From the NCBI GenBank assembly GCA_022791945.1, contig JAAVZY010000065.1:1-64000 (forward strand): a stretch of DNA of 64,000 bases, read 5' to 3'. Under the pieces are notes generated by a model. The model saw nothing but the letters and a program-made list of their open reading frames with translations, searched no databases and was not told the DNA's origin. Every line of letters begins with the position of its first letter. The stretch's first letter is position 1. The position numbers and the translations under genes are program-made. Source of the stretch: Oscillospiraceae bacterium (lineage in GTDB: Bacteria > Bacillota > Clostridia > Oscillospirales > Ruminococcaceae). Positions 1-64,000 of the stretch are shown here, piece by piece.

Positions 1-43
1 ACCTACGGAATAGTGGGGCTGGCTGTCGGAAACGGAGGAATCT

Positions 44-1651
44 ATGTCAAGACAGACCACCCAGCAACTTATTACCGCCCTATATCCGAGATTATCCCAT
101 GAGGACGAGCTTTCCGGGGAATCCAATTCCATAAGCAACCAGAAAAGAATTCTTGAAGCCTACGCAAAACAGAACGGCTTTACCAACCTCAAATGGTACA
201 CGGACGACGGATTCTCCGGGGCGAATTTCCAAAGACCCGGCTTCCAGTCCATGCTTGCCGACATTGAAGCGGGGCTTGTGGGAACAGTCATTGTAAAGGA
301 TATGTCACGGTTAGGGCGAAACTATCTTCAAGTGGGAATGTATACGGAAATGATTTTCCCACAGAAAAACGTCCGTTTCATTGCTATCAATGACGGCGTT
401 GACAGCGCACAGGGCGAGAATGACTTTGCACCTTTGCGTAATATTTTTAATGATTATCACCTGCGGGATTTAAGCGGTAAAATGAAGTCCGTTCTCTACG
501 CCAAGAAGAAAAACGGGCAGTATCTCTCCTATAAGGCTCCTTACGGGTATCTCAAGGATCCAAAGGAGCCCCACAGGCTGATTGTGGATGAATATGCCGC
601 AGGGATTGTCCGGAGGATCTTTGAGCTGCGGCGGACGGGAAGTTCCATGAACAAGATAACGTCTATGCTCAACAAGGAGGCCGTCCTGCCTCCGATGGCC
701 TATTGGCGCAGGCAGAGGGGGGAGGAAGCGGCCCATTCCGTATGGACATTGCCGGTTGTGAGCGGGATTCTGCGCAATGAGGTCTATCTGGGGAATCTGG
801 TTATGAACCGGACGGGGACACGCTCCTACAAAGACGGAAGACGTGTCAGCAAGCCCTCCTCCCAGTGGATCTGCTGTACCGGTACCCATGAGGCGATCAT
901 TTCGCAGGATGTCTGGAAGGCGGTGCAGAGCATTTGTCCGTCTCCTGTTCCTCCGAGAGGGGGAAGCCGTCAGGAGTATCTTTTTTCGGGGAAACTGAGA
1001 TGTGCCGGCTGTGGGAGCGCTTTGTCTCCTCATGTAAGATGGTGTCCTTCCAAGTCCGGGGAGAGCAGGGCATATGTGTTCTATCAATGCGGACGGCACA
1101 GGGCCTCCGGGCAAAGTGTGTGCTCCAATCACACCGTTTCTGAGCGGACGCTGATACGGCTTGTGACGGATGAAATCCGGAGTCGGGCGGCGGTACTGAA
1201 CGAGGCTGTAGCGGGAGAGAAGCTGAAAGAGAGAACAGGGAAGGATGCAAAACGCAAAGCAGAACTCATCCGACAGGAAACAGGCAGACTCCGCCGCCAG
1301 GTTCAGAAGCTGGAAGCGCAGATGGTGCAGCTTTATGAGGACAAGTACAGCGGAGGACTTACGGAGAGCGCTTTCACTTCGCTCATGCGGGAGAACGAGC
1401 GGGAACGGACATCCAAGACGGAGCGGCTGGCTCTGCTCCAGGAACAGCTGGAGCGGGCGGAAAAAGAGAGCGCTGCCCAGACAGACTGGACAGCGGTGCT
1501 CCGAAAGTATCTGAATCTGCAAGTGCTTGACCGGACTGCGGTGGATGAGCTCATCGACCATATCGAGGTCGGCGAGCGCACAGATGCAGGTGGCAATCAC
1601 GGAAAGAATGTAAAAGTATTCTACCGATTCGCTGATTCTACACAGCGGTAG
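44..1651 (+). CDS. Large serine recombinase (resolvase + recombinase + zinc ribbon + DUF4368-like C-terminus; TnpX/TndX-like)
   Basis: N-terminal YPRLSHEDELSGESNSISNQ and DGFSGANFQRPGFQSMLADIEAG...VKDMSRLGRNYLQVGMYTE serine-recombinase motifs; C-terminal Cys-pair zinc ribbon (LRCAGCGSAL...YQCGRH) and coiled coil. Confidence 0.95.
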   Translation: MSRQTTQQLITALYPRLSHEDELSGESNSISNQKRILEAYAKQNGFTNLKWYTDDGFSGANFQRPGFQSMLADIEAGLVGTVIVKDMSRLGRNYLQVGMYTEMIFPQKNVRFIAINDGVDSAQGENDFAPLRNIFNDYHLRDLSGKMKSVLYAKKKNGQYLSYKAPYGYLKDPKEPHRLIVDEYAAGIVRRIFELRRTGSSMNKITSMLNKEAVLPPMAYWRRQRGEEAAHSVWTLPVVSGILRNEVYLGNLVMNRTGTRSYKDGRRVSKPSSQWICCTGTHEAIISQDVWKAVQSICPSPVPPRGGSRQEYLFSGKLRCAGCGSALSPHVRWCPSKSGESRAYVFYQCGRHRASGQSVCSNHTVSERTLIRLVTDEIRSRAAVLNEAVAGEKLKERTGKDAKRKAELIRQETGRLRRQVQKLEAQMVQLYEDKYSGGLTESAFTSLMRENERERTSKTERLALLQEQLERAEKESAAQTDWTAVLRKYLNLQVLDRTAVDELIDHIEVGERTDAGGNHGKNVKVFYRFADSTQR

Positions 1652-1689
1652 AATGGAAACAATCATTCTTCATGAGAAATGGGCGTTCT

Positions 1690-1735
1690 TCGAGGGCAGC
1701 GCCCTCGAGGTCTTCCCCTTGAGCAGAGCTCTCCT
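1690..1735. repeat. Fragment of hairpin-repeat family (A module) at mobile-element junction
   Basis: tcgagggcagcgccctcgaggtcttccccttg. Confidence 0.7.
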
Positions 1736-1736
1736 G

Positions 1737-2204
1737 TTAAGTGCGGTACGCCAGCATCTCGGGCGTCCAGCCTTTCAGGACGTCCTGCATCTTGCGGGCC
1801 ATGGCATTCGCTCCGGGGAGGTCGTGATCCAGGTAGTTTCCGCACTCCCTGCGGGCTGCGCCGGGGATCTCGCCCTCATATCCGGCGATAAAATCCATGG
1901 TTTCCTGCACCAGGCGGATGCTGTCCTCCGGGGAGAGATTCCGCACCAGAAAATAAAACCCTGTCCGGCAGCCCATGGGCCCGGCGTAAATGATATGCTC
2001 CTTCTCCCTGCTGCTGCGCACATAAGTGGCAAACAGATGCTCAAAGGTGTGCAGGGGGGCGTTTTCCAGATATACGCCCCCGTTGGGCAGCACCATCCGG
2101 ATATCATAGGTGGTCACATCTCCGTCGATCCGGGAGGTGTACATCCCCTCGGTGAGCTTGTCGTGATCCACCTGAAAGCTGGCGATCTTCTCCATAAATA
2201 TCAT
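1737..2204 (-). CDS. luxS: S-ribosylhomocysteine lyase LuxS
   Basis: FQVDHDKL...TYDIRMVLPN...HTFEHLFATYVRSS...GPMGCRTGFYF; classic LuxS metal-binding motifs. Confidence 0.95.
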   Translation of the reverse strand: MIFMEKIASFQVDHDKLTEGMYTSRIDGDVTTYDIRMVLPNGGVYLENAPLHTFEHLFATYVRSSREKEHIIYAGPMGCRTGFYFLVRNLSPEDSIRLVQETMDFIAGYEGEIPGAARRECGNYLDHDLPGANAMARKMQDVLKGWTPEMLAYRT

Positions 2205-2218
2205 TCCTCTCCAGGGCT

Positions 2219-2908
2219 TTATCGTCCCTTGATATAGTCCACCACAGCCCGCGGCGATTTCTCCGGCAGCTCCAGGAAGAATTCCGGCTCGTGGATCTGC
2301 TCCAGATAATGGGCGTCTGAATCCGAAATCCGTCTGCCCTGAAAAGCAAAGCGCTCATCCGGAGGATTCAGCTCGATGCAGGCAAAGCCGTAATCCGGCG
2401 GGATGAAGCCCAGGCTCGACATGATGGAGGTCGTTGACTTGTTGGCGTGGGCCGGAATGGCCTCCCCGCCGTATTCCCGCGCCAGAGGGAGCAGCCGGTC
2501 GATGCTCAGGGTCAGCGCGTTGATCAGCAGCAGGGGCTCCTCGTCCACCGGCTCGTCCTGCTCGTTCCGAACCATCTGCTCTCCGAAGATTTCCGGCTTG
2601 TTCCGGATGGGAGGCAGATATTTGTATATCTCCTCTCCAAAGCCCAGGGCCCCCTCCAGCGTCTCAAACAGGCAGAGCATATGCACCTCCTCGCTGGTGC
2701 AGGCCTCCACGCCGGGTACCACCGTCACCCCGCACGCCTCCGCCACCCGGCAGGCAGCAGGCAGGTTCCGGGCCGAATTGTGATCCGTGAGGGCAATCAG
2801 ATCCAGCCCCAGCAGAGCCGCCATATTCACCAGGTTGTTGGGCGTCATGTCCTCGCTGCCGCAGGGGGAGAGGCAGGAGTGCATATGCAGATCATAGGAG
2901 AGCCTCAT
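2219..2908 (-). CDS. PHP-domain metal-dependent phosphoesterase
   Basis: YDLHMHSCLSPCG...ALTDHNSARN...AHANKS; PHP motifs. Confidence 0.88.
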   Translation of the reverse strand: MRLSYDLHMHSCLSPCGSEDMTPNNLVNMAALLGLDLIALTDHNSARNLPAACRVAEACGVTVVPGVEACTSEEVHMLCLFETLEGALGFGEEIYKYLPPIRNKPEIFGEQMVRNEQDEPVDEEPLLLINALTLSIDRLLPLAREYGGEAIPAHANKSTTSIMSSLGFIPPDYGFACIELNPPDERFAFQGRRISDSDAHYLEQIHEPEFFLELPEKSPRAVVDYIKGR

Positions 2909-3249
2909 AGGCCGCCGGGCTCCATGGCGCGGGCAATGGCCTGGGCAGTCTCAAAAACCGGCAGCTCGCTGGCCAGGACGCAGACGCCCTGTCCTGCCGC
3001 TTTCTCCATCCCATCCTTGTCCATGGGAATGTTTTCCGCCAAGACAATACAGCTTACGTCGCTGAGCACCGCCACCGCCACTGAGTTCATATTCCCCATG
3101 ACTGTGATCCAGGCGTCGTCCGCCTTGGCCCGGCCCATGACAATGCTGAGCAGATCGCAGCAGTAGATCCCGCGGATCTCCCGCTCCGCCCCCTCCCCCG
3201 GGCTGACCACCCGCAGCCCGGTTTTTTCAGCCAATTCCAAAGGCGTCAT
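2905..3249 (-). CDS. DRTGG-domain-like protein (hydrogenase-associated)
   Basis: Small ORF with DRTGG-like pattern (IRGIYCCDLLSIVMGRAKADDAWITVMGNMNSVAVAVLSDVSCIVLAEN); overlaps neighbours by 4 nt in an operon. Confidence 0.7.
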   Translation of the reverse strand: MTPLELAEKTGLRVVSPGEGAEREIRGIYCCDLLSIVMGRAKADDAWITVMGNMNSVAVAVLSDVSCIVLAENIPMDKDGMEKAAGQGVCVLASELPVFETAQAIARAMEPGGL

Positions 3250-4613
3250 TCCTTGTCATCCTTTCTGTCCGTTTTTTCCGGCTGTGCCGGAACGCCCCGG
3301 CCCTTCAGATAATTGGGGATGAAGCTGTCCAGCTTCTGAATGTTGGAGATAAGGGAATTCATATTCTCCCGGAACCGGTAGATGCACTCGTCCGGGGAGG
3401 CGATCCCCCGGACCACGTCCTCCGCCAGGGCCCGGCAGGTGGGCGCGCCGCAGGCCCCGCAGTCCAGGCCGGGCAGGCTGGCCTCCAGCTCCTCCATCTG
3501 ATTCATTTTCCGCATGGCCGCGCCGAAATCCTGATCCAGCTTGAGCACCGGGGTGTATTCCAGCGGGGTGTCCCATTTCAGCTCGCTGCCCACATTTTCT
3601 GCGTGGTTCAGGGACACCGGCAGATATTTCCGCAGGCGCTTCAGCTTGGTGCGGGCTATGTAGGGGTTTTCCACTGTGAGCACGCCGCCGATGCAGCCCG
3701 CGTTGCAGGCGTTCAGCTCGATGAAATCCAGATGCTCGAACTTTTCGTCCTCCAGATCTTCAAGGACCCGGATCACGTTTTCGATCCCGTCCGCGGCCAG
3801 GTAGTTGTCGTTGAGCAGGGCGGAGGCCTCCCCGGAGCTGCTGGCCCAGGAGACGCCGATCTTCCCCGACTGGGACTGGATAGGGGAGGCCGCGTCCGCG
3901 TGCATATGCTTCAGGAGCTTTGGGTATACGTCGCTGATGGCCACCACGGCGGAAACCTGGCTTTTTTCCGTGCCCAGGGGCATTTTGGAGGCGGTCACCT
4001 TGGCGGGGCAGGGGGAGATGAAAATAGCGCCGATCTCCTCCAGGGGAAGGCCGGTTTTTTCGTGGGCCTCCTGCTTGGCAAGCCGGGCGGCCAGCTCCAC
4101 CGGCGCGTTCAGGGGGAGCACATGATCGATCAGGCCGGGAAACCGCACCCGGATCAGCCGGGTGACCGCCGGGCAGGCGGAGCTGATCACCGGCTTGGTA
4201 ATACCCGGCTGGCGCATATAGGCCCGGGTGGCGTCGGAGACGATCTCCGCCGCCCGCGCCACCTCAAAGACATGGTCGAAGCCCAGCTCCAGCAGGGCGC
4301 TGAGCACGATTTCCACATCCTCCAGGTGGTTGAACTGGGCGTAGAGGGCAGGCGCCGGGAGGGCGATGTTGTACTTGTAGTTCTGCAGCACGTCCAGGGG
4401 ATCATAGATGGCCTTCTTGGCGTGATGGGGGCAGACCCGGATGCATTCGCCGCAGTCAATGCAGCGCTCCGGCAGGATCGCGGCCTTCCCGTCCCGGACG
4501 CGGATGGCCTCGGTGGGGCAGCGTTTGATGCAGTTGATACAGCCCATGCACTTGTCCCGATCCAGCGTGACTGAATGGAAAAAGCTCGTTGCACTGTTCA
4601 TGTCCATGACCAT
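3246..4613 (-). CDS. [FeFe]-hydrogenase-like protein with N-terminal 2x[4Fe-4S] and C-terminal 4Fe-4S domain; probable sensory/non-canonical hydrogenase
   Basis: CMGCINCIKRCP and CIDCGECIRVCP ferredoxin motifs; degenerate H-cluster motifs SSACPAVTR, SPCPAK, ELNACNAGCIGG; C-terminal LPGLDCGACGAPTC. Confidence 0.88.
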   Translation of the reverse strand: MVMDMNSATSFFHSVTLDRDKCMGCINCIKRCPTEAIRVRDGKAAILPERCIDCGECIRVCPHHAKKAIYDPLDVLQNYKYNIALPAPALYAQFNHLEDVEIVLSALLELGFDHVFEVARAAEIVSDATRAYMRQPGITKPVISSACPAVTRLIRVRFPGLIDHVLPLNAPVELAARLAKQEAHEKTGLPLEEIGAIFISPCPAKVTASKMPLGTEKSQVSAVVAISDVYPKLLKHMHADAASPIQSQSGKIGVSWASSSGEASALLNDNYLAADGIENVIRVLEDLEDEKFEHLDFIELNACNAGCIGGVLTVENPYIARTKLKRLRKYLPVSLNHAENVGSELKWDTPLEYTPVLKLDQDFGAAMRKMNQMEELEASLPGLDCGACGAPTCRALAEDVVRGIASPDECIYRFRENMNSLISNIQKLDSFIPNYLKGRGVPAQPEKTDRKDDKE

Positions 4614-4693
4614 CGCCCGCGCCTCCGCATTTTCCGGGAGGCCGGGCGTCCTTTCTTTGTTTTGCGGAAAAGGGCAGGAGCCGGCCGCCTCCG

Positions 4694-5116
4694 TCAGTCC
4701 ATATTGACCCGCATCGTGACGGTGGTGCCCACGCCCAGGGTGGTTTCAACCTTCATATCATCGGAATTTTTCTTCATGTTGGGCAGTCCCATCCCCGCTC
4801 CGAAGCCCAGGGAACGCACCTCGTCCGGAGCGGTGGACCAGCCCTCCTGCATGGCCTTCGCGATGTCGGGAATGCCGGGGCCCTGATCCGCCAGCACCAG
4901 CTCGACCCCCTCCGGGGAAATCTCTACGTCGATCACACCTCCGTGGGCGTGGATCACCATGTTGATCTCCCCCTCGTAAAGGGCGATGGCCACCTTGCGG
5001 ATCACGTTGGGGCTCACCCCCAGCTGGCGCAGGTGCTTCTTCACCGCCGCGGAGGCTTCCCCCGCCCGGGTAAAATCATCCCCATCTATATCATAGTGGA
5101 GCCTGATATTGCTCAT
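4694..5116 (-). CDS. Anti-sigma-factor-type ATP-binding protein (HATPase_c)
   Basis: VELVLADQGPGIPDIAKAMQEGWSTA...LGFGAGMGLPNMKKNSDDMKVET; Bergerat fold N/G boxes. Confidence 0.88.
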   Translation of the reverse strand: MSNIRLHYDIDGDDFTRAGEASAAVKKHLRQLGVSPNVIRKVAIALYEGEINMVIHAHGGVIDVEISPEGVELVLADQGPGIPDIAKAMQEGWSTAPDEVRSLGFGAGMGLPNMKKNSDDMKVETTLGVGTTVTMRVNMD

Positions 5117-5466
5117 TTGACTTCACTTCCCCCTCGCAAGCCGTTTTCCCAGAGCAGCCCGCAGGCCGTGAACATCCGGTGGCTGGTGGTCATCAGGGCG
5201 ATTCCCCGGGCGTCCGCCAGCTTGATCATATCCTCGTCCGGCCGTTTGCTCCGGACAAAGACAATGCAGAGCATATCCATCATGTCCGCCGTGCGGATTA
5301 CCTGGGGGTTGACCAGCCCGGTCAGCAGCACGGCCTGCTCCTTTACATAGGCCAGCACGTCGCTCATCATGTCAGAGCCGCAGGCTGTGTGCACCTCCTG
5401 GGACAGATAGGGTTCGCCGGTGATGACCTCGCAGTCCAGAATTTGCTTGATATCATTGACTGTCAT
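5113..5466 (-). CDS. DRTGG-domain protein
   Basis: MTVNDIKQILDCEVITGEPYLSQEVHTACGSDMMSDVLAYVKEQAVLLTGL; DRTGG-like pattern; overlaps the HATPase gene by 4 nt. Confidence 0.8.
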   Translation of the reverse strand: MTVNDIKQILDCEVITGEPYLSQEVHTACGSDMMSDVLAYVKEQAVLLTGLVNPQVIRTADMMDMLCIVFVRSKRPDEDMIKLADARGIALMTTSHRMFTACGLLWENGLRGGSEVK

Positions 5467-5581
5467 TATGGATAGCCCTCCTTAATTATTTTGGTGACTT
5501 CTGCCTCCGGCCATATTCTTTTCTCCGGAGGCATATCAATTTGGCAGGCAGGTACGGCGCGCCTTTCCGTTAGATGAAACC

Positions 5582-5587
5582 ATTATA
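5582..5587 (-). promoter_or_regulatory. Extended -10 (TGCTATAAT) of the leftward hydrogenase-associated operon
   Basis: Reverse complement reads GGTGCTATAATGG in the divergent intergenic region. Confidence 0.5.
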
Positions 5588-5705
5588 GCACCTTTCGCCC
5601 TATCAGTGCAATATATGAAAAAATTACATTTGGATTTTGTATTTACTGCACAAAAAATTACCAGGCCTTTTGACAAACAAAGACCTAGCATTTTGCACGG
5701 GATCA

Positions 5706-5714
5706 TGCTATAAT
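5706..5714 (+). promoter_or_regulatory. Extended -10 promoter (TGCTATAAT) of the rightward hydrogenase operon
   Basis: catgctataatagc about 190 bp upstream of the nuoE-like gene; no well-spaced consensus -35. Confidence 0.55.
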
Positions 5715-5907
5715 AGCTATTGTGTGTAAACTTTGCCGAATGGACTGGAAAGCTGTTTCCTGGTGCAGAATATCGGAGGCTCTGAGCGCGGCTGCCCGGC
5801 TCAGGCAGGAGGCCGCTTGCAAGAAACGACAGGGAGTTCCGGTTGCAGCGGGTTTACCAGAGTGCGCAATTCAGCCCAAGGGCTGAGACTTTCAAGGAGG
5901 TTTTTGC

Positions 5908-6402
5908 ATGGCTAATACTACGGGCTCCATTCCGTTCTCCGGCACCCCGGAGCAGGAGCAGCAGCTGACAAAGGTCATCGCGGAGCATCGGGATGACAAG
6001 GGAGCGCTGATGCCGGTTCTCCAGAAGGCCCAGGAGATCTACGGTTATCTGCCCATTGAGGTGCAGAAGATGATCGCGGCCGGGCTGAACGTTCCCCTGG
6101 AGGAGGTTTACGGCGTCGCCACCTTCTACAGCCAGTTCTCCCTTTATCCCAAGGGCAAGTACAAAATCAGCGTCTGCCTGGGCACTGCCTGCTACGTAAA
6201 GGGCTCCGGCGATGTGTTCGACCGGCTCTGCAAAAAGCTGGGCCTCCAGAGCGGCCAGTGCACCCCCGACGGCCGGTTTTCCCTGGATGCCTGCCGCTGC
6301 GTGGGCGCCTGCGGCCTGGCCCCGGTTTTGACCGTCAACGAGGACGTTTACGGCAAGGTCACTGTGGACGACGTGGAGACGATCCTGGCCAAATACCAGT
6401 AA
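5908..6402 (+). CDS. NuoE-like 2Fe-2S subunit of NAD(P)-dependent [FeFe] hydrogenase (HydC-type)
   Basis: GYLPIEVQKMIAAGLNVPLEEVYGVATFYSQF...VCLGTACYVKG...CRCVGACGLAPV. Confidence 0.92.
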   Translation: MANTTGSIPFSGTPEQEQQLTKVIAEHRDDKGALMPVLQKAQEIYGYLPIEVQKMIAAGLNVPLEEVYGVATFYSQFSLYPKGKYKISVCLGTACYVKGSGDVFDRLCKKLGLQSGQCTPDGRFSLDACRCVGACGLAPVLTVNEDVYGKVTVDDVETILAKYQ

Positions 6403-6423
6403 TTTTCCAGGGAGGGATGCCCC

Positions 6424-7026
6424 ATGATGACGGAGCTGTCGCTGAATGTGCTGGACATCGCCCAGAATTCCATTAAGGCCAGGGCCTCCCTGGTGCGGAT
6501 CTCCGTTTCCCGGGATACGGCTGCCCGCCGGCTCTCCATCTCCGTGGAGGACAACGGCTGCGGCATGACCCCTGAGCAGGTGGAGCACGTGATCGATCCC
6601 TTTTTCACCACCCGCACCACCCGGAAGGTGGGGCTGGGAGTCCCCTTCTTCAAGCTCTCGGCAGAGCTGACCGGCGGAAGCTTCCGAATCCAGAGCCGGG
6701 AAGGGGAGGGCACCTCCCTGAGGGCGGAATACTGCTACGACCACATTGATATGCTTCCCCTGGGGGACATGGCTTCCACCATGACCACCCTGATCAGCGT
6801 GAACCCGGATATTGACTTCGTCTATGCCTTTGACTGCGACGGCTGCTCCTTTGAGATGGACACCCGGGCCATCCGGGAGCTGATGGGGGAGGTTCCCATC
6901 AACGCGGCCGAGGTGCTGGCCTTTATCCGGGACTTTATCACCGGGAACCAGGCGGAGGCCGACCATCCGGAAACCGGCGGCCCGGTCCCCGGAACCCCCT
7001 TATCAGAAAGGAATGACATGGTATGA
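6424..7026 (+). CDS. HATPase_c domain ATP-binding protein (histidine-kinase-like, hydrogenase-operon member)
   Basis: LNVLDIAQNSIKARASLV...EDNGCGMTPEQVEHVIDPFFTTRTTRKVGLGVPFFKLSAELTGG; N/G boxes, no phospho-acceptor domain seen. Confidence 0.88.
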   Translation: MMTELSLNVLDIAQNSIKARASLVRISVSRDTAARRLSISVEDNGCGMTPEQVEHVIDPFFTTRTTRKVGLGVPFFKLSAELTGGSFRIQSREGEGTSLRAEYCYDHIDMLPLGDMASTMTTLISVNPDIDFVYAFDCDGCSFEMDTRAIRELMGEVPINAAEVLAFIRDFITGNQAEADHPETGGPVPGTPLSERNDMV

Positions 7027-7394
7027 AGAGCTTGGCAGAACTGCAAGCAATCCGTGATAAAATGAAAAACCAGATGAACGTCCGCGACGAAAGCGACGAC
7101 AAGATCCGCGTGGTTGTGGGCATGGCCACCTGCGGCATCGCCGCCGGCGCCCGCCCTGTCCTCAACGCCTTCACCGAAGAGGTGGCCAAGCGGAGCCTGG
7201 GCAATGTGTCCGTGGCCCAGACCGGCTGCATCGGCATCTGCCAGTATGAGCCTGTGGTGGAGGTCTTTACCCCGGATGGGCAGAAGACCACCTATGTAAA
7301 AATGACTGCTGAAAAGGCTGTCAAGGTGGTGGCCGATCATCTGGTGAACGGCTCCGTGGTCACCGAGTACACCATCGGCAGCGTTGCGAAATAA
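7023..7394 (+). CDS. Thioredoxin-like 2Fe-2S ferredoxin domain protein
   Basis: VVVGMATCGIAAGARPV...VAQTGCIGICQYEPVVEVF. Confidence 0.9.
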   Translation: MKSLAELQAIRDKMKNQMNVRDESDDKIRVVVGMATCGIAAGARPVLNAFTEEVAKRSLGNVSVAQTGCIGICQYEPVVEVFTPDGQKTTYVKMTAEKAVKVVADHLVNGSVVTEYTIGSVAK

Positions 7395-7408
7395 GAGGAG
7401 GATAAAGA

Positions 7409-9196
7409 ATGTATCGTTCCCATGTATTAGTTTGCGGCGGTACCGGCTGTACCTCTTCCGGCAGCCAGCAGATTATCAGCACTCTGGAGCAGGAGATTGC
7501 CCGCAACGGCCTGGATAAGGAAGTCAAGGTCATCAAGACCGGCTGCTTTGGCCTGTGCGCCCTTGGCCCGATCATGGTTGTCTATCCCGAGGGCAGCTTC
7601 TACTCTGCGGTGAAACCCGAGGATATCCCGGAGATTGTCTCCGAGCACCTGCTGAAGGGCCGGATCGTCAAGCGGCTTCTCTACTCCGAGACTGTGGAGG
7701 AGGACACTGTCAAATCCCTGAACGAAACCCAGTTCTACAAGAAGCAGCACCGTGTCGCCCTGAAAAACTGCGGCGTGATCGATCCCGAGAACGTTGAGGA
7801 GTACATTGCCTATGAGGGCTACGCGGCCCTGGGCAAGGTGCTCACTGAAATGACCCCCCAGCAGGTCATTGACACTGTGCTGGAAAGCGGCCTCCGGGGC
7901 CGGGGCGGCGCCGGCTTCCCCACCGGGCGGAAATGGTCCATGGCCGCCGCCAACCAGGCGGATCAGAAGTATGTCTGCTGCAATGCCGACGAGGGCGACC
8001 CCGGCGCATTCATGGATCGCTCCATCCTGGAGGGCGATCCCCATGTGGTGCTGGAGGCCATGGCCATCGCTGGCTATGCCATCGGCGCGACCCAGGGCTA
8101 CATCTATGTCCGGGCTGAGTACCCCATTGCGGTGAAGCGGCTGGAGATTGCCATTGCCCAGGCCCATGAGTACGGCCTGCTGGGCGACCACATCTTCGGC
8201 ACGGACTTCAGCTTTGACATAGGCATCCGGCTGGGCGCCGGCGCGTTCGTCTGCGGCGAGGAAACCGCTCTGATGACCTCCATTGAGGGCAAGCGGGGCG
8301 AGCCTCATCCCCGTCCCCCCTTCCCGGCGCTGAAGGGCCTGTGGCAGAAGCCCACCATCCTCAACAACGTGGAAACCTGGGCCAACGTCCCCCAAATCAT
8401 CCTGAAGGGGCCGGATTGGTTCAAGAGCATGGGCACTGAAAAATCCTCCGGCACCAAGGTGTTCGCCCTGGGCGGCAAGATACATAACACCGGCCTGGTG
8501 GAGGTTCCCATGGGCACCACCCTCCGGGAGATCATTGAGGAAATCGGCGGCGGCATTCCCAACGGGAAGAAGTTCAAGGCCGCGCAGACCGGCGGCCCCT
8601 CCGGCGGCTGCATCCCGGCCTCCCTCATCGACACCCCTATCGACTACGACAGCCTGATGGCCATCGGCTCCATGATGGGCTCTGGCGGCCTGATTGTTAT
8701 GGACGAGGACACCTGTATGGTGGACATCGCCAAGTTCTTCCTGGAATTCACCGTGGATGAGTCCTGCGGCAAGTGCGCCCCCTGCCGGATTGGCACTAAG
8801 CGGATGTATGAGATGCTTTCCCAGATCTGCAAGGGCAATGCCACGCTGGAGGATATCGACAAGCTGGAGGAGCTCTGCTACCAGATCAAGGCCGGTTCTC
8901 TCTGCGCCCTGGGCCAGACCGCTCCCAACCCGGTGCTCTCCACCCTGAAGTACTTCCGGGACGAGTATGAGGCGCACGTGGTTGAGAAGAGATGCCCCGC
9001 CGGGGTCTGCAAGGATCTGCTTACCTACGAGATCGACGCCGAGAAGTGCAAGGGCTGCACCCTCTGTGCCCGTCAGTGCCCGGTGGGCGCGATTACCGGC
9101 GTAGTGAAGCAGCCACACGTCATCGACAAGTCCAAGTGCATCAAGTGCGGCGCCTGCATGGAGAAATGCCGGTTTGGTGCCATTTCGAAGAAGTAA
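7409..9196 (+). CDS. NuoF-like NADH-binding subunit of electron-bifurcating hydrogenase (HydB-type)
   Basis: SGLRGRGGAGFPTGRKW...NADEGDPGAFMDR...GEETALMTSIEG...ESCGKCAPCR plus C-terminal 2x[4Fe-4S]. Confidence 0.95.
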   Translation: MYRSHVLVCGGTGCTSSGSQQIISTLEQEIARNGLDKEVKVIKTGCFGLCALGPIMVVYPEGSFYSAVKPEDIPEIVSEHLLKGRIVKRLLYSETVEEDTVKSLNETQFYKKQHRVALKNCGVIDPENVEEYIAYEGYAALGKVLTEMTPQQVIDTVLESGLRGRGGAGFPTGRKWSMAAANQADQKYVCCNADEGDPGAFMDRSILEGDPHVVLEAMAIAGYAIGATQGYIYVRAEYPIAVKRLEIAIAQAHEYGLLGDHIFGTDFSFDIGIRLGAGAFVCGEETALMTSIEGKRGEPHPRPPFPALKGLWQKPTILNNVETWANVPQIILKGPDWFKSMGTEKSSGTKVFALGGKIHNTGLVEVPMGTTLREIIEEIGGGIPNGKKFKAAQTGGPSGGCIPASLIDTPIDYDSLMAIGSMMGSGGLIVMDEDTCMVDIAKFFLEFTVDESCGKCAPCRIGTKRMYEMLSQICKGNATLEDIDKLEELCYQIKAGSLCALGQTAPNPVLSTLKYFRDEYEAHVVEKRCPAGVCKDLLTYEIDAEKCKGCTLCARQCPVGAITGVVKQPHVIDKSKCIKCGACMEKCRFGAISKK

Positions 9197-9211
9197 GGAG
9201 ACTGCCGGATT

Positions 9212-10957
9212 ATGGAAACTGTAACTCTGAAAATCAATAACATTCCAGTAACCGTACCGCGGGACACCACGATCATCGAAGCGGCCCGGCAGGCTGGGAT
9301 CAGCATCCCCACCCTCTGCTATCTGAAGGGCATCAATGAGATTGGCGCCTGCCGGATGTGTCTGGTTGAGGTCAAGGGCGCCCGGAGCTTTGCGGCCGCC
9401 TGCGTTCAGCCGGTTGGCGAGGGGATGGAGGTATTCACCAATACCCCCGAGCTGATCAAAAACCGGAAGAACACCCTGGAGCTGGTGCTCTCCACCCACG
9501 ACAAAAAGTGCCTGTCCTGCTCCCGGAGCGGCGACTGTGAGCTTCAGCGTCTTTCCCGTGAGTACGGCATTGAGGATGAAAACAAGTTCGAGGGCGAGAA
9601 GAACCACTACGAGCTGGACGCCTCCGCCGCCCACATGGTGCGGGACAACAACAAGTGCATCCTCTGCCGCCGGTGCGTGGCGGCCTGCGCCAACGTTCAG
9701 GGCATCGGCGTGATCGGTCCCAATCAGCGCGGCTTCAAGGCCCACATTGCCAGCGCCTTTGAGATGGATCTGGCGGATACCTCCTGTGTATCCTGCGGCC
9801 AGTGCATTACCGCTTGCCCGGTGGGCGCGCTGTACGAAAAGGACGTTACCGACGAGGTCTTTGCGGCCATCAACGATCCAAAGAAGATCGTAATTGTTCA
9901 GACCGCTCCGGCCGTCCGCACCGCTCTGGGCGAGCCCTTCGGCCTGCCCATCGGCACCAACGTGAAGGGCCGGATGGCTGCCGCTATCCGCCGCCTGGGC
10001 GTTGACAAGGTATTTGACACGGATTTCTCCGCTGACCTGACCATTATGGAAGAGGCCAACGAGTTCATTGAGCGGGTGAAGAACGGCGGCGTGCTGCCCA
10101 TGATCACCTCCTGCTCTCCTGGCTGGGTCAAGTTCTGCGAGCACTATTATCCGGACATGATCGAGAACCTGTCCACCTGCAAATCTCCCCAGCAGATGTT
10201 CGGCGCGATTGTGAAGACCTACTACGCCGAGAAGAACAACATCGATCCAAAGGACATCTATCTGGTTTCCGTCATGCCCTGCACCGCCAAGAAGTTCGAG
10301 CGGGGCCGTGACGATCAGGCCGCAGCCGGCGTGCCGGACATTGACGCGGTTCTCACCACCCGTGAGCTGGCGAAGATGATCAAGAAGGCGGGCCTGATGT
10401 TCGCCGAGCTGCCGGATGAAGAGTTCGATCTGCCCCTGGGCATCGGCTCCGGCGCGGGTGCGATCTTCGGCGCCACCGGCGGCGTTATGGAGGCTGCCCT
10501 CCGCACCGCGGTGGAGACTCTGACGGACACCAAGCTGGAAGGGGAGGCGCTGGACTTCAAGGAGGTCCGGGGCATTGAGGGCATCAAGGAGGCTGCTTAT
10601 AAGGTAGGCGATCTGGAGGTCAAGGTAGCGGTTGCCTCCGGCCTGGCCAACGCCCGGAAGCTGCTGGACGCTGTGAAGGCGGGAGAAGCCAAGTACGACT
10701 TTATTGAGATTATGGCCTGCCCCGGCGGCTGCGTCAACGGCGGCGGTCAGCCCATCGTGCAGGCGCCTGTCCGGAACGCCAAGGACATCCGCACCCTCCG
10801 TGCGAAGGTTCTGTATGATGAGGATCTGAATCTGCCTTACCGGAAGTCCCACGACAACCCGGTGATCAAGGAGCTGTATGAGACTTATCTGGAGAAGCCC
10901 GGCAGCCACAAGGCCCACGAGATCCTCCACACCTCCTATGTAAAACGCGGTCTGTAA
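9212..10957 (+). CDS. hydA: [FeFe] hydrogenase catalytic subunit (group A, HydA-type)
   Basis: H-cluster motifs TSCSPGWVKFCE, VMPCTAKKFE, EIMACPGGCVNGGGQP; N-terminal 2Fe-2S and ferredoxin domains. Confidence 0.96.
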   Translation: METVTLKINNIPVTVPRDTTIIEAARQAGISIPTLCYLKGINEIGACRMCLVEVKGARSFAAACVQPVGEGMEVFTNTPELIKNRKNTLELVLSTHDKKCLSCSRSGDCELQRLSREYGIEDENKFEGEKNHYELDASAAHMVRDNNKCILCRRCVAACANVQGIGVIGPNQRGFKAHIASAFEMDLADTSCVSCGQCITACPVGALYEKDVTDEVFAAINDPKKIVIVQTAPAVRTALGEPFGLPIGTNVKGRMAAAIRRLGVDKVFDTDFSADLTIMEEANEFIERVKNGGVLPMITSCSPGWVKFCEHYYPDMIENLSTCKSPQQMFGAIVKTYYAEKNNIDPKDIYLVSVMPCTAKKFERGRDDQAAAGVPDIDAVLTTRELAKMIKKAGLMFAELPDEEFDLPLGIGSGAGAIFGATGGVMEAALRTAVETLTDTKLEGEALDFKEVRGIEGIKEAAYKVGDLEVKVAVASGLANARKLLDAVKAGEAKYDFIEIMACPGGCVNGGGQPIVQAPVRNAKDIRTLRAKVLYDEDLNLPYRKSHDNPVIKELYETYLEKPGSHKAHEILHTSYVKRGL

Positions 10958-10961
10958 GGGC

Positions 10962-11020
10962 AGGACCTTGGGGGCGGAGCCCCCAAACCTCCGCCAAAGG
11001 GACTCGTCCCTTTGGAATCC
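10962..11020. repeat. Hairpin-repeat family fragment (A + B hairpins)
   Basis: accttgggggcggagcccccaaa followed by ccaaagggactcgtccctttgg. Confidence 0.85.
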
Positions 11021-11034
11021 CACGATACGTTTAG

Positions 11035-11070
11035 AGGGAGAGGGTTCTTTAGGAACCCTCTCCCTTTGTT
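11035..11070 (+). terminator. Probable intrinsic terminator after hydA
   Basis: GGGAGAGGGTTC-TTTAG-GAACCCTCTCCC followed by TTTGTTG. Confidence 0.75.
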
Positions 11071-11084
11071 GCCTAGTGCATCGA

Positions 11085-11232
11085 AGGGCAAGGCCGCGAG
11101 ACAGAGTCTCGCGTCCCCGCTGCGCCGCTAGCGGCGCAGCTCAGAATTCGGCGAAGCCGAATTCCTAAGTGCGTTGTGAAACAACGCACTGCGGTGACTC
11201 GAGGGCAGCGCCCTCGAGGTCTTGCCCTTCGA
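11085..11232. repeat. Short composite copy of the hairpin-repeat family (A-D-C-E-A)
   Basis: gcgagacagagtctcgc; gctgcgccgctagcggcgcagc; gaattcggcgaagccgaattc; gtgcgttgtgaaacaacgcac; ctcgagggcagcgccctcgag in series. Confidence 0.9.
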
Positions 11233-11282
11233 CGCACCCAGAGATTTTGAGCAGGCACGAAAGGAAATGGAGAGAAGCAGCC

Positions 11283-12128
11283 ATGGCTGGAATGAGAATC
11301 AGCGGGGACAGCACAATTGATCTGTCGCCGGAGCTGAGATCCGCCTATCAGGTGGAGCTGACACCCCTATACATCAACATGGACGGCCAGTCCCGCAGGG
11401 ACGGAGTTGAAATTCAGCCGGAGGACATCTACGCCTATGTGGAGCGCACCGGCACTCTGCCCAAGACCTCCGCCCCCTCGGTAGAGGACTATCTGCGGTT
11501 TTTCCGCAGCCAGCGGGAGCAGTTCGACGCCGTCATTCACTTCAACATCAGCGCGGAGTTTTCCAGCGCGCACCAGAACGCCCGGATCGCCGCCCAGGAG
11601 GTGGACGGGGTTTATCCCCTGGACAGCCGGAACCTTTCCACAGGCACCGGCCTTCTGGTGCTGGAGGCCTGCGAGCTGGCCCGGCAGGGCTGCGCCCCCC
11701 AGGAGATTCTGGAGGAGATCCACCGTCTGATTCCCCGGGTGGAGGCCAGCTTCATCATCAACCGGCTGGACTATCTGGCCAAGGGCGGCCGCTGCTCCAG
11801 CCTGCTGGCCCTGGGGGCCAATGTTCTCCAGCTCCGGCCGATGATACTGGTCAAGGATGGAAAAATGGAGGTCGGAAAGAAGTTCCGGGGCTCCTACAAC
11901 GATTGTATGTGCCGGTACATTGAATCCAAGCTCCGGGATCGGACGGATCTGCGGCGCAAACGGATCTTCATCACCCACACCCGCTGCCCGGAAGAAACGC
12001 TGGAGGCTGCCCGCAGGACGGTGGATGACTGCCAGCAGTTCGACCAGGTGCTGGAAACGACCGCAGGCTGCACCATCACCAATCACTGCGGGGAGAACAC
12101 CCTGGGCGTGCTTTTCATCCGGGAATAA
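11283..12128 (+). CDS. DegV family fatty-acid-binding protein
   Basis: ISGDSTIDLSPEL...TPLYINMDGQ...TSAPSVEDYLRFF...NLSTGTGLLVLEACELA...IINRLDYLAKGGR; ORF track start (11169) lies inside the upstream repeat. Confidence 0.92.
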   Translation: MAGMRISGDSTIDLSPELRSAYQVELTPLYINMDGQSRRDGVEIQPEDIYAYVERTGTLPKTSAPSVEDYLRFFRSQREQFDAVIHFNISAEFSSAHQNARIAAQEVDGVYPLDSRNLSTGTGLLVLEACELARQGCAPQEILEEIHRLIPRVEASFIINRLDYLAKGGRCSSLLALGANVLQLRPMILVKDGKMEVGKKFRGSYNDCMCRYIESKLRDRTDLRRKRIFITHTRCPEETLEAARRTVDDCQQFDQVLETTAGCTITNHCGENTLGVLFIRE

Positions 12129-12152
12129 TCAATTCCCATCGGAGGATTTTTC

Positions 12153-13427
12153 ATGCAGCCGAACTACCGTCTGACCCGCCTGGGGTGCTACACCGGCATC
12201 TTTACCCAGGCGATCATCTGCAACATCACGCCGCTCCTGTTCATCCCGATTATGGAGCTCTACGGGCTCACCTACACCCAGCTGGGAATCCTGGTGGGCG
12301 TCAACTTTGTCACTCAGGTCACGGTGGATATCCTCTTCTCAGGCGCCATTGACCGGTACGGCTACCGCCGGATTGCCCTGCCGGCCATCCTCTGCGCAGT
12401 GGCGGGACTGCTGCTCTTCTCAGCGGCGCCGCTGCTCTTTCCGGATGTGTACCTGGGGCTTCTGCTGGCAACGATGATCTTCGCGGCCTCCAGCGGCCTG
12501 CTGGAGGTGATGGTGTCCCCCATTGTGGACGCTCTGCCCAGCCGGAACAAGGGGGCTTCCATGAGCCTGACGCACTCCTTTTACGCCTGGGGCTCCGTGG
12601 TGGTCATTGTGCTGACCACCCTGTTTGTCTACGCCTTCGGGGCGGCGCGCTGGCAGACGGTGATCCTGCTTTGGACGCTGGTTCCCGCGGCGAACTTTGT
12701 GATCTTTTTCAAGTCGCCGTTCCCGCCCACCACCCCGGAGGAAAAGCGGGAAAAGCCCCGAAAGCTGCTGTTTCAGCCCTTTTTCCTGGTGGGCCTGCTG
12801 GCGATCATGCTGGGCGCTTCTACGGAGCTGATCATGTCTCAGTGGTCCAGCGCCTATATGGAGAAGGGGCTGGCGCTGCCCAAGGTGCTGGGAGATCTCC
12901 TGGGGATGTGCGGCTTTGCCTTCTTCATGGGGATCGGGCGCACCTACTACGGCATCCGGGGCGGACGGATGAACATGAACCGCGCCATTGTGCTCTGCGC
13001 CTCCGGGGCGGCGGTATGCTACGTGATTGTGGCGATTTCCCCCTGGAACTGGCTGAATATCCTGGCCTGCGCCCTGTGCGGCATTGGGGCCAGCATTCTC
13101 TGGCCGGGCACGCTGGTGACCTGCTCGGAGCGCTACCCCATGGGGGGCGCCTGGATGTTCGCCATCCTGGCCGCTGCCGGGGACATCGGAAATTCCATCG
13201 GCCCCTGGCTGATGGGCCTGATCACGGACCACGCGCAGAATACCTCCCTGGCCCTGTGGTTCCGGGACTGGCTTTCCCTCTCCGGCGAGCAGGCCGCTAT
13301 GCGGGCAGGCGTGCTGATCTGCGCCGTCTTCCCGCTGGGAGCCGCCCTCTGTCATGCCGCGCTGGGCCGGATGCTCCGCCGGCACGGTCAGAAGCAGGCA
13401 GCCCCGGAGGCGGGCCCAATGGGCTGA
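12153..13427 (+). CDS. MFS transporter
   Basis: 12-TM pattern; GAIDRYGYRRIALPAILCA loop. Confidence 0.88.
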   Translation: MQPNYRLTRLGCYTGIFTQAIICNITPLLFIPIMELYGLTYTQLGILVGVNFVTQVTVDILFSGAIDRYGYRRIALPAILCAVAGLLLFSAAPLLFPDVYLGLLLATMIFAASSGLLEVMVSPIVDALPSRNKGASMSLTHSFYAWGSVVVIVLTTLFVYAFGAARWQTVILLWTLVPAANFVIFFKSPFPPTTPEEKREKPRKLLFQPFFLVGLLAIMLGASTELIMSQWSSAYMEKGLALPKVLGDLLGMCGFAFFMGIGRTYYGIRGGRMNMNRAIVLCASGAAVCYVIVAISPWNWLNILACALCGIGASILWPGTLVTCSERYPMGGAWMFAILAAAGDIGNSIGPWLMGLITDHAQNTSLALWFRDWLSLSGEQAAMRAGVLICAVFPLGAALCHAALGRMLRRHGQKQAAPEAGPMG

Positions 13428-13546
13428 CTGCCCGGATTCCATTGGATTTTTCATTGATTTCCTGGGCGAAAGCTGTTACAATATAAGAAAATAGGACTTT
13501 TCCACAAAATAAATCCATCAGCTGCTTTGAGAAAGGACAGAACACC

Positions 13547-14038
13547 ATGAAAACCTGTACGCGATGCGGAGTACAAAGCCCCGATAATGCCACCTTCTGT
13601 ACGGTCTGCGGCACTCAGCTGCCCGACGCGCCGGCCCCCGCCTCTCCCCAGCCTACCCCTGACGGTCAGGCCTATCAGTCCGGCGCCTACCCGCAGGGCG
13701 GGAACGTACCTCCTGCCTATCCCCAGAACGGCGCGCCCGGCTATCAGCCCTACCAGCAGGCTCCAGGCTATCCGCCGCAGCAGCCTTACCAGACACCCCA
13801 GCAGCCCGCCCCCAGCAAGGCGCCCCTGGTGCTGGGAATTATCGGCGCTGTCTTCGCCCTGCTGCTGCCGATTGTGACCTATGCCTGTTCCATCCCCGGC
13901 CTGATCCTCGCGGGACGGAACGCCAAAGCCGGCTATCCCGCCACAGGCGTCAAGGTGCTGAACATTATAGCGCTGGTAGTCGCGGTGATCAACTCCATCG
14001 CAGGCGTTGTCATTAACCTGTCCGCTCTGGGCTTCTGA
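13547..14038 (+). CDS. Zinc-ribbon protein with Pro/Gln/Tyr-rich linker and DUF4190-like two-TM C-terminus
   Basis: CTRCGVQSPDNATFCTVCGTQL; YPQGGNVPPAYPQNGAPGYQPYQQAPGY linker; hydrophobic C-terminal hairpin. Confidence 0.8.
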   Translation: MKTCTRCGVQSPDNATFCTVCGTQLPDAPAPASPQPTPDGQAYQSGAYPQGGNVPPAYPQNGAPGYQPYQQAPGYPPQQPYQTPQQPAPSKAPLVLGIIGAVFALLLPIVTYACSIPGLILAGRNAKAGYPATGVKVLNIIALVVAVINSIAGVVINLSALGF

Positions 14039-14094
14039 TCCGCGCCCGGAGCTGGCGGAGCGCGGACAAAACCGAACGCAAGGAGGCAATTTCC

Positions 14095-15591
14095 ATGCTG
14101 AACGAATTCCCGCTGAAAAATCCCATGACCAAGGAAGAATATAAGGATGTGGCCCAGGAGCTGAAAACCGAGCTCTCTGTCCTTCAGCATCAGATTCAGG
14201 ACGCAAAGCTTCCTGTGATCATCCTCTTTGAGGGCTGGGGCGCAGCCGGAAAGGGCACGCTGATTTCCGACATGCTCCAGAACCTGGATCCCCGCAGCTT
14301 CAAGGTCCATTCCACCCTTCCGCCCACTGACGAGGACAAACGCCGTCCCTGGCTGTACCGCCACTGGTGCGGCATTCCGGAAAAGGGCCGGATCTCCATC
14401 CTGGATCGGAGCTGGTATCCGGAGGCCTCCCTGGCCAGGCTGGAGGACGGCCTCTCTGAGGAAGTATCCGCCGAACGGCTCCGGGAGATCAACGCCTTTG
14501 AGCATCAGCTCACCGACGACGGGTATCTGATCATCAAGTTCTTCCTGCACATCTCTCAGAAAAAGCAGAGAAAGCGCCTGGAAAAGCTGGCGGACAACCC
14601 GGATACCGCCTGGCGGGCCACCAAGCTGGACTGGTCCCGGAACAAAAAGTACGATCGCTACTGCGCGGTCTTCGACGCCATGCTGGAGGCCACCCATACT
14701 CCTGCCGCCCCTTGGCACATCCTCTCCGGTCAGGAGCATTACACCGCGCGCTACGAAATGTACCGGATTCTCACCGACAGCATCCGCAGCGCGCTGGCGG
14801 TCAAGGCTTCCGCCAAGGTGCGGAAGTCCCGGAAGCCCGCCGCTCCCAGGGAGATGCCCGGCTTCCAGCTGGTGTCCATGCCCAAGCTGGCTGAGGTTAC
14901 CCTGGACAAGGCCCTTGCCCAGGAGGAGTACAAGGAGCTTTTGAAGGATCGCCAGCGGCAGATCCGGGAGCTTCATAACCGGCTGTACAAGGAGAAGGTG
15001 CCGGTCATTGCTGTATATGAGGGCTGGGACGCGGCCGGCAAGGGCGGCAACATCAAGCGCCTGACCGCGGCTCTGGATCCCCGGGGCTATGAGGTGATCC
15101 CGATTGCCTCCCCTTCCTCCACGGAGCTTGCCCATCACTACCTCTGGCGGTTTTGGCGCGCCCTGCCCAAGGATGGGCATGTGACCATTTTTGATCGCAC
15201 CTGGTACGGCCGGGTGATGGTGGAACGGATCGAGGGCTTTGCCTCCGAGACCGAGTGGAAGCGCGCTTATCGGGAGATCAACGAGTTTGAGGAATCCCTT
15301 CACAACTGGGGCGCGGTTCTGCTGAAATTCTGGCTTCATATCGATCCGGACGAGCAGCTCCGCCGGTTCCAGGAGCGGGAAGCCATCCCGGAAAAGAACT
15401 GGAAAATCACCGCCGAGGACTGGCGCAACCGGGATAAATGGGAACAGTATGAAATCGCGGTCAACGATATGATCCGCCTCACCAGCACCGACTTCGCCCC
15501 CTGGACCATCATCGAATCCCAAGACAAGCGCTATGGCCGCATCAAAGCCATGGACGCGTTTATCCGCGCCGTGGAAGAGAAGCTGGACTGA
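14095..15591 (+). CDS. pap: Polyphosphate:AMP phosphotransferase (tandem PPK2 domains)
   Basis: Two PPK2 repeats: FEGWGAAGKGT...RSWY and YEGWDAAGKGGNIKRL...FDRTWYGRVMVERIEGF. Confidence 0.93.
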   Translation: MLNEFPLKNPMTKEEYKDVAQELKTELSVLQHQIQDAKLPVIILFEGWGAAGKGTLISDMLQNLDPRSFKVHSTLPPTDEDKRRPWLYRHWCGIPEKGRISILDRSWYPEASLARLEDGLSEEVSAERLREINAFEHQLTDDGYLIIKFFLHISQKKQRKRLEKLADNPDTAWRATKLDWSRNKKYDRYCAVFDAMLEATHTPAAPWHILSGQEHYTARYEMYRILTDSIRSALAVKASAKVRKSRKPAAPREMPGFQLVSMPKLAEVTLDKALAQEEYKELLKDRQRQIRELHNRLYKEKVPVIAVYEGWDAAGKGGNIKRLTAALDPRGYEVIPIASPSSTELAHHYLWRFWRALPKDGHVTIFDRTWYGRVMVERIEGFASETEWKRAYREINEFEESLHNWGAVLLKFWLHIDPDEQLRRFQEREAIPEKNWKITAEDWRNRDKWEQYEIAVNDMIRLTSTDFAPWTIIESQDKRYGRIKAMDAFIRAVEEKLD

Positions 15592-15599
15592 GTATTCAC

Positions 15600-16366
15600 A
15601 GAAGGGAAGGCCGCGAGAGCTCTGCTCTCGCGCTCTCGCCAAGGAGAGCCAGCTCCCCTTGGATTCCCGTCTTTTTAAGGGCGAAGGGGGTGGGGGTTCA
15701 AGTCTGTACAGACTTGTTACTTCCTGCCTCGCTGACACTTCCTGCGTGGTCGATCGCCCGCCTACCCATTTTTTCGTAAAGAAAAAATTCATCCCCATAG
15801 GCGGCGCAAACGGTGCGACGCAGAAAGTCCCGAGCGTGTTCTGTTACGCTCGGAACTTTCTGCAAGAAAGGGCTTTGTGCGACGTTCGGAATCCCCCAGT
15901 CAGGGCTACCGCCTGACGGCGGCATCCCTGCCATGCCCCATACGTTCCAAAGGAACGTATGGGAGAGGGGACCGCCGCCGGACAAGAGGGACGGTGGTGG
16001 AGGAAGGATTCCGATCGTGGCACAAAATCCCTCCCCGCAGAGCCTGTGAGCGTGGTAGTATTACGCTCATACCCTCTGCGCCGCAAGGAAGTACCCCCGC
16101 ACGCTGGAGGGAGCTTTTTTCTTTACGAAAAAAGCGTCCTGCGGGAATCAAACTCTCTGCGTGGCAGGAAGCCGGAAGTCTGTACAGACTCAACCACCCC
16201 TTTTCCGCCCTTAAAAATCCCTTAAAAATAATGGGAATCCAATGGGAATCCCTTCCCGATGCGCCGCCAGCGGCGCATCTCAGAATTCGGCGAAGCCGAA
16301 TTCCTAAGTGCGTTGTGAAACAACGCACTGCGGAGACTCGAGGGCAGAGCCCTCGAGGTCTTCCCG
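15600..16366. repeat. Full-length composite hairpin-repeat element
   Basis: Two inverted half-elements sharing the A-B/aagtctgtacagactt/ttttttcgtaaagaaaaaa order, with a central 18-bp-arm palindrome (gcagaaagtcccgagcgt...acgctcggaactttctgc). Confidence 0.9.
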
Positions 16367-16438
16367 CTGTAATATGTTCTCTATCATGCGTTTCACTGCC
16401 CCCCTGCGGACGCAGGGGGCAGTTTTTTACAGGAGGAT

Positions 16439-17032
16439 ATGGATATGGATGAACGGCTGAGACGGCAGCTGGATTTTGCCCTGGAGATTGACAAGGAGAA
16501 AAACATCCTCCGTCAAACCCATCTCTCCGGGCAGGGCCGGCGGGAGAACGACGCGGAGCACGCCTGGCACATGGCGGTGATGGCCTACCTCCTGCGGGAA
16601 TACGCCAATGAAGAGGTAGACATTTCCAGGGTAATGCTCATGTGCCTGATCCACGATATTGTGGAGATTTACGCCGGAGACACCTACGCCTACGATACGG
16701 AGGCCCTCCAGAACCAGAAGGCCCGGGAGGACGCCGCCAAGGAACAGATCTACTCCCTCCTTCCCCAGGATCAGAAAGAGGAGCTCATCGCCCTCTTTGA
16801 CGAGTTCGAGGAATGCCGGACCGCCGAGGCGAAATTTGCCTGCGCAATGGATAACCTTCAGCCCCTGCTCCTCAACAACAGCAACGATGGGGGCGACTGG
16901 CGAGCCCATCAGGTTTCCGCAGAACAGGTTCGCAGACGCCAGTCCAGGACCAGGCTCGGCTCCGAAGTCCTCTATCAGGTCACGGAGAACATCATCCGGG
17001 AGAATATCCAAAAGGGCAGCCTGACGGACTGA
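16439..17032 (+). CDS. HD-domain protein (YfbR/5'-deoxynucleotidase-like)
   Basis: RRENDAEHAWHMAVMAYLL...LMCLIHDIVEIYAGD. Confidence 0.9.
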   Translation: MDMDERLRRQLDFALEIDKEKNILRQTHLSGQGRRENDAEHAWHMAVMAYLLREYANEEVDISRVMLMCLIHDIVEIYAGDTYAYDTEALQNQKAREDAAKEQIYSLLPQDQKEELIALFDEFEECRTAEAKFACAMDNLQPLLLNNSNDGGDWRAHQVSAEQVRRRQSRTRLGSEVLYQVTENIIRENIQKGSLTD

Positions 17033-17049
17033 ACGCACATCCGGGGCTT

Positions 17050-19296
17050 TTACGGGAGGGGCAGGATCTCATATTCCCCGGAGGCCAGAGGCTTCACGGA
17101 AACACCGTCCCTGAACACAAAGCCCGCCTCCAGCGAAATCCGCCCGGACAGCGTCTCCGGAGCCTGGACGGACAGCCGGAGCCGCTCCCCTTCACGCTCC
17201 CAGCGGACGGAGATCCGTCCCTCCGGGGCCGTGTGCCAGCCTTCGGCAAAGGTCAGCTTCTCCGCAAAGCAGGGACGGATGTCCAGCTCTCCGCCCTTCC
17301 CACGGGGATTGTACCAGATGCCGGACAGATGCCGGAGGAACCAATGGCTGATGTCTCCCCAGAAATGGTGGTTCTGAGAGGCGACCTTTACATCATCTGT
17401 CTGGAAGTCCTCCCATAGAGTGGTTGCGCCCCGGGCCAGCCAGTTTCCGTAGGAGGGGAAGCTCTCCTGGGTGATCAGCTTCAGGGCCAGATCCGTATAG
17501 CCGAAGTCCGACAGCACATGGAACAGCACCCGTCCCCCCAGAACGCCCATGTCAAAGTGCTGATCCGCATCCTCGATCAGCTCCAACAGCCGCCGGAACG
17601 CCTCCGGCTTCTCCGCCGGGGTGAACAGCTCCCAGGCAATGGCCATGGCCTGGGAGGTCTGGCAGCTCCCCAGGGCGGTCATGGTGTTGGTATCTATCAG
17701 GCGCTCCCGGGCCGCCTGATACAGCCGCCGGAAGAGGGCCTCCGCAAATTCCTTCTGGGACTGCCTGCCCAGCTCGCCGAAGATGTACGCGGCCTTCCGG
17801 CAGATGTCCATGGCGCACATGGTGTCTGTGAACTCCAGGGGGGCTTTGTAGTGATCCGCGCCCCGCCCTGTGGGGCACCAGTCCCCCAGACCCCAGCAGA
17901 CCAGCCCGTCCGGACGGATCCGGGTGGAGAGATAGTCCAGATACCGCAGGATGGCATGGGCGTTTTCCTCCAGAATCTCCCGATCCCCCCGGTAGAGGTA
18001 CACATAATAGGGAATCCAGGTGAGCACGCTGTCCCAGGCCGGGCCGCAGCCCCATTCAAAGCCCCAGCCCCCGGTGGGCACAATCCCCGGGAGAGCGCCT
18101 TCGGGGCTCTGCGCCTTCCGGATCGCCCGGAGCCATTCCTTGTAGTTGTGCTCCGCCTCCAGGTTCAGCAGGACGTGCTCCGCGGAAAGGGCGGCGTCCG
18201 CAGTCCAGCCGTTTTTCTCCCGTTGGGGACAGTCGGTGGGGAAGTGCATGAAGTTGGAAAGATCAGAGCGGCGGGTCAGCTCCTGGAGCTTGTTGACCGT
18301 CTCGTCAGAGCAGCGGAAGCCGCCCCGCTCCGGCAAATCCGTGTGAAGCACCCGGTAGGTGAGGGCGGAGGGAACCGCCTGCTCCGGCTTCAGCCCCTGG
18401 ACCAGCACATACCGGAAGCCGTAATAGGTGAAGGAGGGGGTATAGGACTCCCGGCCGCCTTTGCAGATGTAAACCGCTTTCTGATTCTCCCCGTTCTTCT
18501 GATCGCAAAGGATGTTCAGCCGATCCAGCCTGCCGTCGATAAGGTGTTCCCCATGGCGGAGGGTGATCTCCTGCCCGGGCTCCCCCTGGAGCTCCAGGCG
18601 GCAGACGCCGGTCTGATTCAGGCCGAAGTCGTAGAGATAGCCGCCCTCGCTGGGAGTGATGGAGACTGGGGCCAGCTCCTCCCAGGCGCGGATGGGGTTG
18701 GCCTGGCAGATCCGGGCCTCTCCTCTGGGTATGGGAGCGGGTACGGCCTGCTTCCAGCCGCTGTCATCGTAGCCCGGAAGATTCCAGCCCTCCAGCTCCG
18801 CCCGGGCGTCGTAAATCTCGCCCACCCGGTAATCGTCAAAGCGGATGGGGGAGGGGGCGGTGCGGAAGTCACAGCCGCTTTCCAGCAAAATGCCGCTCCC
18901 GTCCGGCGCGGTCAGCTCCAGCCGGAGGGCCAGCGCGGGAGCGCCCCGCCAGCGGGCCTTCTCAAAGTCCCAGGTATAGCCGCCGGGGTTGTTCTGAAGC
19001 CCGTTCCCCAGGCAGATCCCGATCACGTTCTCCCCCTGGCGGAGGGCTTCCGTCAGCTGATAGCGGTCGTAGTAAATCAGGTCGTCCGGGTTGCTGATGT
19101 AGGGGGAGAGACAGCCTCTGGTCAGCTTTTGGCCGTTGATCCAGAGCTCATAAAAGCCCAGCCCGCAGATCAGCAGCTCCGCCTTGACGGGCAGGGCCTC
19201 CAGGGTAAAGCTGCGGCGGAAATAGGGGGCGGGGATGTGCCGCTCCAGGCTGGAATAGTCCGTGCCAGCGGAGATAAATCCCATGGGAAATTCCAT
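17050..19296 (-). CDS. Alpha-L-rhamnosidase (GH78-like)
   Basis: PTDCPQREKNGWTADAALSAEHVL...GWGFEWGCGPAWDS...TTLWEDF; N-terminal carbohydrate-binding/sandwich domains. Start chosen at 19296. Confidence 0.9.
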   Translation of the reverse strand: MEFPMGFISAGTDYSSLERHIPAPYFRRSFTLEALPVKAELLICGLGFYELWINGQKLTRGCLSPYISNPDDLIYYDRYQLTEALRQGENVIGICLGNGLQNNPGGYTWDFEKARWRGAPALALRLELTAPDGSGILLESGCDFRTAPSPIRFDDYRVGEIYDARAELEGWNLPGYDDSGWKQAVPAPIPRGEARICQANPIRAWEELAPVSITPSEGGYLYDFGLNQTGVCRLELQGEPGQEITLRHGEHLIDGRLDRLNILCDQKNGENQKAVYICKGGRESYTPSFTYYGFRYVLVQGLKPEQAVPSALTYRVLHTDLPERGGFRCSDETVNKLQELTRRSDLSNFMHFPTDCPQREKNGWTADAALSAEHVLLNLEAEHNYKEWLRAIRKAQSPEGALPGIVPTGGWGFEWGCGPAWDSVLTWIPYYVYLYRGDREILEENAHAILRYLDYLSTRIRPDGLVCWGLGDWCPTGRGADHYKAPLEFTDTMCAMDICRKAAYIFGELGRQSQKEFAEALFRRLYQAARERLIDTNTMTALGSCQTSQAMAIAWELFTPAEKPEAFRRLLELIEDADQHFDMGVLGGRVLFHVLSDFGYTDLALKLITQESFPSYGNWLARGATTLWEDFQTDDVKVASQNHHFWGDISHWFLRHLSGIWYNPRGKGGELDIRPCFAEKLTFAEGWHTAPEGRISVRWEREGERLRLSVQAPETLSGRISLEAGFVFRDGVSVKPLASGEYEILPLP

Positions 19297-19493
19297 TTGC
19301 AGATCCTTCCTTTCATGATAAAGTCCCGCATTCGGGGCGGGAGGGTACACGCATGGTTCCGCTTCCGCAGGAAATTACCTGGAGTATACCACACCGGCTT
19401 GGCATATGCAAGCAGTTTCCAAAGAGCGCAGGACTTGATCCCAGCCCCTCAACGTGATATCCTTATAACCTGAGCAGGGAGCGCTGGTCGGGA

Positions 19494-20384
19494 GAAGGCC
19501 GCGAGAGCTCTGCTCTCGCGCTCTCGCCAAGGGGATTTAATCCCCGTGGAACCCGTAATTTTTTGGGGTTATTGGGGGCAAGTCTGTACAGACCTGGTAC
19601 TCCCTGCCTCGCTGATACTCCCCGCAGAGACGATCGCCCGCCTACCCATTTTTTCGTAAAGAAAAAATTCAGCTCCATAGGCGGCGCAGACACTGCGACG
19701 CAGAATGTTTCGAGCGTGTTCTGCTGCGCTCATACTCTCTGCGGAGAGGGGGCTTTGTGCGACGTTCGGAATCCCCCAGTCAGGGCTACCGCCTGTCGGC
19801 GGCATCCCTGCCATGCCCCGGACGTTCCTTCGGAACGTCTAACAAGGGGGCCGAGCCAACACTCTGCGTTGATAGACGCTCTGTACGTAGTTAAGGGGCA
19901 CTCATCCTCTTAAATTCGCAGAAAGCGTCTTTATAACGCAGAAAGTTGGCTTGCCTCCCTTTAACAAGGGAGGGGGACCGCCGTCGGGCCAAAGGGACGT
20001 CGGCGGTGGAAGGATTCCCATGGGAGCACAAAGTCCCCCCGCCCGCACATAATACCAATCGGAAGCACTATCCCAGTCTGTGCAGGAACTCCTGTGCGGC
20101 GCAGGAAGTATCCCGCAGGCAGGGTGGAGCTTTTTTCTTTACGAAAAAAGCGTACTGCGTGAATCAGACCATCTGCGTGGCAAAGGGAAGGAAGTCTGTA
20201 CAGACTCAACCACCCCTTTTTCCGCCCCTAAAAAAGCCCTTAAAAAATAATGGGAATCCAAGGGGAATCCCTTCCCGATGCGCCGCCAGCGGCGCATCTC
20301 AGAATTCGGCGAAGCCGAATTCCTAAGTGCGTTGTGAAACAACGCACTGCGGAGCTCGAGGCAGAGCCTCGAGGTCTTGCCCTT
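19494..20384. repeat. Full-length composite hairpin-repeat element (about 0.9 kb)
   Basis: Same half-elements as 15600-16366 with extra internal sequence; ends in the D-C-E-A hairpin series. Confidence 0.9.
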
Positions 20385-20417
20385 CACACAGACACCAAAC
20401 AATCAAGGAGTGAGCGT

Positions 20418-21116
20418 ATGCTGGAGGAACTGAAACAAAAGGTCTGGGAGGCCAATCTGGAGCTGCCCCGCCGGGGGCTGGTTACCTACACCTGGGGGAA
20501 CGTCTCAGGAATCGATCGGGAGCGGGGGCTGATGGTGATCAAGCCCTCCGGCGTGGAATATGAGGCGCTTCGGCCGGAGCAGCTGGTCGTGCTGGATCTG
20601 GATGGAAAGCAGGTGGAGGGGAGCCTGAATCCCTCCTCCGATACCAAGACCCATCTGGAGCTCTACCGGGCCTTTCCGGAGATCGGCGGGATCGTCCACA
20701 CCCACAGCACCTATGCGGTGGCGTGGGCGCAGGCGGGGCAGGATATCCCCTGCTACGGTACCACCCATGCGGACTATTTCCACGGCCCGGTGCCCTGCGC
20801 CCGGCACCTGACGCCGGAGGAGATCGATGAAGACTACGAGGGGAATACAGGCCGGGTCATCCTGGAAACCTTCCGGGAACGGGGACTGGAGCCTGCCCAT
20901 ATTCCGGCGGTGATCTGCCGGAGCCACGGCCCCTTCGCCTGGGGAAAGGATCCGGCTCAGGCGGTCTATCACGGGGCGGTGCTGGAGGAGGTGGCCCGCA
21001 TGGCCCTCCTGACCAGGCAGGTGGATCCCCTGGCGGCGCCCGCCCCGGCCTGCATCCTGGAGAAGCACTTCCTCCGGAAGCACGGCCCCGGCGCCTACTA
21101 CGGGCAGAAGGCCTGA
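20418..21116 (+). CDS. araD: L-ribulose-5-phosphate 4-epimerase/class II aldolase family protein
   Basis: [35 protein letters not shown]...[30 protein letters not shown]. Confidence 0.88.
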
Positions 21117-21121
21117 GCCCC

Positions 21122-22456
21122 ATGCCTGTTCATCCAAAGGACGCTTCCCGGAGGAAACGCCTCCGCCATTTGGCGCTGGGAACGGTGAGCCTGGGGCTGG
21201 GCGTCCTGCTGCTGTGGAAGCAGACGGGATTCTTCCTTCCGGCTGTGTCCGTGCTGGCCCTGCTGATCCTGCTGGGAGGCATTGCCCGGCTCTGGAACTG
21301 GGCCGCCCAAAAGCCCCGAAAGCCTCAGGAGCTGTTTCTGGGGCTGATCTGCCTGCTCCTGGGCGGGGTGATGGCGCGGTTTCCCTCAGTGACCCTCTAT
21401 GCCGCGCCCTTCCTGTTCTCCGCCTATCTGATGCTCAACGGGATCGTGAAGCTGGTGGACACGGCGCTCAGCATGAAGGAGCGGTCGGAGGAGCTGATTT
21501 TCTGCCTGATTCCGGCGGCGTTTTATCTGACCTTTGCGGGGATCCTGCTGTTTCTTCCCCAGGCCCATGTCCGGGCGGTGCTGATCTGCGCGGGAATCTA
21601 CTGCCTGCTGCTGGGGGGCACCTACATATTGGACTATGTCCACAGCCGGATTCCTGCCGCCCGGCGGGGGCTCCGGAGAAGGCTGCGGATTGGCCTGCCC
21701 GCCCTCTTTTCCGCCCTGATTCCCCACTCGGTGCTGCTCCGGCTCAACGGGTTTCTTTCCCAGGGGCGGGAGCCGGAGGAGTTTGAGGATCTGGTGGGCG
21801 GAAAATCCGGGGAAAAGCCGGATCTGGAGCTGTTTATCCACGTCTCCGCCACCCATCCCTTTATGGCGATCGGCCATTGCGACATCTGGTTCGACGGGGA
21901 GCTGATCGCCTACGGGAACTACGACGAGGCCGCCCAGCGCCCCCTTGGAATGGGACCCGGCGTTCTGCTGATCTCCAATAAATACGATTATATTCCCTTC
22001 TGCCTGGAATTCAATCAGACCACCATTTTTTCCTTTGGACTGCGGCTGAATCCGGCGCAGAAGTCCGCTGTCCGGGCCCGGATTCGGGAGATCAAGGAGC
22101 AGCTGCTGCCCTGGGATCCGGAGGAGCTCCCCGCCAACCGGAAGAGATTCGCCGCCCGGCTCCAGCGGGAACAGGGGGCACGGTTCTACAAATTTCGGAG
22201 CGGGCGGTTCGGGACCTATTTTGTCATGAGCGCCAACTGCGCCCTGATGGCCGATTGGATTCTCTCTGCGGCGGGAACGGATATCCTCAAGCTCAACGGC
22301 ATTCTCTCTCCGGGCGCCATCTATGACTACCTGGAGGCGGAATTTCTGAAAAAAGGCAGCATGGTTGTCAGCCGGAATGTCTACCGGCTCCCGCTGACGG
22401 CCCGGCAGCTGCGGGAACAGGACAGGGCTCTCCGGCCCGGAAAGGATTTGCGTTAA
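21122..22456 (+). CDS. HdeD/DUF308-like multi-TM protein fused to a C-terminal His/Cys domain (DUF4105/papain-like?)
   Basis: N-terminal TM array; C-terminal SATHPFMAIGHCDIWF...NKYDY...MSANCALMADWIL. Confidence 0.65.
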   Translation: MPVHPKDASRRKRLRHLALGTVSLGLGVLLLWKQTGFFLPAVSVLALLILLGGIARLWNWAAQKPRKPQELFLGLICLLLGGVMARFPSVTLYAAPFLFSAYLMLNGIVKLVDTALSMKERSEELIFCLIPAAFYLTFAGILLFLPQAHVRAVLICAGIYCLLLGGTYILDYVHSRIPAARRGLRRRLRIGLPALFSALIPHSVLLRLNGFLSQGREPEEFEDLVGGKSGEKPDLELFIHVSATHPFMAIGHCDIWFDGELIAYGNYDEAAQRPLGMGPGVLLISNKYDYIPFCLEFNQTTIFSFGLRLNPAQKSAVRARIREIKEQLLPWDPEELPANRKRFAARLQREQGARFYKFRSGRFGTYFVMSANCALMADWILSAAGTDILKLNGILSPGAIYDYLEAEFLKKGSMVVSRNVYRLPLTARQLREQDRALRPGKDLR

Positions 22457-23811
22457 TGGGAAGCATACGGCAGGATCCTGCCTTTTTCAAGAGCTTTTTC
22501 TCCCTGACACTGACCATCGCCCTGCAAAATCTGATTGTGTTCGGGGTAGGGCTGGCGGATAACCTGATGCTGGGGGGCTACAGTGAAGCGGCGCTCTCCG
22601 GGGTGGCGCTGGCGAATCAGATCCAGTTCCTTCTCCATATGATGGTCATGGGCATCGGGGAGGGGATTGTGGTGCTCTCCTCCCAATACTGGGGACGGAG
22701 GGAGATGGAGCCTGTCCGGCGGGTGATCACCATCGGCCTCCGGCTGGGGCTGGGGGTGGCCCTGCTGCTGTGGGCGGTGATGTTCTGCTTCCCGGCCCAG
22801 GTGCTGGGCCTGCTGGCGGATGACGCCGCAGCCATTGGGGAGGGCGTGAAGTACCTCCGGATCATCTGCTTCACCTATTTTTTCTTCGCTGTAACCAACA
22901 TTCTGCTGGCGGCGCTCCGGAGCGTGGAAACAGTGCGGATTGCCTTTCTGGTGTCCCTGTCCACGCTGGTGATCGACGTCTGCCTGAATTATATGCTGAT
23001 CTACGGGCGTTTCGGCGCTCCCAGGATGGGAACGCAGGGAGCGGCTGTCGCGACCCTGATCGCCCGTGTCACAGAGTTCCTGATCGTCACCCTTTACCTC
23101 TTCCTGGGAGACAAACGGATCCGTTACCGTCCAAGGGATCTGCTCCATGGGGATTGCGCGCTTTTCGGGACGTTCCTCCGGGTGGGGCTGCCGGTGCTGC
23201 TGTCCAATACCATCTGGGGAATTGCCCAGGCGGTGCAGACCTCCATTCTGGGACATCTGGGCGGGCCGTCCATTGCCGCCAACAGCATTGCCTCCACCGT
23301 ATTCCAGATTGTGACGGTCATCTGCTACGGAGCCGGCAGCGCCTCCGGGGTTCTGACAGGAAAGACCATTGGGGAAGGGGCGCCGGAGAAGATCCGCCGG
23401 TACGCCAAGCCTCTCCAGGGGATTTATCTGGTAATCGGGCTGTGCACGGGGCTGACCCTGCTCCTCTGCCGGGACGGGATTCTGGGGCTGTACGCCATCT
23501 CGGGGGAAACGAAGGAGCTGGCGCGGCAGTTCATGGCGGTGCTGTCGGTGACGGTGGTGGGCACCTCCTATCAGGTTCCGGTGTTGACCGGTCTGGTGCG
23601 GGGCGGGGGCGACACCCGGTTCGTGCTGTACAACGATTCGATTTTTATGTGGGGGATAGTGATTCCATCCGCGCTGACTGCGGCCTATGTGCTGGGACTG
23701 CCGCCGGCGGCAGTGTTCGCCTGCCTGAAATGCGACCAGATTCTCAAGTGCTTCGTGGCCCTGGTGAAGGTGAACAAGGGGCATTGGATCCGTACACTGA
23801 CGCAGACGTGA
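22456..23811 (+). CDS. MATE family efflux transporter
   Basis: LADNLMLGGYSEAALSGVALANQIQ; 12-TM MATE pattern. Confidence 0.93.
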   Translation: MGSIRQDPAFFKSFFSLTLTIALQNLIVFGVGLADNLMLGGYSEAALSGVALANQIQFLLHMMVMGIGEGIVVLSSQYWGRREMEPVRRVITIGLRLGLGVALLLWAVMFCFPAQVLGLLADDAAAIGEGVKYLRIICFTYFFFAVTNILLAALRSVETVRIAFLVSLSTLVIDVCLNYMLIYGRFGAPRMGTQGAAVATLIARVTEFLIVTLYLFLGDKRIRYRPRDLLHGDCALFGTFLRVGLPVLLSNTIWGIAQAVQTSILGHLGGPSIAANSIASTVFQIVTVICYGAGSASGVLTGKTIGEGAPEKIRRYAKPLQGIYLVIGLCTGLTLLLCRDGILGLYAISGETKELARQFMAVLSVTVVGTSYQVPVLTGLVRGGGDTRFVLYNDSIFMWGIVIPSALTAAYVLGLPPAAVFACLKCDQILKCFVALVKVNKGHWIRTLTQT

Positions 23812-24402
23812 GGGGAAGACCTCGAGGGCGCTGCCCTCGAGCTCCTGCCAAGGGGAGCTGGCTCCCCTTGGATTCCCGTCTTTTTAAGGGCGAAGGGGGT
23901 GGGGGGCAAGTCTGTACAGACTTTTTACTCCCTGCCTCGCTGATCGTTCCTTCGTGGTCGATCGCCCGCCTACCCATTTTTTCGTAAAGAAAAAATTCAT
24001 CCCCATAGGCGGCGCAGAGACTGCGACGCAGAAAGTCCCGGGCGTGTTCTGTTACGCTCGGGACTTTCTATGTGGGATGAAACGCTGTGCTGCGCTCAAA
24101 ATCCCTGTGCGGCGCAGGAAAGTATCCCGCACGCAGGAGGGAGCTTTTTTCTTTACGAAAAAAGCGTACTGCGGGAATTAGACTCTCTGCGTGGCAGGGA
24201 GCAGCAAGTCTGTACAGATTTAATCCCACCCCTTTTCCGCTCTTAAAAAGCCCTTAAAAATAATGGGAATCCAAGGGGAATCCCTCCCCGATGCGCCGCT
24301 GGCGGCGCATCTCAGAATTCGGCGAAGCCGAATTCCTAGGTGCGTCGTTTCACGACGCACCGCAGAGACGCGAGGACAGAGCCCTCACGGCCTTGCCCTT
24401 CG
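23812..24402. repeat. Full composite hairpin-repeat element
   Basis: A and B hairpins, aagtctgtacagactt, ttttttcgtaaagaaaaaa, gaaagtcccgggcgt...acgctcgggactttc, then the D-C-E-A series. Confidence 0.9.
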
Positions 24403-24435
24403 GCAGCGCAGAGATTCCAGACGGCGCACAGCGCA

Positions 24436-25440
24436 CTATCGATTCATCTCACTGGCGGAGCCTTCGCCGTGATGGGCGGCAAGGATTCCCTGGATCTCTT
24501 CCAGGGAGGTAGAAGGCAGATCCCCGGGAACGGTGTTTTTCACTGCCGCCATGGCGTTTCCGTACCAGACTGCCTGCCGGACACTCTCGCAAGCCAGCAG
24601 ACCGTAGAGAGCGCCAGCAACATAGGCATCGCCGGAGCCGATCCGATCGATGGCCTCAATTCGCTGGTAAGCGTCCTCGCTGAACCAGGCGTCCTCTCTG
24701 CTGTCGTAGGCCAGAGAGGTGAAGCAGTGCTCTCTGGGGGACAGGGCGGTTCGCCGGGTGGTGAATACCTGCCGGATGCCGTACTCCTGGGCGAATCCCT
24801 TCTGAATCTCTTCCAGGGGGCCGGTGCGCCCGAACATCCGGCGGCAGCTCTCCTCGGAGATGAACAGCACATCCACCAGCGGGAGCAGCTCTTCAATCAC
24901 AGGGCGGGCTTCCTGCTCGCTCCACATCCGGGCCCGGTAATTCACGTCGAAGGAGATCAGCGCCTTCCCATGGAAACGGCGGATCAGCTCCAGGGCGGTC
25001 CGCCGGGCGTCCGGGCTGACCGCAAGAGAGATGCCGCTGGTATGGAACAGCCTGGGAACCGGCAGTTCCGCAGGCAGCTCTTCCGGGCGGAATCCAGCGG
25101 CACTGGTATTCCCCCGATCGTAGATAACAGAGGGCTTCCGCGGGGAAGCCCCCGGCTCGTAGTAGTAAATCCCCAGCCGGGCCTGCGGACTGCTGTCCTC
25201 CACCAGCCAGCTGTCCGCCACACCGGAGGCCCGAAGCCGCCTTCTCACAGCGCCTGCCAGCCCGTTTTGCGGAATCCGCGCAGTCATGGCTGTGGACAGC
25301 CCCAGCTGCGCAGCGCCGCAGGCCACGTTCAGCTCCGCGCCCCCCACATTCAGCGCCAGCGTCCCTGTGTCAGTCAGCCTCTCCTGCCCCGCAGGCGAAA
25401 GCCTCAGCAGAATTTCTCCATATGTCAGAATGTCTGTCAT
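24436..25440 (-). CDS. PfkB family sugar kinase (2-keto-3-deoxygluconate kinase-like)
   Basis: MTDILTYGEILLRLSP...GGAELNVACGAAQLG...DRIGSGDAYVAGALYGLL. Confidence 0.88.
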   Translation of the reverse strand: MTDILTYGEILLRLSPAGQERLTDTGTLALNVGGAELNVACGAAQLGLSTAMTARIPQNGLAGAVRRRLRASGVADSWLVEDSSPQARLGIYYYEPGASPRKPSVIYDRGNTSAAGFRPEELPAELPVPRLFHTSGISLAVSPDARRTALELIRRFHGKALISFDVNYRARMWSEQEARPVIEELLPLVDVLFISEESCRRMFGRTGPLEEIQKGFAQEYGIRQVFTTRRTALSPREHCFTSLAYDSREDAWFSEDAYQRIEAIDRIGSGDAYVAGALYGLLACESVRQAVWYGNAMAAVKNTVPGDLPSTSLEEIQGILAAHHGEGSASEMNR

Positions 25441-25471
25441 TGTACGATACCTCCAGGATTGCGCTTGCTCG

Positions 25472-25628
25472 TTAAGACCTCGAGGACGCTGTCCTCGAGC
25501 ACCTGCCAAGGGGAGCTGGCTCCCCTTGGATTCCCGTCTTTTCCGCCCTTCAAAAATTACGGGTTCCAAGGGGATTTAATCCCCTTGGCGAGAGCGCGAG
25601 AGCAGAGCTCTCGTGGCCTTGCCCTTCC
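25472..25628. repeat. Short inverted pair of A-B repeat ends
   Basis: ctcgaggacgctgtcctcgag/ccaaggggagctggctccccttgg followed by inverted ccaaggggatttaatccccttgg/gcgagagcagagctctcgt. Confidence 0.88.
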
Positions 25629-25641
25629 GAACACGCGGAGG

Positions 25642-26982
25642 CTACCTGCCGGCCTTCCTCTGACGCTCCCGCTGCTGGCGGCGGAAGCGCTTGTACCGGG
25701 CGAGGAACACTGCGTACAGCAGGATGCACAGCGCAAGCGCCGCCAGCATCAGCTGCACGGCAGGCCTGGAAAGAAACCGCCCGGTTACATCCAGCGCATA
25801 CAGCCAGGGACTTCGCTCCACATTGTTCATGGCCGCCAGATCCACTACGGCAATCACGTCTCCTGCCAGCCGCAGCTCCACCTTTCCCAGGATGTCCCCC
25901 TTCCTGACCGGCGCCTTCACGTTCCGCCGGAGGGTGATGGTCTGCTGTATTGCAGAGGCGTCCGTCTCTGCCGGAAGCAGGGCCGTTACATCCTCCATGG
26001 CCACCAGGGCCACATAATCCTGTTCCCCGCTGAGGGCTACGTGGATTTCATCAATCACATCGTTCTCCCGCATCACCGTCTGAAAGGCGAAGCTGTCAAA
26101 CACCCAGTCATACAGATTGAGCGCGTCCAGAAAGGAAAGGTTTGTGCCGGAATCGTCGGGATTCACATAAGGCGCTCCCATGGTCACCAGCATATAGTGA
26201 TACCCGCCCTTGGAGGCAGTAGAAATCAGATTCCGCCCGGATTCCAGGGTGGAGCCCGTTTTGATGCCTGCGGCAGGCTCGTAGTAATAATTGGTGTTCT
26301 TGCGCAGGAGCATGTTGGTGTGGTAAATATACCAGTCGTCATTGGGATGCCGGGACGTTACCGGCATCTTGTAAGAGGCGGTGTTGGTGATCTTTTCAAA
26401 GATGGGATACTGCATCGCGTACTGGGTGATCAGATACATATCCTTCGCGGTGGTGACCTGCTCCGGCTCGTAAAGGCCGTGGGCATTGACAAAATGGGTG
26501 TCCACGGCCCCGATCTCCATGGCCTTCCGGTTCATTTCGTCCACAAAGGCGTCAATGCTCCCGTTTCCCACATAATCCGCTATGATGTTGGCCGCCTCGC
26601 AGGCAGAGGGCAGCAGCAGGGCGTACAGGAGATCCTCCATGGAAAGCGTCTCCCCCTGGCGGATGTCCGCGGTGGAGGCCCCTTTCATATACAGCTCGTC
26701 ATACACATAGGAGGGCGCGGTCACCATGGTGCCCGCCAGATCCGAAACGGATTCGATGGCCAGAATGGCGGTCATAATCTTGGTCAGGGAGGCGGGGTAA
26801 AGCACCTTGTCCGCGTTCTGCTCATAGATAACCGTGCCGGTATCGGTGTTTACCAGGTAGACCGCCTGGCTTGCCAGCTCAAAGGGTACTTTATAAGAAA
26901 CTGCCTCTGTCCGCAGGGGCGCTCCCAGGAACACCAGAACCAGGACCAGAGCCAGACAGAGCAGATTTTTTGCTTTTTTCAT
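25642..26982 (-). CDS. dacF: D-alanyl-D-alanine carboxypeptidase (DacF/PBP5-like)
   Basis: YPASLTKIMTAILAIES (SxxK), SACEAAN (SxN), KTGST (KTG). Confidence 0.93.
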   Translation of the reverse strand: MKKAKNLLCLALVLVLVFLGAPLRTEAVSYKVPFELASQAVYLVNTDTGTVIYEQNADKVLYPASLTKIMTAILAIESVSDLAGTMVTAPSYVYDELYMKGASTADIRQGETLSMEDLLYALLLPSACEAANIIADYVGNGSIDAFVDEMNRKAMEIGAVDTHFVNAHGLYEPEQVTTAKDMYLITQYAMQYPIFEKITNTASYKMPVTSRHPNDDWYIYHTNMLLRKNTNYYYEPAAGIKTGSTLESGRNLISTASKGGYHYMLVTMGAPYVNPDDSGTNLSFLDALNLYDWVFDSFAFQTVMRENDVIDEIHVALSGEQDYVALVAMEDVTALLPAETDASAIQQTITLRRNVKAPVRKGDILGKVELRLAGDVIAVVDLAAMNNVERSPWLYALDVTGRFLSRPAVQLMLAALALCILLYAVFLARYKRFRRQQRERQRKAGR

Positions 26983-27182
26983 ATAGACGAAACCCCACTC
27001 GATCATGTATAATAAGTGCCAAAAGCGCTGACTGCGGCCTGTGCCGCGCCTTGCGGACAAGCCTGCGTTTCTATTTAGTATATCAGAAATCAGCCGGATT
27101 TGAAAGTGGAAAGACTGAAAGTTATCTGAATTTTTCGCCGGGGTTTCAGGCTCCCGGGGAAATGCCGGAAGGGGAGGGTTCG

Positions 27183-27857
27183 ATGCTTTACATCACAGGG
27201 GATATGCACGGAGATCGGGAGCGCTTCCAGGCCGTGGGACGGGCCGGGCTGCGGAAGGGGGACACCCTCCTGGTCTGCGGGGACTTCGGCTTTGTCTGGG
27301 ACGGAAGCCTCCGGGAGGAACGGCTCCTGAAATGGATCGGGAGCCGAAAATATCAGGTTTTGTTTGTGGACGGCGCCCACGACAACCATCTGCTGCTGAC
27401 CAAATACCCTGTGGAGGAGGCCTTCGGCGGCCGGGTGCGCCGGATCTCCGGAAATCTGTGCATGCTTCTCCGGGGAGAGGTCTATACCATTGAGGATAAG
27501 AAGATCTTCGCCTTTGGGGGCGGGGATTCCCTGGAGCGGTACGCCCGTGAGGCCGGGGACGATCTGCGGATGCCGACGCCGGAGGAGCTGGACAATGCCC
27601 GCCGGAATCTGGAAAAGGCCGGAAACCAGGTAGATCTGGTGATCACCCATGACGCTCCCGCCAAGCTCCGGCAGTTCATCCAGATCGATAGCCTGGACGA
27701 GCTGACCAGCCTCCAGGCTTTCCTGGAGGAGATCAGCCGCACCCTGTCCTTCCGCCAGTGGTACATTGGGAAATATCATGCCAACAAGCGGATCCCGCCC
27801 CGGTTCAGCCTGATGTTTACAGCCATCCAGAAATACGAGGATCCGCCTGTTGGATAA
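27183..27857 (+). CDS. Metallophosphoesterase
   Basis: MLYITGDMHGDRERF...LLVCGDFGFVWD...FVDGAHDNH...ITHDAP. Confidence 0.88.
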   Translation: MLYITGDMHGDRERFQAVGRAGLRKGDTLLVCGDFGFVWDGSLREERLLKWIGSRKYQVLFVDGAHDNHLLLTKYPVEEAFGGRVRRISGNLCMLLRGEVYTIEDKKIFAFGGGDSLERYAREAGDDLRMPTPEELDNARRNLEKAGNQVDLVITHDAPAKLRQFIQIDSLDELTSLQAFLEEISRTLSFRQWYIGKYHANKRIPPRFSLMFTAIQKYEDPPVG

Positions 27858-27870
27858 AGGAGGCCTGGTT

Positions 27871-29052
27871 ATGAGCCCGCGCTCCAAACGAAACCCCTAT
27901 GATCCGCCCCGCCGGGCAGGGCGGATCCTTCTCTGTACCGCCGCCTCTCTGCTGGCGGTGCTGCTGGCGGCTGTGCTGATCAGCGTCCTGCTCTCCCGCA
28001 GCCGGGGGGAGCCGCCCTCTGTGTTCGGCTACAGCGTCTATATTGTCACCGGCGATTCCATGGAGGCGACCATGTCCGCAGGGGACGCCCTCCTTGTGCG
28101 CTGGACGGATCCGGCGGAGCTGCAGGCGGGAGATGTGATCACCTTCTCCCTGGGGAAGGACGCCCAGGGCCGGGAGCTGGTGGACACCCGCCGGATTGTG
28201 GAGGTCTGCCCCGGGGAGACGGCGCTCTCCTTCCGCACCCAGGGGGATAACCTGCCGGAGCCCGATCCGGAGCTCTGTCCGGCGGATCAGGTGCTGGGCA
28301 GGGGGATTTCCTCCATGCCGGGGCTGGGAAAGTTCTTTGCCTTTGTAAAGACCCCTCTGGGGCTGGTGTGCTGCATCGCCCTTCCCCTGGGAATCCTGCT
28401 GGTCTTTGAGGTAATCAGCCTGCTCCGGGTTTCCCGGCGGGACCGGGAGCAGGAGGAGGAAGCCGAGGAGGTCAGCCCCCTGGCCATGGCGGTGAAGCTC
28501 CGGCAGCAGTCCAGGCAGGCCGCCGCCCGGCCACTGGAGTACGCGTTCCCCGAGGCCGCTCAGCCGGAGATCAATCAGACGGAAACAGAGCGGATCCCCA
28601 TCGAGCCCCTTCACATCCCTTTGGAGCGGCCGGAGCCGCCCCGGGCGCCAGAGCCGCTCCCCTTTGAAAAGCCGGAGCCGGCTCCGGAGCCGAAAATCCG
28701 TTCCACCCTGGAGTTTGCCCCTCCGCAGACAGTCCCTCCGCCCCCGGCCGTGCCGGCCCCTTCGCCTCCAGACCCTCCGGCTGTCCCGGAGCCGGCTGCT
28801 CCCTTCCGGGCCAGCGTAGGCGGCGGGAAGGATCGGTTCCGGATCGAGGGGATTGACGTGTGCGTCAAGCCGGATTCCCTCAGCCTGGCCCTGGAAGAGG
28901 GAAGCCGGGAGATATCCATCACGGTGACCCAGGATCGCACCAGTGTGTCCGTGGGGCCGGAGGGCCGGGCGGTCTGCTTCTCCATGCTTCGGGAGGGGGA
29001 GGAGCAGAAGGTGGTTATCCGGAGGCAGGGCGCACAGCCGGAGAAGAGGTAA
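27871..29052 (+). CDS. S26-type signal peptidase with long Pro-rich C-terminal extension
   Basis: YIVTGDSMEATMSAGDALLVRWTD...GDVITF; two TM regions, then a long Pro/Glu-rich tail and a C-terminal beta-rich segment. Confidence 0.8.
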   Translation: MSPRSKRNPYDPPRRAGRILLCTAASLLAVLLAAVLISVLLSRSRGEPPSVFGYSVYIVTGDSMEATMSAGDALLVRWTDPAELQAGDVITFSLGKDAQGRELVDTRRIVEVCPGETALSFRTQGDNLPEPDPELCPADQVLGRGISSMPGLGKFFAFVKTPLGLVCCIALPLGILLVFEVISLLRVSRRDREQEEEAEEVSPLAMAVKLRQQSRQAAARPLEYAFPEAAQPEINQTETERIPIEPLHIPLERPEPPRAPEPLPFEKPEPAPEPKIRSTLEFAPPQTVPPPPAVPAPSPPDPPAVPEPAAPFRASVGGGKDRFRIEGIDVCVKPDSLSLALEEGSREISITVTQDRTSVSVGPEGRAVCFSMLREGEEQKVVIRRQGAQPEKR

Positions 29053-29056
29053 GCAT

Positions 29057-29785
29057 ATGGATATGGAACAAGCAGCCCGGATCAGACAGCTGAGAGAGAT
29101 GATAGACTCCGCCGGGAGGGTGGTTTTCTTTGGCGGCGCGGGGGTGTCCACCGAGAGCGGGATCCCGGATTTCCGGAGCGCGGACGGCCTTTACCGGCAG
29201 AACTATCCCTATCCGCCGGAAACCATCCTGAGCAGGAGCTTTTATGAGCGCCATCCGGACATCTTCTTCCGGTTTTACCGGGAGAAGATGCTGTTTCCCA
29301 AGGCGGAGCCCAACAGCGCCCATCTGTCCCTGGCGGAGCTGGAGCGCCGCGGAAAGCTGACGGCGGTGATCACCCAGAATATTGACGGACTGCATCAGAA
29401 GGCGGGAAGCCGGCGGGTGCTGGAGCTGCACGGTTCGGTCCTGCGGAACCACTGCCAGCAGTGCGGCCGGTTCTACGGCCTGGAGGCGGTTCTGGAGAGC
29501 GAAGGGATCCCCCGGTGCGCCTGCGGGGGCCGGATCAAGCCGGATGTGGTGCTTTATGAGGAGGGCCTGGACGAGGAGACGGTCCGGCAGTCTGTCCAGG
29601 CGGTATCCCAGGCGGATCTGCTGATTGTAGGCGGCACGTCCCTGGCGGTCTATCCGGCGGCGGGGCTGATCGACTACTGTCGGGGCCGGCTGGCGGTGCT
29701 CAACAAATCCGCCACCCCCGCTGACGAACAGGCCGATCTGGTCATCCGCGCCGGTATCGGTCAGGTACTCTCACAGGTAATATAG
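29057..29785 (+). CDS. NAD-dependent protein deacylase (Sir2 family)
   Basis: FFGGAGVSTESGIPDFRSADGLY...TQNIDGLHQKAGS...LHGSVLRNHCQQC...CACGGRIKPDVVLYEE. Confidence 0.95.
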   Translation: MDMEQAARIRQLREMIDSAGRVVFFGGAGVSTESGIPDFRSADGLYRQNYPYPPETILSRSFYERHPDIFFRFYREKMLFPKAEPNSAHLSLAELERRGKLTAVITQNIDGLHQKAGSRRVLELHGSVLRNHCQQCGRFYGLEAVLESEGIPRCACGGRIKPDVVLYEEGLDEETVRQSVQAVSQADLLIVGGTSLAVYPAAGLIDYCRGRLAVLNKSATPADEQADLVIRAGIGQVLSQVI

Positions 29786-29796
29786 ACAGTCGGGGA

Positions 29797-30307
29797 GGGC
29801 AAGACCTCGAAGGGCTCTGCCCTCCGAGCCTCCCGCCAAGGGGGTTAAATCCCCTTGGAACCCGTAATTTTTGGGGTATAGGGTGTTGGATTTCGGCCCC
29901 TGCCTCGCTGTTGCTTCCCGCAGAGACGATCGCCCGCCTACCCATTTTTTCGTAAAGAAAAAATTCAGCCCCACGTGCGGGGCAGAGACTGCGACGCAGA
30001 AAGGCTCAAGCGTGTTCTGCGTAGGAAGCCTGGCGCGGCGCAGGAAGTCCCCCGCACACAGGAAGGAGCTTTTTTCTTTACGAAAAAAGCGTACTGCGGG
30101 AATCAGGCTCTCTGCGTGGCAGAGAGAAGGAAGTCTCTACAGACTTGACCTCCAACCCCTTTTTCGCCCTTTTAAATAACGGGAATCCAAGGGGAATCCC
30201 TTCCCGATGCGCCGCCAGCGGCGCATCTCAGAATTCGGCGAAGCCGAATTCCTAAGTGCGTTGTGAAACAACGCACTGCGGAGACTCGAGGCAGAGCCTC
30301 GAGGTCT
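29797..30307. repeat. Composite hairpin-repeat element
   Basis: A/B hairpins, ttttttcgtaaagaaaaaa, cttttttctttacgaaaaaag, aagtctctacagactt, D-C-E-A series. Confidence 0.88.
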
Positions 30308-30341
30308 TGAGATCCTAAACAGGCTCTAAGGAGGAATCACT

Positions 30342-30863
30342 ATGCTGCATATTTACTGCGGGGACGGGAAAGGGAAGACGTCTGCCGCCGCAGGGCTGGC
30401 GGTGCGGGCCCTGGGAAGCGGCTGGCGCGTTTGTCTGGCCCAGTTCCTCAAAGGGAGAGAGAGCGGGGAGATTGAGCTGCTGCGGACGCTCCCCGGCATG
30501 ACCGTTCTGCGGGAACACAACCTTGACAAATTCACCTTCCAGATGGATCAGGCCGAACGGGCGGCTGCCCTGAAGGCCCACAACGAAACCCTTTCTCAGG
30601 CCCTGGAGCTGCTGGAGCAGGGACGGGTGGAGCTGGTGGTGCTGGATGAAATTCTCGGCGCGCTTTCCACAGAGCTGGCAGATCCGGTGCTTGTAAAGCG
30701 CTTTGCCGCTCTGTCGGCGGGACGGCGGGCGCCGGAGGTGGCGCTCACAGGCCGGAACCCGCCGGATTTCCTGCTGGAGGCGGCGGATTACATCACAGAA
30801 ATGAATTGCAGGCGGCATCCCTACCAGAAGGGCATTGTCGCTCGGAAGGGCGTGGAATTCTAA
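30342..30863 (+). CDS. cobO: Cob(I)yrinic acid a,c-diamide adenosyltransferase
   Basis: IYCGDGKGKTSAAAGLAVRALG...LAQFLKG...VVLDEILGAL...LTGRNPP. Confidence 0.93.
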   Translation: MLHIYCGDGKGKTSAAAGLAVRALGSGWRVCLAQFLKGRESGEIELLRTLPGMTVLREHNLDKFTFQMDQAERAAALKAHNETLSQALELLEQGRVELVVLDEILGALSTELADPVLVKRFAALSAGRRAPEVALTGRNPPDFLLEAADYITEMNCRRHPYQKGIVARKGVEF

Positions 30864-32275
30864 TGGAGGGCGTGTGGGAGCATTCGATTTTCGCCGTAGG
30901 CCTGGACTGGGAAACCGCTTCCCTGGAGCAGCGGGAAGCCTGCCTCCGAACCATGGATACCAGCCGCCTGGCGGGGGTCCATGGCCTGCGGGGGTGGGTG
31001 CTCCTGCAAACCTGCAGCCGGCTTGAGCTCTATTTTGAGGGGGACTCCGCCCTTCCGGCAGAGCTATTCGGGGAGGGGGCGGGGCTTTTCCAGCTGGAGG
31101 GAGAGCCCGCCTGCCGCCGGCTGCTGGAGATTGCCTGCGGCCTCCGTTCCCAGATTCTGGGGGAGGAGCAGATCCTCACCCAGGTGCGCTCCGCGGCGGA
31201 TCAGGCCCGGGAGGCCGGCACCATGACGCCGGAGCTGGAGACTCTGTTCCGCCTGGCGGTTACGGCCGGGAAGGCGGTGCGCACACAGGTGCGGTTCCGC
31301 CCGGTGTCTTCCTCTGCCGCCCACAAGGCGGTGACGCTGGCGGGGGATTTTCTGGGCGGTCTGGCCGAGAAGCGGGCCTTGGTGATCGGCAGCGGCGAGA
31401 TGGGCAGGCTGGCCGCCGGACTGCTGGTGCGGGCGGGCTGCCGGGTGCGGATCACCCTCCGCAGCTGCCGCCGGGGGGAGAGCGTTGTTCCGGCGGGGTG
31501 CGAGCCAGTGCCCTACGCTCGACGGCAGGAGGCCATGGAGGGATGCGATCTGCTGATCAGCGCAACCCGAAGCCCTCATTTTACCGTTACCGCCTCCATG
31601 CTGAAAGCGCTGGAGGCTCCCCCGGCGGTCATTGCGGATATGGCCCTTCCCCGGGACGTGGAGCCTGCCTGCCGGGAGCTGCCGGGGGTGCGGCTGTGGG
31701 ATTTGGACGATCTCCGGGAATCCTCCCAGGATGTGCAGGCGCTTCAGGCTGCGGAGAGGGTGGTTGAGGAGCAGCTGGCGGAGCTGGAGCGCTGGCGGCG
31801 GGGCCGGGAGGGGCGTCCCGCGCCCGCACGGTTCCCCCTGTTCATTTCCCTGGAGGGCCGGCCCTGCCTGGTGGTGGGCGGCGGGCCGGTGGGCCTCCGC
31901 CGGTGCCGGGCGCTGGCGGAGTTTGGGGCGCGGGTGACCCTGATCGATCCGGTGCCCAAGGCCCTCCTCCAGGGCGTGCGGCAGCTGGAGCGACGCTACC
32001 GCTCTGGGGACGCGGCAGGCATGACCCTTGCGGTTGCCGCGTCCAACGATCCGGAGGTCAACCGGCAGGTGGGAGAGGAATGCCGGGCGCTGGGCATTCC
32101 GGTGAGCGTTGCCGACAGCCCGGAGGCCTGCACCTTCTTTTTTCCGGCGATCTGCCGTTCGGAGCACCTGAGCGCCGGGGTAGTCTCCCAAGGGGATCGG
32201 CATACCCTGACCGTGCAGGCGGCCAAGGCCGTCCGAAAGGCGCTTTCCGCCCTGGATGGGGAGGTATCCCCGTAA
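30863..32275 (+). CDS. hemA: Glutamyl-tRNA reductase fused to precorrin-2 dehydrogenase/siroheme synthase domain
   Basis: LQTCSRLELY and SQILGEEQILTQV (GluTR), then PLFISLEGRPCLVVGGGPVGLRR...VSVADSPEACTFFFPAI (Met8/SirC-like). Confidence 0.9.
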   Translation: MEGVWEHSIFAVGLDWETASLEQREACLRTMDTSRLAGVHGLRGWVLLQTCSRLELYFEGDSALPAELFGEGAGLFQLEGEPACRRLLEIACGLRSQILGEEQILTQVRSAADQAREAGTMTPELETLFRLAVTAGKAVRTQVRFRPVSSSAAHKAVTLAGDFLGGLAEKRALVIGSGEMGRLAAGLLVRAGCRVRITLRSCRRGESVVPAGCEPVPYARRQEAMEGCDLLISATRSPHFTVTASMLKALEAPPAVIADMALPRDVEPACRELPGVRLWDLDDLRESSQDVQALQAAERVVEEQLAELERWRRGREGRPAPARFPLFISLEGRPCLVVGGGPVGLRRCRALAEFGARVTLIDPVPKALLQGVRQLERRYRSGDAAGMTLAVAASNDPEVNRQVGEECRALGIPVSVADSPEACTFFFPAICRSEHLSAGVVSQGDRHTLTVQAAKAVRKALSALDGEVSP

Positions 32276-32283
32276 GAGCCTCC

Positions 32284-32765
32284 GGGCGCGTCGAAGGGCA
32301 AGGCCGCAAGACGCTGTCTCGCGTCTCTGCGGTGCGTCGTGAAACGACGCATCGGGGAGGGATTCCCCTTGGATTCCCATTATTTTCAAGGGCTTTTTAA
32401 GGGCGGAAAGGGGTGGGGTCAAGTCTGCACAGACTTTCGGTTTTCTGCCACGCAGAGGGTCTGATTCCCGCAGTATGCTTTTTTCGTAAAGAAAAAAGCT
32501 CCCTCCTGCGTGCGGGGTACTTCCCGCGCCGCACAGGGGTTTCTGTGCAGATTGGGATAGTGGTTCCGATCAGTTTGTGCAGGCGGGGCATTCTGTGCGC
32601 CTGAGGGAATCCTTCCGCCACCGCCGCTCCTTCGGAGCAACGGCGGTTCCCTCTCCCATACGTTCCGAAGGAACGCCTGGGGGATTCCGTGCGTAGCACT
32701 GTGCTCCCCCTCCGGAGAAAGTATGAGCGTAACAGAACCTGCCCGAAACTTTCTGCGTCGCCCGA
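32284..32765. repeat. Composite hairpin-repeat element, truncated on the right
   Basis: A/E hairpins, aagtctgcacagactt, ttttttcgtaaagaaaaaa, then part of the central palindrome (gagaaagtatgagcgtaacagaacctgcccgaaactttctgcgtcg). Confidence 0.85.
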
Positions 32766-32818
32766 CTGCCCATTTACATTATGGAACTTACCTATTCGGC
32801 GGAGAGTGTCAAACCGCC

Positions 32819-32847
32819 TTGACAGGAGCCCTTCCGCATGCTATAAT
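32819..32847 (+). promoter_or_regulatory. Consensus sigma-A promoter for the tyrS T-box leader (TTGACA-17-TATAAT)
   Basis: ttgaca at 32819-32824, tataat at 32842-32847. Confidence 0.85.
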
Positions 32848-32854
32848 GTCCGCA

Positions 32855-33190
32855 ATAGCTGTGAAAAGAGCAGATGGCGGTCGTCAGGCCCTTGCAGAGA
32901 GCGTCCGGCAGGTGGAAGGACGCGGGGAACGGCGCGGGATTTTCCCGGCGGAGTGTGCGGAGCGTTTGGAGCGTATTCTGCCGCCTTAAAATTACCTCTT
33001 GGAGCTGTGGGGAGGAACAGGGCCTCGGCCTTCAGTAAGCCCCATCGGGTACGCCCGTTACAGCGTCGAGCGTCTGTCGGCCCTGCCGGCCAGCAGACGG
33101 AGAGGCCGGCCTTGCGAGAGTGCCGGTAAATTGAGGTGGTAACGCGATATATTCGCCCTCTGTTCATTTTGTGAGCAGGGGGCTTTTTGC
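32855..33190 (+). ncRNA. T-box leader (Tyr) upstream of tyrS
   Basis: Stem I GGTGGAAGG motif, plausible UAC specifier near 32993, T-box tgaggtggtaacgcg (~33132-33146), terminator gccctctgttcattttgtgagcagggggcttttt. Confidence 0.9.
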
Positions 33191-33234
33191 AGCTTCCTGC
33201 CGGAGCCGCGTCTGCGGAGAAAGGATGCATATTT

Positions 33235-34458
33235 ATGACAACCTTCCAGGAGCTGAAACGTCGGGGGCTCATTGCCCAGGCCACCCATGAGGACAAAATC
33301 GAGGATCTGATGAACCGGGAGCCGGTCACCTTCTACATTGGCTTTGACGCCACGGCGGACAGTCTTCACGTGGGCCACTTCCTTCAGCTGACCATCATGA
33401 AGCGGATGCAGATGGCCGGCCACCGGCCCATTGCCCTGCTGGGCACCGGCACCACCATGATCGGCGATCCCACCGGCAAAACAGATATGCGCAAGATGCT
33501 GACTGTAGAGGAGATCGACCACAACGCCGAGTGCTTCCGGCAGCAGATGTCCAAATTCGTGGACTTTTCCGATGATAAGGCCCTGGTGCTCCGGAACGGG
33601 GACTGGCTGAAAAATATGAACTATATTGAATTCCTGCGGGACATCGGCGTACACTTTTCCGTCAACAAGATGCTGACAGCGGAGTGCTTCAAATCCCGGC
33701 TGGAGCGGGGCCTTTCCTTCCTGGAATTCAACTACATGCTGATGCAGTCCTACGACTTCCTGCATCTGTACCAGACCCAGGGCTGCCGGATGGAGCTGGG
33801 CGGCGACGACCAATGGAGCAATATCCTGGGCGGCGTGGATCTGGTGCGCCGGGTAGAGAGCAAGGAGGTCTACGGCATGACCTTCACCCTGCTCACCACC
33901 CGGGAAGGGAAGAAGATGGGCAAAACAGAGAAGGGGGCGCTCTGGCTGGATCCGGACAAGACCTCTCCCTATGAGTTCTTCCAGTACTGGCGAAATGTGA
34001 ACGACGGGGATGTGATCAACTGTCTGAAGCTGATCACCTTTGTTCCCGTTGAAGAGATCGAGGAGATGGAGAAGCTCTCCGGCGAGGCCCTGAACCCGGT
34101 CAAGGAGCGTCTGGCCTTTGAGGTCACCAAGCAGGTTCACGGCGAGGAGGAGGCGGTCAAGGCCCGGAGCGCTGCCAAGGCGCTCTTTATCAGCGGCGCG
34201 GACAGCGCGGATATGCCCTCCACCCGGCTGACAGAGGCGGATCTCACCGATGGCTCCATCGGCCTGCTGACCCTGCTGGTCAGGACCGGGCTCTGCGCCT
34301 CCAACGGGGAGGCGCGGCGGCTGGTGAACGGCGGCGGCGTCGCTCTGGACGACGAGAAGGTGGAGGATTCCACCATTTCCCTCAGCCGGGAGCGGCTGGA
34401 AAAGGGGCTGGTGATCAAAAAGGGAAAGAAGGGCTTCCACAAGGTGACCCTGGGGTGA
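33235..34458 (+). CDS. tyrS: Tyrosyl-tRNA synthetase
   Basis: [45 protein letters not shown]; preceded by a T-box. Confidence 0.96.
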
Positions 34459-34515
34459 GCTGGGGAGGGAAATTCCCTCTCCCTCTTCTGAAAACGCAAA
34501 ACCTGCGGCGCATAG

Positions 34516-34544
34516 TTGCATTTTCACAGAAAAACGGTTATAAT
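34516..34544 (+). promoter_or_regulatory. Promoter TTGCAT-17-TATAAT upstream of the DUF1858 gene
   Basis: ttgcat at 34516 and tataat at 34539 with 17-bp spacer. Confidence 0.65.
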
Positions 34545-34591
34545 ATAGGAAAACGGTAGGATTTTCTGCTGAAATAAAGGAGTGATTTTGA

Positions 34592-34789
34592 ATGACGGTT
34601 GAAAAAACCACAATCATCGGCGATATATTGGATGCGGACGAGTCCACGGCGAAGTATTTCCTGGAAATGGGGATGCACTGTCTGGGCTGTCCCTCCTCCA
34701 GAGGGGAATCCCTTGAGGATGCCTGCGCGGTTCACGGGGTTGACGCGGACGAGCTGGTTGCCAAGCTGAACGCCCACATGAACGGCTGA
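34592..34789 (+). CDS. DUF1858-domain small protein
   Basis: IIGDILDADESTAKYFLEMGMHCLGCPSSRGESLEDACAVHGVDADELVAKLN; RIC/ScdA N-terminal-like. Confidence 0.9.
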   Translation: MTVEKTTIIGDILDADESTAKYFLEMGMHCLGCPSSRGESLEDACAVHGVDADELVAKLNAHMNG

Positions 34790-34807
34790 CAGGAACAAGC
34801 TGCTGTG

Positions 34808-34859
34808 AAAACCGCCGCCGGTCTGATGCAATTCGGCCTGCCTGTCGGAGGGCGGTTTT
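34808..34859 (+). terminator. Intrinsic terminator after the DUF1858 gene
   Basis: aaaaccgcc...gggcggtttt arms followed by T-rich sequence. Confidence 0.6.
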
Positions 34860-35118
34860 GATAGCAAGGAACAGCCGGGATCGCGGATTGCTCCGCGGTT
34901 TCCCTTCCGGCTGCCGTGTGCGCGGCTGTGCATATCGGGCTGGCGGCGAAAGCCGCCAGCTTCTTTGTATTTCCGCGGGCCTTTCCGGAGGGCTTGCCCT
35001 TCGGAGAAAAGGGTGCTATAATGAGAGCATTGTACAGCTTTATACAGGAAAACAACGCTTTAGGGCGATTTCTGCGAGCCCTGACAGCCTAGGGATACGG
35101 GAGGATTATTCCAAGCCT

Positions 35119-36024
35119 ATGAACCGATATGATTCCATCGACTGCCCAATCTGCGGGAAGCCTCTGAAGGATGGGGATGTGGTGGTCTGCCCGGAATGCG
35201 GAGCGCCCTATCATCGAAGCTGCTGGCAGGAGGAGGGCTGCTGCGTCTTCCCGGAGCTGCACCAGCAGGGCCGGGAGTGGGAGCCTCCTGTCCGGGAAGC
35301 GCCCCATCCCCCTGGGTTTGTCTGCTCCCGGTGCGGCACCGTAAATCCGCATCAGGGGCTTTTCTGTCAGACCTGCGGGAATCAGCTCAGGGAGGGCCCT
35401 GTGCCGTCCCCTTTCCCGGCCATGGGCGGAATCCCGCTGAATCCCTATACCACCCCCTTCGGCGGCCTTTCCCCCGAGGAGGAGATCGACGGCATCCCCG
35501 CCCAGGATCTGGCGGTATTCGTCAGCCAGAATTCCCACTACTTCCTGCCCCTGTTCAAGCGGCTCTCCACCATGCGGGCGCGGATGATCAACTGGGCCGC
35601 CTTTCTGTTCGGCGGCGGGTATTATCTCTACCGGAAGATGTATGGACTGGGGCTGGCGGCGCTGCTGATTCAGGGGCTGGTGTGGGCGCCTTACTTTCTG
35701 ATGTATATCCAGGCCCTGACCTCCGGGGCAGTGACCGAGACTGCCATGGTGGAGATCGGCGGCGTGTCTTATCTTTGTACATTTTTGGATCTGGTGGTGC
35801 GGCTTTTCTGTGGGATGAGCGCCAACGGCTTCTATTTCAGCCACTGCAAGCGGAAGATCTCCCGGATCAAGGCGCGGGATCAGGCGCCGGAGGATTACCG
35901 CGCGGAGCTGGCCAGAAGGGGCTCCACTGCAGCCAAGCTGATCAGCGTGATCCTGGTGGGATGCGGCCTGCTTCTGCTCGTCTCCTTCCTGCTTCTGCTG
36001 CCCTCCCTGCTGGGAGGCGGCTAG
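35119..36024 (+). CDS. Membrane protein with N-terminal RING/zinc-ribbon-like and second zinc-ribbon domains (DUF2628-like)
   Basis: CPICGKPLKDGDVVVCPECGAPYHRSCW; CSRCGTVNPHQGLFCQTCGNQL; C-terminal TM segments. Confidence 0.82.
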   Translation: MNRYDSIDCPICGKPLKDGDVVVCPECGAPYHRSCWQEEGCCVFPELHQQGREWEPPVREAPHPPGFVCSRCGTVNPHQGLFCQTCGNQLREGPVPSPFPAMGGIPLNPYTTPFGGLSPEEEIDGIPAQDLAVFVSQNSHYFLPLFKRLSTMRARMINWAAFLFGGGYYLYRKMYGLGLAALLIQGLVWAPYFLMYIQALTSGAVTETAMVEIGGVSYLCTFLDLVVRLFCGMSANGFYFSHCKRKISRIKARDQAPEDYRAELARRGSTAAKLISVILVGCGLLLLVSFLLLLPSLLGGG

Positions 36025-36125
36025 AGGCGCACCTCCTTTCGAGGCTTCGCATATACTATGAATGATCGGCAATGCCGATCTGACGCGATGCTCCCTTTGG
36101 AGCCTCTGAAAGGAAGGAACCCTCT

Positions 36126-36458
36126 ATGGAGCCCTCTTCTGTTTTTTGTTCCTGCTGCTCTCCCTGCTGTGATTTCCACGGCGTTCTCATCTGCCGGGTT
36201 GAAGATGAGCCGTCGGAGGTCCCGGATAACAGCTGCAACTGCGGCTGTGACTGCGACGATTCCGACTACCTTGATCCGGATTTCAGCTGGCCCCCGATAG
36301 GCGGCTGTGGCTGCGGCGGCTGTCAAAGCCGGCCCTGCTGCTGCCATTCCTGCTGCCATTGCTGTTGCTGCTGCCGCCAGCAGTCCTCCAATAATTCCGG
36401 AAGTGAAAATTCCAATGGCTGCTGCTTTAAAATCCGCATCAGCCCCTGTGATGATTAA
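36126..36458 (+). CDS. Extremely Cys-rich 110-aa protein (26 Cys by hand count)
   Basis: RBS-like aaaggaagga before ATG; CC/CXC/CCCCC clusters; perfect terminator immediately downstream. Confidence 0.75.
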   Translation: MEPSSVFCSCCSPCCDFHGVLICRVEDEPSEVPDNSCNCGCDCDDSDYLDPDFSWPPIGGCGCGGCQSRPCCCHSCCHCCCCCRQQSSNNSGSENSNGCCFKIRISPCDD

Positions 36459-36465
36459 CAGATGA

Positions 36466-36503
36466 AAATGCCCGGAGCATCCCACTGGATGCTCCGGGCA
36501 TTT
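36466..36503 (+). terminator. Strong terminator after the Cys-rich gene
   Basis: AAATGCCCGGAGCATCC-CACT-GGATGCTCCGGGCATTT. Confidence 0.85.
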
Positions 36504-36537
36504 GTGCGTTTCTGCGCGGAGGGCAAGGCCTCGAGTC

Positions 36538-37425
36538 TTACCCTTGGGACTGCTTGCGGGCGATGATATGCTCCAGCTCTCCCTGGGTGAAAGTATACCT
36601 GGTTTCGCAGAAATGGCAGCACACCTCGCAGCCGTGATCTTCGTCGCGCATTTCCGCCAGCTCCTGGAGGTTTAAGCTGGAGAGGGTGCGTTCCACCCGG
36701 GAGCGGCTGCAGTCGCAGTGGTAAGCGGGGCTGGATTCGTCCAGGAGGTCCGGGTCGAGGCCGCGCAGAAGCAAACGGCAGATTTCCTCCGGAGTGGTTC
36801 CCTGATCAATCAGGGAGGACACCGGCGGCATTGTTTTCATATTCTCCTCAATGGCGGTAATGCAGGCGGGATCCGCAAAGGGAAGCAGCTGCACCAGGAA
36901 GCCGCCGGCAGCCCTGGGGGTCAGGTCACGGTCCACCAGAACACCCAGACCACAGACGGTGGGAATCTGTTCACTCAGGGCGTAATAGCTGGTGATATCC
37001 TCGGCAATCTCGCCGGAGACAATCGGCGTCTGCCCCACGTAGGGCTCCTTCAGCCCCAGATCCCGTATTACGCTCAGGGAGCCCTCAGTCCCCACCGCGC
37101 CCCGGACATCCAGCTTTCCCATGCTGTTCAGCGGCAGCTCCACAGCTGGATTGTCTACATAAGCTTTCACGCTTCCGTTGGAGCGGGCGACGGCAATCAG
37201 CGAGCCTGCCGGTCCGCCGCCCTTCATCCGGAGCGTGATCGTGTCCTTCTCCCCCTTGAGCAGGTAGCCCATGATGGAGGCTGCCGAGGCCAGCCGCCCC
37301 AGGGCGGCTGTGATCACGGGCATGGACTGATGAATCCGCTGAATCTCCCGAACAATGTCCGTGGAATTCAAAGCGCACGCAAACGCAGAACCGTCATTTG
37401 TAATACAGCGCACCAATTTGCCCAT
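36538..37425 (-). CDS. hslO: Redox-regulated chaperone Hsp33
   Basis: CDCSRSRVERTLSSL...CEVCCHFCETRYTF; Hsp33 zinc-switch cysteines. Confidence 0.95.
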   Translation of the reverse strand: MGKLVRCITNDGSAFACALNSTDIVREIQRIHQSMPVITAALGRLASAASIMGYLLKGEKDTITLRMKGGGPAGSLIAVARSNGSVKAYVDNPAVELPLNSMGKLDVRGAVGTEGSLSVIRDLGLKEPYVGQTPIVSGEIAEDITSYYALSEQIPTVCGLGVLVDRDLTPRAAGGFLVQLLPFADPACITAIEENMKTMPPVSSLIDQGTTPEEICRLLLRGLDPDLLDESSPAYHCDCSRSRVERTLSSLNLQELAEMRDEDHGCEVCCHFCETRYTFTQGELEHIIARKQSQG

Positions 37426-37461
37426 CGTATTGTCAATCCTTTCTGGGTGTTGTAGCAACAG

Positions 37462-37605
37462 CGGGGAAGACCTCGAGGACGCTGTCCTCGAGTCTCCGCA
37501 GTGCGTTGTTTCACAACGCACTTAGGAATTCGGCTTCGCCGAATTCTGAGATGCGCCGCTGGCGGCGCATTGCAGAGCGCGAGACAGAGTCTCGCGGCCT
37601 TGCCC
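37462..37605. repeat. Short composite hairpin-repeat element (A-E-C-D-A)
   Basis: ctcgaggacgctgtcctcgag; gtgcgttgtttcacaacgcac; gaattcggcttcgccgaattc; gatgcgccgctggcggcgcat; gcgagacagagtctcgc. Confidence 0.92.
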
Positions 37606-37644
37606 TTAGAGAATCCAGCGATCCTCCTGCCGGGGGACTTCTTC

Positions 37645-40263
37645 TCACCCCAAAGCGGCAATACTGTCAGTGAGCTTCTGGAGAAGCTCCTGGGCGCGGC
37701 GGAGCTTTTCCCGCTCGTTATTGACGACCGCCTCCGGCGCGCGGGAGACGAATTTCTCATTGGAAAGCTTGCCGCTGAGCAGAGCGATCTCCTTCTCGCA
37801 GCCCGCTTTTTCCCGGTTCAGACGCTCCAGCTCCTTCTGCTTGTCGATGAGCTCTTCCATAGGCAGGAAGATCCGGGCGCTCTGGGTCGCTACCTGCACG
37901 GCCCCCTCCACCGGCTCATGGGTCAGCCGCAGCTCCGAAGCGGACGCCAGCCGCTGGAAGAACGCCGCTGAGGCCCGGAAGATCTCCTCATACTGGGTAT
38001 CCACGTAGACCGCCGCCTTCCGGGAGGGAGGCACGTTCATCTCCGTGCGCACATTCCGGATGCCCCTGATGGCCTCCATCACCCGGGCAAACTCCCGCTC
38101 GTCCGCTGCAAAATCCAGCTCCGGCCGGTACGCCGGCCACTTGGCAATCATGATGCTTTCGCAGTCGTTGGGAAGGGCCTGCCAGATTTCCTCTGTAATA
38201 AAAGGCATGAAGGGATGCAGCAGCTTCAGGGTGTTGGTCATCACGTACACCAGCACCCGCCGGGCGTTTTCAGCGTCCTCCGGATTCTGGAGACGGGCCT
38301 TGGCAAGCTCAATATACCAGTCGCAGAACACATCCCACAGGAAATCATAGATCTTCTGCTCCGCGACGCCCAGCTCGAACTTATCCAGATTATCCGTGAC
38401 CTCCCGCACCAGCCGGTTGTACTGGGAAAGGAGCCACTTGTCCTCTGTGGTCAGCGCCTCCGGAAGGCCGGGAGCAGGCTCCTCCCCATCGGGCAGATTC
38501 ATCAGGATGAACCGGGCGGCGTTCCACAGCTTGTTGGCAAAGTTCCGGGCGGCCTTCACCTTATCGTCGGAGAAGCGCATATCGTTGCCGGGACTGTTGC
38601 CGGTGACCAGGGCCAGCCGCAGGGCGTCCGCGCCGTACTGCTCGATGATCTCCAGGGGATCGATGCCGTTCCCCAAGGACTTGGACATCTTCCGCCCCTG
38701 GGCGTCCCGCACCAGGCCGTGGAAGAGCACCGCCTTAAAGGGCGCTTCCCCGGTATGCTCCACGGCTGAGAAGATCATCCGGGCCACCCAGAAGAAAATA
38801 ATGTCATAACCGGTGACCAGCGTGTCCGTAGGATAGAAATACTTCAGATCCTCCGTCTGCTCCGGCCAGCCCAGGGTGGAGAAGGGCCACAGAGCGGAGG
38901 AGAACCAGGTATCCAGCGTATCCGGATCCTGCTCCAGCTGTCCGCTCCCGCACTTGGGGCAGAGCTTTGGGGCGTCCTTGGCCACGATCAGCTCTCCGCA
39001 GTCCTGGCAGTACCAGGCAGGAATCCGATGGCCCCACCAAAGCTGCCGGGAGATGCACCAGTCCTTGATGTTCTCCATCCAGTTATAATAGATTTTGTCG
39101 AACCGTTCGGGAATGAAGCGGGTCTGTCCCTCCCGCACAACCTTGACCGCCGGAGCGGCCAGAGGCTCCATCTTCACGAACCACTGCTTGGAAACCCGCG
39201 GCTCCACGGTGTCATGGCAGCGGTAACAGGTGCCCACATTGTGGGTGTGATCCTCCGCCCGCACCAGAAAGCCGCCCGCCTCCAAATCGGCCACAATGGC
39301 CTTCCGGGCCTCATAGCGATCCATGCCCTGATAGCTTCCGCCCTGTTCGTTGATACGGGCGTCGTCGGTCATCACGTTGATCACCGGCAGATTGTGCCGC
39401 AGGCCCACCTCAAAGTCGTTGGGATCGTGGGCGGGGGTGATCTTCACCACGCCGGTGCCGAACGCCATGTCCACATAGTCATCCGCCACCACCGGGATCT
39501 CCCGGCCCACCAGAGGCAGGATCAGGGTCTTGCCCACCGCGTTCCTGTAGCGCTCATCCCCGGGATTGACCGCCACGGCGGTATCTCCCAGGAGGGTTTC
39601 CGGACGGGTGGTCGCCAGCTCCAGGTATCCGCTCCCGTCAGCAAAGGGATATCGCAGATGCCAGAAGTGGCCGTGCTGTTCCTCATACTCCACCTCGGCG
39701 TCAGAGATGGAGGTGCCGCATTTGGGACACCAGTTGATGATCCGATCGCCCCGGTAGATGAGATCCTTTTCATAGAGGCGGCAGAACACCTCCCGTACCG
39801 CGCGGGAGCAGCCCTCGTCCAGGGTGAACCGCTCCCGGCTCCAATCGCAGGAGGAGCCCAGCTTTTTCAGCTGCTCCACAATCCGGCCGCCGTACTGGCG
39901 CTTCCAGGCCCAGGCGCGCTCTAAAAAGCCCTCCCGGCCCAGTTCTTCCTTGGTGACGCCCTCCTTCCGCATTGCTTCCACAATTTTTGCCTCTGTGGCA
40001 ATGGAAGCGTGGTCGGTGCCGGGCACCCACAGGGCCGCATAGCCCTGCATCCGCTTATAGCGAATCAGGATATCCTGGAGGGTTTCGTCCAGGGCGTGGC
40101 CCATGTGGAGCTGGCCTGTGATGTTGGGCGGGGGGATCACAATGGTATAGGGCTTCTTTTCCGGATCCCGCCTGGCGGTGAAATAGCCTCTGGACTGCCA
40201 CTGTCCATAGAGACGTTCCTCAAAGGAAGCGGGGTTATAGGTCTTTTCAAGCTGTTTTCCCAT
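37645..40263 (-). CDS. valS: Valyl-tRNA synthetase
   Basis: [36 protein letters not shown]-terminal coiled coil. Confidence 0.97.
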
Positions 40264-40341
40264 GGTCGTATCCTTTCCTTTTGGTATGGCTTTATGCGGG
40301 GGCTTCTGTTTGAGCAAGGGAGAGCTGCTCCGGGCAGACGC

Positions 40342-40612
40342 AAAAACCGCCCTGAGCCAATCGGCTCAGGGCGGGAACTCCCGTGGTACCACCTGAATTC
40401 GGAGCGTAAGCTCCGCGCTTTGCGCACGCCGCCGTCAGGCAGCGCCTTCCCCTGTAACGGTGGGACTCCGTCGGGACCTACTAAGACTGCTCCGTTGGGC
40501 TCCGCGGCTCAAGGGCTACCTTCCATGCCAGCCTCCCGGAAGCTTCCACCAGCCGCTTCCTCTCTGAGGGTGAGGCAGAGCATGTACTCCTCCCTGTCAG
40601 CGCCTTTCGCTG
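40342..40612 (-). ncRNA. T-box leader (Val) upstream of valS
   Basis: Reverse complement has GAATTCAGGTGGTACCACGGGAGTTCC T-box and CCGCCCTGAGCC-GATT-GGCTCAGGGCGGTTTTT terminator (40342-40374). Confidence 0.92.
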
Positions 40613-40617
40613 GTTGT

Positions 40618-40646
40618 ATTATAACCGGAATTCCCGCGCCTGTCAA
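40618..40646 (-). promoter_or_regulatory. Consensus promoter for valS T-box (TTGACA-17-TATAAT)
   Basis: Reverse complement TTGACAGGCGCGGGAATTCCGGTTATAAT. Confidence 0.85.
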
Positions 40647-40696
40647 GAGGGGGGATTTTTGAGAACCTGCCCTTGTGTCAAACCTGAAAAATGCCC

Positions 40697-40725
40697 TTTA
40701 CAAACAGAAGTCAATATGATATACT
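40697..40725 (+). promoter_or_regulatory. Promoter TTTACA-17-TATACT upstream of rpsO
   Basis: tttaca at 40697, tatact at 40720. Confidence 0.7.
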
Positions 40726-40848
40726 ATTCAAAGCGCCCTGAATCATGGCTTCGGGAATAAGCCCACAGGACGGGAGGTTGTCTTCCGTCGGGAGATTTGC
40801 CTGCCCCCTGCTATGACTGCGGCGAATATAACAACGAGGTGAAGCCTT

Positions 40849-41115
40849 ATGCTGAGAAAAGAAGAAAAGACCGGCATCATTGAACAGAACCGCCTTCATG
40901 AGAAGGACACCGGTTCTCCCGAGGTGCAGGTAGCGATCCTGACCACCCGGATCAACGATCTGACCGAGCATCTGAAGATCCATCCCAAGGATCATCATTC
41001 CCGCCGGGGCCTGCTGAAAATGGTCGGCCATCGCCGCAACCTTCTGAACTACTTGAAGAAGGTGGACATTGAGCGTTACCGCGCCACCATCGCCAAGCTG
41101 GGCATCCGTAAATAA
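40849..41115 (+). CDS. rpsO: 30S ribosomal protein S15
   Basis: [53 protein letters not shown]. Confidence 0.97.
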
Positions 41116-41297
41116 TTCGGCTTGTGAAGGCAGGCGGCTTGCGCCGCCTGCCTTGACATTATCATTATCATTCCGCCCGGGCCTTCCGCAAATGCAGGAA
41201 TTAGCATTAAATCGTACCGCCGCGCGGCCGGCGGCAGGATTGAGTGCTAACGTCCCGTCTTTGCAGGCTGGCCCGGAAATTTCAAGGAGGTTCTTTC

Positions 41298-43415
41298 ATG
41301 TTCGAAAACTACCGCGTATTTGAAACCACCTTTGCCGGCCGTCCCCTGAAGGTGGAAACCGGCAAAACCTGCTGTCTCTCCAACGGCTCCTGCTGGATCC
41401 GCTATGGCGAAACCACTGTCATGGTCAATGTCACCATGTCCGCCCGTCCCCGTGACGGCATCGACTTCTTCCCCCTCTCTGTAGACTATGAGGAGAAGCT
41501 CTACGCCGCCGGCAAAATCCCCGGCTCCTTCCTAAAGCGGGAGGGCCGTCCCACCGAAAACGCCATCCTCACCTCCCGGATGATTGACCGGCCTATGCGC
41601 CCCCTCTTCCCCGAGGGCCTGCGGAACGACGTTTCCATTGTAGCCACGGTTCTTTCCACAGATGTGGACAACTCCCCGGAGATCAGCGCCCTCATCGGCG
41701 CTTCCATTGCCGTATCCATTTCCGACATCCCCTTCAACGGCCCTATTGCCGGCGTCAGCGTGGGACTGGTGGACGGTCAGATCGTCTTGAACCCCAACAC
41801 TGCCCAGCGTGAGAAATCCGATTTGGATCTCACTGTGGCAGCTTCCGCTGACAAGATCGTCATGATCGAGGCAGGCGCCAACGAGGTTGATAACGAAACC
41901 ATGCTGGAGGCAATCCGGCAGGCCCATGAAGAAATCAAAAAGATGGTTGCCTTTATCAAATCCATGCAGGACGAGATCGGCAAGCCCAAGGCGGAGTTTG
42001 AGCACGTCTCCATCAACTACGATTTCCTGGCCGCTATTGAAGCTGCCTTCGGGGATCGGGTGAAGGAGGCTCTGGACACTGACGACAAGAATATCCGGGA
42101 CGCCCGGATGCAGCCCATCATCACGGAAATCGAGGAGCGGTTCGCTGAGGAATACGCTGACGATATGTCCACCCTGGATGAGGTGATGTACAAGCTCCAG
42201 AAGAAGATCGTCCGGGCCTGGCTGTTCGAGGGCAAGCGGGTGGATGGCCGTGGTATGGACGAGATTCGCCCCCTGGCCGCAGAGGCGGGGATGCTTCCCC
42301 GTGTCCACGGCTCCGGTATGTTCACCCGGGGTCAGACTCAGGTGCTGACCATCGCCACCCTGGGCGCGCTCCGGGACGCCCAGATTCTGGACAGCATTGA
42401 CGAGCGTGAAGAAAAACGGTATATGCACCAATACAATTTCCCCTCCTACTCCGTAGGCGAGACGAAGCCCAGCCGGGGCCCCGGCCGCCGGGAAATCGGT
42501 CACGGCGCTCTGGCCGAGCGGGCGCTGGTGCCGGTGCTCCCCTCTGTGGATGAGTTCCCCTACTCCATCCGGATGGTATCCGAGGTGCTGTCCTCCAACG
42601 GATCCACCTCTCAGGGCTCCATCTGCGGCTCCACTCTGGCGCTGATGGATGCGGGCGTTCCCATCCGCACCCCTGTTGCGGGCATCTCCTGCGGTCTGAT
42701 CACCCGGGACGATGGTTCCTACCAGACCATGGTGGACATTCAGGGCCTGGAGGACTTCTATGGGGATATGGATTTCAAGGTAGGCGGCACCCATAAGGGC
42801 ATCACTGCCATTCAGGTAGATATCAAGGTGGACGGCCTGACTATGGACATCATTGCCGAGGCCTTTGAAAAGACCCGGAAGGCCCGGCTGTATATCCTGG
42901 ACGAGGTGATGGCGAAGGCCATCAGCGAGCCCAGGACGGAGGTTTCCCAGTACGCGCCCAAGGTGCTCAAGACCTTTGTGAAGCCGGATAAGATCCGCGA
43001 GGTTATCGGCAGCGGCGGCAAGGTGATTCAGAAGATCTGCGCCGACTGCAATGTGCAGATTGATCTGGAGGACGACGGCAGCTGCGTGATTATGGGTGTG
43101 GATATCGGCAACGCCCGCCGCGCTCTTTCTATTGTAGAGAGCATTGCCAACGATCCGGAGATCGGCGCCATCTACAAGGGCGTTGTTACCCGGCTGATGA
43201 ACTTCGGCGCTTTTGTGGAAATCGCTCCCGGCAAGGAGGGGCTGGTTCACATCTCCAAGCTGGCCGAGAAGCGGGTTGAGAAGGTCGAGGACGTGGTTAA
43301 CGTGGGCGACACCATCTTTGTCAAGGTGACCGAGATTGATTCTCAGGGCCGGATCAACCTCTCCCGCAAGGACGCTATGGCTGACATCGCCGCCAAGCAG
43401 GATAAGAAGCACTAA
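41298..43415 (+). CDS. pnp: Polyribonucleotide nucleotidyltransferase
   Basis: GKTCCLSNGSCWIRYGETTVMVNVT; two RNase PH domains; KH (IGSGGKVIQKI) and S1 domains; follows rpsO. Confidence 0.97.
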   Translation: MFENYRVFETTFAGRPLKVETGKTCCLSNGSCWIRYGETTVMVNVTMSARPRDGIDFFPLSVDYEEKLYAAGKIPGSFLKREGRPTENAILTSRMIDRPMRPLFPEGLRNDVSIVATVLSTDVDNSPEISALIGASIAVSISDIPFNGPIAGVSVGLVDGQIVLNPNTAQREKSDLDLTVAASADKIVMIEAGANEVDNETMLEAIRQAHEEIKKMVAFIKSMQDEIGKPKAEFEHVSINYDFLAAIEAAFGDRVKEALDTDDKNIRDARMQPIITEIEERFAEEYADDMSTLDEVMYKLQKKIVRAWLFEGKRVDGRGMDEIRPLAAEAGMLPRVHGSGMFTRGQTQVLTIATLGALRDAQILDSIDEREEKRYMHQYNFPSYSVGETKPSRGPGRREIGHGALAERALVPVLPSVDEFPYSIRMVSEVLSSNGSTSQGSICGSTLALMDAGVPIRTPVAGISCGLITRDDGSYQTMVDIQGLEDFYGDMDFKVGGTHKGITAIQVDIKVDGLTMDIIAEAFEKTRKARLYILDEVMAKAISEPRTEVSQYAPKVLKTFVKPDKIREVIGSGGKVIQKICADCNVQIDLEDDGSCVIMGVDIGNARRALSIVESIANDPEIGAIYKGVVTRLMNFGAFVEIAPGKEGLVHISKLAEKRVEKVEDVVNVGDTIFVKVTEIDSQGRINLSRKDAMADIAAKQDKKH

Positions 43416-43417
43416 AA

Positions 43418-43800
43418 GGGAAGGCCGCGAGACTCTGTCTCGCGTCTCTGCGGTGCGTTGTTTCACAACGCACCTAGGAATTCGGCTTCGCCGAATTCTG
43501 AGATGCGCCGCCAGCGGCGCATCGGGGAGGGATTCCCCTTGGATTCCCATTGTTTGAAGGGTTTTGAAGGGCGGAAAAAGGGGTGGGGTCAAGTCTGCAC
43601 AGACTTTCTTCCTCCTGCCACGCAGACAGCCTGATTCCCGCAATACGCTTTTTTCATAAAGAAAAAAGCTCCCCGGTGCGGGATCCAAGTCTGTACACCC
43701 CCGCCGGGTGTCTGTCCTTGATCTTTGCAGCGGGCAGATGCGTTGCAGCGATTGTTCCGCACGCAGGAAATATCAGCGAGGCAAGGACTGCAATTCTGCC
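43418..43800. repeat. Hairpin-repeat element, degenerate at right end
   Basis: A-E-C-D series then aagtctgcacagactt, ttttttcataaagaaaaaa, degraded atatcagcgaggcaaggactgcaa. Confidence 0.85.
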
Positions 43801-43879
43801 CCCATAACCTCAAAAGGCAGGACTCTAAGGGCCGTTTGAAGATCGGAAAAGCAGGCGGATATATCACAACCTGAAACTG

Positions 43880-43913
43880 AATCCCCCCGGCACTATATGC
43901 CAGGGGGATTTTT
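43880..43913. terminator. Bidirectional terminator-like hairpin
   Basis: aatccccccggcactatatgccagggggattttt between convergent genes. Confidence 0.6.
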
Positions 43914-44001
43914 GGGAAATGATACGTTTCGTCCGATATACAGGAGCTGCTCCGCATAGCTGCAAAGATAGAGAGCGTTCCCAAAGGAGAATCTTCGCTT
44001 C

Positions 44002-44694
44002 TCAGCTGATGATCAGTCCGGCGGCGTGAGCGCGGTTGAGCCAATTTTGAATGATGGGGAACTGATACATATATTCTTCCAGAGATAAAGCGTGTTCATC
44101 CACTTCATAAAACACATTGCCGGACCACCAGGTTCCATCGTAGATTTCACCGATTCGGTAGCTCTCGGAACGTCCGTCGGGATAAGTGACGGAAAAACCG
44201 CCGGTGCTGACTGCGTTCAGATCCGTGTTATCCTCCGTGCGCACATAGGCAATGTCTACCAAAAGATAGAGATTCATGAATACATCGGTCTGCTCCGGGG
44301 TCAGTTCCTGTAATTGACCGTCGGCAAAAAGAACCACGCTTACACCAGGGAATTCCGGATCATAGGCAGGCGCTTCATCTTCTGAGGATATCTCCTCAGA
44401 AGATGCTTCCTCAGAGGATGCGGATACGGTTGAGGATGAGGGCTCCGACGGCTGTGAGGAGGGCGCGGGCTGAGAGGAAGCCGCAGGCGGCTCCGGTTGA
44501 GAGGGAACCTCTGGCTCCGACATAACGGAGGGCTGTGACACTGCCTGAGAGGGCACAGAGGGAGCAGGCGCTGTCCCGCCTCCGAACAGCCGCTCTCGAA
44601 CGGCAATCACTGCGCCAATCACGGTCAGAGCTGCCAGAGCCCCGAGAATAATGCTGATGATTAAATGAATCCGTCCCTCGTCCAGTTTTGCCAT
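44002..44694 (-). CDS. Single-TM hypothetical protein with Ser/Pro/Glu-rich linker and C-terminal domain
   Basis: MAKLDEGRIHLIISIILGALAALTVIGAVIAV; low-complexity SQPEPPAASSQPAPSSQPSEPSSS linker. Confidence 0.75.
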   Translation of the reverse strand: MAKLDEGRIHLIISIILGALAALTVIGAVIAVRERLFGGGTAPAPSVPSQAVSQPSVMSEPEVPSQPEPPAASSQPAPSSQPSEPSSSTVSASSEEASSEEISSEDEAPAYDPEFPGVSVVLFADGQLQELTPEQTDVFMNLYLLVDIAYVRTEDNTDLNAVSTGGFSVTYPDGRSESYRIGEIYDGTWWSGNVFYEVDEHALSLEEYMYQFPIIQNWLNRAHAAGLIIS

Positions 44695-44770
44695 AATCTG
44701 CTTCCCTTCTGACTTCCGCCGGAGCCCGGCCCTGTGGATCCGTTCCATGCGGAAGTATAGTATAGGTCTT

Positions 44771-44799
44771 ATTTTAGTATAACCGCTTCCTCTTGTCAA
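44771..44799 (-). promoter_or_regulatory. Promoter TTGACA-17-TAAAAT for the 44002-44694 gene
   Basis: Reverse complement TTGACAAGAGGAAGCGGTTATACTAAAAT. Confidence 0.65.
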
Positions 44800-44805
44800 T
44801 TTCCA

Positions 44806-45062
44806 AACGTGCGACGCGGTGAGCTCCGAGCAGGTTCTGCTACGCTCATACTCTCCGCGGGGTGAAACGCTGTGCCACACACGCAAGAGGGAGCTTTTTT
44901 CTTTACGAAAAAAGCGTACTGCGTGAATCAGACTATCTGCGTGGCAGAAAGTCGGAAGTTTGTACAGACTTACCCCCCTTTTCCGCCCTTAAAATAATGG
45001 GATTCCAAAGGGACGAGTCCCTTTGGCGGAGCTCGAGGCAGAGCCTCGAGGTCTTTCCCTTC
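44806..45062. repeat. Hairpin-repeat half-element
   Basis: cttttttctttacgaaaaaag, aagt.tgtacagactt, ccaaagggacgagtccctttgg, ctcgaggcagagcctcgag. Confidence 0.88.
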
Positions 45063-45099
45063 GGCCACGCAGAGAGTCTGAATATCTGACGGCTTTCTC

Positions 45100-46101
45100 C
45101 TATAGGGAGCGGATGCTTTGCCGCTGGACCAGCGTGCAGGGCAGGAGCGGGCAGGCGGACACGGGCGCGCCTGCGGCCTGCTCCAGAAGCAGACGAACCG
45201 CCTGACGGCCCATCTCCTGAAAAGGCGGACGGATGCTGGAGAGCTGAGGATCGGAGAGGCGGGCCGGGATGGTATCATCAAAGCCGACAACGGACACGTC
45301 CTCCGGTATGGACAGCCCCTTCTCCCGAACTGCCCGGACCGCTCCCAGAGCCAGGTAGTCATTCTGGGCAAAGATACCGTCGATGGGGGAGCTTTCCAGC
45401 AGGCGGGCGGTCTGCTCGTAGCCGCTCTGGGAGTCCCAGTCCCCGATCCGCACCAGCTGGGGATCATAGAGAAGGCCCCGTTCCACCAGCGCCTGTTGGT
45501 AGCCGCTGGAGCGCAGATACATGCCAATAGAATTGATAGGGCCGCTGATCATGGCGATATTTCGGCACCCTCCGTCCAGCAGAGCATTTACCGCCAGATA
45601 GGCTCCCTGATGATCGTCGTAGTGAACAAAGCAGCCGCCATCCTCCCGGGTACAGTAGGTCGATACCGTAGGGATTAGGAGCCTGGTCAGAAGCCCGTCT
45701 ACCCGACGGGCATACTGAGAAATGTAAAGCACCCCCGAAACCTGAAAGGGGAGGGAAGCCAGGATTTCCTCTACCCGACGGTTCAGCGTTCCGATGTCCG
45801 GTTCCGGCACACTGGCTCCGGCATTGACCTGGAGAGAGCAGACCGGCAGAAGGAGCCCCTGCGCTGACGCTTCCTCCACCGCTCCAGAAAGCATGGCGGA
45901 GACGAAGGCGCTGTTCAGCTCCTCGGTGACGGCAACCAGGCGCAGGGCCGGGCGGCGATGCCGGCTCCGGTAACCCAGCTCCGCTGCTCTTGCCCGGATT
46001 GCCTCCCGCACCTCCGAACGCATCCGGCCCTTCCCGGCCAGAGCGTTCGAGACGGTGGCTACAGAAATGCCCATATCCTTTGCAATGTCCGAGATCCGCA
46101 T
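45100..46101 (-). CDS. LacI family transcriptional regulator
   Basis: MRISDIAKDMGISVATVSNALAGKGRMRSEVREAIRARAAELGY HTH; periplasmic-binding-like sensor domain. Confidence 0.92.
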   Translation of the reverse strand: MRISDIAKDMGISVATVSNALAGKGRMRSEVREAIRARAAELGYRSRHRRPALRLVAVTEELNSAFVSAMLSGAVEEASAQGLLLPVCSLQVNAGASVPEPDIGTLNRRVEEILASLPFQVSGVLYISQYARRVDGLLTRLLIPTVSTYCTREDGGCFVHYDDHQGAYLAVNALLDGGCRNIAMISGPINSIGMYLRSSGYQQALVERGLLYDPQLVRIGDWDSQSGYEQTARLLESSPIDGIFAQNDYLALGAVRAVREKGLSIPEDVSVVGFDDTIPARLSDPQLSSIRPPFQEMGRQAVRLLLEQAAGAPVSACPLLPCTLVQRQSIRSL

Positions 46102-46174
46102 GACATGAATCCTCCTTCGAAAACCAGCATTCTCCGAAAATATCTCTTCCGCAGCGCCCTCCGTTCAGCAAAGA

Positions 46175-46211
46175 AACTGCCCCCCTGCCCGTAGGCGGCA
46201 GGGGGGCAGTT
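46175..46211. other. 15-bp-arm GC-rich hairpin upstream of lacI-type gene
   Basis: aactgcccccctgcc...ggcaggggggcagtt. Confidence 0.6.
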
Positions 46212-46337
46212 GGAGAAGGTCAAACACTCTCCTGTCCGAAGCGCAAAGCCCTGGAAGCGCCGCCTCAACCCGCGCGGCCCATCGTAAAACGGCGGACAAT
46301 CCGCCGCCTGCCAAAGCAGACACCAGTTGGGACGTAC

Positions 46338-46540
46338 AGACCTGCATTCCGCACAGGGGAGCTTTTTTCTTTACGAAAAAAGCGTTCTGCGTGAATCAGA
46401 CTCTCTGCGCGGCAGGAACAAGGAAGTCTCTACAGACTTGATCCACAACCCTTTTCGCCCTTAAAAAAGACGGGAATCCAAGGGGGCAAGTCCACTTGGC
46501 AGAGGTTTGGGGACAGCGTCCCCAAGGTCTTGCCCTTCGT
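46338..46540. repeat. Hairpin-repeat half-element
   Basis: cttttttctttacgaaaaaag, aagtctctacagactt, B hairpin variant, ttggggacagcgtccccaa. Confidence 0.88.
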
Positions 46541-46557
46541 CCACGCAGAGATAACTC

Positions 46558-47220
46558 TTAAAGAGCAGGGGCAGGAGACTTCTGTGGAGTGTCTGCCATT
46601 TTACGGCTGATAACAGGGATTCGGGCGAGAATCAGCAGAGCCACAACGGAGACTGCCATTTCCCCAAGCATCAGGGAGCCGTTGACAATTCCCGAATAGA
46701 CGACTGCCAATCCAAAGCCGTGGAAGGTGCTGAGCACAGCCCCCCCAATAGAAGCGCCTGCATCCTCCGTGAAAAACCATTCTGCATAGCTGCCCCAGAT
46801 GGTTGCGCCTGCCACAAAATGGATGAAATAACGGGCGAAAATAGCGACAAGCCCGCCCAGAGTAAGGGCGGCAGAAGGGCTTTTAAACCGGTCGCGGAAG
46901 AGTCCGCCCAGCCCCAGCAGGGTATAAGCCAGGACATATTCCAAAAGAACGTCCACAATCACCATCCAAAGCTCAAAGCCAAAGCTGTGCTTCGCTACGC
47001 CAATCAGCAGCTGGATGACGCCGAACACAAAGGAACTGAACAGGCCCCACCTGGTCCCCCAGCGATAGGCCAGCAGGATCATGGGCACCATGGCGCAAAC
47101 GGTGATTCCGCCTCCAAAAGGAATGTGAATTACCTTGATCTCCGATAAGATGGTCGCGAGGGCAAGCAAAATTGCGCTCTCACAAAGACACCGGGTACTG
47201 ATACGGGTGGTTTTGGACAT
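46558..47220 (-). CDS. thiT: ECF transporter S component, thiamine-specific (ThiT-like)
   Basis: Multi-TM S-component pattern (LLALATILSEIKVIHIPFGGGITVCAMVPMILLAYRWG); preceded by a TPP riboswitch. Confidence 0.88.
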   Translation of the reverse strand: MSKTTRISTRCLCESAILLALATILSEIKVIHIPFGGGITVCAMVPMILLAYRWGTRWGLFSSFVFGVIQLLIGVAKHSFGFELWMVIVDVLLEYVLAYTLLGLGGLFRDRFKSPSAALTLGGLVAIFARYFIHFVAGATIWGSYAEWFFTEDAGASIGGAVLSTFHGFGLAVVYSGIVNGSLMLGEMAVSVVALLILARIPVISRKMADTPQKSPAPAL

Positions 47221-47294
47221 GGTTCTGCTTCTTCCTTTCCATTTGGATTAGGCCTGTTCTCAAACAAGGCCTGTCATTCCTGACACTGGACAGC

Positions 47295-47332
47295 GGAAAA
47301 AGCGCGAAGGCTCTTTTCCGCCTTCGCGTTCC
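47295..47332 (-). terminator. Riboswitch expression-platform terminator upstream of thiT
   Basis: Reverse complement AACGCGAAGGCGGAAAAGAGCCTTCGCGCTTTTTCC. Confidence 0.7.
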
Positions 47333-47393
47333 TCATTCACCCGGTCATACATGCATACATGCACAGGGGCTCTCCCCGGATCGGCAAACGATT

Positions 47394-47510
47394 CTCCCTA
47401 CGATGGCATTATCCATATCAGGTCAAAGGGACTCGGGCAGTTCCATGCCCTGTTCTCAGCCGCGTGGAGCTCCCGGACTTCTGTCCGGAGCAGTCGCAGC
47501 GCCCCTGATC
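47394..47510 (-). ncRNA. TPP riboswitch (THI element)
   Basis: Reverse complement GGCTGAGAACAGGGC...GAGTCCCTTTGACCTGATATGGATAATGCCATCGTAGGGAG matches the CUGAGA / ACCUGAU.UGGAUAAUGCCA.CGUAGGGA core. Confidence 0.95.
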
Positions 47511-47741
47511 GTTTCCCATCATAGCATATCTTCAGCGCGTTTGTCAACCGGCAATTCTGCCGCTCCTAATTGTTTCCCCCCTGCCAGTCTCAAAATATGC
47601 AAAAGCAGATGCTGTGCGCTCCAGGGTCCGCTCGATTGGTACAGCGTCACTCTCTATTGCACTTTTGGGCGTATCGATGTAAAATAATCCTGTATGGCCC
47701 AATCATCGGAATTTCATAATCGCAAAAAAGGAGAACGCGCC

Positions 47742-48116
47742 ATGATTCAAACGATAACCACCGATAAAGCGCCCGCCGCCATTGGTCCCTACTCCCAGGC
47801 GAAGCTGGTAAACGGAGTCCTCTACGCCTCCGGCCAGATTCCGCTGATCCCCGCCACCGGAGAGCTCCGGGAGGGCGGCATCATTCCTCAGACAGAACAG
47901 GTCATGGCCAATATTGCCGCTGTTCTGGAGGCGGCGGGAACCGACTTTGAGCACGTGGTAAAAACCACCTGCTTCCTGCGGAGCATGGACGATTTTGCAG
48001 AGTTTAACCAGGTTTATGCCCAATATTTCACCGGGAAACCGGCGCGCTCCTGTGTGGCGGCCGCCGCCCTTCCCAAGGGCGCACTGGTGGAAGTGGAGGT
48101 GCTGGCCGTCCTGTAA
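47742..48116 (+). CDS. ridA: RidA family reactive-intermediate deaminase
   Basis: [29 protein letters not shown]...[21 protein letters not shown]...[15 protein letters not shown]. Confidence 0.95.
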
Positions 48117-48189
48117 GAACAGGCCCAGGTGCGCGCCAAACGGTCAATAAAAAATCCGGGGATGTTCAGAGCACGCCAGAAGCATACAG

Positions 48190-48237
48190 GGGATCCGCAA
48201 GGCTTTCGCCGCGCGGATCCCCTGCCGCCTTTTTCAT
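48190..48237 (+). terminator. Terminator after ridA
   Basis: ggggatccgc...gcggatcccc followed by a T-run. Confidence 0.75.
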
Positions 48238-48357
48238 GAGGCCCCTTCTGATTCTCCCAGCAAACTTCGGGCTTGCGGTTTTGAAAAAGAAATGATATGA
48301 TATTAATAGATATAACAAAGGATCTATTCCAGGGTCTGGAAAGGAACGATCACGTCA

Positions 48358-49467
48358 GTGAAGCAGGAATATGCCCCCAAACGCCCGTTTTATCTTCAGA
48401 TCTACCAGGAACTGCTGGCGCAGATCAATCAGGGTACATACCCTCCGGGCAGCAAGCTGCCTTCCGAAAAGGAATTGGCTGAAGCCTACAATGTCAGCCG
48501 CATTACCAGCAAAAAAGCAATGGATACCCTTGCCGCAGACGGCGTCATTTCCCGCACTCCCGGCCGGGGGACCTTCGTACTGGAAAGGCCCGAGGCGCCC
48601 CAGACGCCTCCGTCCGTCCCCGGAAACAGGCTGATTGGCGTGATTATGGAGAAATTCTCCTCCAGCTTCGGCGGCGGACTGATCCTGGGCATTGAACAGG
48701 AGTGCGCCCGCAGAGGCTATGTGATGGCCCTCCGCTGCACCTATCACAGCAAGAAGGCCGAGGTGACTGCCATCTCCCAGCTTCTTCAGCTGGGAGCGGC
48801 CGGGCTGATCATCATGTGCGTGTATGACGAGACTTATAATCCCTCCATTCTCAAGCTCTCGCTGGATAACTTTCCGGTGGTTCTGGTGGATCGGGAAATG
48901 AGCGGCATTCCATTGCCCTGCGTCACTACGGACAATCACAATGCCGCCCGGCGGCTGACGGATTTCCTTTTTGATCAGGGCCATCAGAGGCTGACCTTTG
49001 TCACAGCCGGACACTCTTTCAACACCTCCACCATCAAGGAACGGGCCCAGGGCTTCGCCGAGAGCTGCCTGGAGCACGGCTTCCTGACGGATCGAGGGGA
49101 CTGGATCACCAATCTGAGCAATGTGGACCGCATTCCCGCCCCCAAGGAGGCCCAGCAGAAGGCCCAGGCCGATCGGGAAGCCCTGAAGCGGTACATGGAG
49201 AAGCACCCCCAAATCACCGGCTATCTGGCGGCCTCCTATGACGTAGGCTATCTGGTACAATGGGCCGCCAGACAGTGCGCCGACGGAATCAGCCGTCAGG
49301 TGGTCTGCTTTGACGCGCCAGAGGATATTTTCTGGCCGGAGCCCTTGGTGCATATCCGGCAGAATCAGGAGGAGATCGGACGGACCGCTGTGGATCAGCT
49401 CCTGGAGCGCATCCAGGGAAAGGCTCTGTCCGGCATGACCTATATTGACTATCAATTTATCAAGTAA
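48358..49467 (+). CDS. GntR-family regulator with LacI-type sugar-binding domain (AraR-like architecture); GTG start
   Basis: GTYPPGSKLPSEKELAEAYNVSRITSKKAMDTLAADGVISRTPGRGTFV HTH; C-terminal PBP1-like domain. Confidence 0.9.
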   Translation: MKQEYAPKRPFYLQIYQELLAQINQGTYPPGSKLPSEKELAEAYNVSRITSKKAMDTLAADGVISRTPGRGTFVLERPEAPQTPPSVPGNRLIGVIMEKFSSSFGGGLILGIEQECARRGYVMALRCTYHSKKAEVTAISQLLQLGAAGLIIMCVYDETYNPSILKLSLDNFPVVLVDREMSGIPLPCVTTDNHNAARRLTDFLFDQGHQRLTFVTAGHSFNTSTIKERAQGFAESCLEHGFLTDRGDWITNLSNVDRIPAPKEAQQKAQADREALKRYMEKHPQITGYLAASYDVGYLVQWAARQCADGISRQVVCFDAPEDIFWPEPLVHIRQNQEEIGRTAVDQLLERIQGKALSGMTYIDYQFIK

Positions 49468-49496
49468 ATTGAATATGGCATTTCGCCGGAGTGCCG

Positions 49497-49540
49497 GCAG
49501 GAGGGGCCCTAAATGATATATCATTTAGGGCCCCTCCTGC
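49497..49540 (+). terminator. Perfect 44-bp palindrome terminator after gntR-type gene
   Basis: gcaggaggggccctaaatgata/tatcatttagggcccctcctgc followed by attttt. Confidence 0.85.
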
Positions 49541-49675
49541 ATTTTTAAATCGATCTTTCGTTTTATTTACTAGTTTTCCGTAAAATAAATTGTTTAAATT
49601 AACTTTAAAGCAAATATAGTATAGAAAATATGACTGATAATCGACTGAAATATGAATATTTTTTTGAAATACCAC

Positions 49676-49709
49676 TTGACAATCCTGGATTTGGTATGTA
49701 GAATATAAT
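49676..49709 (+). promoter_or_regulatory. Probable promoter elements of the mannoside ABC operon
   Basis: TTGACA at 49676 and TATAAT at 49704, with a long 22-bp spacer; the -10 is convincing, the -35 less so. Confidence 0.45.
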
Positions 49710-49921
49710 CAACATGGCGGAGGAACTCAGGATCCCATATATATGCCGCCATATAAAAACTATACTTTTAGGCAAACAGGAGCGTTTCCAGATACAACAG
49801 GATTGCTTGTGAAATTTAAACAATTTCAGCGGACTATGTAAGAATTCCCTTGTGGAGATTCAGCTTGATTGCTGGATCTCTTTTCATTTGTCTAAAAGTA
49901 TACCTTTTGGGAGGGAACTGT

Positions 49922-50866
49922 ATGAAAAATGCTGCTTCTGCGGTTCGGACAGCCCGCGGAAAATCTGCCCTGCCGTTCTGGAAGCGGGATGGCTTTATCG
50001 GTTATCTGTTTATCCTGCCTTCCCTGATCGGTTTTGCGGCCTTCGTAGCGTACCCCATGATCATGGCCATCGGTTATTCCTTTACGGAGTGGGACGGGCT
50101 TTCCCCGGCAAGGTTCATCGGCGTGGAGAACTACACCTATATGTTCACCACAGACCCCTCCTTCCCCAAAGCCATCAAGGCAACCTTCCTGTACGTGCTG
50201 ATGACCGTGCCTCTGACGCTGGTGTTCGGCCTGCTGCTGGCAGTGATGCTCAACAAGAATATGTTCAGCGTCAAGGTGCTGCGGACCCTCTTCTATCTGC
50301 CGGTGGTGCTCCCCTCCGTCGCGGCCCTGGTGCTCTGGAAGTTCGTCTACGACCCGGACTACGGCCTGATCAATCAGCTTCTCGCTGTCTTTGGGATCCA
50401 GGGGCCCAAGTGGCTCCAAAGCGAGGATACCGCCCTTGTGTCCATGTCCATCGTGGCCATCTGGGGAGTGGGCAGTATGATGATCATCTTCCTTAGCGGC
50501 CTCCAGTCCATCTCTGCGGAAATCTATGAGGCGGCGGACGTGGACGGCGCCAACGGGATCCAGAAGTTCTTTAAGATCACCATCCCCATGATGTCGCCGG
50601 TGCTGTTCCTCCAGCTGATTACCGGATTGATCGGCGCCTTCCAGGCGTTCAACCCGCCCCAGCTGCTCACCAACTATTCCGGCGCGGGCGGCGGCCCCAA
50701 CTACGCCACCTATCTGCTGGCCTACTCCATCTATGACAAGGCCTTCAACGGCTTCAAGTACGGCTATGCCATGGCGCAGGTCATGGTGCTGTTCGTCATC
50801 ATCCTGGCGTTCACCATTGTAGTCTTCAAATCCTCCGACGCCTACGTCTATTACGAGAATAACTGA
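49922..50866 (+). CDS. Sugar ABC transporter permease (MalF/UgpA type)
   Basis: GYLFILPSLIGFAAFVAYPM...EAADVDGANGIQKFFKITIPMMSP EAA loop. Confidence 0.93.
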   Translation: MKNAASAVRTARGKSALPFWKRDGFIGYLFILPSLIGFAAFVAYPMIMAIGYSFTEWDGLSPARFIGVENYTYMFTTDPSFPKAIKATFLYVLMTVPLTLVFGLLLAVMLNKNMFSVKVLRTLFYLPVVLPSVAALVLWKFVYDPDYGLINQLLAVFGIQGPKWLQSEDTALVSMSIVAIWGVGSMMIIFLSGLQSISAEIYEAADVDGANGIQKFFKITIPMMSPVLFLQLITGLIGAFQAFNPPQLLTNYSGAGGGPNYATYLLAYSIYDKAFNGFKYGYAMAQVMVLFVIILAFTIVVFKSSDAYVYYENN

Positions 50867-50883
50867 TAAAGGGGGAACAGGAA

Positions 50884-51738
50884 ATGGCACTGATTGAGTC
50901 AAAAAAACAGCGTACCCTTGTGGGCAATCTGATCCGGGGCGTCATCCTGTGGATCCTCTCCCTGGCGATGATCCTGCCGCTGCTGTGGATGATCACGGCC
51001 GCGCTGAAAAGCAACTCCTCCATTATGTCCATCCCGCCCCAGTGGATTCCCAGGGAGTTTCATTGGGAGAACTTCCCCGAGGGCCTCGCGGCGGTGAAAT
51101 TCTGGCCCCGCTTTGCCAATACCATCTTCATCACCATCATGTGTGTTATCGGGCAGGTCATCAGCTGCTCCCTGGTTGGCTACGGCCTGGCGCGGATCAA
51201 GTTCCCCGGGCGGAAAATCTGGTTTTACCTGTTCGTCAGCAGCATGATGCTGCCCGCTATGGTGGGCCTGATCCCGGTCTACCGCCTGTGGACAGGGCTG
51301 GGTCTGCTGAATACATACTGGCCGCTGATCATACCGGCCTTCCTGGGCAGTCCCTTCTACACCTTCCTGATCCGCCAGTTCCTGATGGGCGTCCCCAAAG
51401 CCTTTGACGAGGCTGCAAAAATCGACGGCGCGGGGCATCTGCGGATTCTCTTCCAAATCATCCTTCCCATCATCAAGCCCGCCATCATCACTATTGTCAT
51501 CATGCAGTTCCAGGCCTCCTGGAACGAGTATCTGAGCCCCCTGATCTACCTGATCGACGGGGAAAAGTGGACGCTTTCTTTGGCAGTGGCCTCCTACTCC
51601 ACCCTCTACGCGGTGGAATGGAACAAATTTATGGCGACGGATCTGATTTATATGCTCCCCTCCCTTCTCCTGTTCTTCTGTGCCCAGAAATACTTCATGC
51701 AGGGCCTGGGCTCCCTGACCACCGCAGGCATTAAGTAA
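50884..51738 (+). CDS. Sugar ABC transporter permease (MalG/UgpE type)
   Basis: FDEAAKIDGAGHLRILFQIILPIIKPA EAA loop. Confidence 0.93.
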   Translation: MALIESKKQRTLVGNLIRGVILWILSLAMILPLLWMITAALKSNSSIMSIPPQWIPREFHWENFPEGLAAVKFWPRFANTIFITIMCVIGQVISCSLVGYGLARIKFPGRKIWFYLFVSSMMLPAMVGLIPVYRLWTGLGLLNTYWPLIIPAFLGSPFYTFLIRQFLMGVPKAFDEAAKIDGAGHLRILFQIILPIIKPAIITIVIMQFQASWNEYLSPLIYLIDGEKWTLSLAVASYSTLYAVEWNKFMATDLIYMLPSLLLFFCAQKYFMQGLGSLTTAGIK

Positions 51739-51863
51739 CGCCCTCATGGGCTTCCAGGGAGACACGTCTCCCTGATGAATCCGCGATTTCATCCCTCAGT
51801 TGTTTCTCCGGCTTCAGCCGGCTGAAATAGATGCAGAATTTCATGAAAAAAGGAGAATAACAC

Positions 51864-53186
51864 ATGACTAAGCGTGTAAAGGTATTGTCTCTCCTGTGCG
51901 CGGCCGCACTCGCCGCCGGCGCACTGGCAGGCTGCAGCAGCGGCGGAAGCACTGCCGGCGGCTCCTCCTCCAAGGGCACTGAGATCAGCTTCATGACCTG
52001 GGAATCCGAGGCAATGAACGAAAAGATTCTGGCTTCCTTCCAGGCCTTTGAAGGCAGTCATGAGGGAGTTACGGTCAAACTGACTCCCTCTCCCCTGAAC
52101 GACTACGGCACCAAGATTAAGTCCATGATCTCCTCCCGGACTGCTCCGGATGTGTTCATGGTAGGCAACGACTGGGTTATCCAGTACGGCTCCAGCGGCA
52201 ACCTCTACGACTGGACCGCCAAGGCCGAGGCCGACGGGATTGAGAGCCTGTACTACCCCGGCGTGGTGGACAACTGGAAGGTGGACGGAAAGCTCTATGG
52301 CTTCCCCGGCCTGCTGAACACCTACGGCGTGTTCTACAGCAAGAAAGCCCTGGACGACGCCGGTCTGGAGTACCCCAAGGACGGCTGGTCCCTGGAGCAG
52401 TGCCTGGAGTATGCCGAAAAGCTCACCAAGGACGAGGGCGGCAACCATACCTACGGCCTCTACGCCAACTCCAAGTTTGATCCCTTCTTCGTATCCATCT
52501 ATGCCGCTTCCGCAGGCGATACCCCCTACGCCTCCCCCATCAAGGACGTGCAGGGCGTCACCGCCAGCCCGGCCTTCAAGAAGGCTGTGGGCATGATCGG
52601 CGAAGCTATCCAGAAGAAATACGTCACCGACAATGAGTGGAACGTGACCAACGCCTCCACCATGTTCATGGAGGGCCAGTGCCCCATGTTCACCGCCGGC
52701 CAGTGGTTTGCCGACGAGTTTATCCGGAACGCGCCCGCTGATTTCGAGTGGGGCTTCGTCTCCTGGCCCATCGCCGAGGGCGGCTCCTCCGCAGCCATTT
52801 ATGACTGTACCGGCTGGGCAAGCTCCAAGGATATCTCGAATCCGGATCTGATTTATGATATGATTAAGTTTATCCACACCGATATGTACTCCGAGGTACT
52901 GCCCCAGACCCCTGTTGCTCCTCCCGCAGCTGTTGATTACGGTAAGGCCTATTACGACAAGCTGACCGAGAGCGGCCATCAGGATCTGGTGGACGGCATG
53001 ACCTATATGCTGGAATCCCCCACCAAGCTGCCTGTCCGCTTCCTGGATCCCTTCGCCTCCGACGCGGGCGCCTTCCAGACGGACGCATGGGGCCCCATCA
53101 TCAACGGCGCCGGCTCTGAGGCCGACCTGGACAAGATGGTGGAGAACACCAACAATGCCATCACCAGATACTGGAGCAGCCACTAA
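51864..53186 (+). CDS. Sugar ABC transporter substrate-binding lipoprotein
   Basis: Lipobox LAAGALAGCSSGGS; SBP family 1 pattern ISFMTWESEAMNEKI. Confidence 0.92.
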   Translation: MTKRVKVLSLLCAAALAAGALAGCSSGGSTAGGSSSKGTEISFMTWESEAMNEKILASFQAFEGSHEGVTVKLTPSPLNDYGTKIKSMISSRTAPDVFMVGNDWVIQYGSSGNLYDWTAKAEADGIESLYYPGVVDNWKVDGKLYGFPGLLNTYGVFYSKKALDDAGLEYPKDGWSLEQCLEYAEKLTKDEGGNHTYGLYANSKFDPFFVSIYAASAGDTPYASPIKDVQGVTASPAFKKAVGMIGEAIQKKYVTDNEWNVTNASTMFMEGQCPMFTAGQWFADEFIRNAPADFEWGFVSWPIAEGGSSAAIYDCTGWASSKDISNPDLIYDMIKFIHTDMYSEVLPQTPVAPPAAVDYGKAYYDKLTESGHQDLVDGMTYMLESPTKLPVRFLDPFASDAGAFQTDAWGPIINGAGSEADLDKMVENTNNAITRYWSSH

Positions 53187-53311
53187 CACCTGACATGCAA
53201 TTATAAGCACCCATAGGGCTTGCACGCCGCATAAGGGGCGGGAGGAATCATAGGAGTGGATTCTTCCCGCCCTTTATGCGGGAAAAAGGATATCAGGAAA
53301 GGAATGAGCAC

Positions 53312-55795
53312 ATGAAAAACGTCTATCTGGTGGCCAATGCCCACCTGGATCCGGTCTGGCTCTGGCGCTGGGAGGAGGGCTGCGCGGAAGCGCTCTCCAC
53401 CTTCCGTACCGCCGCTGAGCTGACGGAGGAATTTCCCGGCTTTGTTTTCAACCACAACGAGAGCGTCCTTTACCAGTGGGTCAAGGAAAACGATCCCGCC
53501 CTGTTTGAAACCATCCGCCGGCAGGTGCAGGAGGGGAAATGGCATATCATGGGCGGCTGGTATATCCAGCCAGACTGCAATATGCCCGCCGGGGAATCCA
53601 TCGTCCGGAACATTCTGACCGGGCGGCGGTTCTTCTCCCAGGAGTTCGGCCAGCGGCCCTCCACTGCCATCAACTTTGATTCCTTCGGCCATTCCCAGGG
53701 TCTGGTGCAGATCCTCCGGCAGGCGGGCTATGACTCCTATCTGGTCTGCCGCCCCCATAAGGACGGCTTTGATTTCCCGGAGCAGGATTTCCTCTGGAAG
53801 GGCTTCCACGGGACGGAGATTCCCGTCCACCGCTCCGACGAGAACTATAACTCCGTCTGGGGCCACGCCGCGCAGGAGCTGAAGGACTTTCTGAAGGAAA
53901 AGGCCTCTGAGGAAGCCACCCTGGTGCTCTGGGGCGTGGGCGATCACGGCGGCGGCCCCTCCCGGAAGGATCTCCAGGATCTGGCAGAGGTAATCCGCTC
54001 GGATACGGCGCATGCCATCCGCCATTCCTCGCCGGAGCCTTACTTTGCCGAATGCCGGGAGAAGGGCGTCTCCCTGCCCCTGGTGGAGCGCGGGCTGAAT
54101 CCGGTGGCGGACGGGTGCTATACCTCCCAGATCCGGGTCAAGCAGAAGCACCGCGCCCTGGAAAACGAGCTCTACAGCGGGGAGAAGATGGCCGCCGCCG
54201 CGGAGCTTCTGGCCGGCCTGCCCTATCCCGTCCAGGCTTTCCGGGAGGCGGAACGGGATCTGCTCTTCAGCGAGTTCCACGACGCCCTGCCCGGCTCCGG
54301 CACCCATCTGGTGGAGGAGGACACCCTCCGTCTGCTGGATCACGGTCTGGAGATTCTCAGCCGGGAAAAGATGCGGGCCTTCATCGCCCTCACTGCCGGA
54401 GAGCCCCGGGTCAGGGAGGGAACCTCCCCCATCCTGTTCTACAATCCCCATCCCTTTGACCTGACCGGCGTATTCTCCTGTGAGTGCGGGCTGCCCAAGC
54501 AGAACTGGACCACGGACTTCCTGTATCCCGTGGTCACCATGGGAGACGCCTCCGACGCCCCCGGCGCAGCGGTTCCCGCTCAGGCGGAGAAGGAGTACAG
54601 CAATTTCAGCCTGGACTGGCGGAAAAAGGTCACCGTGCAGGCCACCCTCAAGGCCGGCTCCGTCACCCGGATGGACGTGGCATGGAAGCCTCTCCCCGCC
54701 CGCCCCAGGCATGAGCCCATCATCAACGACCCTGCTTATATCTTTGACAACGGGGAGCTCCGGGCGGTGGTGAATACCTCTACCGGCCTGATGGACAGCC
54801 TCCGGATCAACGGGCGGGAGTTCCTCCGGCCGGGCAGCTTCCAGCTGGAAACCCTGGACGACAGCAACAGCCCCTGGGGGCTCCATTCCAAGTATTCCCA
54901 TGCCCGCCGGGCCTTCCAGCTTCTTACCCCTTATGAGGGGACGGAATTCTCCGGCATTGAGGATCGGGTGATCCCCTCTGTCCGGATCATTGAGGACGGG
55001 GATGTGCGGACCGTAGTGGAAGCAGTATTCGGCCTCCACAACTCCAAGGCGGTGGTGCGCTACCTGCTGCCCAAAAAGGGGAGCAGCTTCGACCTGGAGG
55101 CAGGGATTTTCTTCGGAGAGCAGCAGCAGACCCTCAAGCTCCTGGTAAACACCGCCCTGCCGGAGGACAGCCGTTTTGTGGGCCAGGTGATGTTTGGCCG
55201 GGAAGCCCTTGCCGGGGACGGTCAGGAAACCGTCTCCCAAAAATGGCTGGCTCTGGAGAGCGGGGAAGCCGCCCTGGCTGTGTTCAACGGCGGCACCTAC
55301 GGCGCGAGCCGGAGAGGCTCCCGGCTGGAGCTGACCCTGCTCCGCTCTGCGGGCTATACCTCTTCTGATTTTGTCATGGGCAAGGCATTCAGCGAGGATC
55401 GCTGGGCGCCCCGGATGGAGCAGGGAATGCGCTGCTTCCGGTTCCGGATTCAGCCCGGCTCTGCCGGACTGCTGGACACAGCAGACAATCAGGCCCTTGC
55501 CTTCAACGAAGAGCCCTACGCCCTGGCCTTCTGTCCCTCCGGCCAGGGAGAGAAGCCCGGCTCGTTCTATACCCTGGACAACAGCCGCATTGTGGTTTCC
55601 GCGCTGAAAAAGGCGGAGGACGGAAACGGCTATATCCTCCGGCTCTACGAGACGACCGGCGCGCCCCAGACCGGCTGTCTGCGAATCCCCTCCCTGGGGA
55701 TCGAGGCCGCAGTCTCCCTGGAGGGCCAGGAACTCCGTACCTGCCGCCTGACCCAGGGCTCCCTCCGGGAGGAAGAACTGCTGGAAGGCTTCTGA
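53312..55795 (+). CDS. Alpha-mannosidase-like glycoside hydrolase (GH38)
   Basis: VYLVANAHLDPVWLWRWEEGCAEALSTFR; INFDSFGHSQGLVQIL (nucleophile Asp region). Confidence 0.92.
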   Translation: MKNVYLVANAHLDPVWLWRWEEGCAEALSTFRTAAELTEEFPGFVFNHNESVLYQWVKENDPALFETIRRQVQEGKWHIMGGWYIQPDCNMPAGESIVRNILTGRRFFSQEFGQRPSTAINFDSFGHSQGLVQILRQAGYDSYLVCRPHKDGFDFPEQDFLWKGFHGTEIPVHRSDENYNSVWGHAAQELKDFLKEKASEEATLVLWGVGDHGGGPSRKDLQDLAEVIRSDTAHAIRHSSPEPYFAECREKGVSLPLVERGLNPVADGCYTSQIRVKQKHRALENELYSGEKMAAAAELLAGLPYPVQAFREAERDLLFSEFHDALPGSGTHLVEEDTLRLLDHGLEILSREKMRAFIALTAGEPRVREGTSPILFYNPHPFDLTGVFSCECGLPKQNWTTDFLYPVVTMGDASDAPGAAVPAQAEKEYSNFSLDWRKKVTVQATLKAGSVTRMDVAWKPLPARPRHEPIINDPAYIFDNGELRAVVNTSTGLMDSLRINGREFLRPGSFQLETLDDSNSPWGLHSKYSHARRAFQLLTPYEGTEFSGIEDRVIPSVRIIEDGDVRTVVEAVFGLHNSKAVVRYLLPKKGSSFDLEAGIFFGEQQQTLKLLVNTALPEDSRFVGQVMFGREALAGDGQETVSQKWLALESGEAALAVFNGGTYGASRRGSRLELTLLRSAGYTSSDFVMGKAFSEDRWAPRMEQGMRCFRFRIQPGSAGLLDTADNQALAFNEEPYALAFCPSGQGEKPGSFYTLDNSRIVVSALKKAEDGNGYILRLYETTGAPQTGCLRIPSLGIEAAVSLEGQELRTCRLTQGSLREEELLEGF

Positions 55796-55861
55796 TCACC
55801 CCCTCCGCCCGTTCCCCCGGGACGGGCGGAGGCCAGGAAATCTCTGCGCGCTGGAAGGGGG

Positions 55862-56358
55862 AAAGACCTTGGGGACGCTGTCCCCAAACCTCTGCCAAAG
55901 GGACGCGTCCCTTTGGAATCCCATCTTTTTTAAGGGCGGAGATGGGGGTGGGTCAAGTCTGTGCAGACTTCCTCCTTCCTGCCACGCAGAAAGTCTGATT
56001 CCCGCAGTACGCTTTTTTCGTAAAGAAAAAAGCTCCTTCCTGTGTGCGGGGTAGTTCCTGCGGCGCACAGAGGTTTCTGCGCAGACTCAGCGTGGCACAG
56101 CGTTTCACCCCGCAGAGAGTATGCGCGTAGCAGAACACGCTCGGGACTTTCTGCGTCGTACGGTCTGCGCCGCCTATGGAGCTGAATTTTTTCTTTACGA
56201 AAAAATGGGTAGGCGGGCGATCGACCACGTAAGGAGTATCAGCGAGGCAGGGGGACGGGCGCTTGCGCCCGTCCCCACCCCCCACCCCCAAAAAGAAGGG
56301 AATCCAAGGGGATTTAATCCCCTTGGCCGAGCTCGAGGCAGAGCCTCGAGGTCTTCCC
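55862..56358. repeat. Full composite hairpin-repeat element
   Basis: Left cttggggacgctgtccccaa/ccaaagggacgcgtccctttgg, two hairpin-G modules in inverted context, right ccaaggggatttaatccccttgg/ctcgaggcagagcctcgag. Confidence 0.92.
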
Positions 56359-56410
56359 CTGGAACCCCCGAAACAGGCGCTGGCCTCTTTCGATTTGCAA
56401 GGAGAGATTG

Positions 56411-57517
56411 ATGATGAACCTCTATGAAATACCCTGGAGGCTGGTTCCCAATAAAATTGTCCGCTATCCGGGCGGCAGGGAGATCGACCGGTTCCGGGGC
56501 GTGGAACCGCCTTTGGACGACGGACGCCCGGAAGCATGGGTAGGCTCCGACACCCGCACTGTCAACGCGGAGGAAAAAGGAGATCCCAACGATGGCTGCG
56601 CCCGCTGCATCCTGCCGGACGGGCGGGAGTGCTATCTGTTCGAAGCCGTTGCCGAAAACCCCTCAGCGGCTCTGGGAGCGCGGCACATCGCCCTCAATGG
56701 GGAGCGGCTGGGCCTGCTGGTAAAGCTGCTGGACTCCCAGAATCAGCTTGGACTCCAGACCCATCCCACCCGGCCCTACGCCAAGGAGCACTTCGGAAGC
56801 GACTACGGCAAGGAGGAAAGCTGGTATGTTATCGGCCTCCGGGAGGATACCGAGGAGCCCCCCTACGTGCTCATGGGCTTCCGGGAGGACGCCAGCCGGG
56901 AGCGGTTTGAGGCAGGCTACGATGCCGGGGACATCCGGGCCATGGAAGCCTGCTGCCACAAGGTTCCGGTGCAGACAGGGGATCTGTTCTTCATTGCGGC
57001 AGGCGTGCCCCATGCCATCGGGCCCGGCTGCTTTGTGGTGGAGGTGCAGGAGCCCTCGGATATCACCGTAGGCGCCGGGAAGCCCCGGAGTCCCCTTCCG
57101 CCGGAGGAGGCGGAGGCCTACAAGCAGCGGCTGCTGGGCTGCTACCTGTACAACGGCTGCGGCTATGAGGAAAATCTCCGCCGCTATCGGATTCCGCCCC
57201 GGGTCATCCGCTCCGGGGAGTGGGGGCGGGAGTCCCTGCTCATTGGGCCGGAGCAGACCAGCTATTTCTCCTTTACCCGGCTGGACGCCTCCGGAGAGGT
57301 GGAGCTGCTGCGCACCGGCTTCCTGCAGGTGGCCGTGGTGCTGGAGGGCAGCGGACGCCTGGAGGGCGCTCATACCTCCCTGGAGCTGAAAAAGGCGGAC
57401 GAGCTGTTCATCCCCGCCTCCGCAGAGCCGCTGCGGCTCTTCCCCGGAAACCATGGGATTTCGCTGGTCCTGTGCAATCCCGGCAGTGTGGACGTGCGGC
57501 GCGCTGTCCATCCGTGA
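56411..57517 (+). CDS. manA: Mannose-6-phosphate isomerase, class I-like
   Basis: LLVKLLDSQNQLGLQTHPTRPYAKEHFGSDYGKEESWYVI; cupin metal-site pattern. Confidence 0.88.
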   Translation: MMNLYEIPWRLVPNKIVRYPGGREIDRFRGVEPPLDDGRPEAWVGSDTRTVNAEEKGDPNDGCARCILPDGRECYLFEAVAENPSAALGARHIALNGERLGLLVKLLDSQNQLGLQTHPTRPYAKEHFGSDYGKEESWYVIGLREDTEEPPYVLMGFREDASRERFEAGYDAGDIRAMEACCHKVPVQTGDLFFIAAGVPHAIGPGCFVVEVQEPSDITVGAGKPRSPLPPEEAEAYKQRLLGCYLYNGCGYEENLRRYRIPPRVIRSGEWGRESLLIGPEQTSYFSFTRLDASGEVELLRTGFLQVAVVLEGSGRLEGAHTSLELKKADELFIPASAEPLRLFPGNHGISLVLCNPGSVDVRRAVHP

Positions 57518-58719
57518 GGCGGGCGGCGCTCCCCTCCCGGGATACCCGGGAAAAGGGCTCCTTTGTGCTCTATTACGCCTTGATCTGGATGAGCTCCTCC
57601 ATTGTGGGTCCCTATCTGGGGGCTTATTATGTGGACATGGGCTTCCCGGTGTTTCAGATCGGGCTGCTTTCCTCAGTGGGCGCGGTGGTTTGCCTGCTGA
57701 TCCAGCCCTTGTGGGGGATCGCCAGCGATCGGAGCCGGCATCCCCTGCGGCTCCTGCGGGCAGTGTTCCTGCTGGTGGGCGGGCTGGTGCTGCTGTTCCT
57801 GCTGGGGCGGCAGTACTGGCACTTTATCCTGATTTCAGTGATCTATTCCACCTGCAGCTCAGCGGTGATGCCTCTGAGCGACGCCTATACCCTTCGGTTT
57901 CTCAGCAGCCGGGGGCTGAAATTCGCCCATATTCGGCTGGCGGGCACCTTAGGCTATGCCTTTTCGGTGTTCGTGCTGGGGCGGATTCTGGGCGGGCAGG
58001 AGCTGACGATTATCTTCCTCATTGGCGGAGGGATGAACGTGCTCTGCGCGGCGTCCACCTGGCTGCTGCCCCGGCTGGAGCCGGCGCAGCCCCAAAAGGC
58101 CGGGAAACCTGCCGGGAGGCCGGGCTCTGGGCTGAGAAGCGTGCTGGATCGGGAGCTGGTGCTGGTGCTGTTCTTCGCGCTGGTGATGCAGACTGCCCTG
58201 GGATTCCACGGTACCTTTCTCAGCGTGTACGTGAAGGAGCTGGGATGCGAAAATTCCGTAATCGGGGTGCTCCAGTGCGCCTCCGCCCTGAGCGAGGTGC
58301 CGGTGCTCCTGCTCATCGACCGGATCCTGCGGAAATGGAATGTGTTTCGCATCCTGTCCACAGCGGGCGGAGTCATGGTGCTGCGGATGCTGCTGGACTC
58401 CCTGGCGGGCGTGGGCGGACTTCCGGTGCTGATGGCTTCCCAGCTGCTCCAGGGCGTCACCTATATGTCATTGTCCTACTGTACCATTTTGTATATGAGC
58501 CGGAAAATGCCGCCCCATATGAAAACCACCGGACAGTCCCTGCTTCAGGGCGTGCAGGGAGGCCTGGGAAGCATCCTTGCCAACACCGGCGGCGGCGCGC
58601 TGGGCAGCCTCCTCGGGATTCAGCGGGCGTACCTGGCGGTTGCGGCGCTCCTTTTCTGCGCCACCGCAGTGTTCCTGTTCGGCACCCGACAGAAGCTGAA
58701 GGCCTCCGGCGAGGCGTGA
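57514..58719 (+). CDS. MFS transporter (MFS_1_like/phenylpropionate permease-like), probable GTG start
   Basis: YYALIWMSSSIVGPYLGAYYVDMGFPVFQIGLLSSVGAVVCLLIQPLWGIASDRSRHP. Confidence 0.85.
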   Translation: MRRAALPSRDTREKGSFVLYYALIWMSSSIVGPYLGAYYVDMGFPVFQIGLLSSVGAVVCLLIQPLWGIASDRSRHPLRLLRAVFLLVGGLVLLFLLGRQYWHFILISVIYSTCSSAVMPLSDAYTLRFLSSRGLKFAHIRLAGTLGYAFSVFVLGRILGGQELTIIFLIGGGMNVLCAASTWLLPRLEPAQPQKAGKPAGRPGSGLRSVLDRELVLVLFFALVMQTALGFHGTFLSVYVKELGCENSVIGVLQCASALSEVPVLLLIDRILRKWNVFRILSTAGGVMVLRMLLDSLAGVGGLPVLMASQLLQGVTYMSLSYCTILYMSRKMPPHMKTTGQSLLQGVQGGLGSILANTGGGALGSLLGIQRAYLAVAALLFCATAVFLFGTRQKLKASGEA

Positions 58720-58721
58720 TC

Positions 58722-58762
58722 GGAGGGGAAGACCTCGAGGCAGAGCCTCAAGGTCTTATCCC
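58722..58762. repeat. Hairpin-repeat fragment (A module)
   Basis: ggggaagacctcgaggcagagcctcaaggtctta. Confidence 0.75.
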
Positions 58763-58811
58763 TTCCCCAACACGCAGAAACCACCGAAACACACGAAAGG
58801 AAGTGCGGCAA

Positions 58812-59765
58812 ATGGAGATAAAGCAGCTGGGAAATACGGGAGTAAAGCTCTCGGAGGTGATTCTGGGATGCTGGCAGATGGGCGGGAGCTACTTTGGCGG
58901 GGAGGATGACGCCGCCTCGGCGGAGTGCATCCGCGCCGCCCTGGAGTGCGGCATCACCACCTTTGACACTGCCTACTGCTACGGCAGCGGCCACTCCGAG
59001 GAGGTTCTCGGCAAAGCCCTGGAGGGCCGCCGGCAGGACTGCACCATCATCACAAAGCTCTGGACCACCTTCATGGCCGGAAAAGACGTGATTCCGGAGT
59101 GCGAGCGGGCGCTGAAGCGGCTCCGCACAGAGGTGATCGACGTGTACTTTATCCACTATCCCAGCGAGTCGGTTCCCATTGGGGAAACCATGGAGCAGCT
59201 GAACAAGCTTCGGGAGCAGGGAAAGATCCGGGCCCTGGGTTTGTCCAACTTCAGCCTCAAGCAGATGAAGGAAGCCATGCGCTATGGGCAGATCGACGTG
59301 ATCCAGCCCTGCTACAGCCTGCTCTGGCGGTACATTGATCGGGACATCCTGCCCTTCTGCATCCAGGAGGGAATCGGGGTGCTGCCCTACAGCCCGCTGG
59401 CGCAGGGCTTCCTGGCCGGGCGGGTTCAGGAGGATACGGTCTTTACCGACGGGCGCTCCCACGCGCCCCTCTTTGCGCCCCAGTGGCGGAAGGGAGCCCT
59501 GGAGGTGGCGGACGCGCTCCTCCCCATCGGGGAGAAGCATGGCCGTACCCAGGCGCAGGTTGCCCTCAACTGGGTGCTCCGCACCCCGGGCATCACAGGG
59601 GTGATCGCCGGGGCCACCAAGGCCCGGCATGTGCCGGACAATAAGGGCGCGGCTGATTTTGCCCTCTCTCCGGAGGAATATGCCGATCTGGACGGGCTCA
59701 GCAGGCGCTTTACCGACCAGCTTCCCAACTACAAGACCTTCTTTGACGCAACCATTGTGGAGTAA
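58812..59765 (+). CDS. Aldo/keto reductase
   Basis: LGNTGVKLSEVILGCWQMGG...FDTAYCYGSGHSEEVLGKAL...GLSNFSLKQM. Confidence 0.93.
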   Translation: MEIKQLGNTGVKLSEVILGCWQMGGSYFGGEDDAASAECIRAALECGITTFDTAYCYGSGHSEEVLGKALEGRRQDCTIITKLWTTFMAGKDVIPECERALKRLRTEVIDVYFIHYPSESVPIGETMEQLNKLREQGKIRALGLSNFSLKQMKEAMRYGQIDVIQPCYSLLWRYIDRDILPFCIQEGIGVLPYSPLAQGFLAGRVQEDTVFTDGRSHAPLFAPQWRKGALEVADALLPIGEKHGRTQAQVALNWVLRTPGITGVIAGATKARHVPDNKGAADFALSPEEYADLDGLSRRFTDQLPNYKTFFDATIVE

Positions 59766-59791
59766 TTGTCAGTGGTCCCATTGATGAAAGG

Positions 59792-60682
59792 ATGAATGCC
59801 GCCATGCTTGAAAATGTACGCGCTCTTTTGACCGACGGCTGGAAGCGGGGCTACGGCCTCGCCGCCATCAACGTGTTCAACTACGAATCCATTGCCTGGG
59901 CTGTAAAGGCCGCCGAGCGGGAGCAGACCCCTATTCTGATCCAGTTCTACCCCGGATACATCCCCTTTGTCCCCATGAAAACCGTCGCAGATATGGCCAT
60001 GGACTGCATTGAAAAGGCCAGCGTGCCCATCGGCCTCCATCTGGACCACTCCGCTGCCTATGAGCTGGCCGTGGGCGGGCTGGGGGCTGGCTTCCCCTCC
60101 GTCATGATCGATAAATCCACAGACAGCTATGCGGTCAACGCCGCGGAGACTGCCGCCGTGGTTCGGGCGGCTCACGCCATGGGCGCCGTGGTGGAATCGG
60201 AGCTGGGCCATGTGGGATCCGCCGCCAACCTGGACGATTTTACCAATCCCAACCACTTCACTGATGTGGAGCAGGCAGCCCGGTTTGCCGCGGAAACCGG
60301 GGCGGATTCCCTGGCAGTTTCTGTCGGCAATGGCCACGGGGCCTATGTGCGCACGCCGGAGCTGGATTTTGACCGGATCCGGGCGTTGCGGGCCGCGCTG
60401 GACATTCCCCTGGTGCTCCACGGCTGCTCGGATATTCCCGTGGAGCAGCTGCAAAGGGCCGTGGAGCTGGGGATCAGCAAGTTCAACATTGCTACCGAGT
60501 ATGACCGGCAGTTCTACAATGCCCTTCACCGGCTTACCACCCAGGGAGAGAAGAAATATACCGCCCACTACCCCTGCCTCCTAGCCATTGAGGAGGAGAT
60601 GATCGCCTTCGTCCAGGAGAAAATCCGTATTCTCAACCCCAACCGGGTGAGCTGTCCGGGCTCTCTGAGCTCTCTCCGGTAG
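59792..60682 (+). CDS. Class II fructose-bisphosphate/tagatose-type aldolase
   Basis: AAINVFNYESIAWAVKAAE...VPIGLHLDHSA...LVLHGCSDIPVEQLQRAVELGISKFNIATE. Confidence 0.92.
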   Translation: MNAAMLENVRALLTDGWKRGYGLAAINVFNYESIAWAVKAAEREQTPILIQFYPGYIPFVPMKTVADMAMDCIEKASVPIGLHLDHSAAYELAVGGLGAGFPSVMIDKSTDSYAVNAAETAAVVRAAHAMGAVVESELGHVGSAANLDDFTNPNHFTDVEQAARFAAETGADSLAVSVGNGHGAYVRTPELDFDRIRALRAALDIPLVLHGCSDIPVEQLQRAVELGISKFNIATEYDRQFYNALHRLTTQGEKKYTAHYPCLLAIEEEMIAFVQEKIRILNPNRVSCPGSLSSLR

Positions 60683-60695
60683 TCCAGGGAAGGAG

Positions 60696-61679
60696 TTGTC
60701 TGCTTTGGAAAAGGTGTTTGAAGCAGTCGGGCTGGATTTTCCCTGCATGGACTGTCTGATCCGCCTGCCCCATATGCCCGGCTCCAACGAAAGTATGCGG
60801 GTGCTGGAAACCAGCTGGCAGAGCGGGGGAAAGACCGCTACTGCCGTGGCTGCGCTGGGGCGGCTGGGAGTTCGGACGGCGCTTCTCGGAAGCGTCTGCG
60901 GCGACGCTTGGGGGCGGTTCTGCAGGTCAGACCTGGCGTACAACGGGGTGGATGCTTCCCGGGTGCGTCTGGCGGGGGGAAGGACAGGGCTGAACCTTGT
61001 CCTGTCCGACCAGGCCTCCATGGGGCGGAGCATCCTATATTCCGGCAGCGAGCGGGAGCCCTACTGTCTGGAGGAGACGGATCGGGAATGGATCCGCCGG
61101 GCGCGGATTCTGCTGCTCTGCCACTGGGGAGACACTCAGCTGGAGGCGGCCAAAACCGCCAGGGAGGCCGGAACCCTGGTGCTCTATGACGGGGACGGCT
61201 ACGGGGAGCGGGTGCAGGAGCTTCTGCCCTATATAGACGTGTTTATCGGCTCGGAGTTTTTCTACCGGGAACGCTTCGGGCATCGTGGAAACGACCTGGA
61301 GGAAATCCGTTCGGCCTGCCAGGCCCTCCGTGAGGAGGGGCCCCGGATTGTGGGCTTCACCTTTGGCGGGGAGGGCTCCGCCGCTCTGGACGAAACGGGC
61401 TTTTATTCCGTCCGTCCCCCCAAGGTAGCAGTGATGGACACAGTAGGAGCGGGAGACGCTTATCACGGGGCGTTCGCCTATGGGCTGCTGCAGGGCTGGC
61501 CGCTTCCCGGAACGCTGGAATTTGCCGGGACGCTGGCCTCCATGAAATGCCGTTATATCGGCGGCAGGGCCGGACTGCCCACACTGGAGATGGTCCAGGA
61601 GTTTCTCGCCTCCGGGGAAAGCGGAGAAGGCGACATTCCCCAGCGGCTGGAGCACTACAGCCGCCTCTGGGAAGAATAG
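60696..61679 (+). CDS. PfkB family carbohydrate kinase
   Basis: SWQSGGKTATAVAALGRLGVRTALLGSVCGDAWGRF...DTVGAGDAYHGAFAYGLL. Exact start uncertain. Confidence 0.9.
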   Translation: MSALEKVFEAVGLDFPCMDCLIRLPHMPGSNESMRVLETSWQSGGKTATAVAALGRLGVRTALLGSVCGDAWGRFCRSDLAYNGVDASRVRLAGGRTGLNLVLSDQASMGRSILYSGSEREPYCLEETDREWIRRARILLLCHWGDTQLEAAKTAREAGTLVLYDGDGYGERVQELLPYIDVFIGSEFFYRERFGHRGNDLEEIRSACQALREEGPRIVGFTFGGEGSAALDETGFYSVRPPKVAVMDTVGAGDAYHGAFAYGLLQGWPLPGTLEFAGTLASMKCRYIGGRAGLPTLEMVQEFLASGESGEGDIPQRLEHYSRLWEE

Positions 61680-61763
61680 GAGAAAGCGATGAGAAAGCGC
61701 CCATCCCCAACCAGGGATGGGCGCTTTCGCCCGGCCGCCGAATGGCGGGGCGGGAAATGAGGA

Positions 61764-63548
61764 TCATTCAATACGGGAAAGATACTCCCGCTGATAGCCT
61801 TCAAACATCCGGCGGTAGTCCTCCGCGCGGTCGCTGTGAATCTTTTTCAGATACTCATGGCGATTCAGCGCGTCCCGCTTCTGCTGGTAGCTGATCACAT
61901 ACACTGCTATATTAGAGCAGTGATCCGATATCCGCTCCAGATTGGTCAGCAGCTCCAGGAAGACAATTCCCCCATCCACCGTGCAGTCTCCGCCCTTGAG
62001 CCGTTCAATGTGCCGGGTTTTCAGAATGTCCTCCATAGTGTCGATGGTTTCCTCCAGGGGCTCTATCCGCCGGGCAATCTCCAGATCCTCCTGGGAGAAG
62101 GCGTCCACAGCCATGCTGATGATCTGTCCCGCCGCGTCGGCAATCGCAGACAGCTCGGAAAGGGCCTGCTCCGACAGCCGGGCCTGCTTCTCGTCCAGGC
62201 TCTCCGCCAGCTCCAGCAGATTCACCGCATAGTCCCCGATCCGCTCAAATTCCAGCACCAGCTTGAGCTGATAGGTGATGTCCCGGCTTTCCTGCTCGGT
62301 GAGCTCGTTGTTGGTCAGGGCAATGAGGTACTTGTTCAGCTTGTCCTCCATGGTATCAATGGCGGACTCGTACTCGCTGATAACCTCCTTGGTCTTGCTG
62401 TCAAATTTGGAAAAGAGAGGGACAGCCCGCTCGAAGTTCTTCTTCGCGTACACGCCCATGGTTTTCAGGGCGTCGTGACACTGGCTGAGCGCCAGGGTGG
62501 GCGTGCGGATCAGCCGCTCCTCCAGAATGACAATCTCCGGGGTTTCATCAGTGCCGTCGTTCCTGCTGCGGACAGTAATCAGAGCCAGCTTCTCCAGCAT
62601 CCGATGGAAGGGCAGGAATACCAGCGTGGTGCTCAGGTTAAAGATAATATGCACAGCGGAGATGCCGGACATGGTGATGGGATCGTCCCAGAAGGGGAAG
62701 CCGAGGAGATACTGAATCAGATAGGCGGCGCTGATAAACAGCACCGTGCCGATGATGTTGAAGTAAAGGTGGATCATAGCGGCCCGCTTGGCGTTTTTGT
62801 TCGCGCCCACGCTGGAAATCAGGGAGGTGACGCAGGTGCCGATGTTCTGGCCCATGATGATGGGAAGCGCTGCGGAAAACCGGATTGCCCCGGTGGAGGC
62901 CACCGCCTGGAGAATGCCCACAGAGGCGGAGGAGCTCTGGATGATGGCGGTTACCGCGGCCCCGGCCAGGACGCCCAGCACCGGGTTGGACAGGGTGGCA
63001 AAGAGGGTCTGAAAGGCCGGGGAATCCGCCAGCGGCTCCACGGCGTCCGTCATGATGAACATCCCATTGAACAGGATGCCGAAGCCCAGCAGAATCTCGC
63101 CCACAAGCTTGGTCTGGCTCTTTTTCCCGCTCATCAGGATCACAATGCCAATCAGCGCGATGACAGGCGTCAGGGTGGAGGGCTTCAGAATGGTCATAAC
63201 CGTTCCGGCGGTTCCGCTCCCGTCCAGATCGCCCAGGCTCAGAATCAAAGAGGTTACCGTGGTGCCGATATTCGCGCCCATAATCACGCCCACGGCATTG
63301 TGCAGCTTGAGAATCCCGGCGTTTACCAGTCCGACCACAATGACCGTGGTGGCCGAGGAGCTCTGAATGGCGGCGGTGACGACAATACCCAAAAGAAGGC
63401 TTTTGAACAGGTTGCTGGTCAGCCGTTCCAGGGCGACCTCCATCTTGCCGCCTGCCAGCTTTTCCAGCCGGGAGCCCAGGATGTTCATTCCGAACAGGAA
63501 GAAAGCCAGCCCGCCCAGCATGGCAGTGATGCTTAAGAAGTTCTCCAT
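61764..63548 (-). CDS. Na/Pi cotransporter family protein with C-terminal PhoU-like domain
   Basis: LGGLAFFLFGMNILGSRLEKLAGGKME...QSSSATTVIVVGLVNAG (duplicated QSSSA motifs); helical PhoU-like tail. Confidence 0.93.
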   Translation of the reverse strand: MENFLSITAMLGGLAFFLFGMNILGSRLEKLAGGKMEVALERLTSNLFKSLLLGIVVTAAIQSSSATTVIVVGLVNAGILKLHNAVGVIMGANIGTTVTSLILSLGDLDGSGTAGTVMTILKPSTLTPVIALIGIVILMSGKKSQTKLVGEILLGFGILFNGMFIMTDAVEPLADSPAFQTLFATLSNPVLGVLAGAAVTAIIQSSSASVGILQAVASTGAIRFSAALPIIMGQNIGTCVTSLISSVGANKNAKRAAMIHLYFNIIGTVLFISAAYLIQYLLGFPFWDDPITMSGISAVHIIFNLSTTLVFLPFHRMLEKLALITVRSRNDGTDETPEIVILEERLIRTPTLALSQCHDALKTMGVYAKKNFERAVPLFSKFDSKTKEVISEYESAIDTMEDKLNKYLIALTNNELTEQESRDITYQLKLVLEFERIGDYAVNLLELAESLDEKQARLSEQALSELSAIADAAGQIISMAVDAFSQEDLEIARRIEPLEETIDTMEDILKTRHIERLKGGDCTVDGGIVFLELLTNLERISDHCSNIAVYVISYQQKRDALNRHEYLKKIHSDRAEDYRRMFEGYQREYLSRIE

Positions 63549-63761
63549 AAATCCTCCAGTGTACGTCAATGGGAGCAGGGGCGTCCCCAGCAGGAGCGTC
63601 CCTTTGTCCAAGGTCTGGGAGACAATATCCCCCAGTCTCTAGCATAACACAGTCCCGAAAGGCTTGTCACCCTATTTTGCCCAAAATCTTCATAAATTCG
63701 GCATTCCGGCCAGCGCCTTTTGGAAAAGGCCCTCCCTCCTGTGAAAACCGCCGGAAGCGGG

Positions 63762-64000
63762 TCAGCCTACCATGATTTTCGCCTCGGGCATCACCGTGCT
63801 CTTGTTCTGAGGCTGCATCGCCAGGGAAAGGGCCATGGACACCGGCCCCACCCGTCCCAGGAACATGATCAGAATCAGCGCCATCCGGGAGGCCCGGTTT
63901 GCCGCGCCGGAGATCCCGCAGGTCAGCCCCGCGGTGCTGAAGGCGGAGACAGCTTCAAAAACGGCGTCAATTTCCGAAAAGGTGACGCCGCCGGAATGAG
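63762..64000 (-). CDS. TrkH/KtrB-type K+ transporter (C-terminal part only; runs off window)
   Basis: Manual reverse translation: HSGGVTFSEIDAVFEAVSAFSTAGLTCGISGAANRASRMALILIMFLGRVGPVSMALSLAMQPQNKSTVMPEAKIMVG*. Confidence 0.85.
   Translation of the reverse strand, partial: HSGGVTFSEIDAVFEAVSAFSTAGLTCGISGAANRASRMALILIMFLGRVGPVSMALSLAMQPQNKSTVMPEAKIMVG

Follow-up and report, generated by a model that had tools for sequence, protein, structure and literature searches.

The intergenic regions of an Oscillospiraceae bacterium are populated by a palindromic element composed of two diverged half-elements, L and R, which lie in inverted orientation and, when adjacent, are always found as one L plus one R. 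We attribute this, with a probability of about two in three, to an old, species-level expansion of a composite non-autonomous fold-back MITE with IS1031-type ends that was moved in trans. The element was first noticed in the window, the whole stretch of 64,000 nucleotides analysed here, by a sequence-only reading that described two related halves in inverted orientation and proposed either a fold-back mobile element with specialised L and R halves or a very large structured RNA. That observation is correct, and the phenomenon is larger than was stated. The paired layout is present at every site named for it (15600, 19494, 23812, 29797 and 55862), the halves at 55862-56358 are indeed swapped, and the lone half-elements placed at 44806 and 46338 are both R-only. 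Two further R-only elements and all three core-less members in Table 1 had been missed.

Table 1. Coordinates of the elements and their parts in the window
Feature	Position	Strand	Basis or remarks
Complete L-R element under study	15592-16370	+	homology-covered segment with L and R cores; begins directly after PPK2 stop codon at 15591
H1 hairpin, left arm, GCGAGAGC-TCT-GCTCTCGC	15613-15631	+	sequence
H2 hairpin, left arm, CCAAGG...CCTTGG	15639-15662	+	sequence; 198/218 fully paired over copies
H3 palindrome AAGTCTGTACAGACTT, left arm	15700-15715	+	sequence
L core TTTTTTCGTAAAGAAAAAA	15769-15787	-	core search, homology coverage
R core TTTTTTCTTTACGAAAAAA	16115-16133	+	core search, homology coverage
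H3 palindrome, right arm	16176-16190	+	sequence
Right arm, outer part: triple-hairpin insert (GCGCCGC / GAATTC / GTTGTG) and H1	16259-16365	+	inverted repeat, 97% with 37464-37570
Complete L-R element	19483-20388	+	homology; L core 19649, R core 20131
Complete L-R element	23807-24417	+	GTGA, then GGGGAAGACC, directly after MATE stop at 23811; L core 23977, R core 24145
Complete L-R element between Sir2 and cobA genes	29792-30310	+	L core 29945, R core 30070
Complete element, opposite orientation (R-L)	55839-56363	-	R core 56013, L core 56187
R-core-only element upstream of tyrS	32280-32761	-	
R-core-only element flush on pnp stop codon	43415-43831	-	
R half-element	44806-45084	+	R core at 44895
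R half-element	46341-46552	+	R core at 46363
Core-less member, outer hairpin modules alone	10958-11256	undefined	flush on hydrogenase stop at 10957
Minimal core-less fold-back	25471-25640	undefined	outer left arm fused straight to outer right arm
Core-less member with triple-hairpin insert	37460-37621	undefined	

The source genome (2.75 Mb, 157 contigs, 98.5% complete) belongs to a gut-type member of the Clostridia, and the nearest named records of the TyrS encoded in the window are uncultured Clostridia, Anaerotruncus and Ruminococcus bins at 71-82% identity. The window also carries a T-box leader (40364-40609, minus strand) and, upstream of a thiamine transporter gene (46558-47220), a TPP riboswitch (47377-47516, minus strand), both at Rfam gathering score. 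The leader ahead of tyrS (about 32850-33230) resembles a T-box-like tyrS leader in sequence L127 but drew no Rfam call at gathering score. Across the genome, a search that tolerated a single mismatch located 834 copies of the A/T-hairpin core, compared with 0 occurrences of a reversed-pattern control. Stretches totalling 832 kb out of the 2.75 Mb were sampled, containing 277 A/T-hairpin cores and 616 genes called with a self-trained script, on which all gene-based figures depend.

Adjacent cores, defined as profile-typed pairs no more than 900 nt apart, were divergent and outward-pointing in 108 of 108 cases in this sample, each pair consisting of one L and one R (59 in the order L-R, 49 R-L, no LL or RR; 0.5^108 = 3e-33), so that the pairing is a rule rather than a tendency. 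Such uniform pairing, along with the 834 cores against none for the reversed pattern, leads us to reject a chance layout. A further 61 cores are unpaired (39 R, 20 L and 2 untyped). Core-to-core spacing is quantised at 67, approximately 125-128, approximately 165-177, approximately 220 and approximately 350 nt, with a maximum of 503 nt, which reflects gain or loss of inner modules. The tree built from 80 half sequences places L and R in separate, discrete clades and needs a single L/R change. Their similarity nevertheless extends outside the core: when L was compared with inverted R with the core excluded, the 230 nt of the outer arm gave a median score of 48, and 90% scored above every control; dinucleotide-shuffled controls had a median of 17 and none exceeded 26. 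In the 85 nt adjoining the core the similarity is weak (18 versus 13), with 58% exceeding the 95th percentile of the control. The refuting condition set by the sequence-only reading, that the two halves share no significant similarity outside the A/T-rich hairpin, therefore does not hold: they are related beyond it, chiefly in their outer arms.

From the outside inwards, each half consists of a terminal inverted repeat (TIR, GAGCCTGTTCAGAATCTCTGCGTGNNCGAAGGGC), AAGACC, H1, H2 (CCAAGGGG..CCCCTTGG) and ATTCCCGT.TTTT, followed by (AAGGGCG) GGGGTGGGG, H3 (either AAGTCTGTACAGACTT or GACGGGCGCTTGCGCCCGTC, or none), CCTGCC(T/A)CGC and the core block. H1 and H2 are exchanged for allelic versions, and further hairpins are nested inside them. 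H1 occurs as 22 perfect-stem types over copies and has at least 7 of its 8 pairs perfect in 201 of 297 ends, a count that falls to 30 of 297 if each 3' part is replaced by that of a different copy, while 98.7% of H2 cells are Watson-Crick paired, compared with 92.5% after shuffling. Pairing so far above the controls indicates that the local hairpins are kept via compensatory change. Matching nested inserts on the two arms are avoided, the triple insert being present on both sides in only 1 of 104 elements; this scarcity may result from instability or deletion of palindromes, or from failure of the assembly at perfect inverted repeats.

The elements cover approximately 11% of the sampled DNA; they account for 45% of the intergenic sequence but for just 0.08% of the coding sequence. 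Of the 315 intergenic regions that reach 150 nt or more, 193 contain them. Within the first 446 kb, the occupied gaps are 52 of 264 tandem, 16 of 38 convergent and 9 of 36 divergent gaps, with no more than two cores per gap. A close relationship with stop codons is apparent at their ends. Where an end faces a stop codon, AAGACC lies a median of 22 nt away from it, compared with 76 nt at start-facing ends, and in six cases the TAA stop is completed by the element itself. Among stop-facing termini with an intact TIR and TNA no more than 100 nt from the gene, 12 of 20 use the stop codon of that gene as their TNA, compared with 17% of background TNA sites (p 2e-5) and 38% of CTNAG sites (p 0.04). 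Over all flush genes the stop-context enrichment is modest (TNAG 38% versus 28%, p 0.02), and it is clear only where the inverted repeat is intact. Insertion into TAA or TGA would duplicate, and hence restore, the stop codon, making it a harmless site that the target rule often offers. Since both TAA and TGA fit the TNA target, insertions probably often landed exactly in stop codons, flush with the gene and without damage to it. Graded truncations suggest that many other flush ends arose when the TIR wore away as far as the stop codon.

The nature of the element is indicated by its better-preserved outer ends, where GAGCCTGTTCAGAATCT inverted repeats adjoin 3-bp TNA duplications. A consensus C-T-N-A precedes 96 inverted-repeat termini. 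Identical TNA triplets flank three core-bearing elements (TAA/TAA at C154:16631-17201 and C91:58594-59113; TTA/TTA at C154:31688-32082), and identical target-site duplications (TSDs) were found for 8 of 15 inverted pairs of these repeats, the remainder being mostly decayed or chance partners. The genome also contains fragments of an IS5_3 transposase (NF033580, E 1.6e-27 and 3.4e-16) that adjoin CTAAG followed by AGCCTGTTCAAAATCTTTT, a terminus which agrees with the inverted repeat of the element in 16 of 17 letters. These are C-terminal fragments near contig ends, one carrying a stop; no complete transposase gene was seen, and the same IS5_3 transposase was not found in the seven congeners searched. 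ISLrh, of the IS1031 group, has the inverted repeat GAACCTGTCTAGTATCT and TNA direct repeats (PMC12016507), and 13 of 17 letters agree between this repeat and that of the element. The element thus has the GAxCCTGT inverted repeat and TNA duplication of the IS1031 group of the IS5 family. It does not encode a transposase and is intergenic and present in high copy, which, alongside a shared TIR and a TSD of fixed length, probably places it among MITEs. A separate 161-bp MITE with GAGCCTGTTC-type TIRs at both ends and TNA duplications (TAA/TAA, TTA/TTA, TGA/TGA) is present in the same genome (C16:3317-3478, C16:31899-32060, C64:56215-56376, C83:6800-6961 and C128:36078-36239), as is a second IS5-type (IS5_4) transposase fragment at the end of contig C63 (L215), with no GAGCCTGTTC terminus nearby.

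The outer ends of the element are inverted repeats of IS1031 type (IS5 family; 5'-GAGCCTGTTCAGAATCTC-3'), whose insertion at (C)TNA(G) duplicated the 3 bp of TNA. They enclose interchangeable palindromic modules (H1, H2, H3 and nested hairpins), then the outward-facing L and R cores, which variable modules separate from each other. These features suggest a sequence of events in which an IS5_3 transposase probably worked in trans on the terminal repeats and moved L and R as one unit. Most TIRs then eroded, while hairpins and cores stayed perfect, whether through selection on individual copies or through palindrome-correcting mutation. The spread is probably old: recent transposition is not visible, because identity between sampled copies never exceeds 89% (the median best partner is at 84%), although the 157-contig assembly may lack copies that were nearly alike. 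A TIR matching at least 15 of 24 letters is retained at 55 of 297 anchored ends, approximately 82% having lost it.

This erosion raises the question of whether the host keeps each copy as a domesticated 3'-UTR or intergenic element, whose hairpins and A/T cores would act in place in mRNA 3'-end protection, in insulation or as the site of a DNA- or RNA-binding protein, a reading to which we give a real if minor chance. Nearly all halves retain H1 despite the loss of TIRs (201 of 272 by model and most of the printed remainder by eye), many compensatory types occur in the H1 and H2 stems, and TIR-less halves are about as conserved as TIR-bearing ones (block conservation 0.971 versus 0.937 for L, 0.921 versus 0.944 for R). 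Perfect cores are seen in 76% of L and 92% of R copies, shares inflated by a search that allowed up to two mismatches, amid neighbouring segments that diverge by 10-42%. However, ends and cores were located with models of themselves, which favours intact ones, and correction of quasi-palindromes can maintain perfect hairpins without selection. The elements, moreover, have no preferred orientation relative to genes, both orientations occurring. A role as intrinsic terminators, or a displacement of terminators to the far side, was considered and rejected: there is one good example after 16370 but no enrichment of displaced or internal terminators (4 of 30 distal flanks versus 3 of 26 controls), and T-rich tracts inside the elements are only weakly terminator-like. 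Intact cores and hairpins in TIR-less copies point to constraint after insertion or, for the hairpins, to palindrome-correcting mutation, which leaves the invariant loop of the core unaccounted for; no IS5 mechanism is known to need this conserved core. Since approximately 82% of ends lack a TIR yet cores and hairpins are intact, some copies may have been kept for a host function. That an IS1031-type MITE docked in stop codons has been domesticated genome-wide, with L/R cores and hairpins now under selection, is in our estimate rather unlikely; if so, several hundred genes would share a heterodimeric hairpin 3' region as a post-transcriptional or chromosome-organising module.

The mobile half of the original proposal is upheld by the obligatory L plus R pairing, the inverted termini with TNA duplications and the IS5-family transposase fragments that share the terminus. 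The other half, one very large structured RNA with the left arm paired to the right, is now very improbable. A 514-nt copy does fold end to end far better than shuffles (z -11.8 as RNA, -13.5 as DNA), but strong single-strand folding is expected from palindromes alone. Compared with arms swapped between elements, the two arms of one element pair no better over the inner 90 nt (22.5 versus 22.2) and worse overall (48.2 versus 58.6, with 0 of 5000 permutations as low), a deficit mainly due to the rarity of matched nested or triple inserts. L-R coevolution within elements is thus absent, which argues against one giant RNA, as do the internal spacing varying from 67 to 503 nt, the existence of single halves, the occurrence in both gene orientations and the absence of any Rfam match in the element. 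Palindromes of REP/BIME type spread by a RAYT/Y1 (HUH) transposase would likewise be palindromic, intergenic, mosaic and of high copy number, but Y1_Tnp (PF01797) had no match in the genome while controls were positive, and the element has TIRs with a 3-bp TSD instead, so that this origin is hardly probable at all. A search for a phage or plasmid origin gave no match.

The L/R core was absent from 60 relatives, including seven congeners. BLAST with the full element against 397 sampled genomes of the same family revealed no L/R core, giving only one chance coding match (L111) and H1/H2-like matches in four others, and no two cores 40-70 nt apart were found among 85,462 species genomes, a set from which the source genome itself may be left out. 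The element after pnp is absent in five congeners, whose downstream genes differ and none of which is a close sister strain. The H2 hairpin pattern is patchy through the family, occurring in 31 of 398 genomes (the source included) with 1-42 matches elsewhere versus 497 here, usually behind a GGGGC..GCCCC hairpin. Judging from these distributions, the outer module seems to descend from an intergenic palindrome that is older and family-wide, whereas the L/R heterodimer belongs to the present lineage alone. Other genera of the family (L249 (G277), L246, L248, L258 and L259) have their own mosaics of short palindromes around H2, with compensatory loop and stem variants.

Among bacterial non-autonomous elements, few are known that take up a tenth of the genome, and we have seen neither an obligatory L/R heterodimer (108 of 108) nor a stop-codon-restoring target rule described. 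That the local hairpins covary while the two arms of the element do not separates matters usually confused in palindromic repeats, and with hundreds of copies in a single genome the choice between selection and palindrome-correcting mutation can be put to the test. Among known systems, the family's double-hairpin intergenic motif (GGGGC..GCCCC-N-GCCAARGGG..CCCYTTGGRATCCC) has the same H1-H2 outer module but no L/R core elsewhere. BIMEs, the mosaics of REP sequences, are similarly modular, intergenic assemblies of short palindromes in alternating orientation, whereas the present genome has no RAYT gene and the element has a TIR with TSD and defined L and R halves. The IS1031 group of the IS5 family (e.g. 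ISLrh; PMC12016507) and its derived MITEs share the terminal inverted repeat GA(A/G)CCTGT..., the TNA target and the 3-bp duplication; in contrast, the present element is non-coding, 500-900 bp long and made of nested palindromes in paired L/R halves, with the inverted repeat mostly lost. MITEs of the ERIC, Correia and QMITE type are also high-copy intergenic palindromes that vary in size, lose TIRs and insert into one another, with 711 copies of ERIC in Photorhabdus luminescens (PMC10969869), whereas the unit described here is an obligatory heterodimer of diverged halves that makes up 45% of intergenic DNA and often starts at a stop codon.
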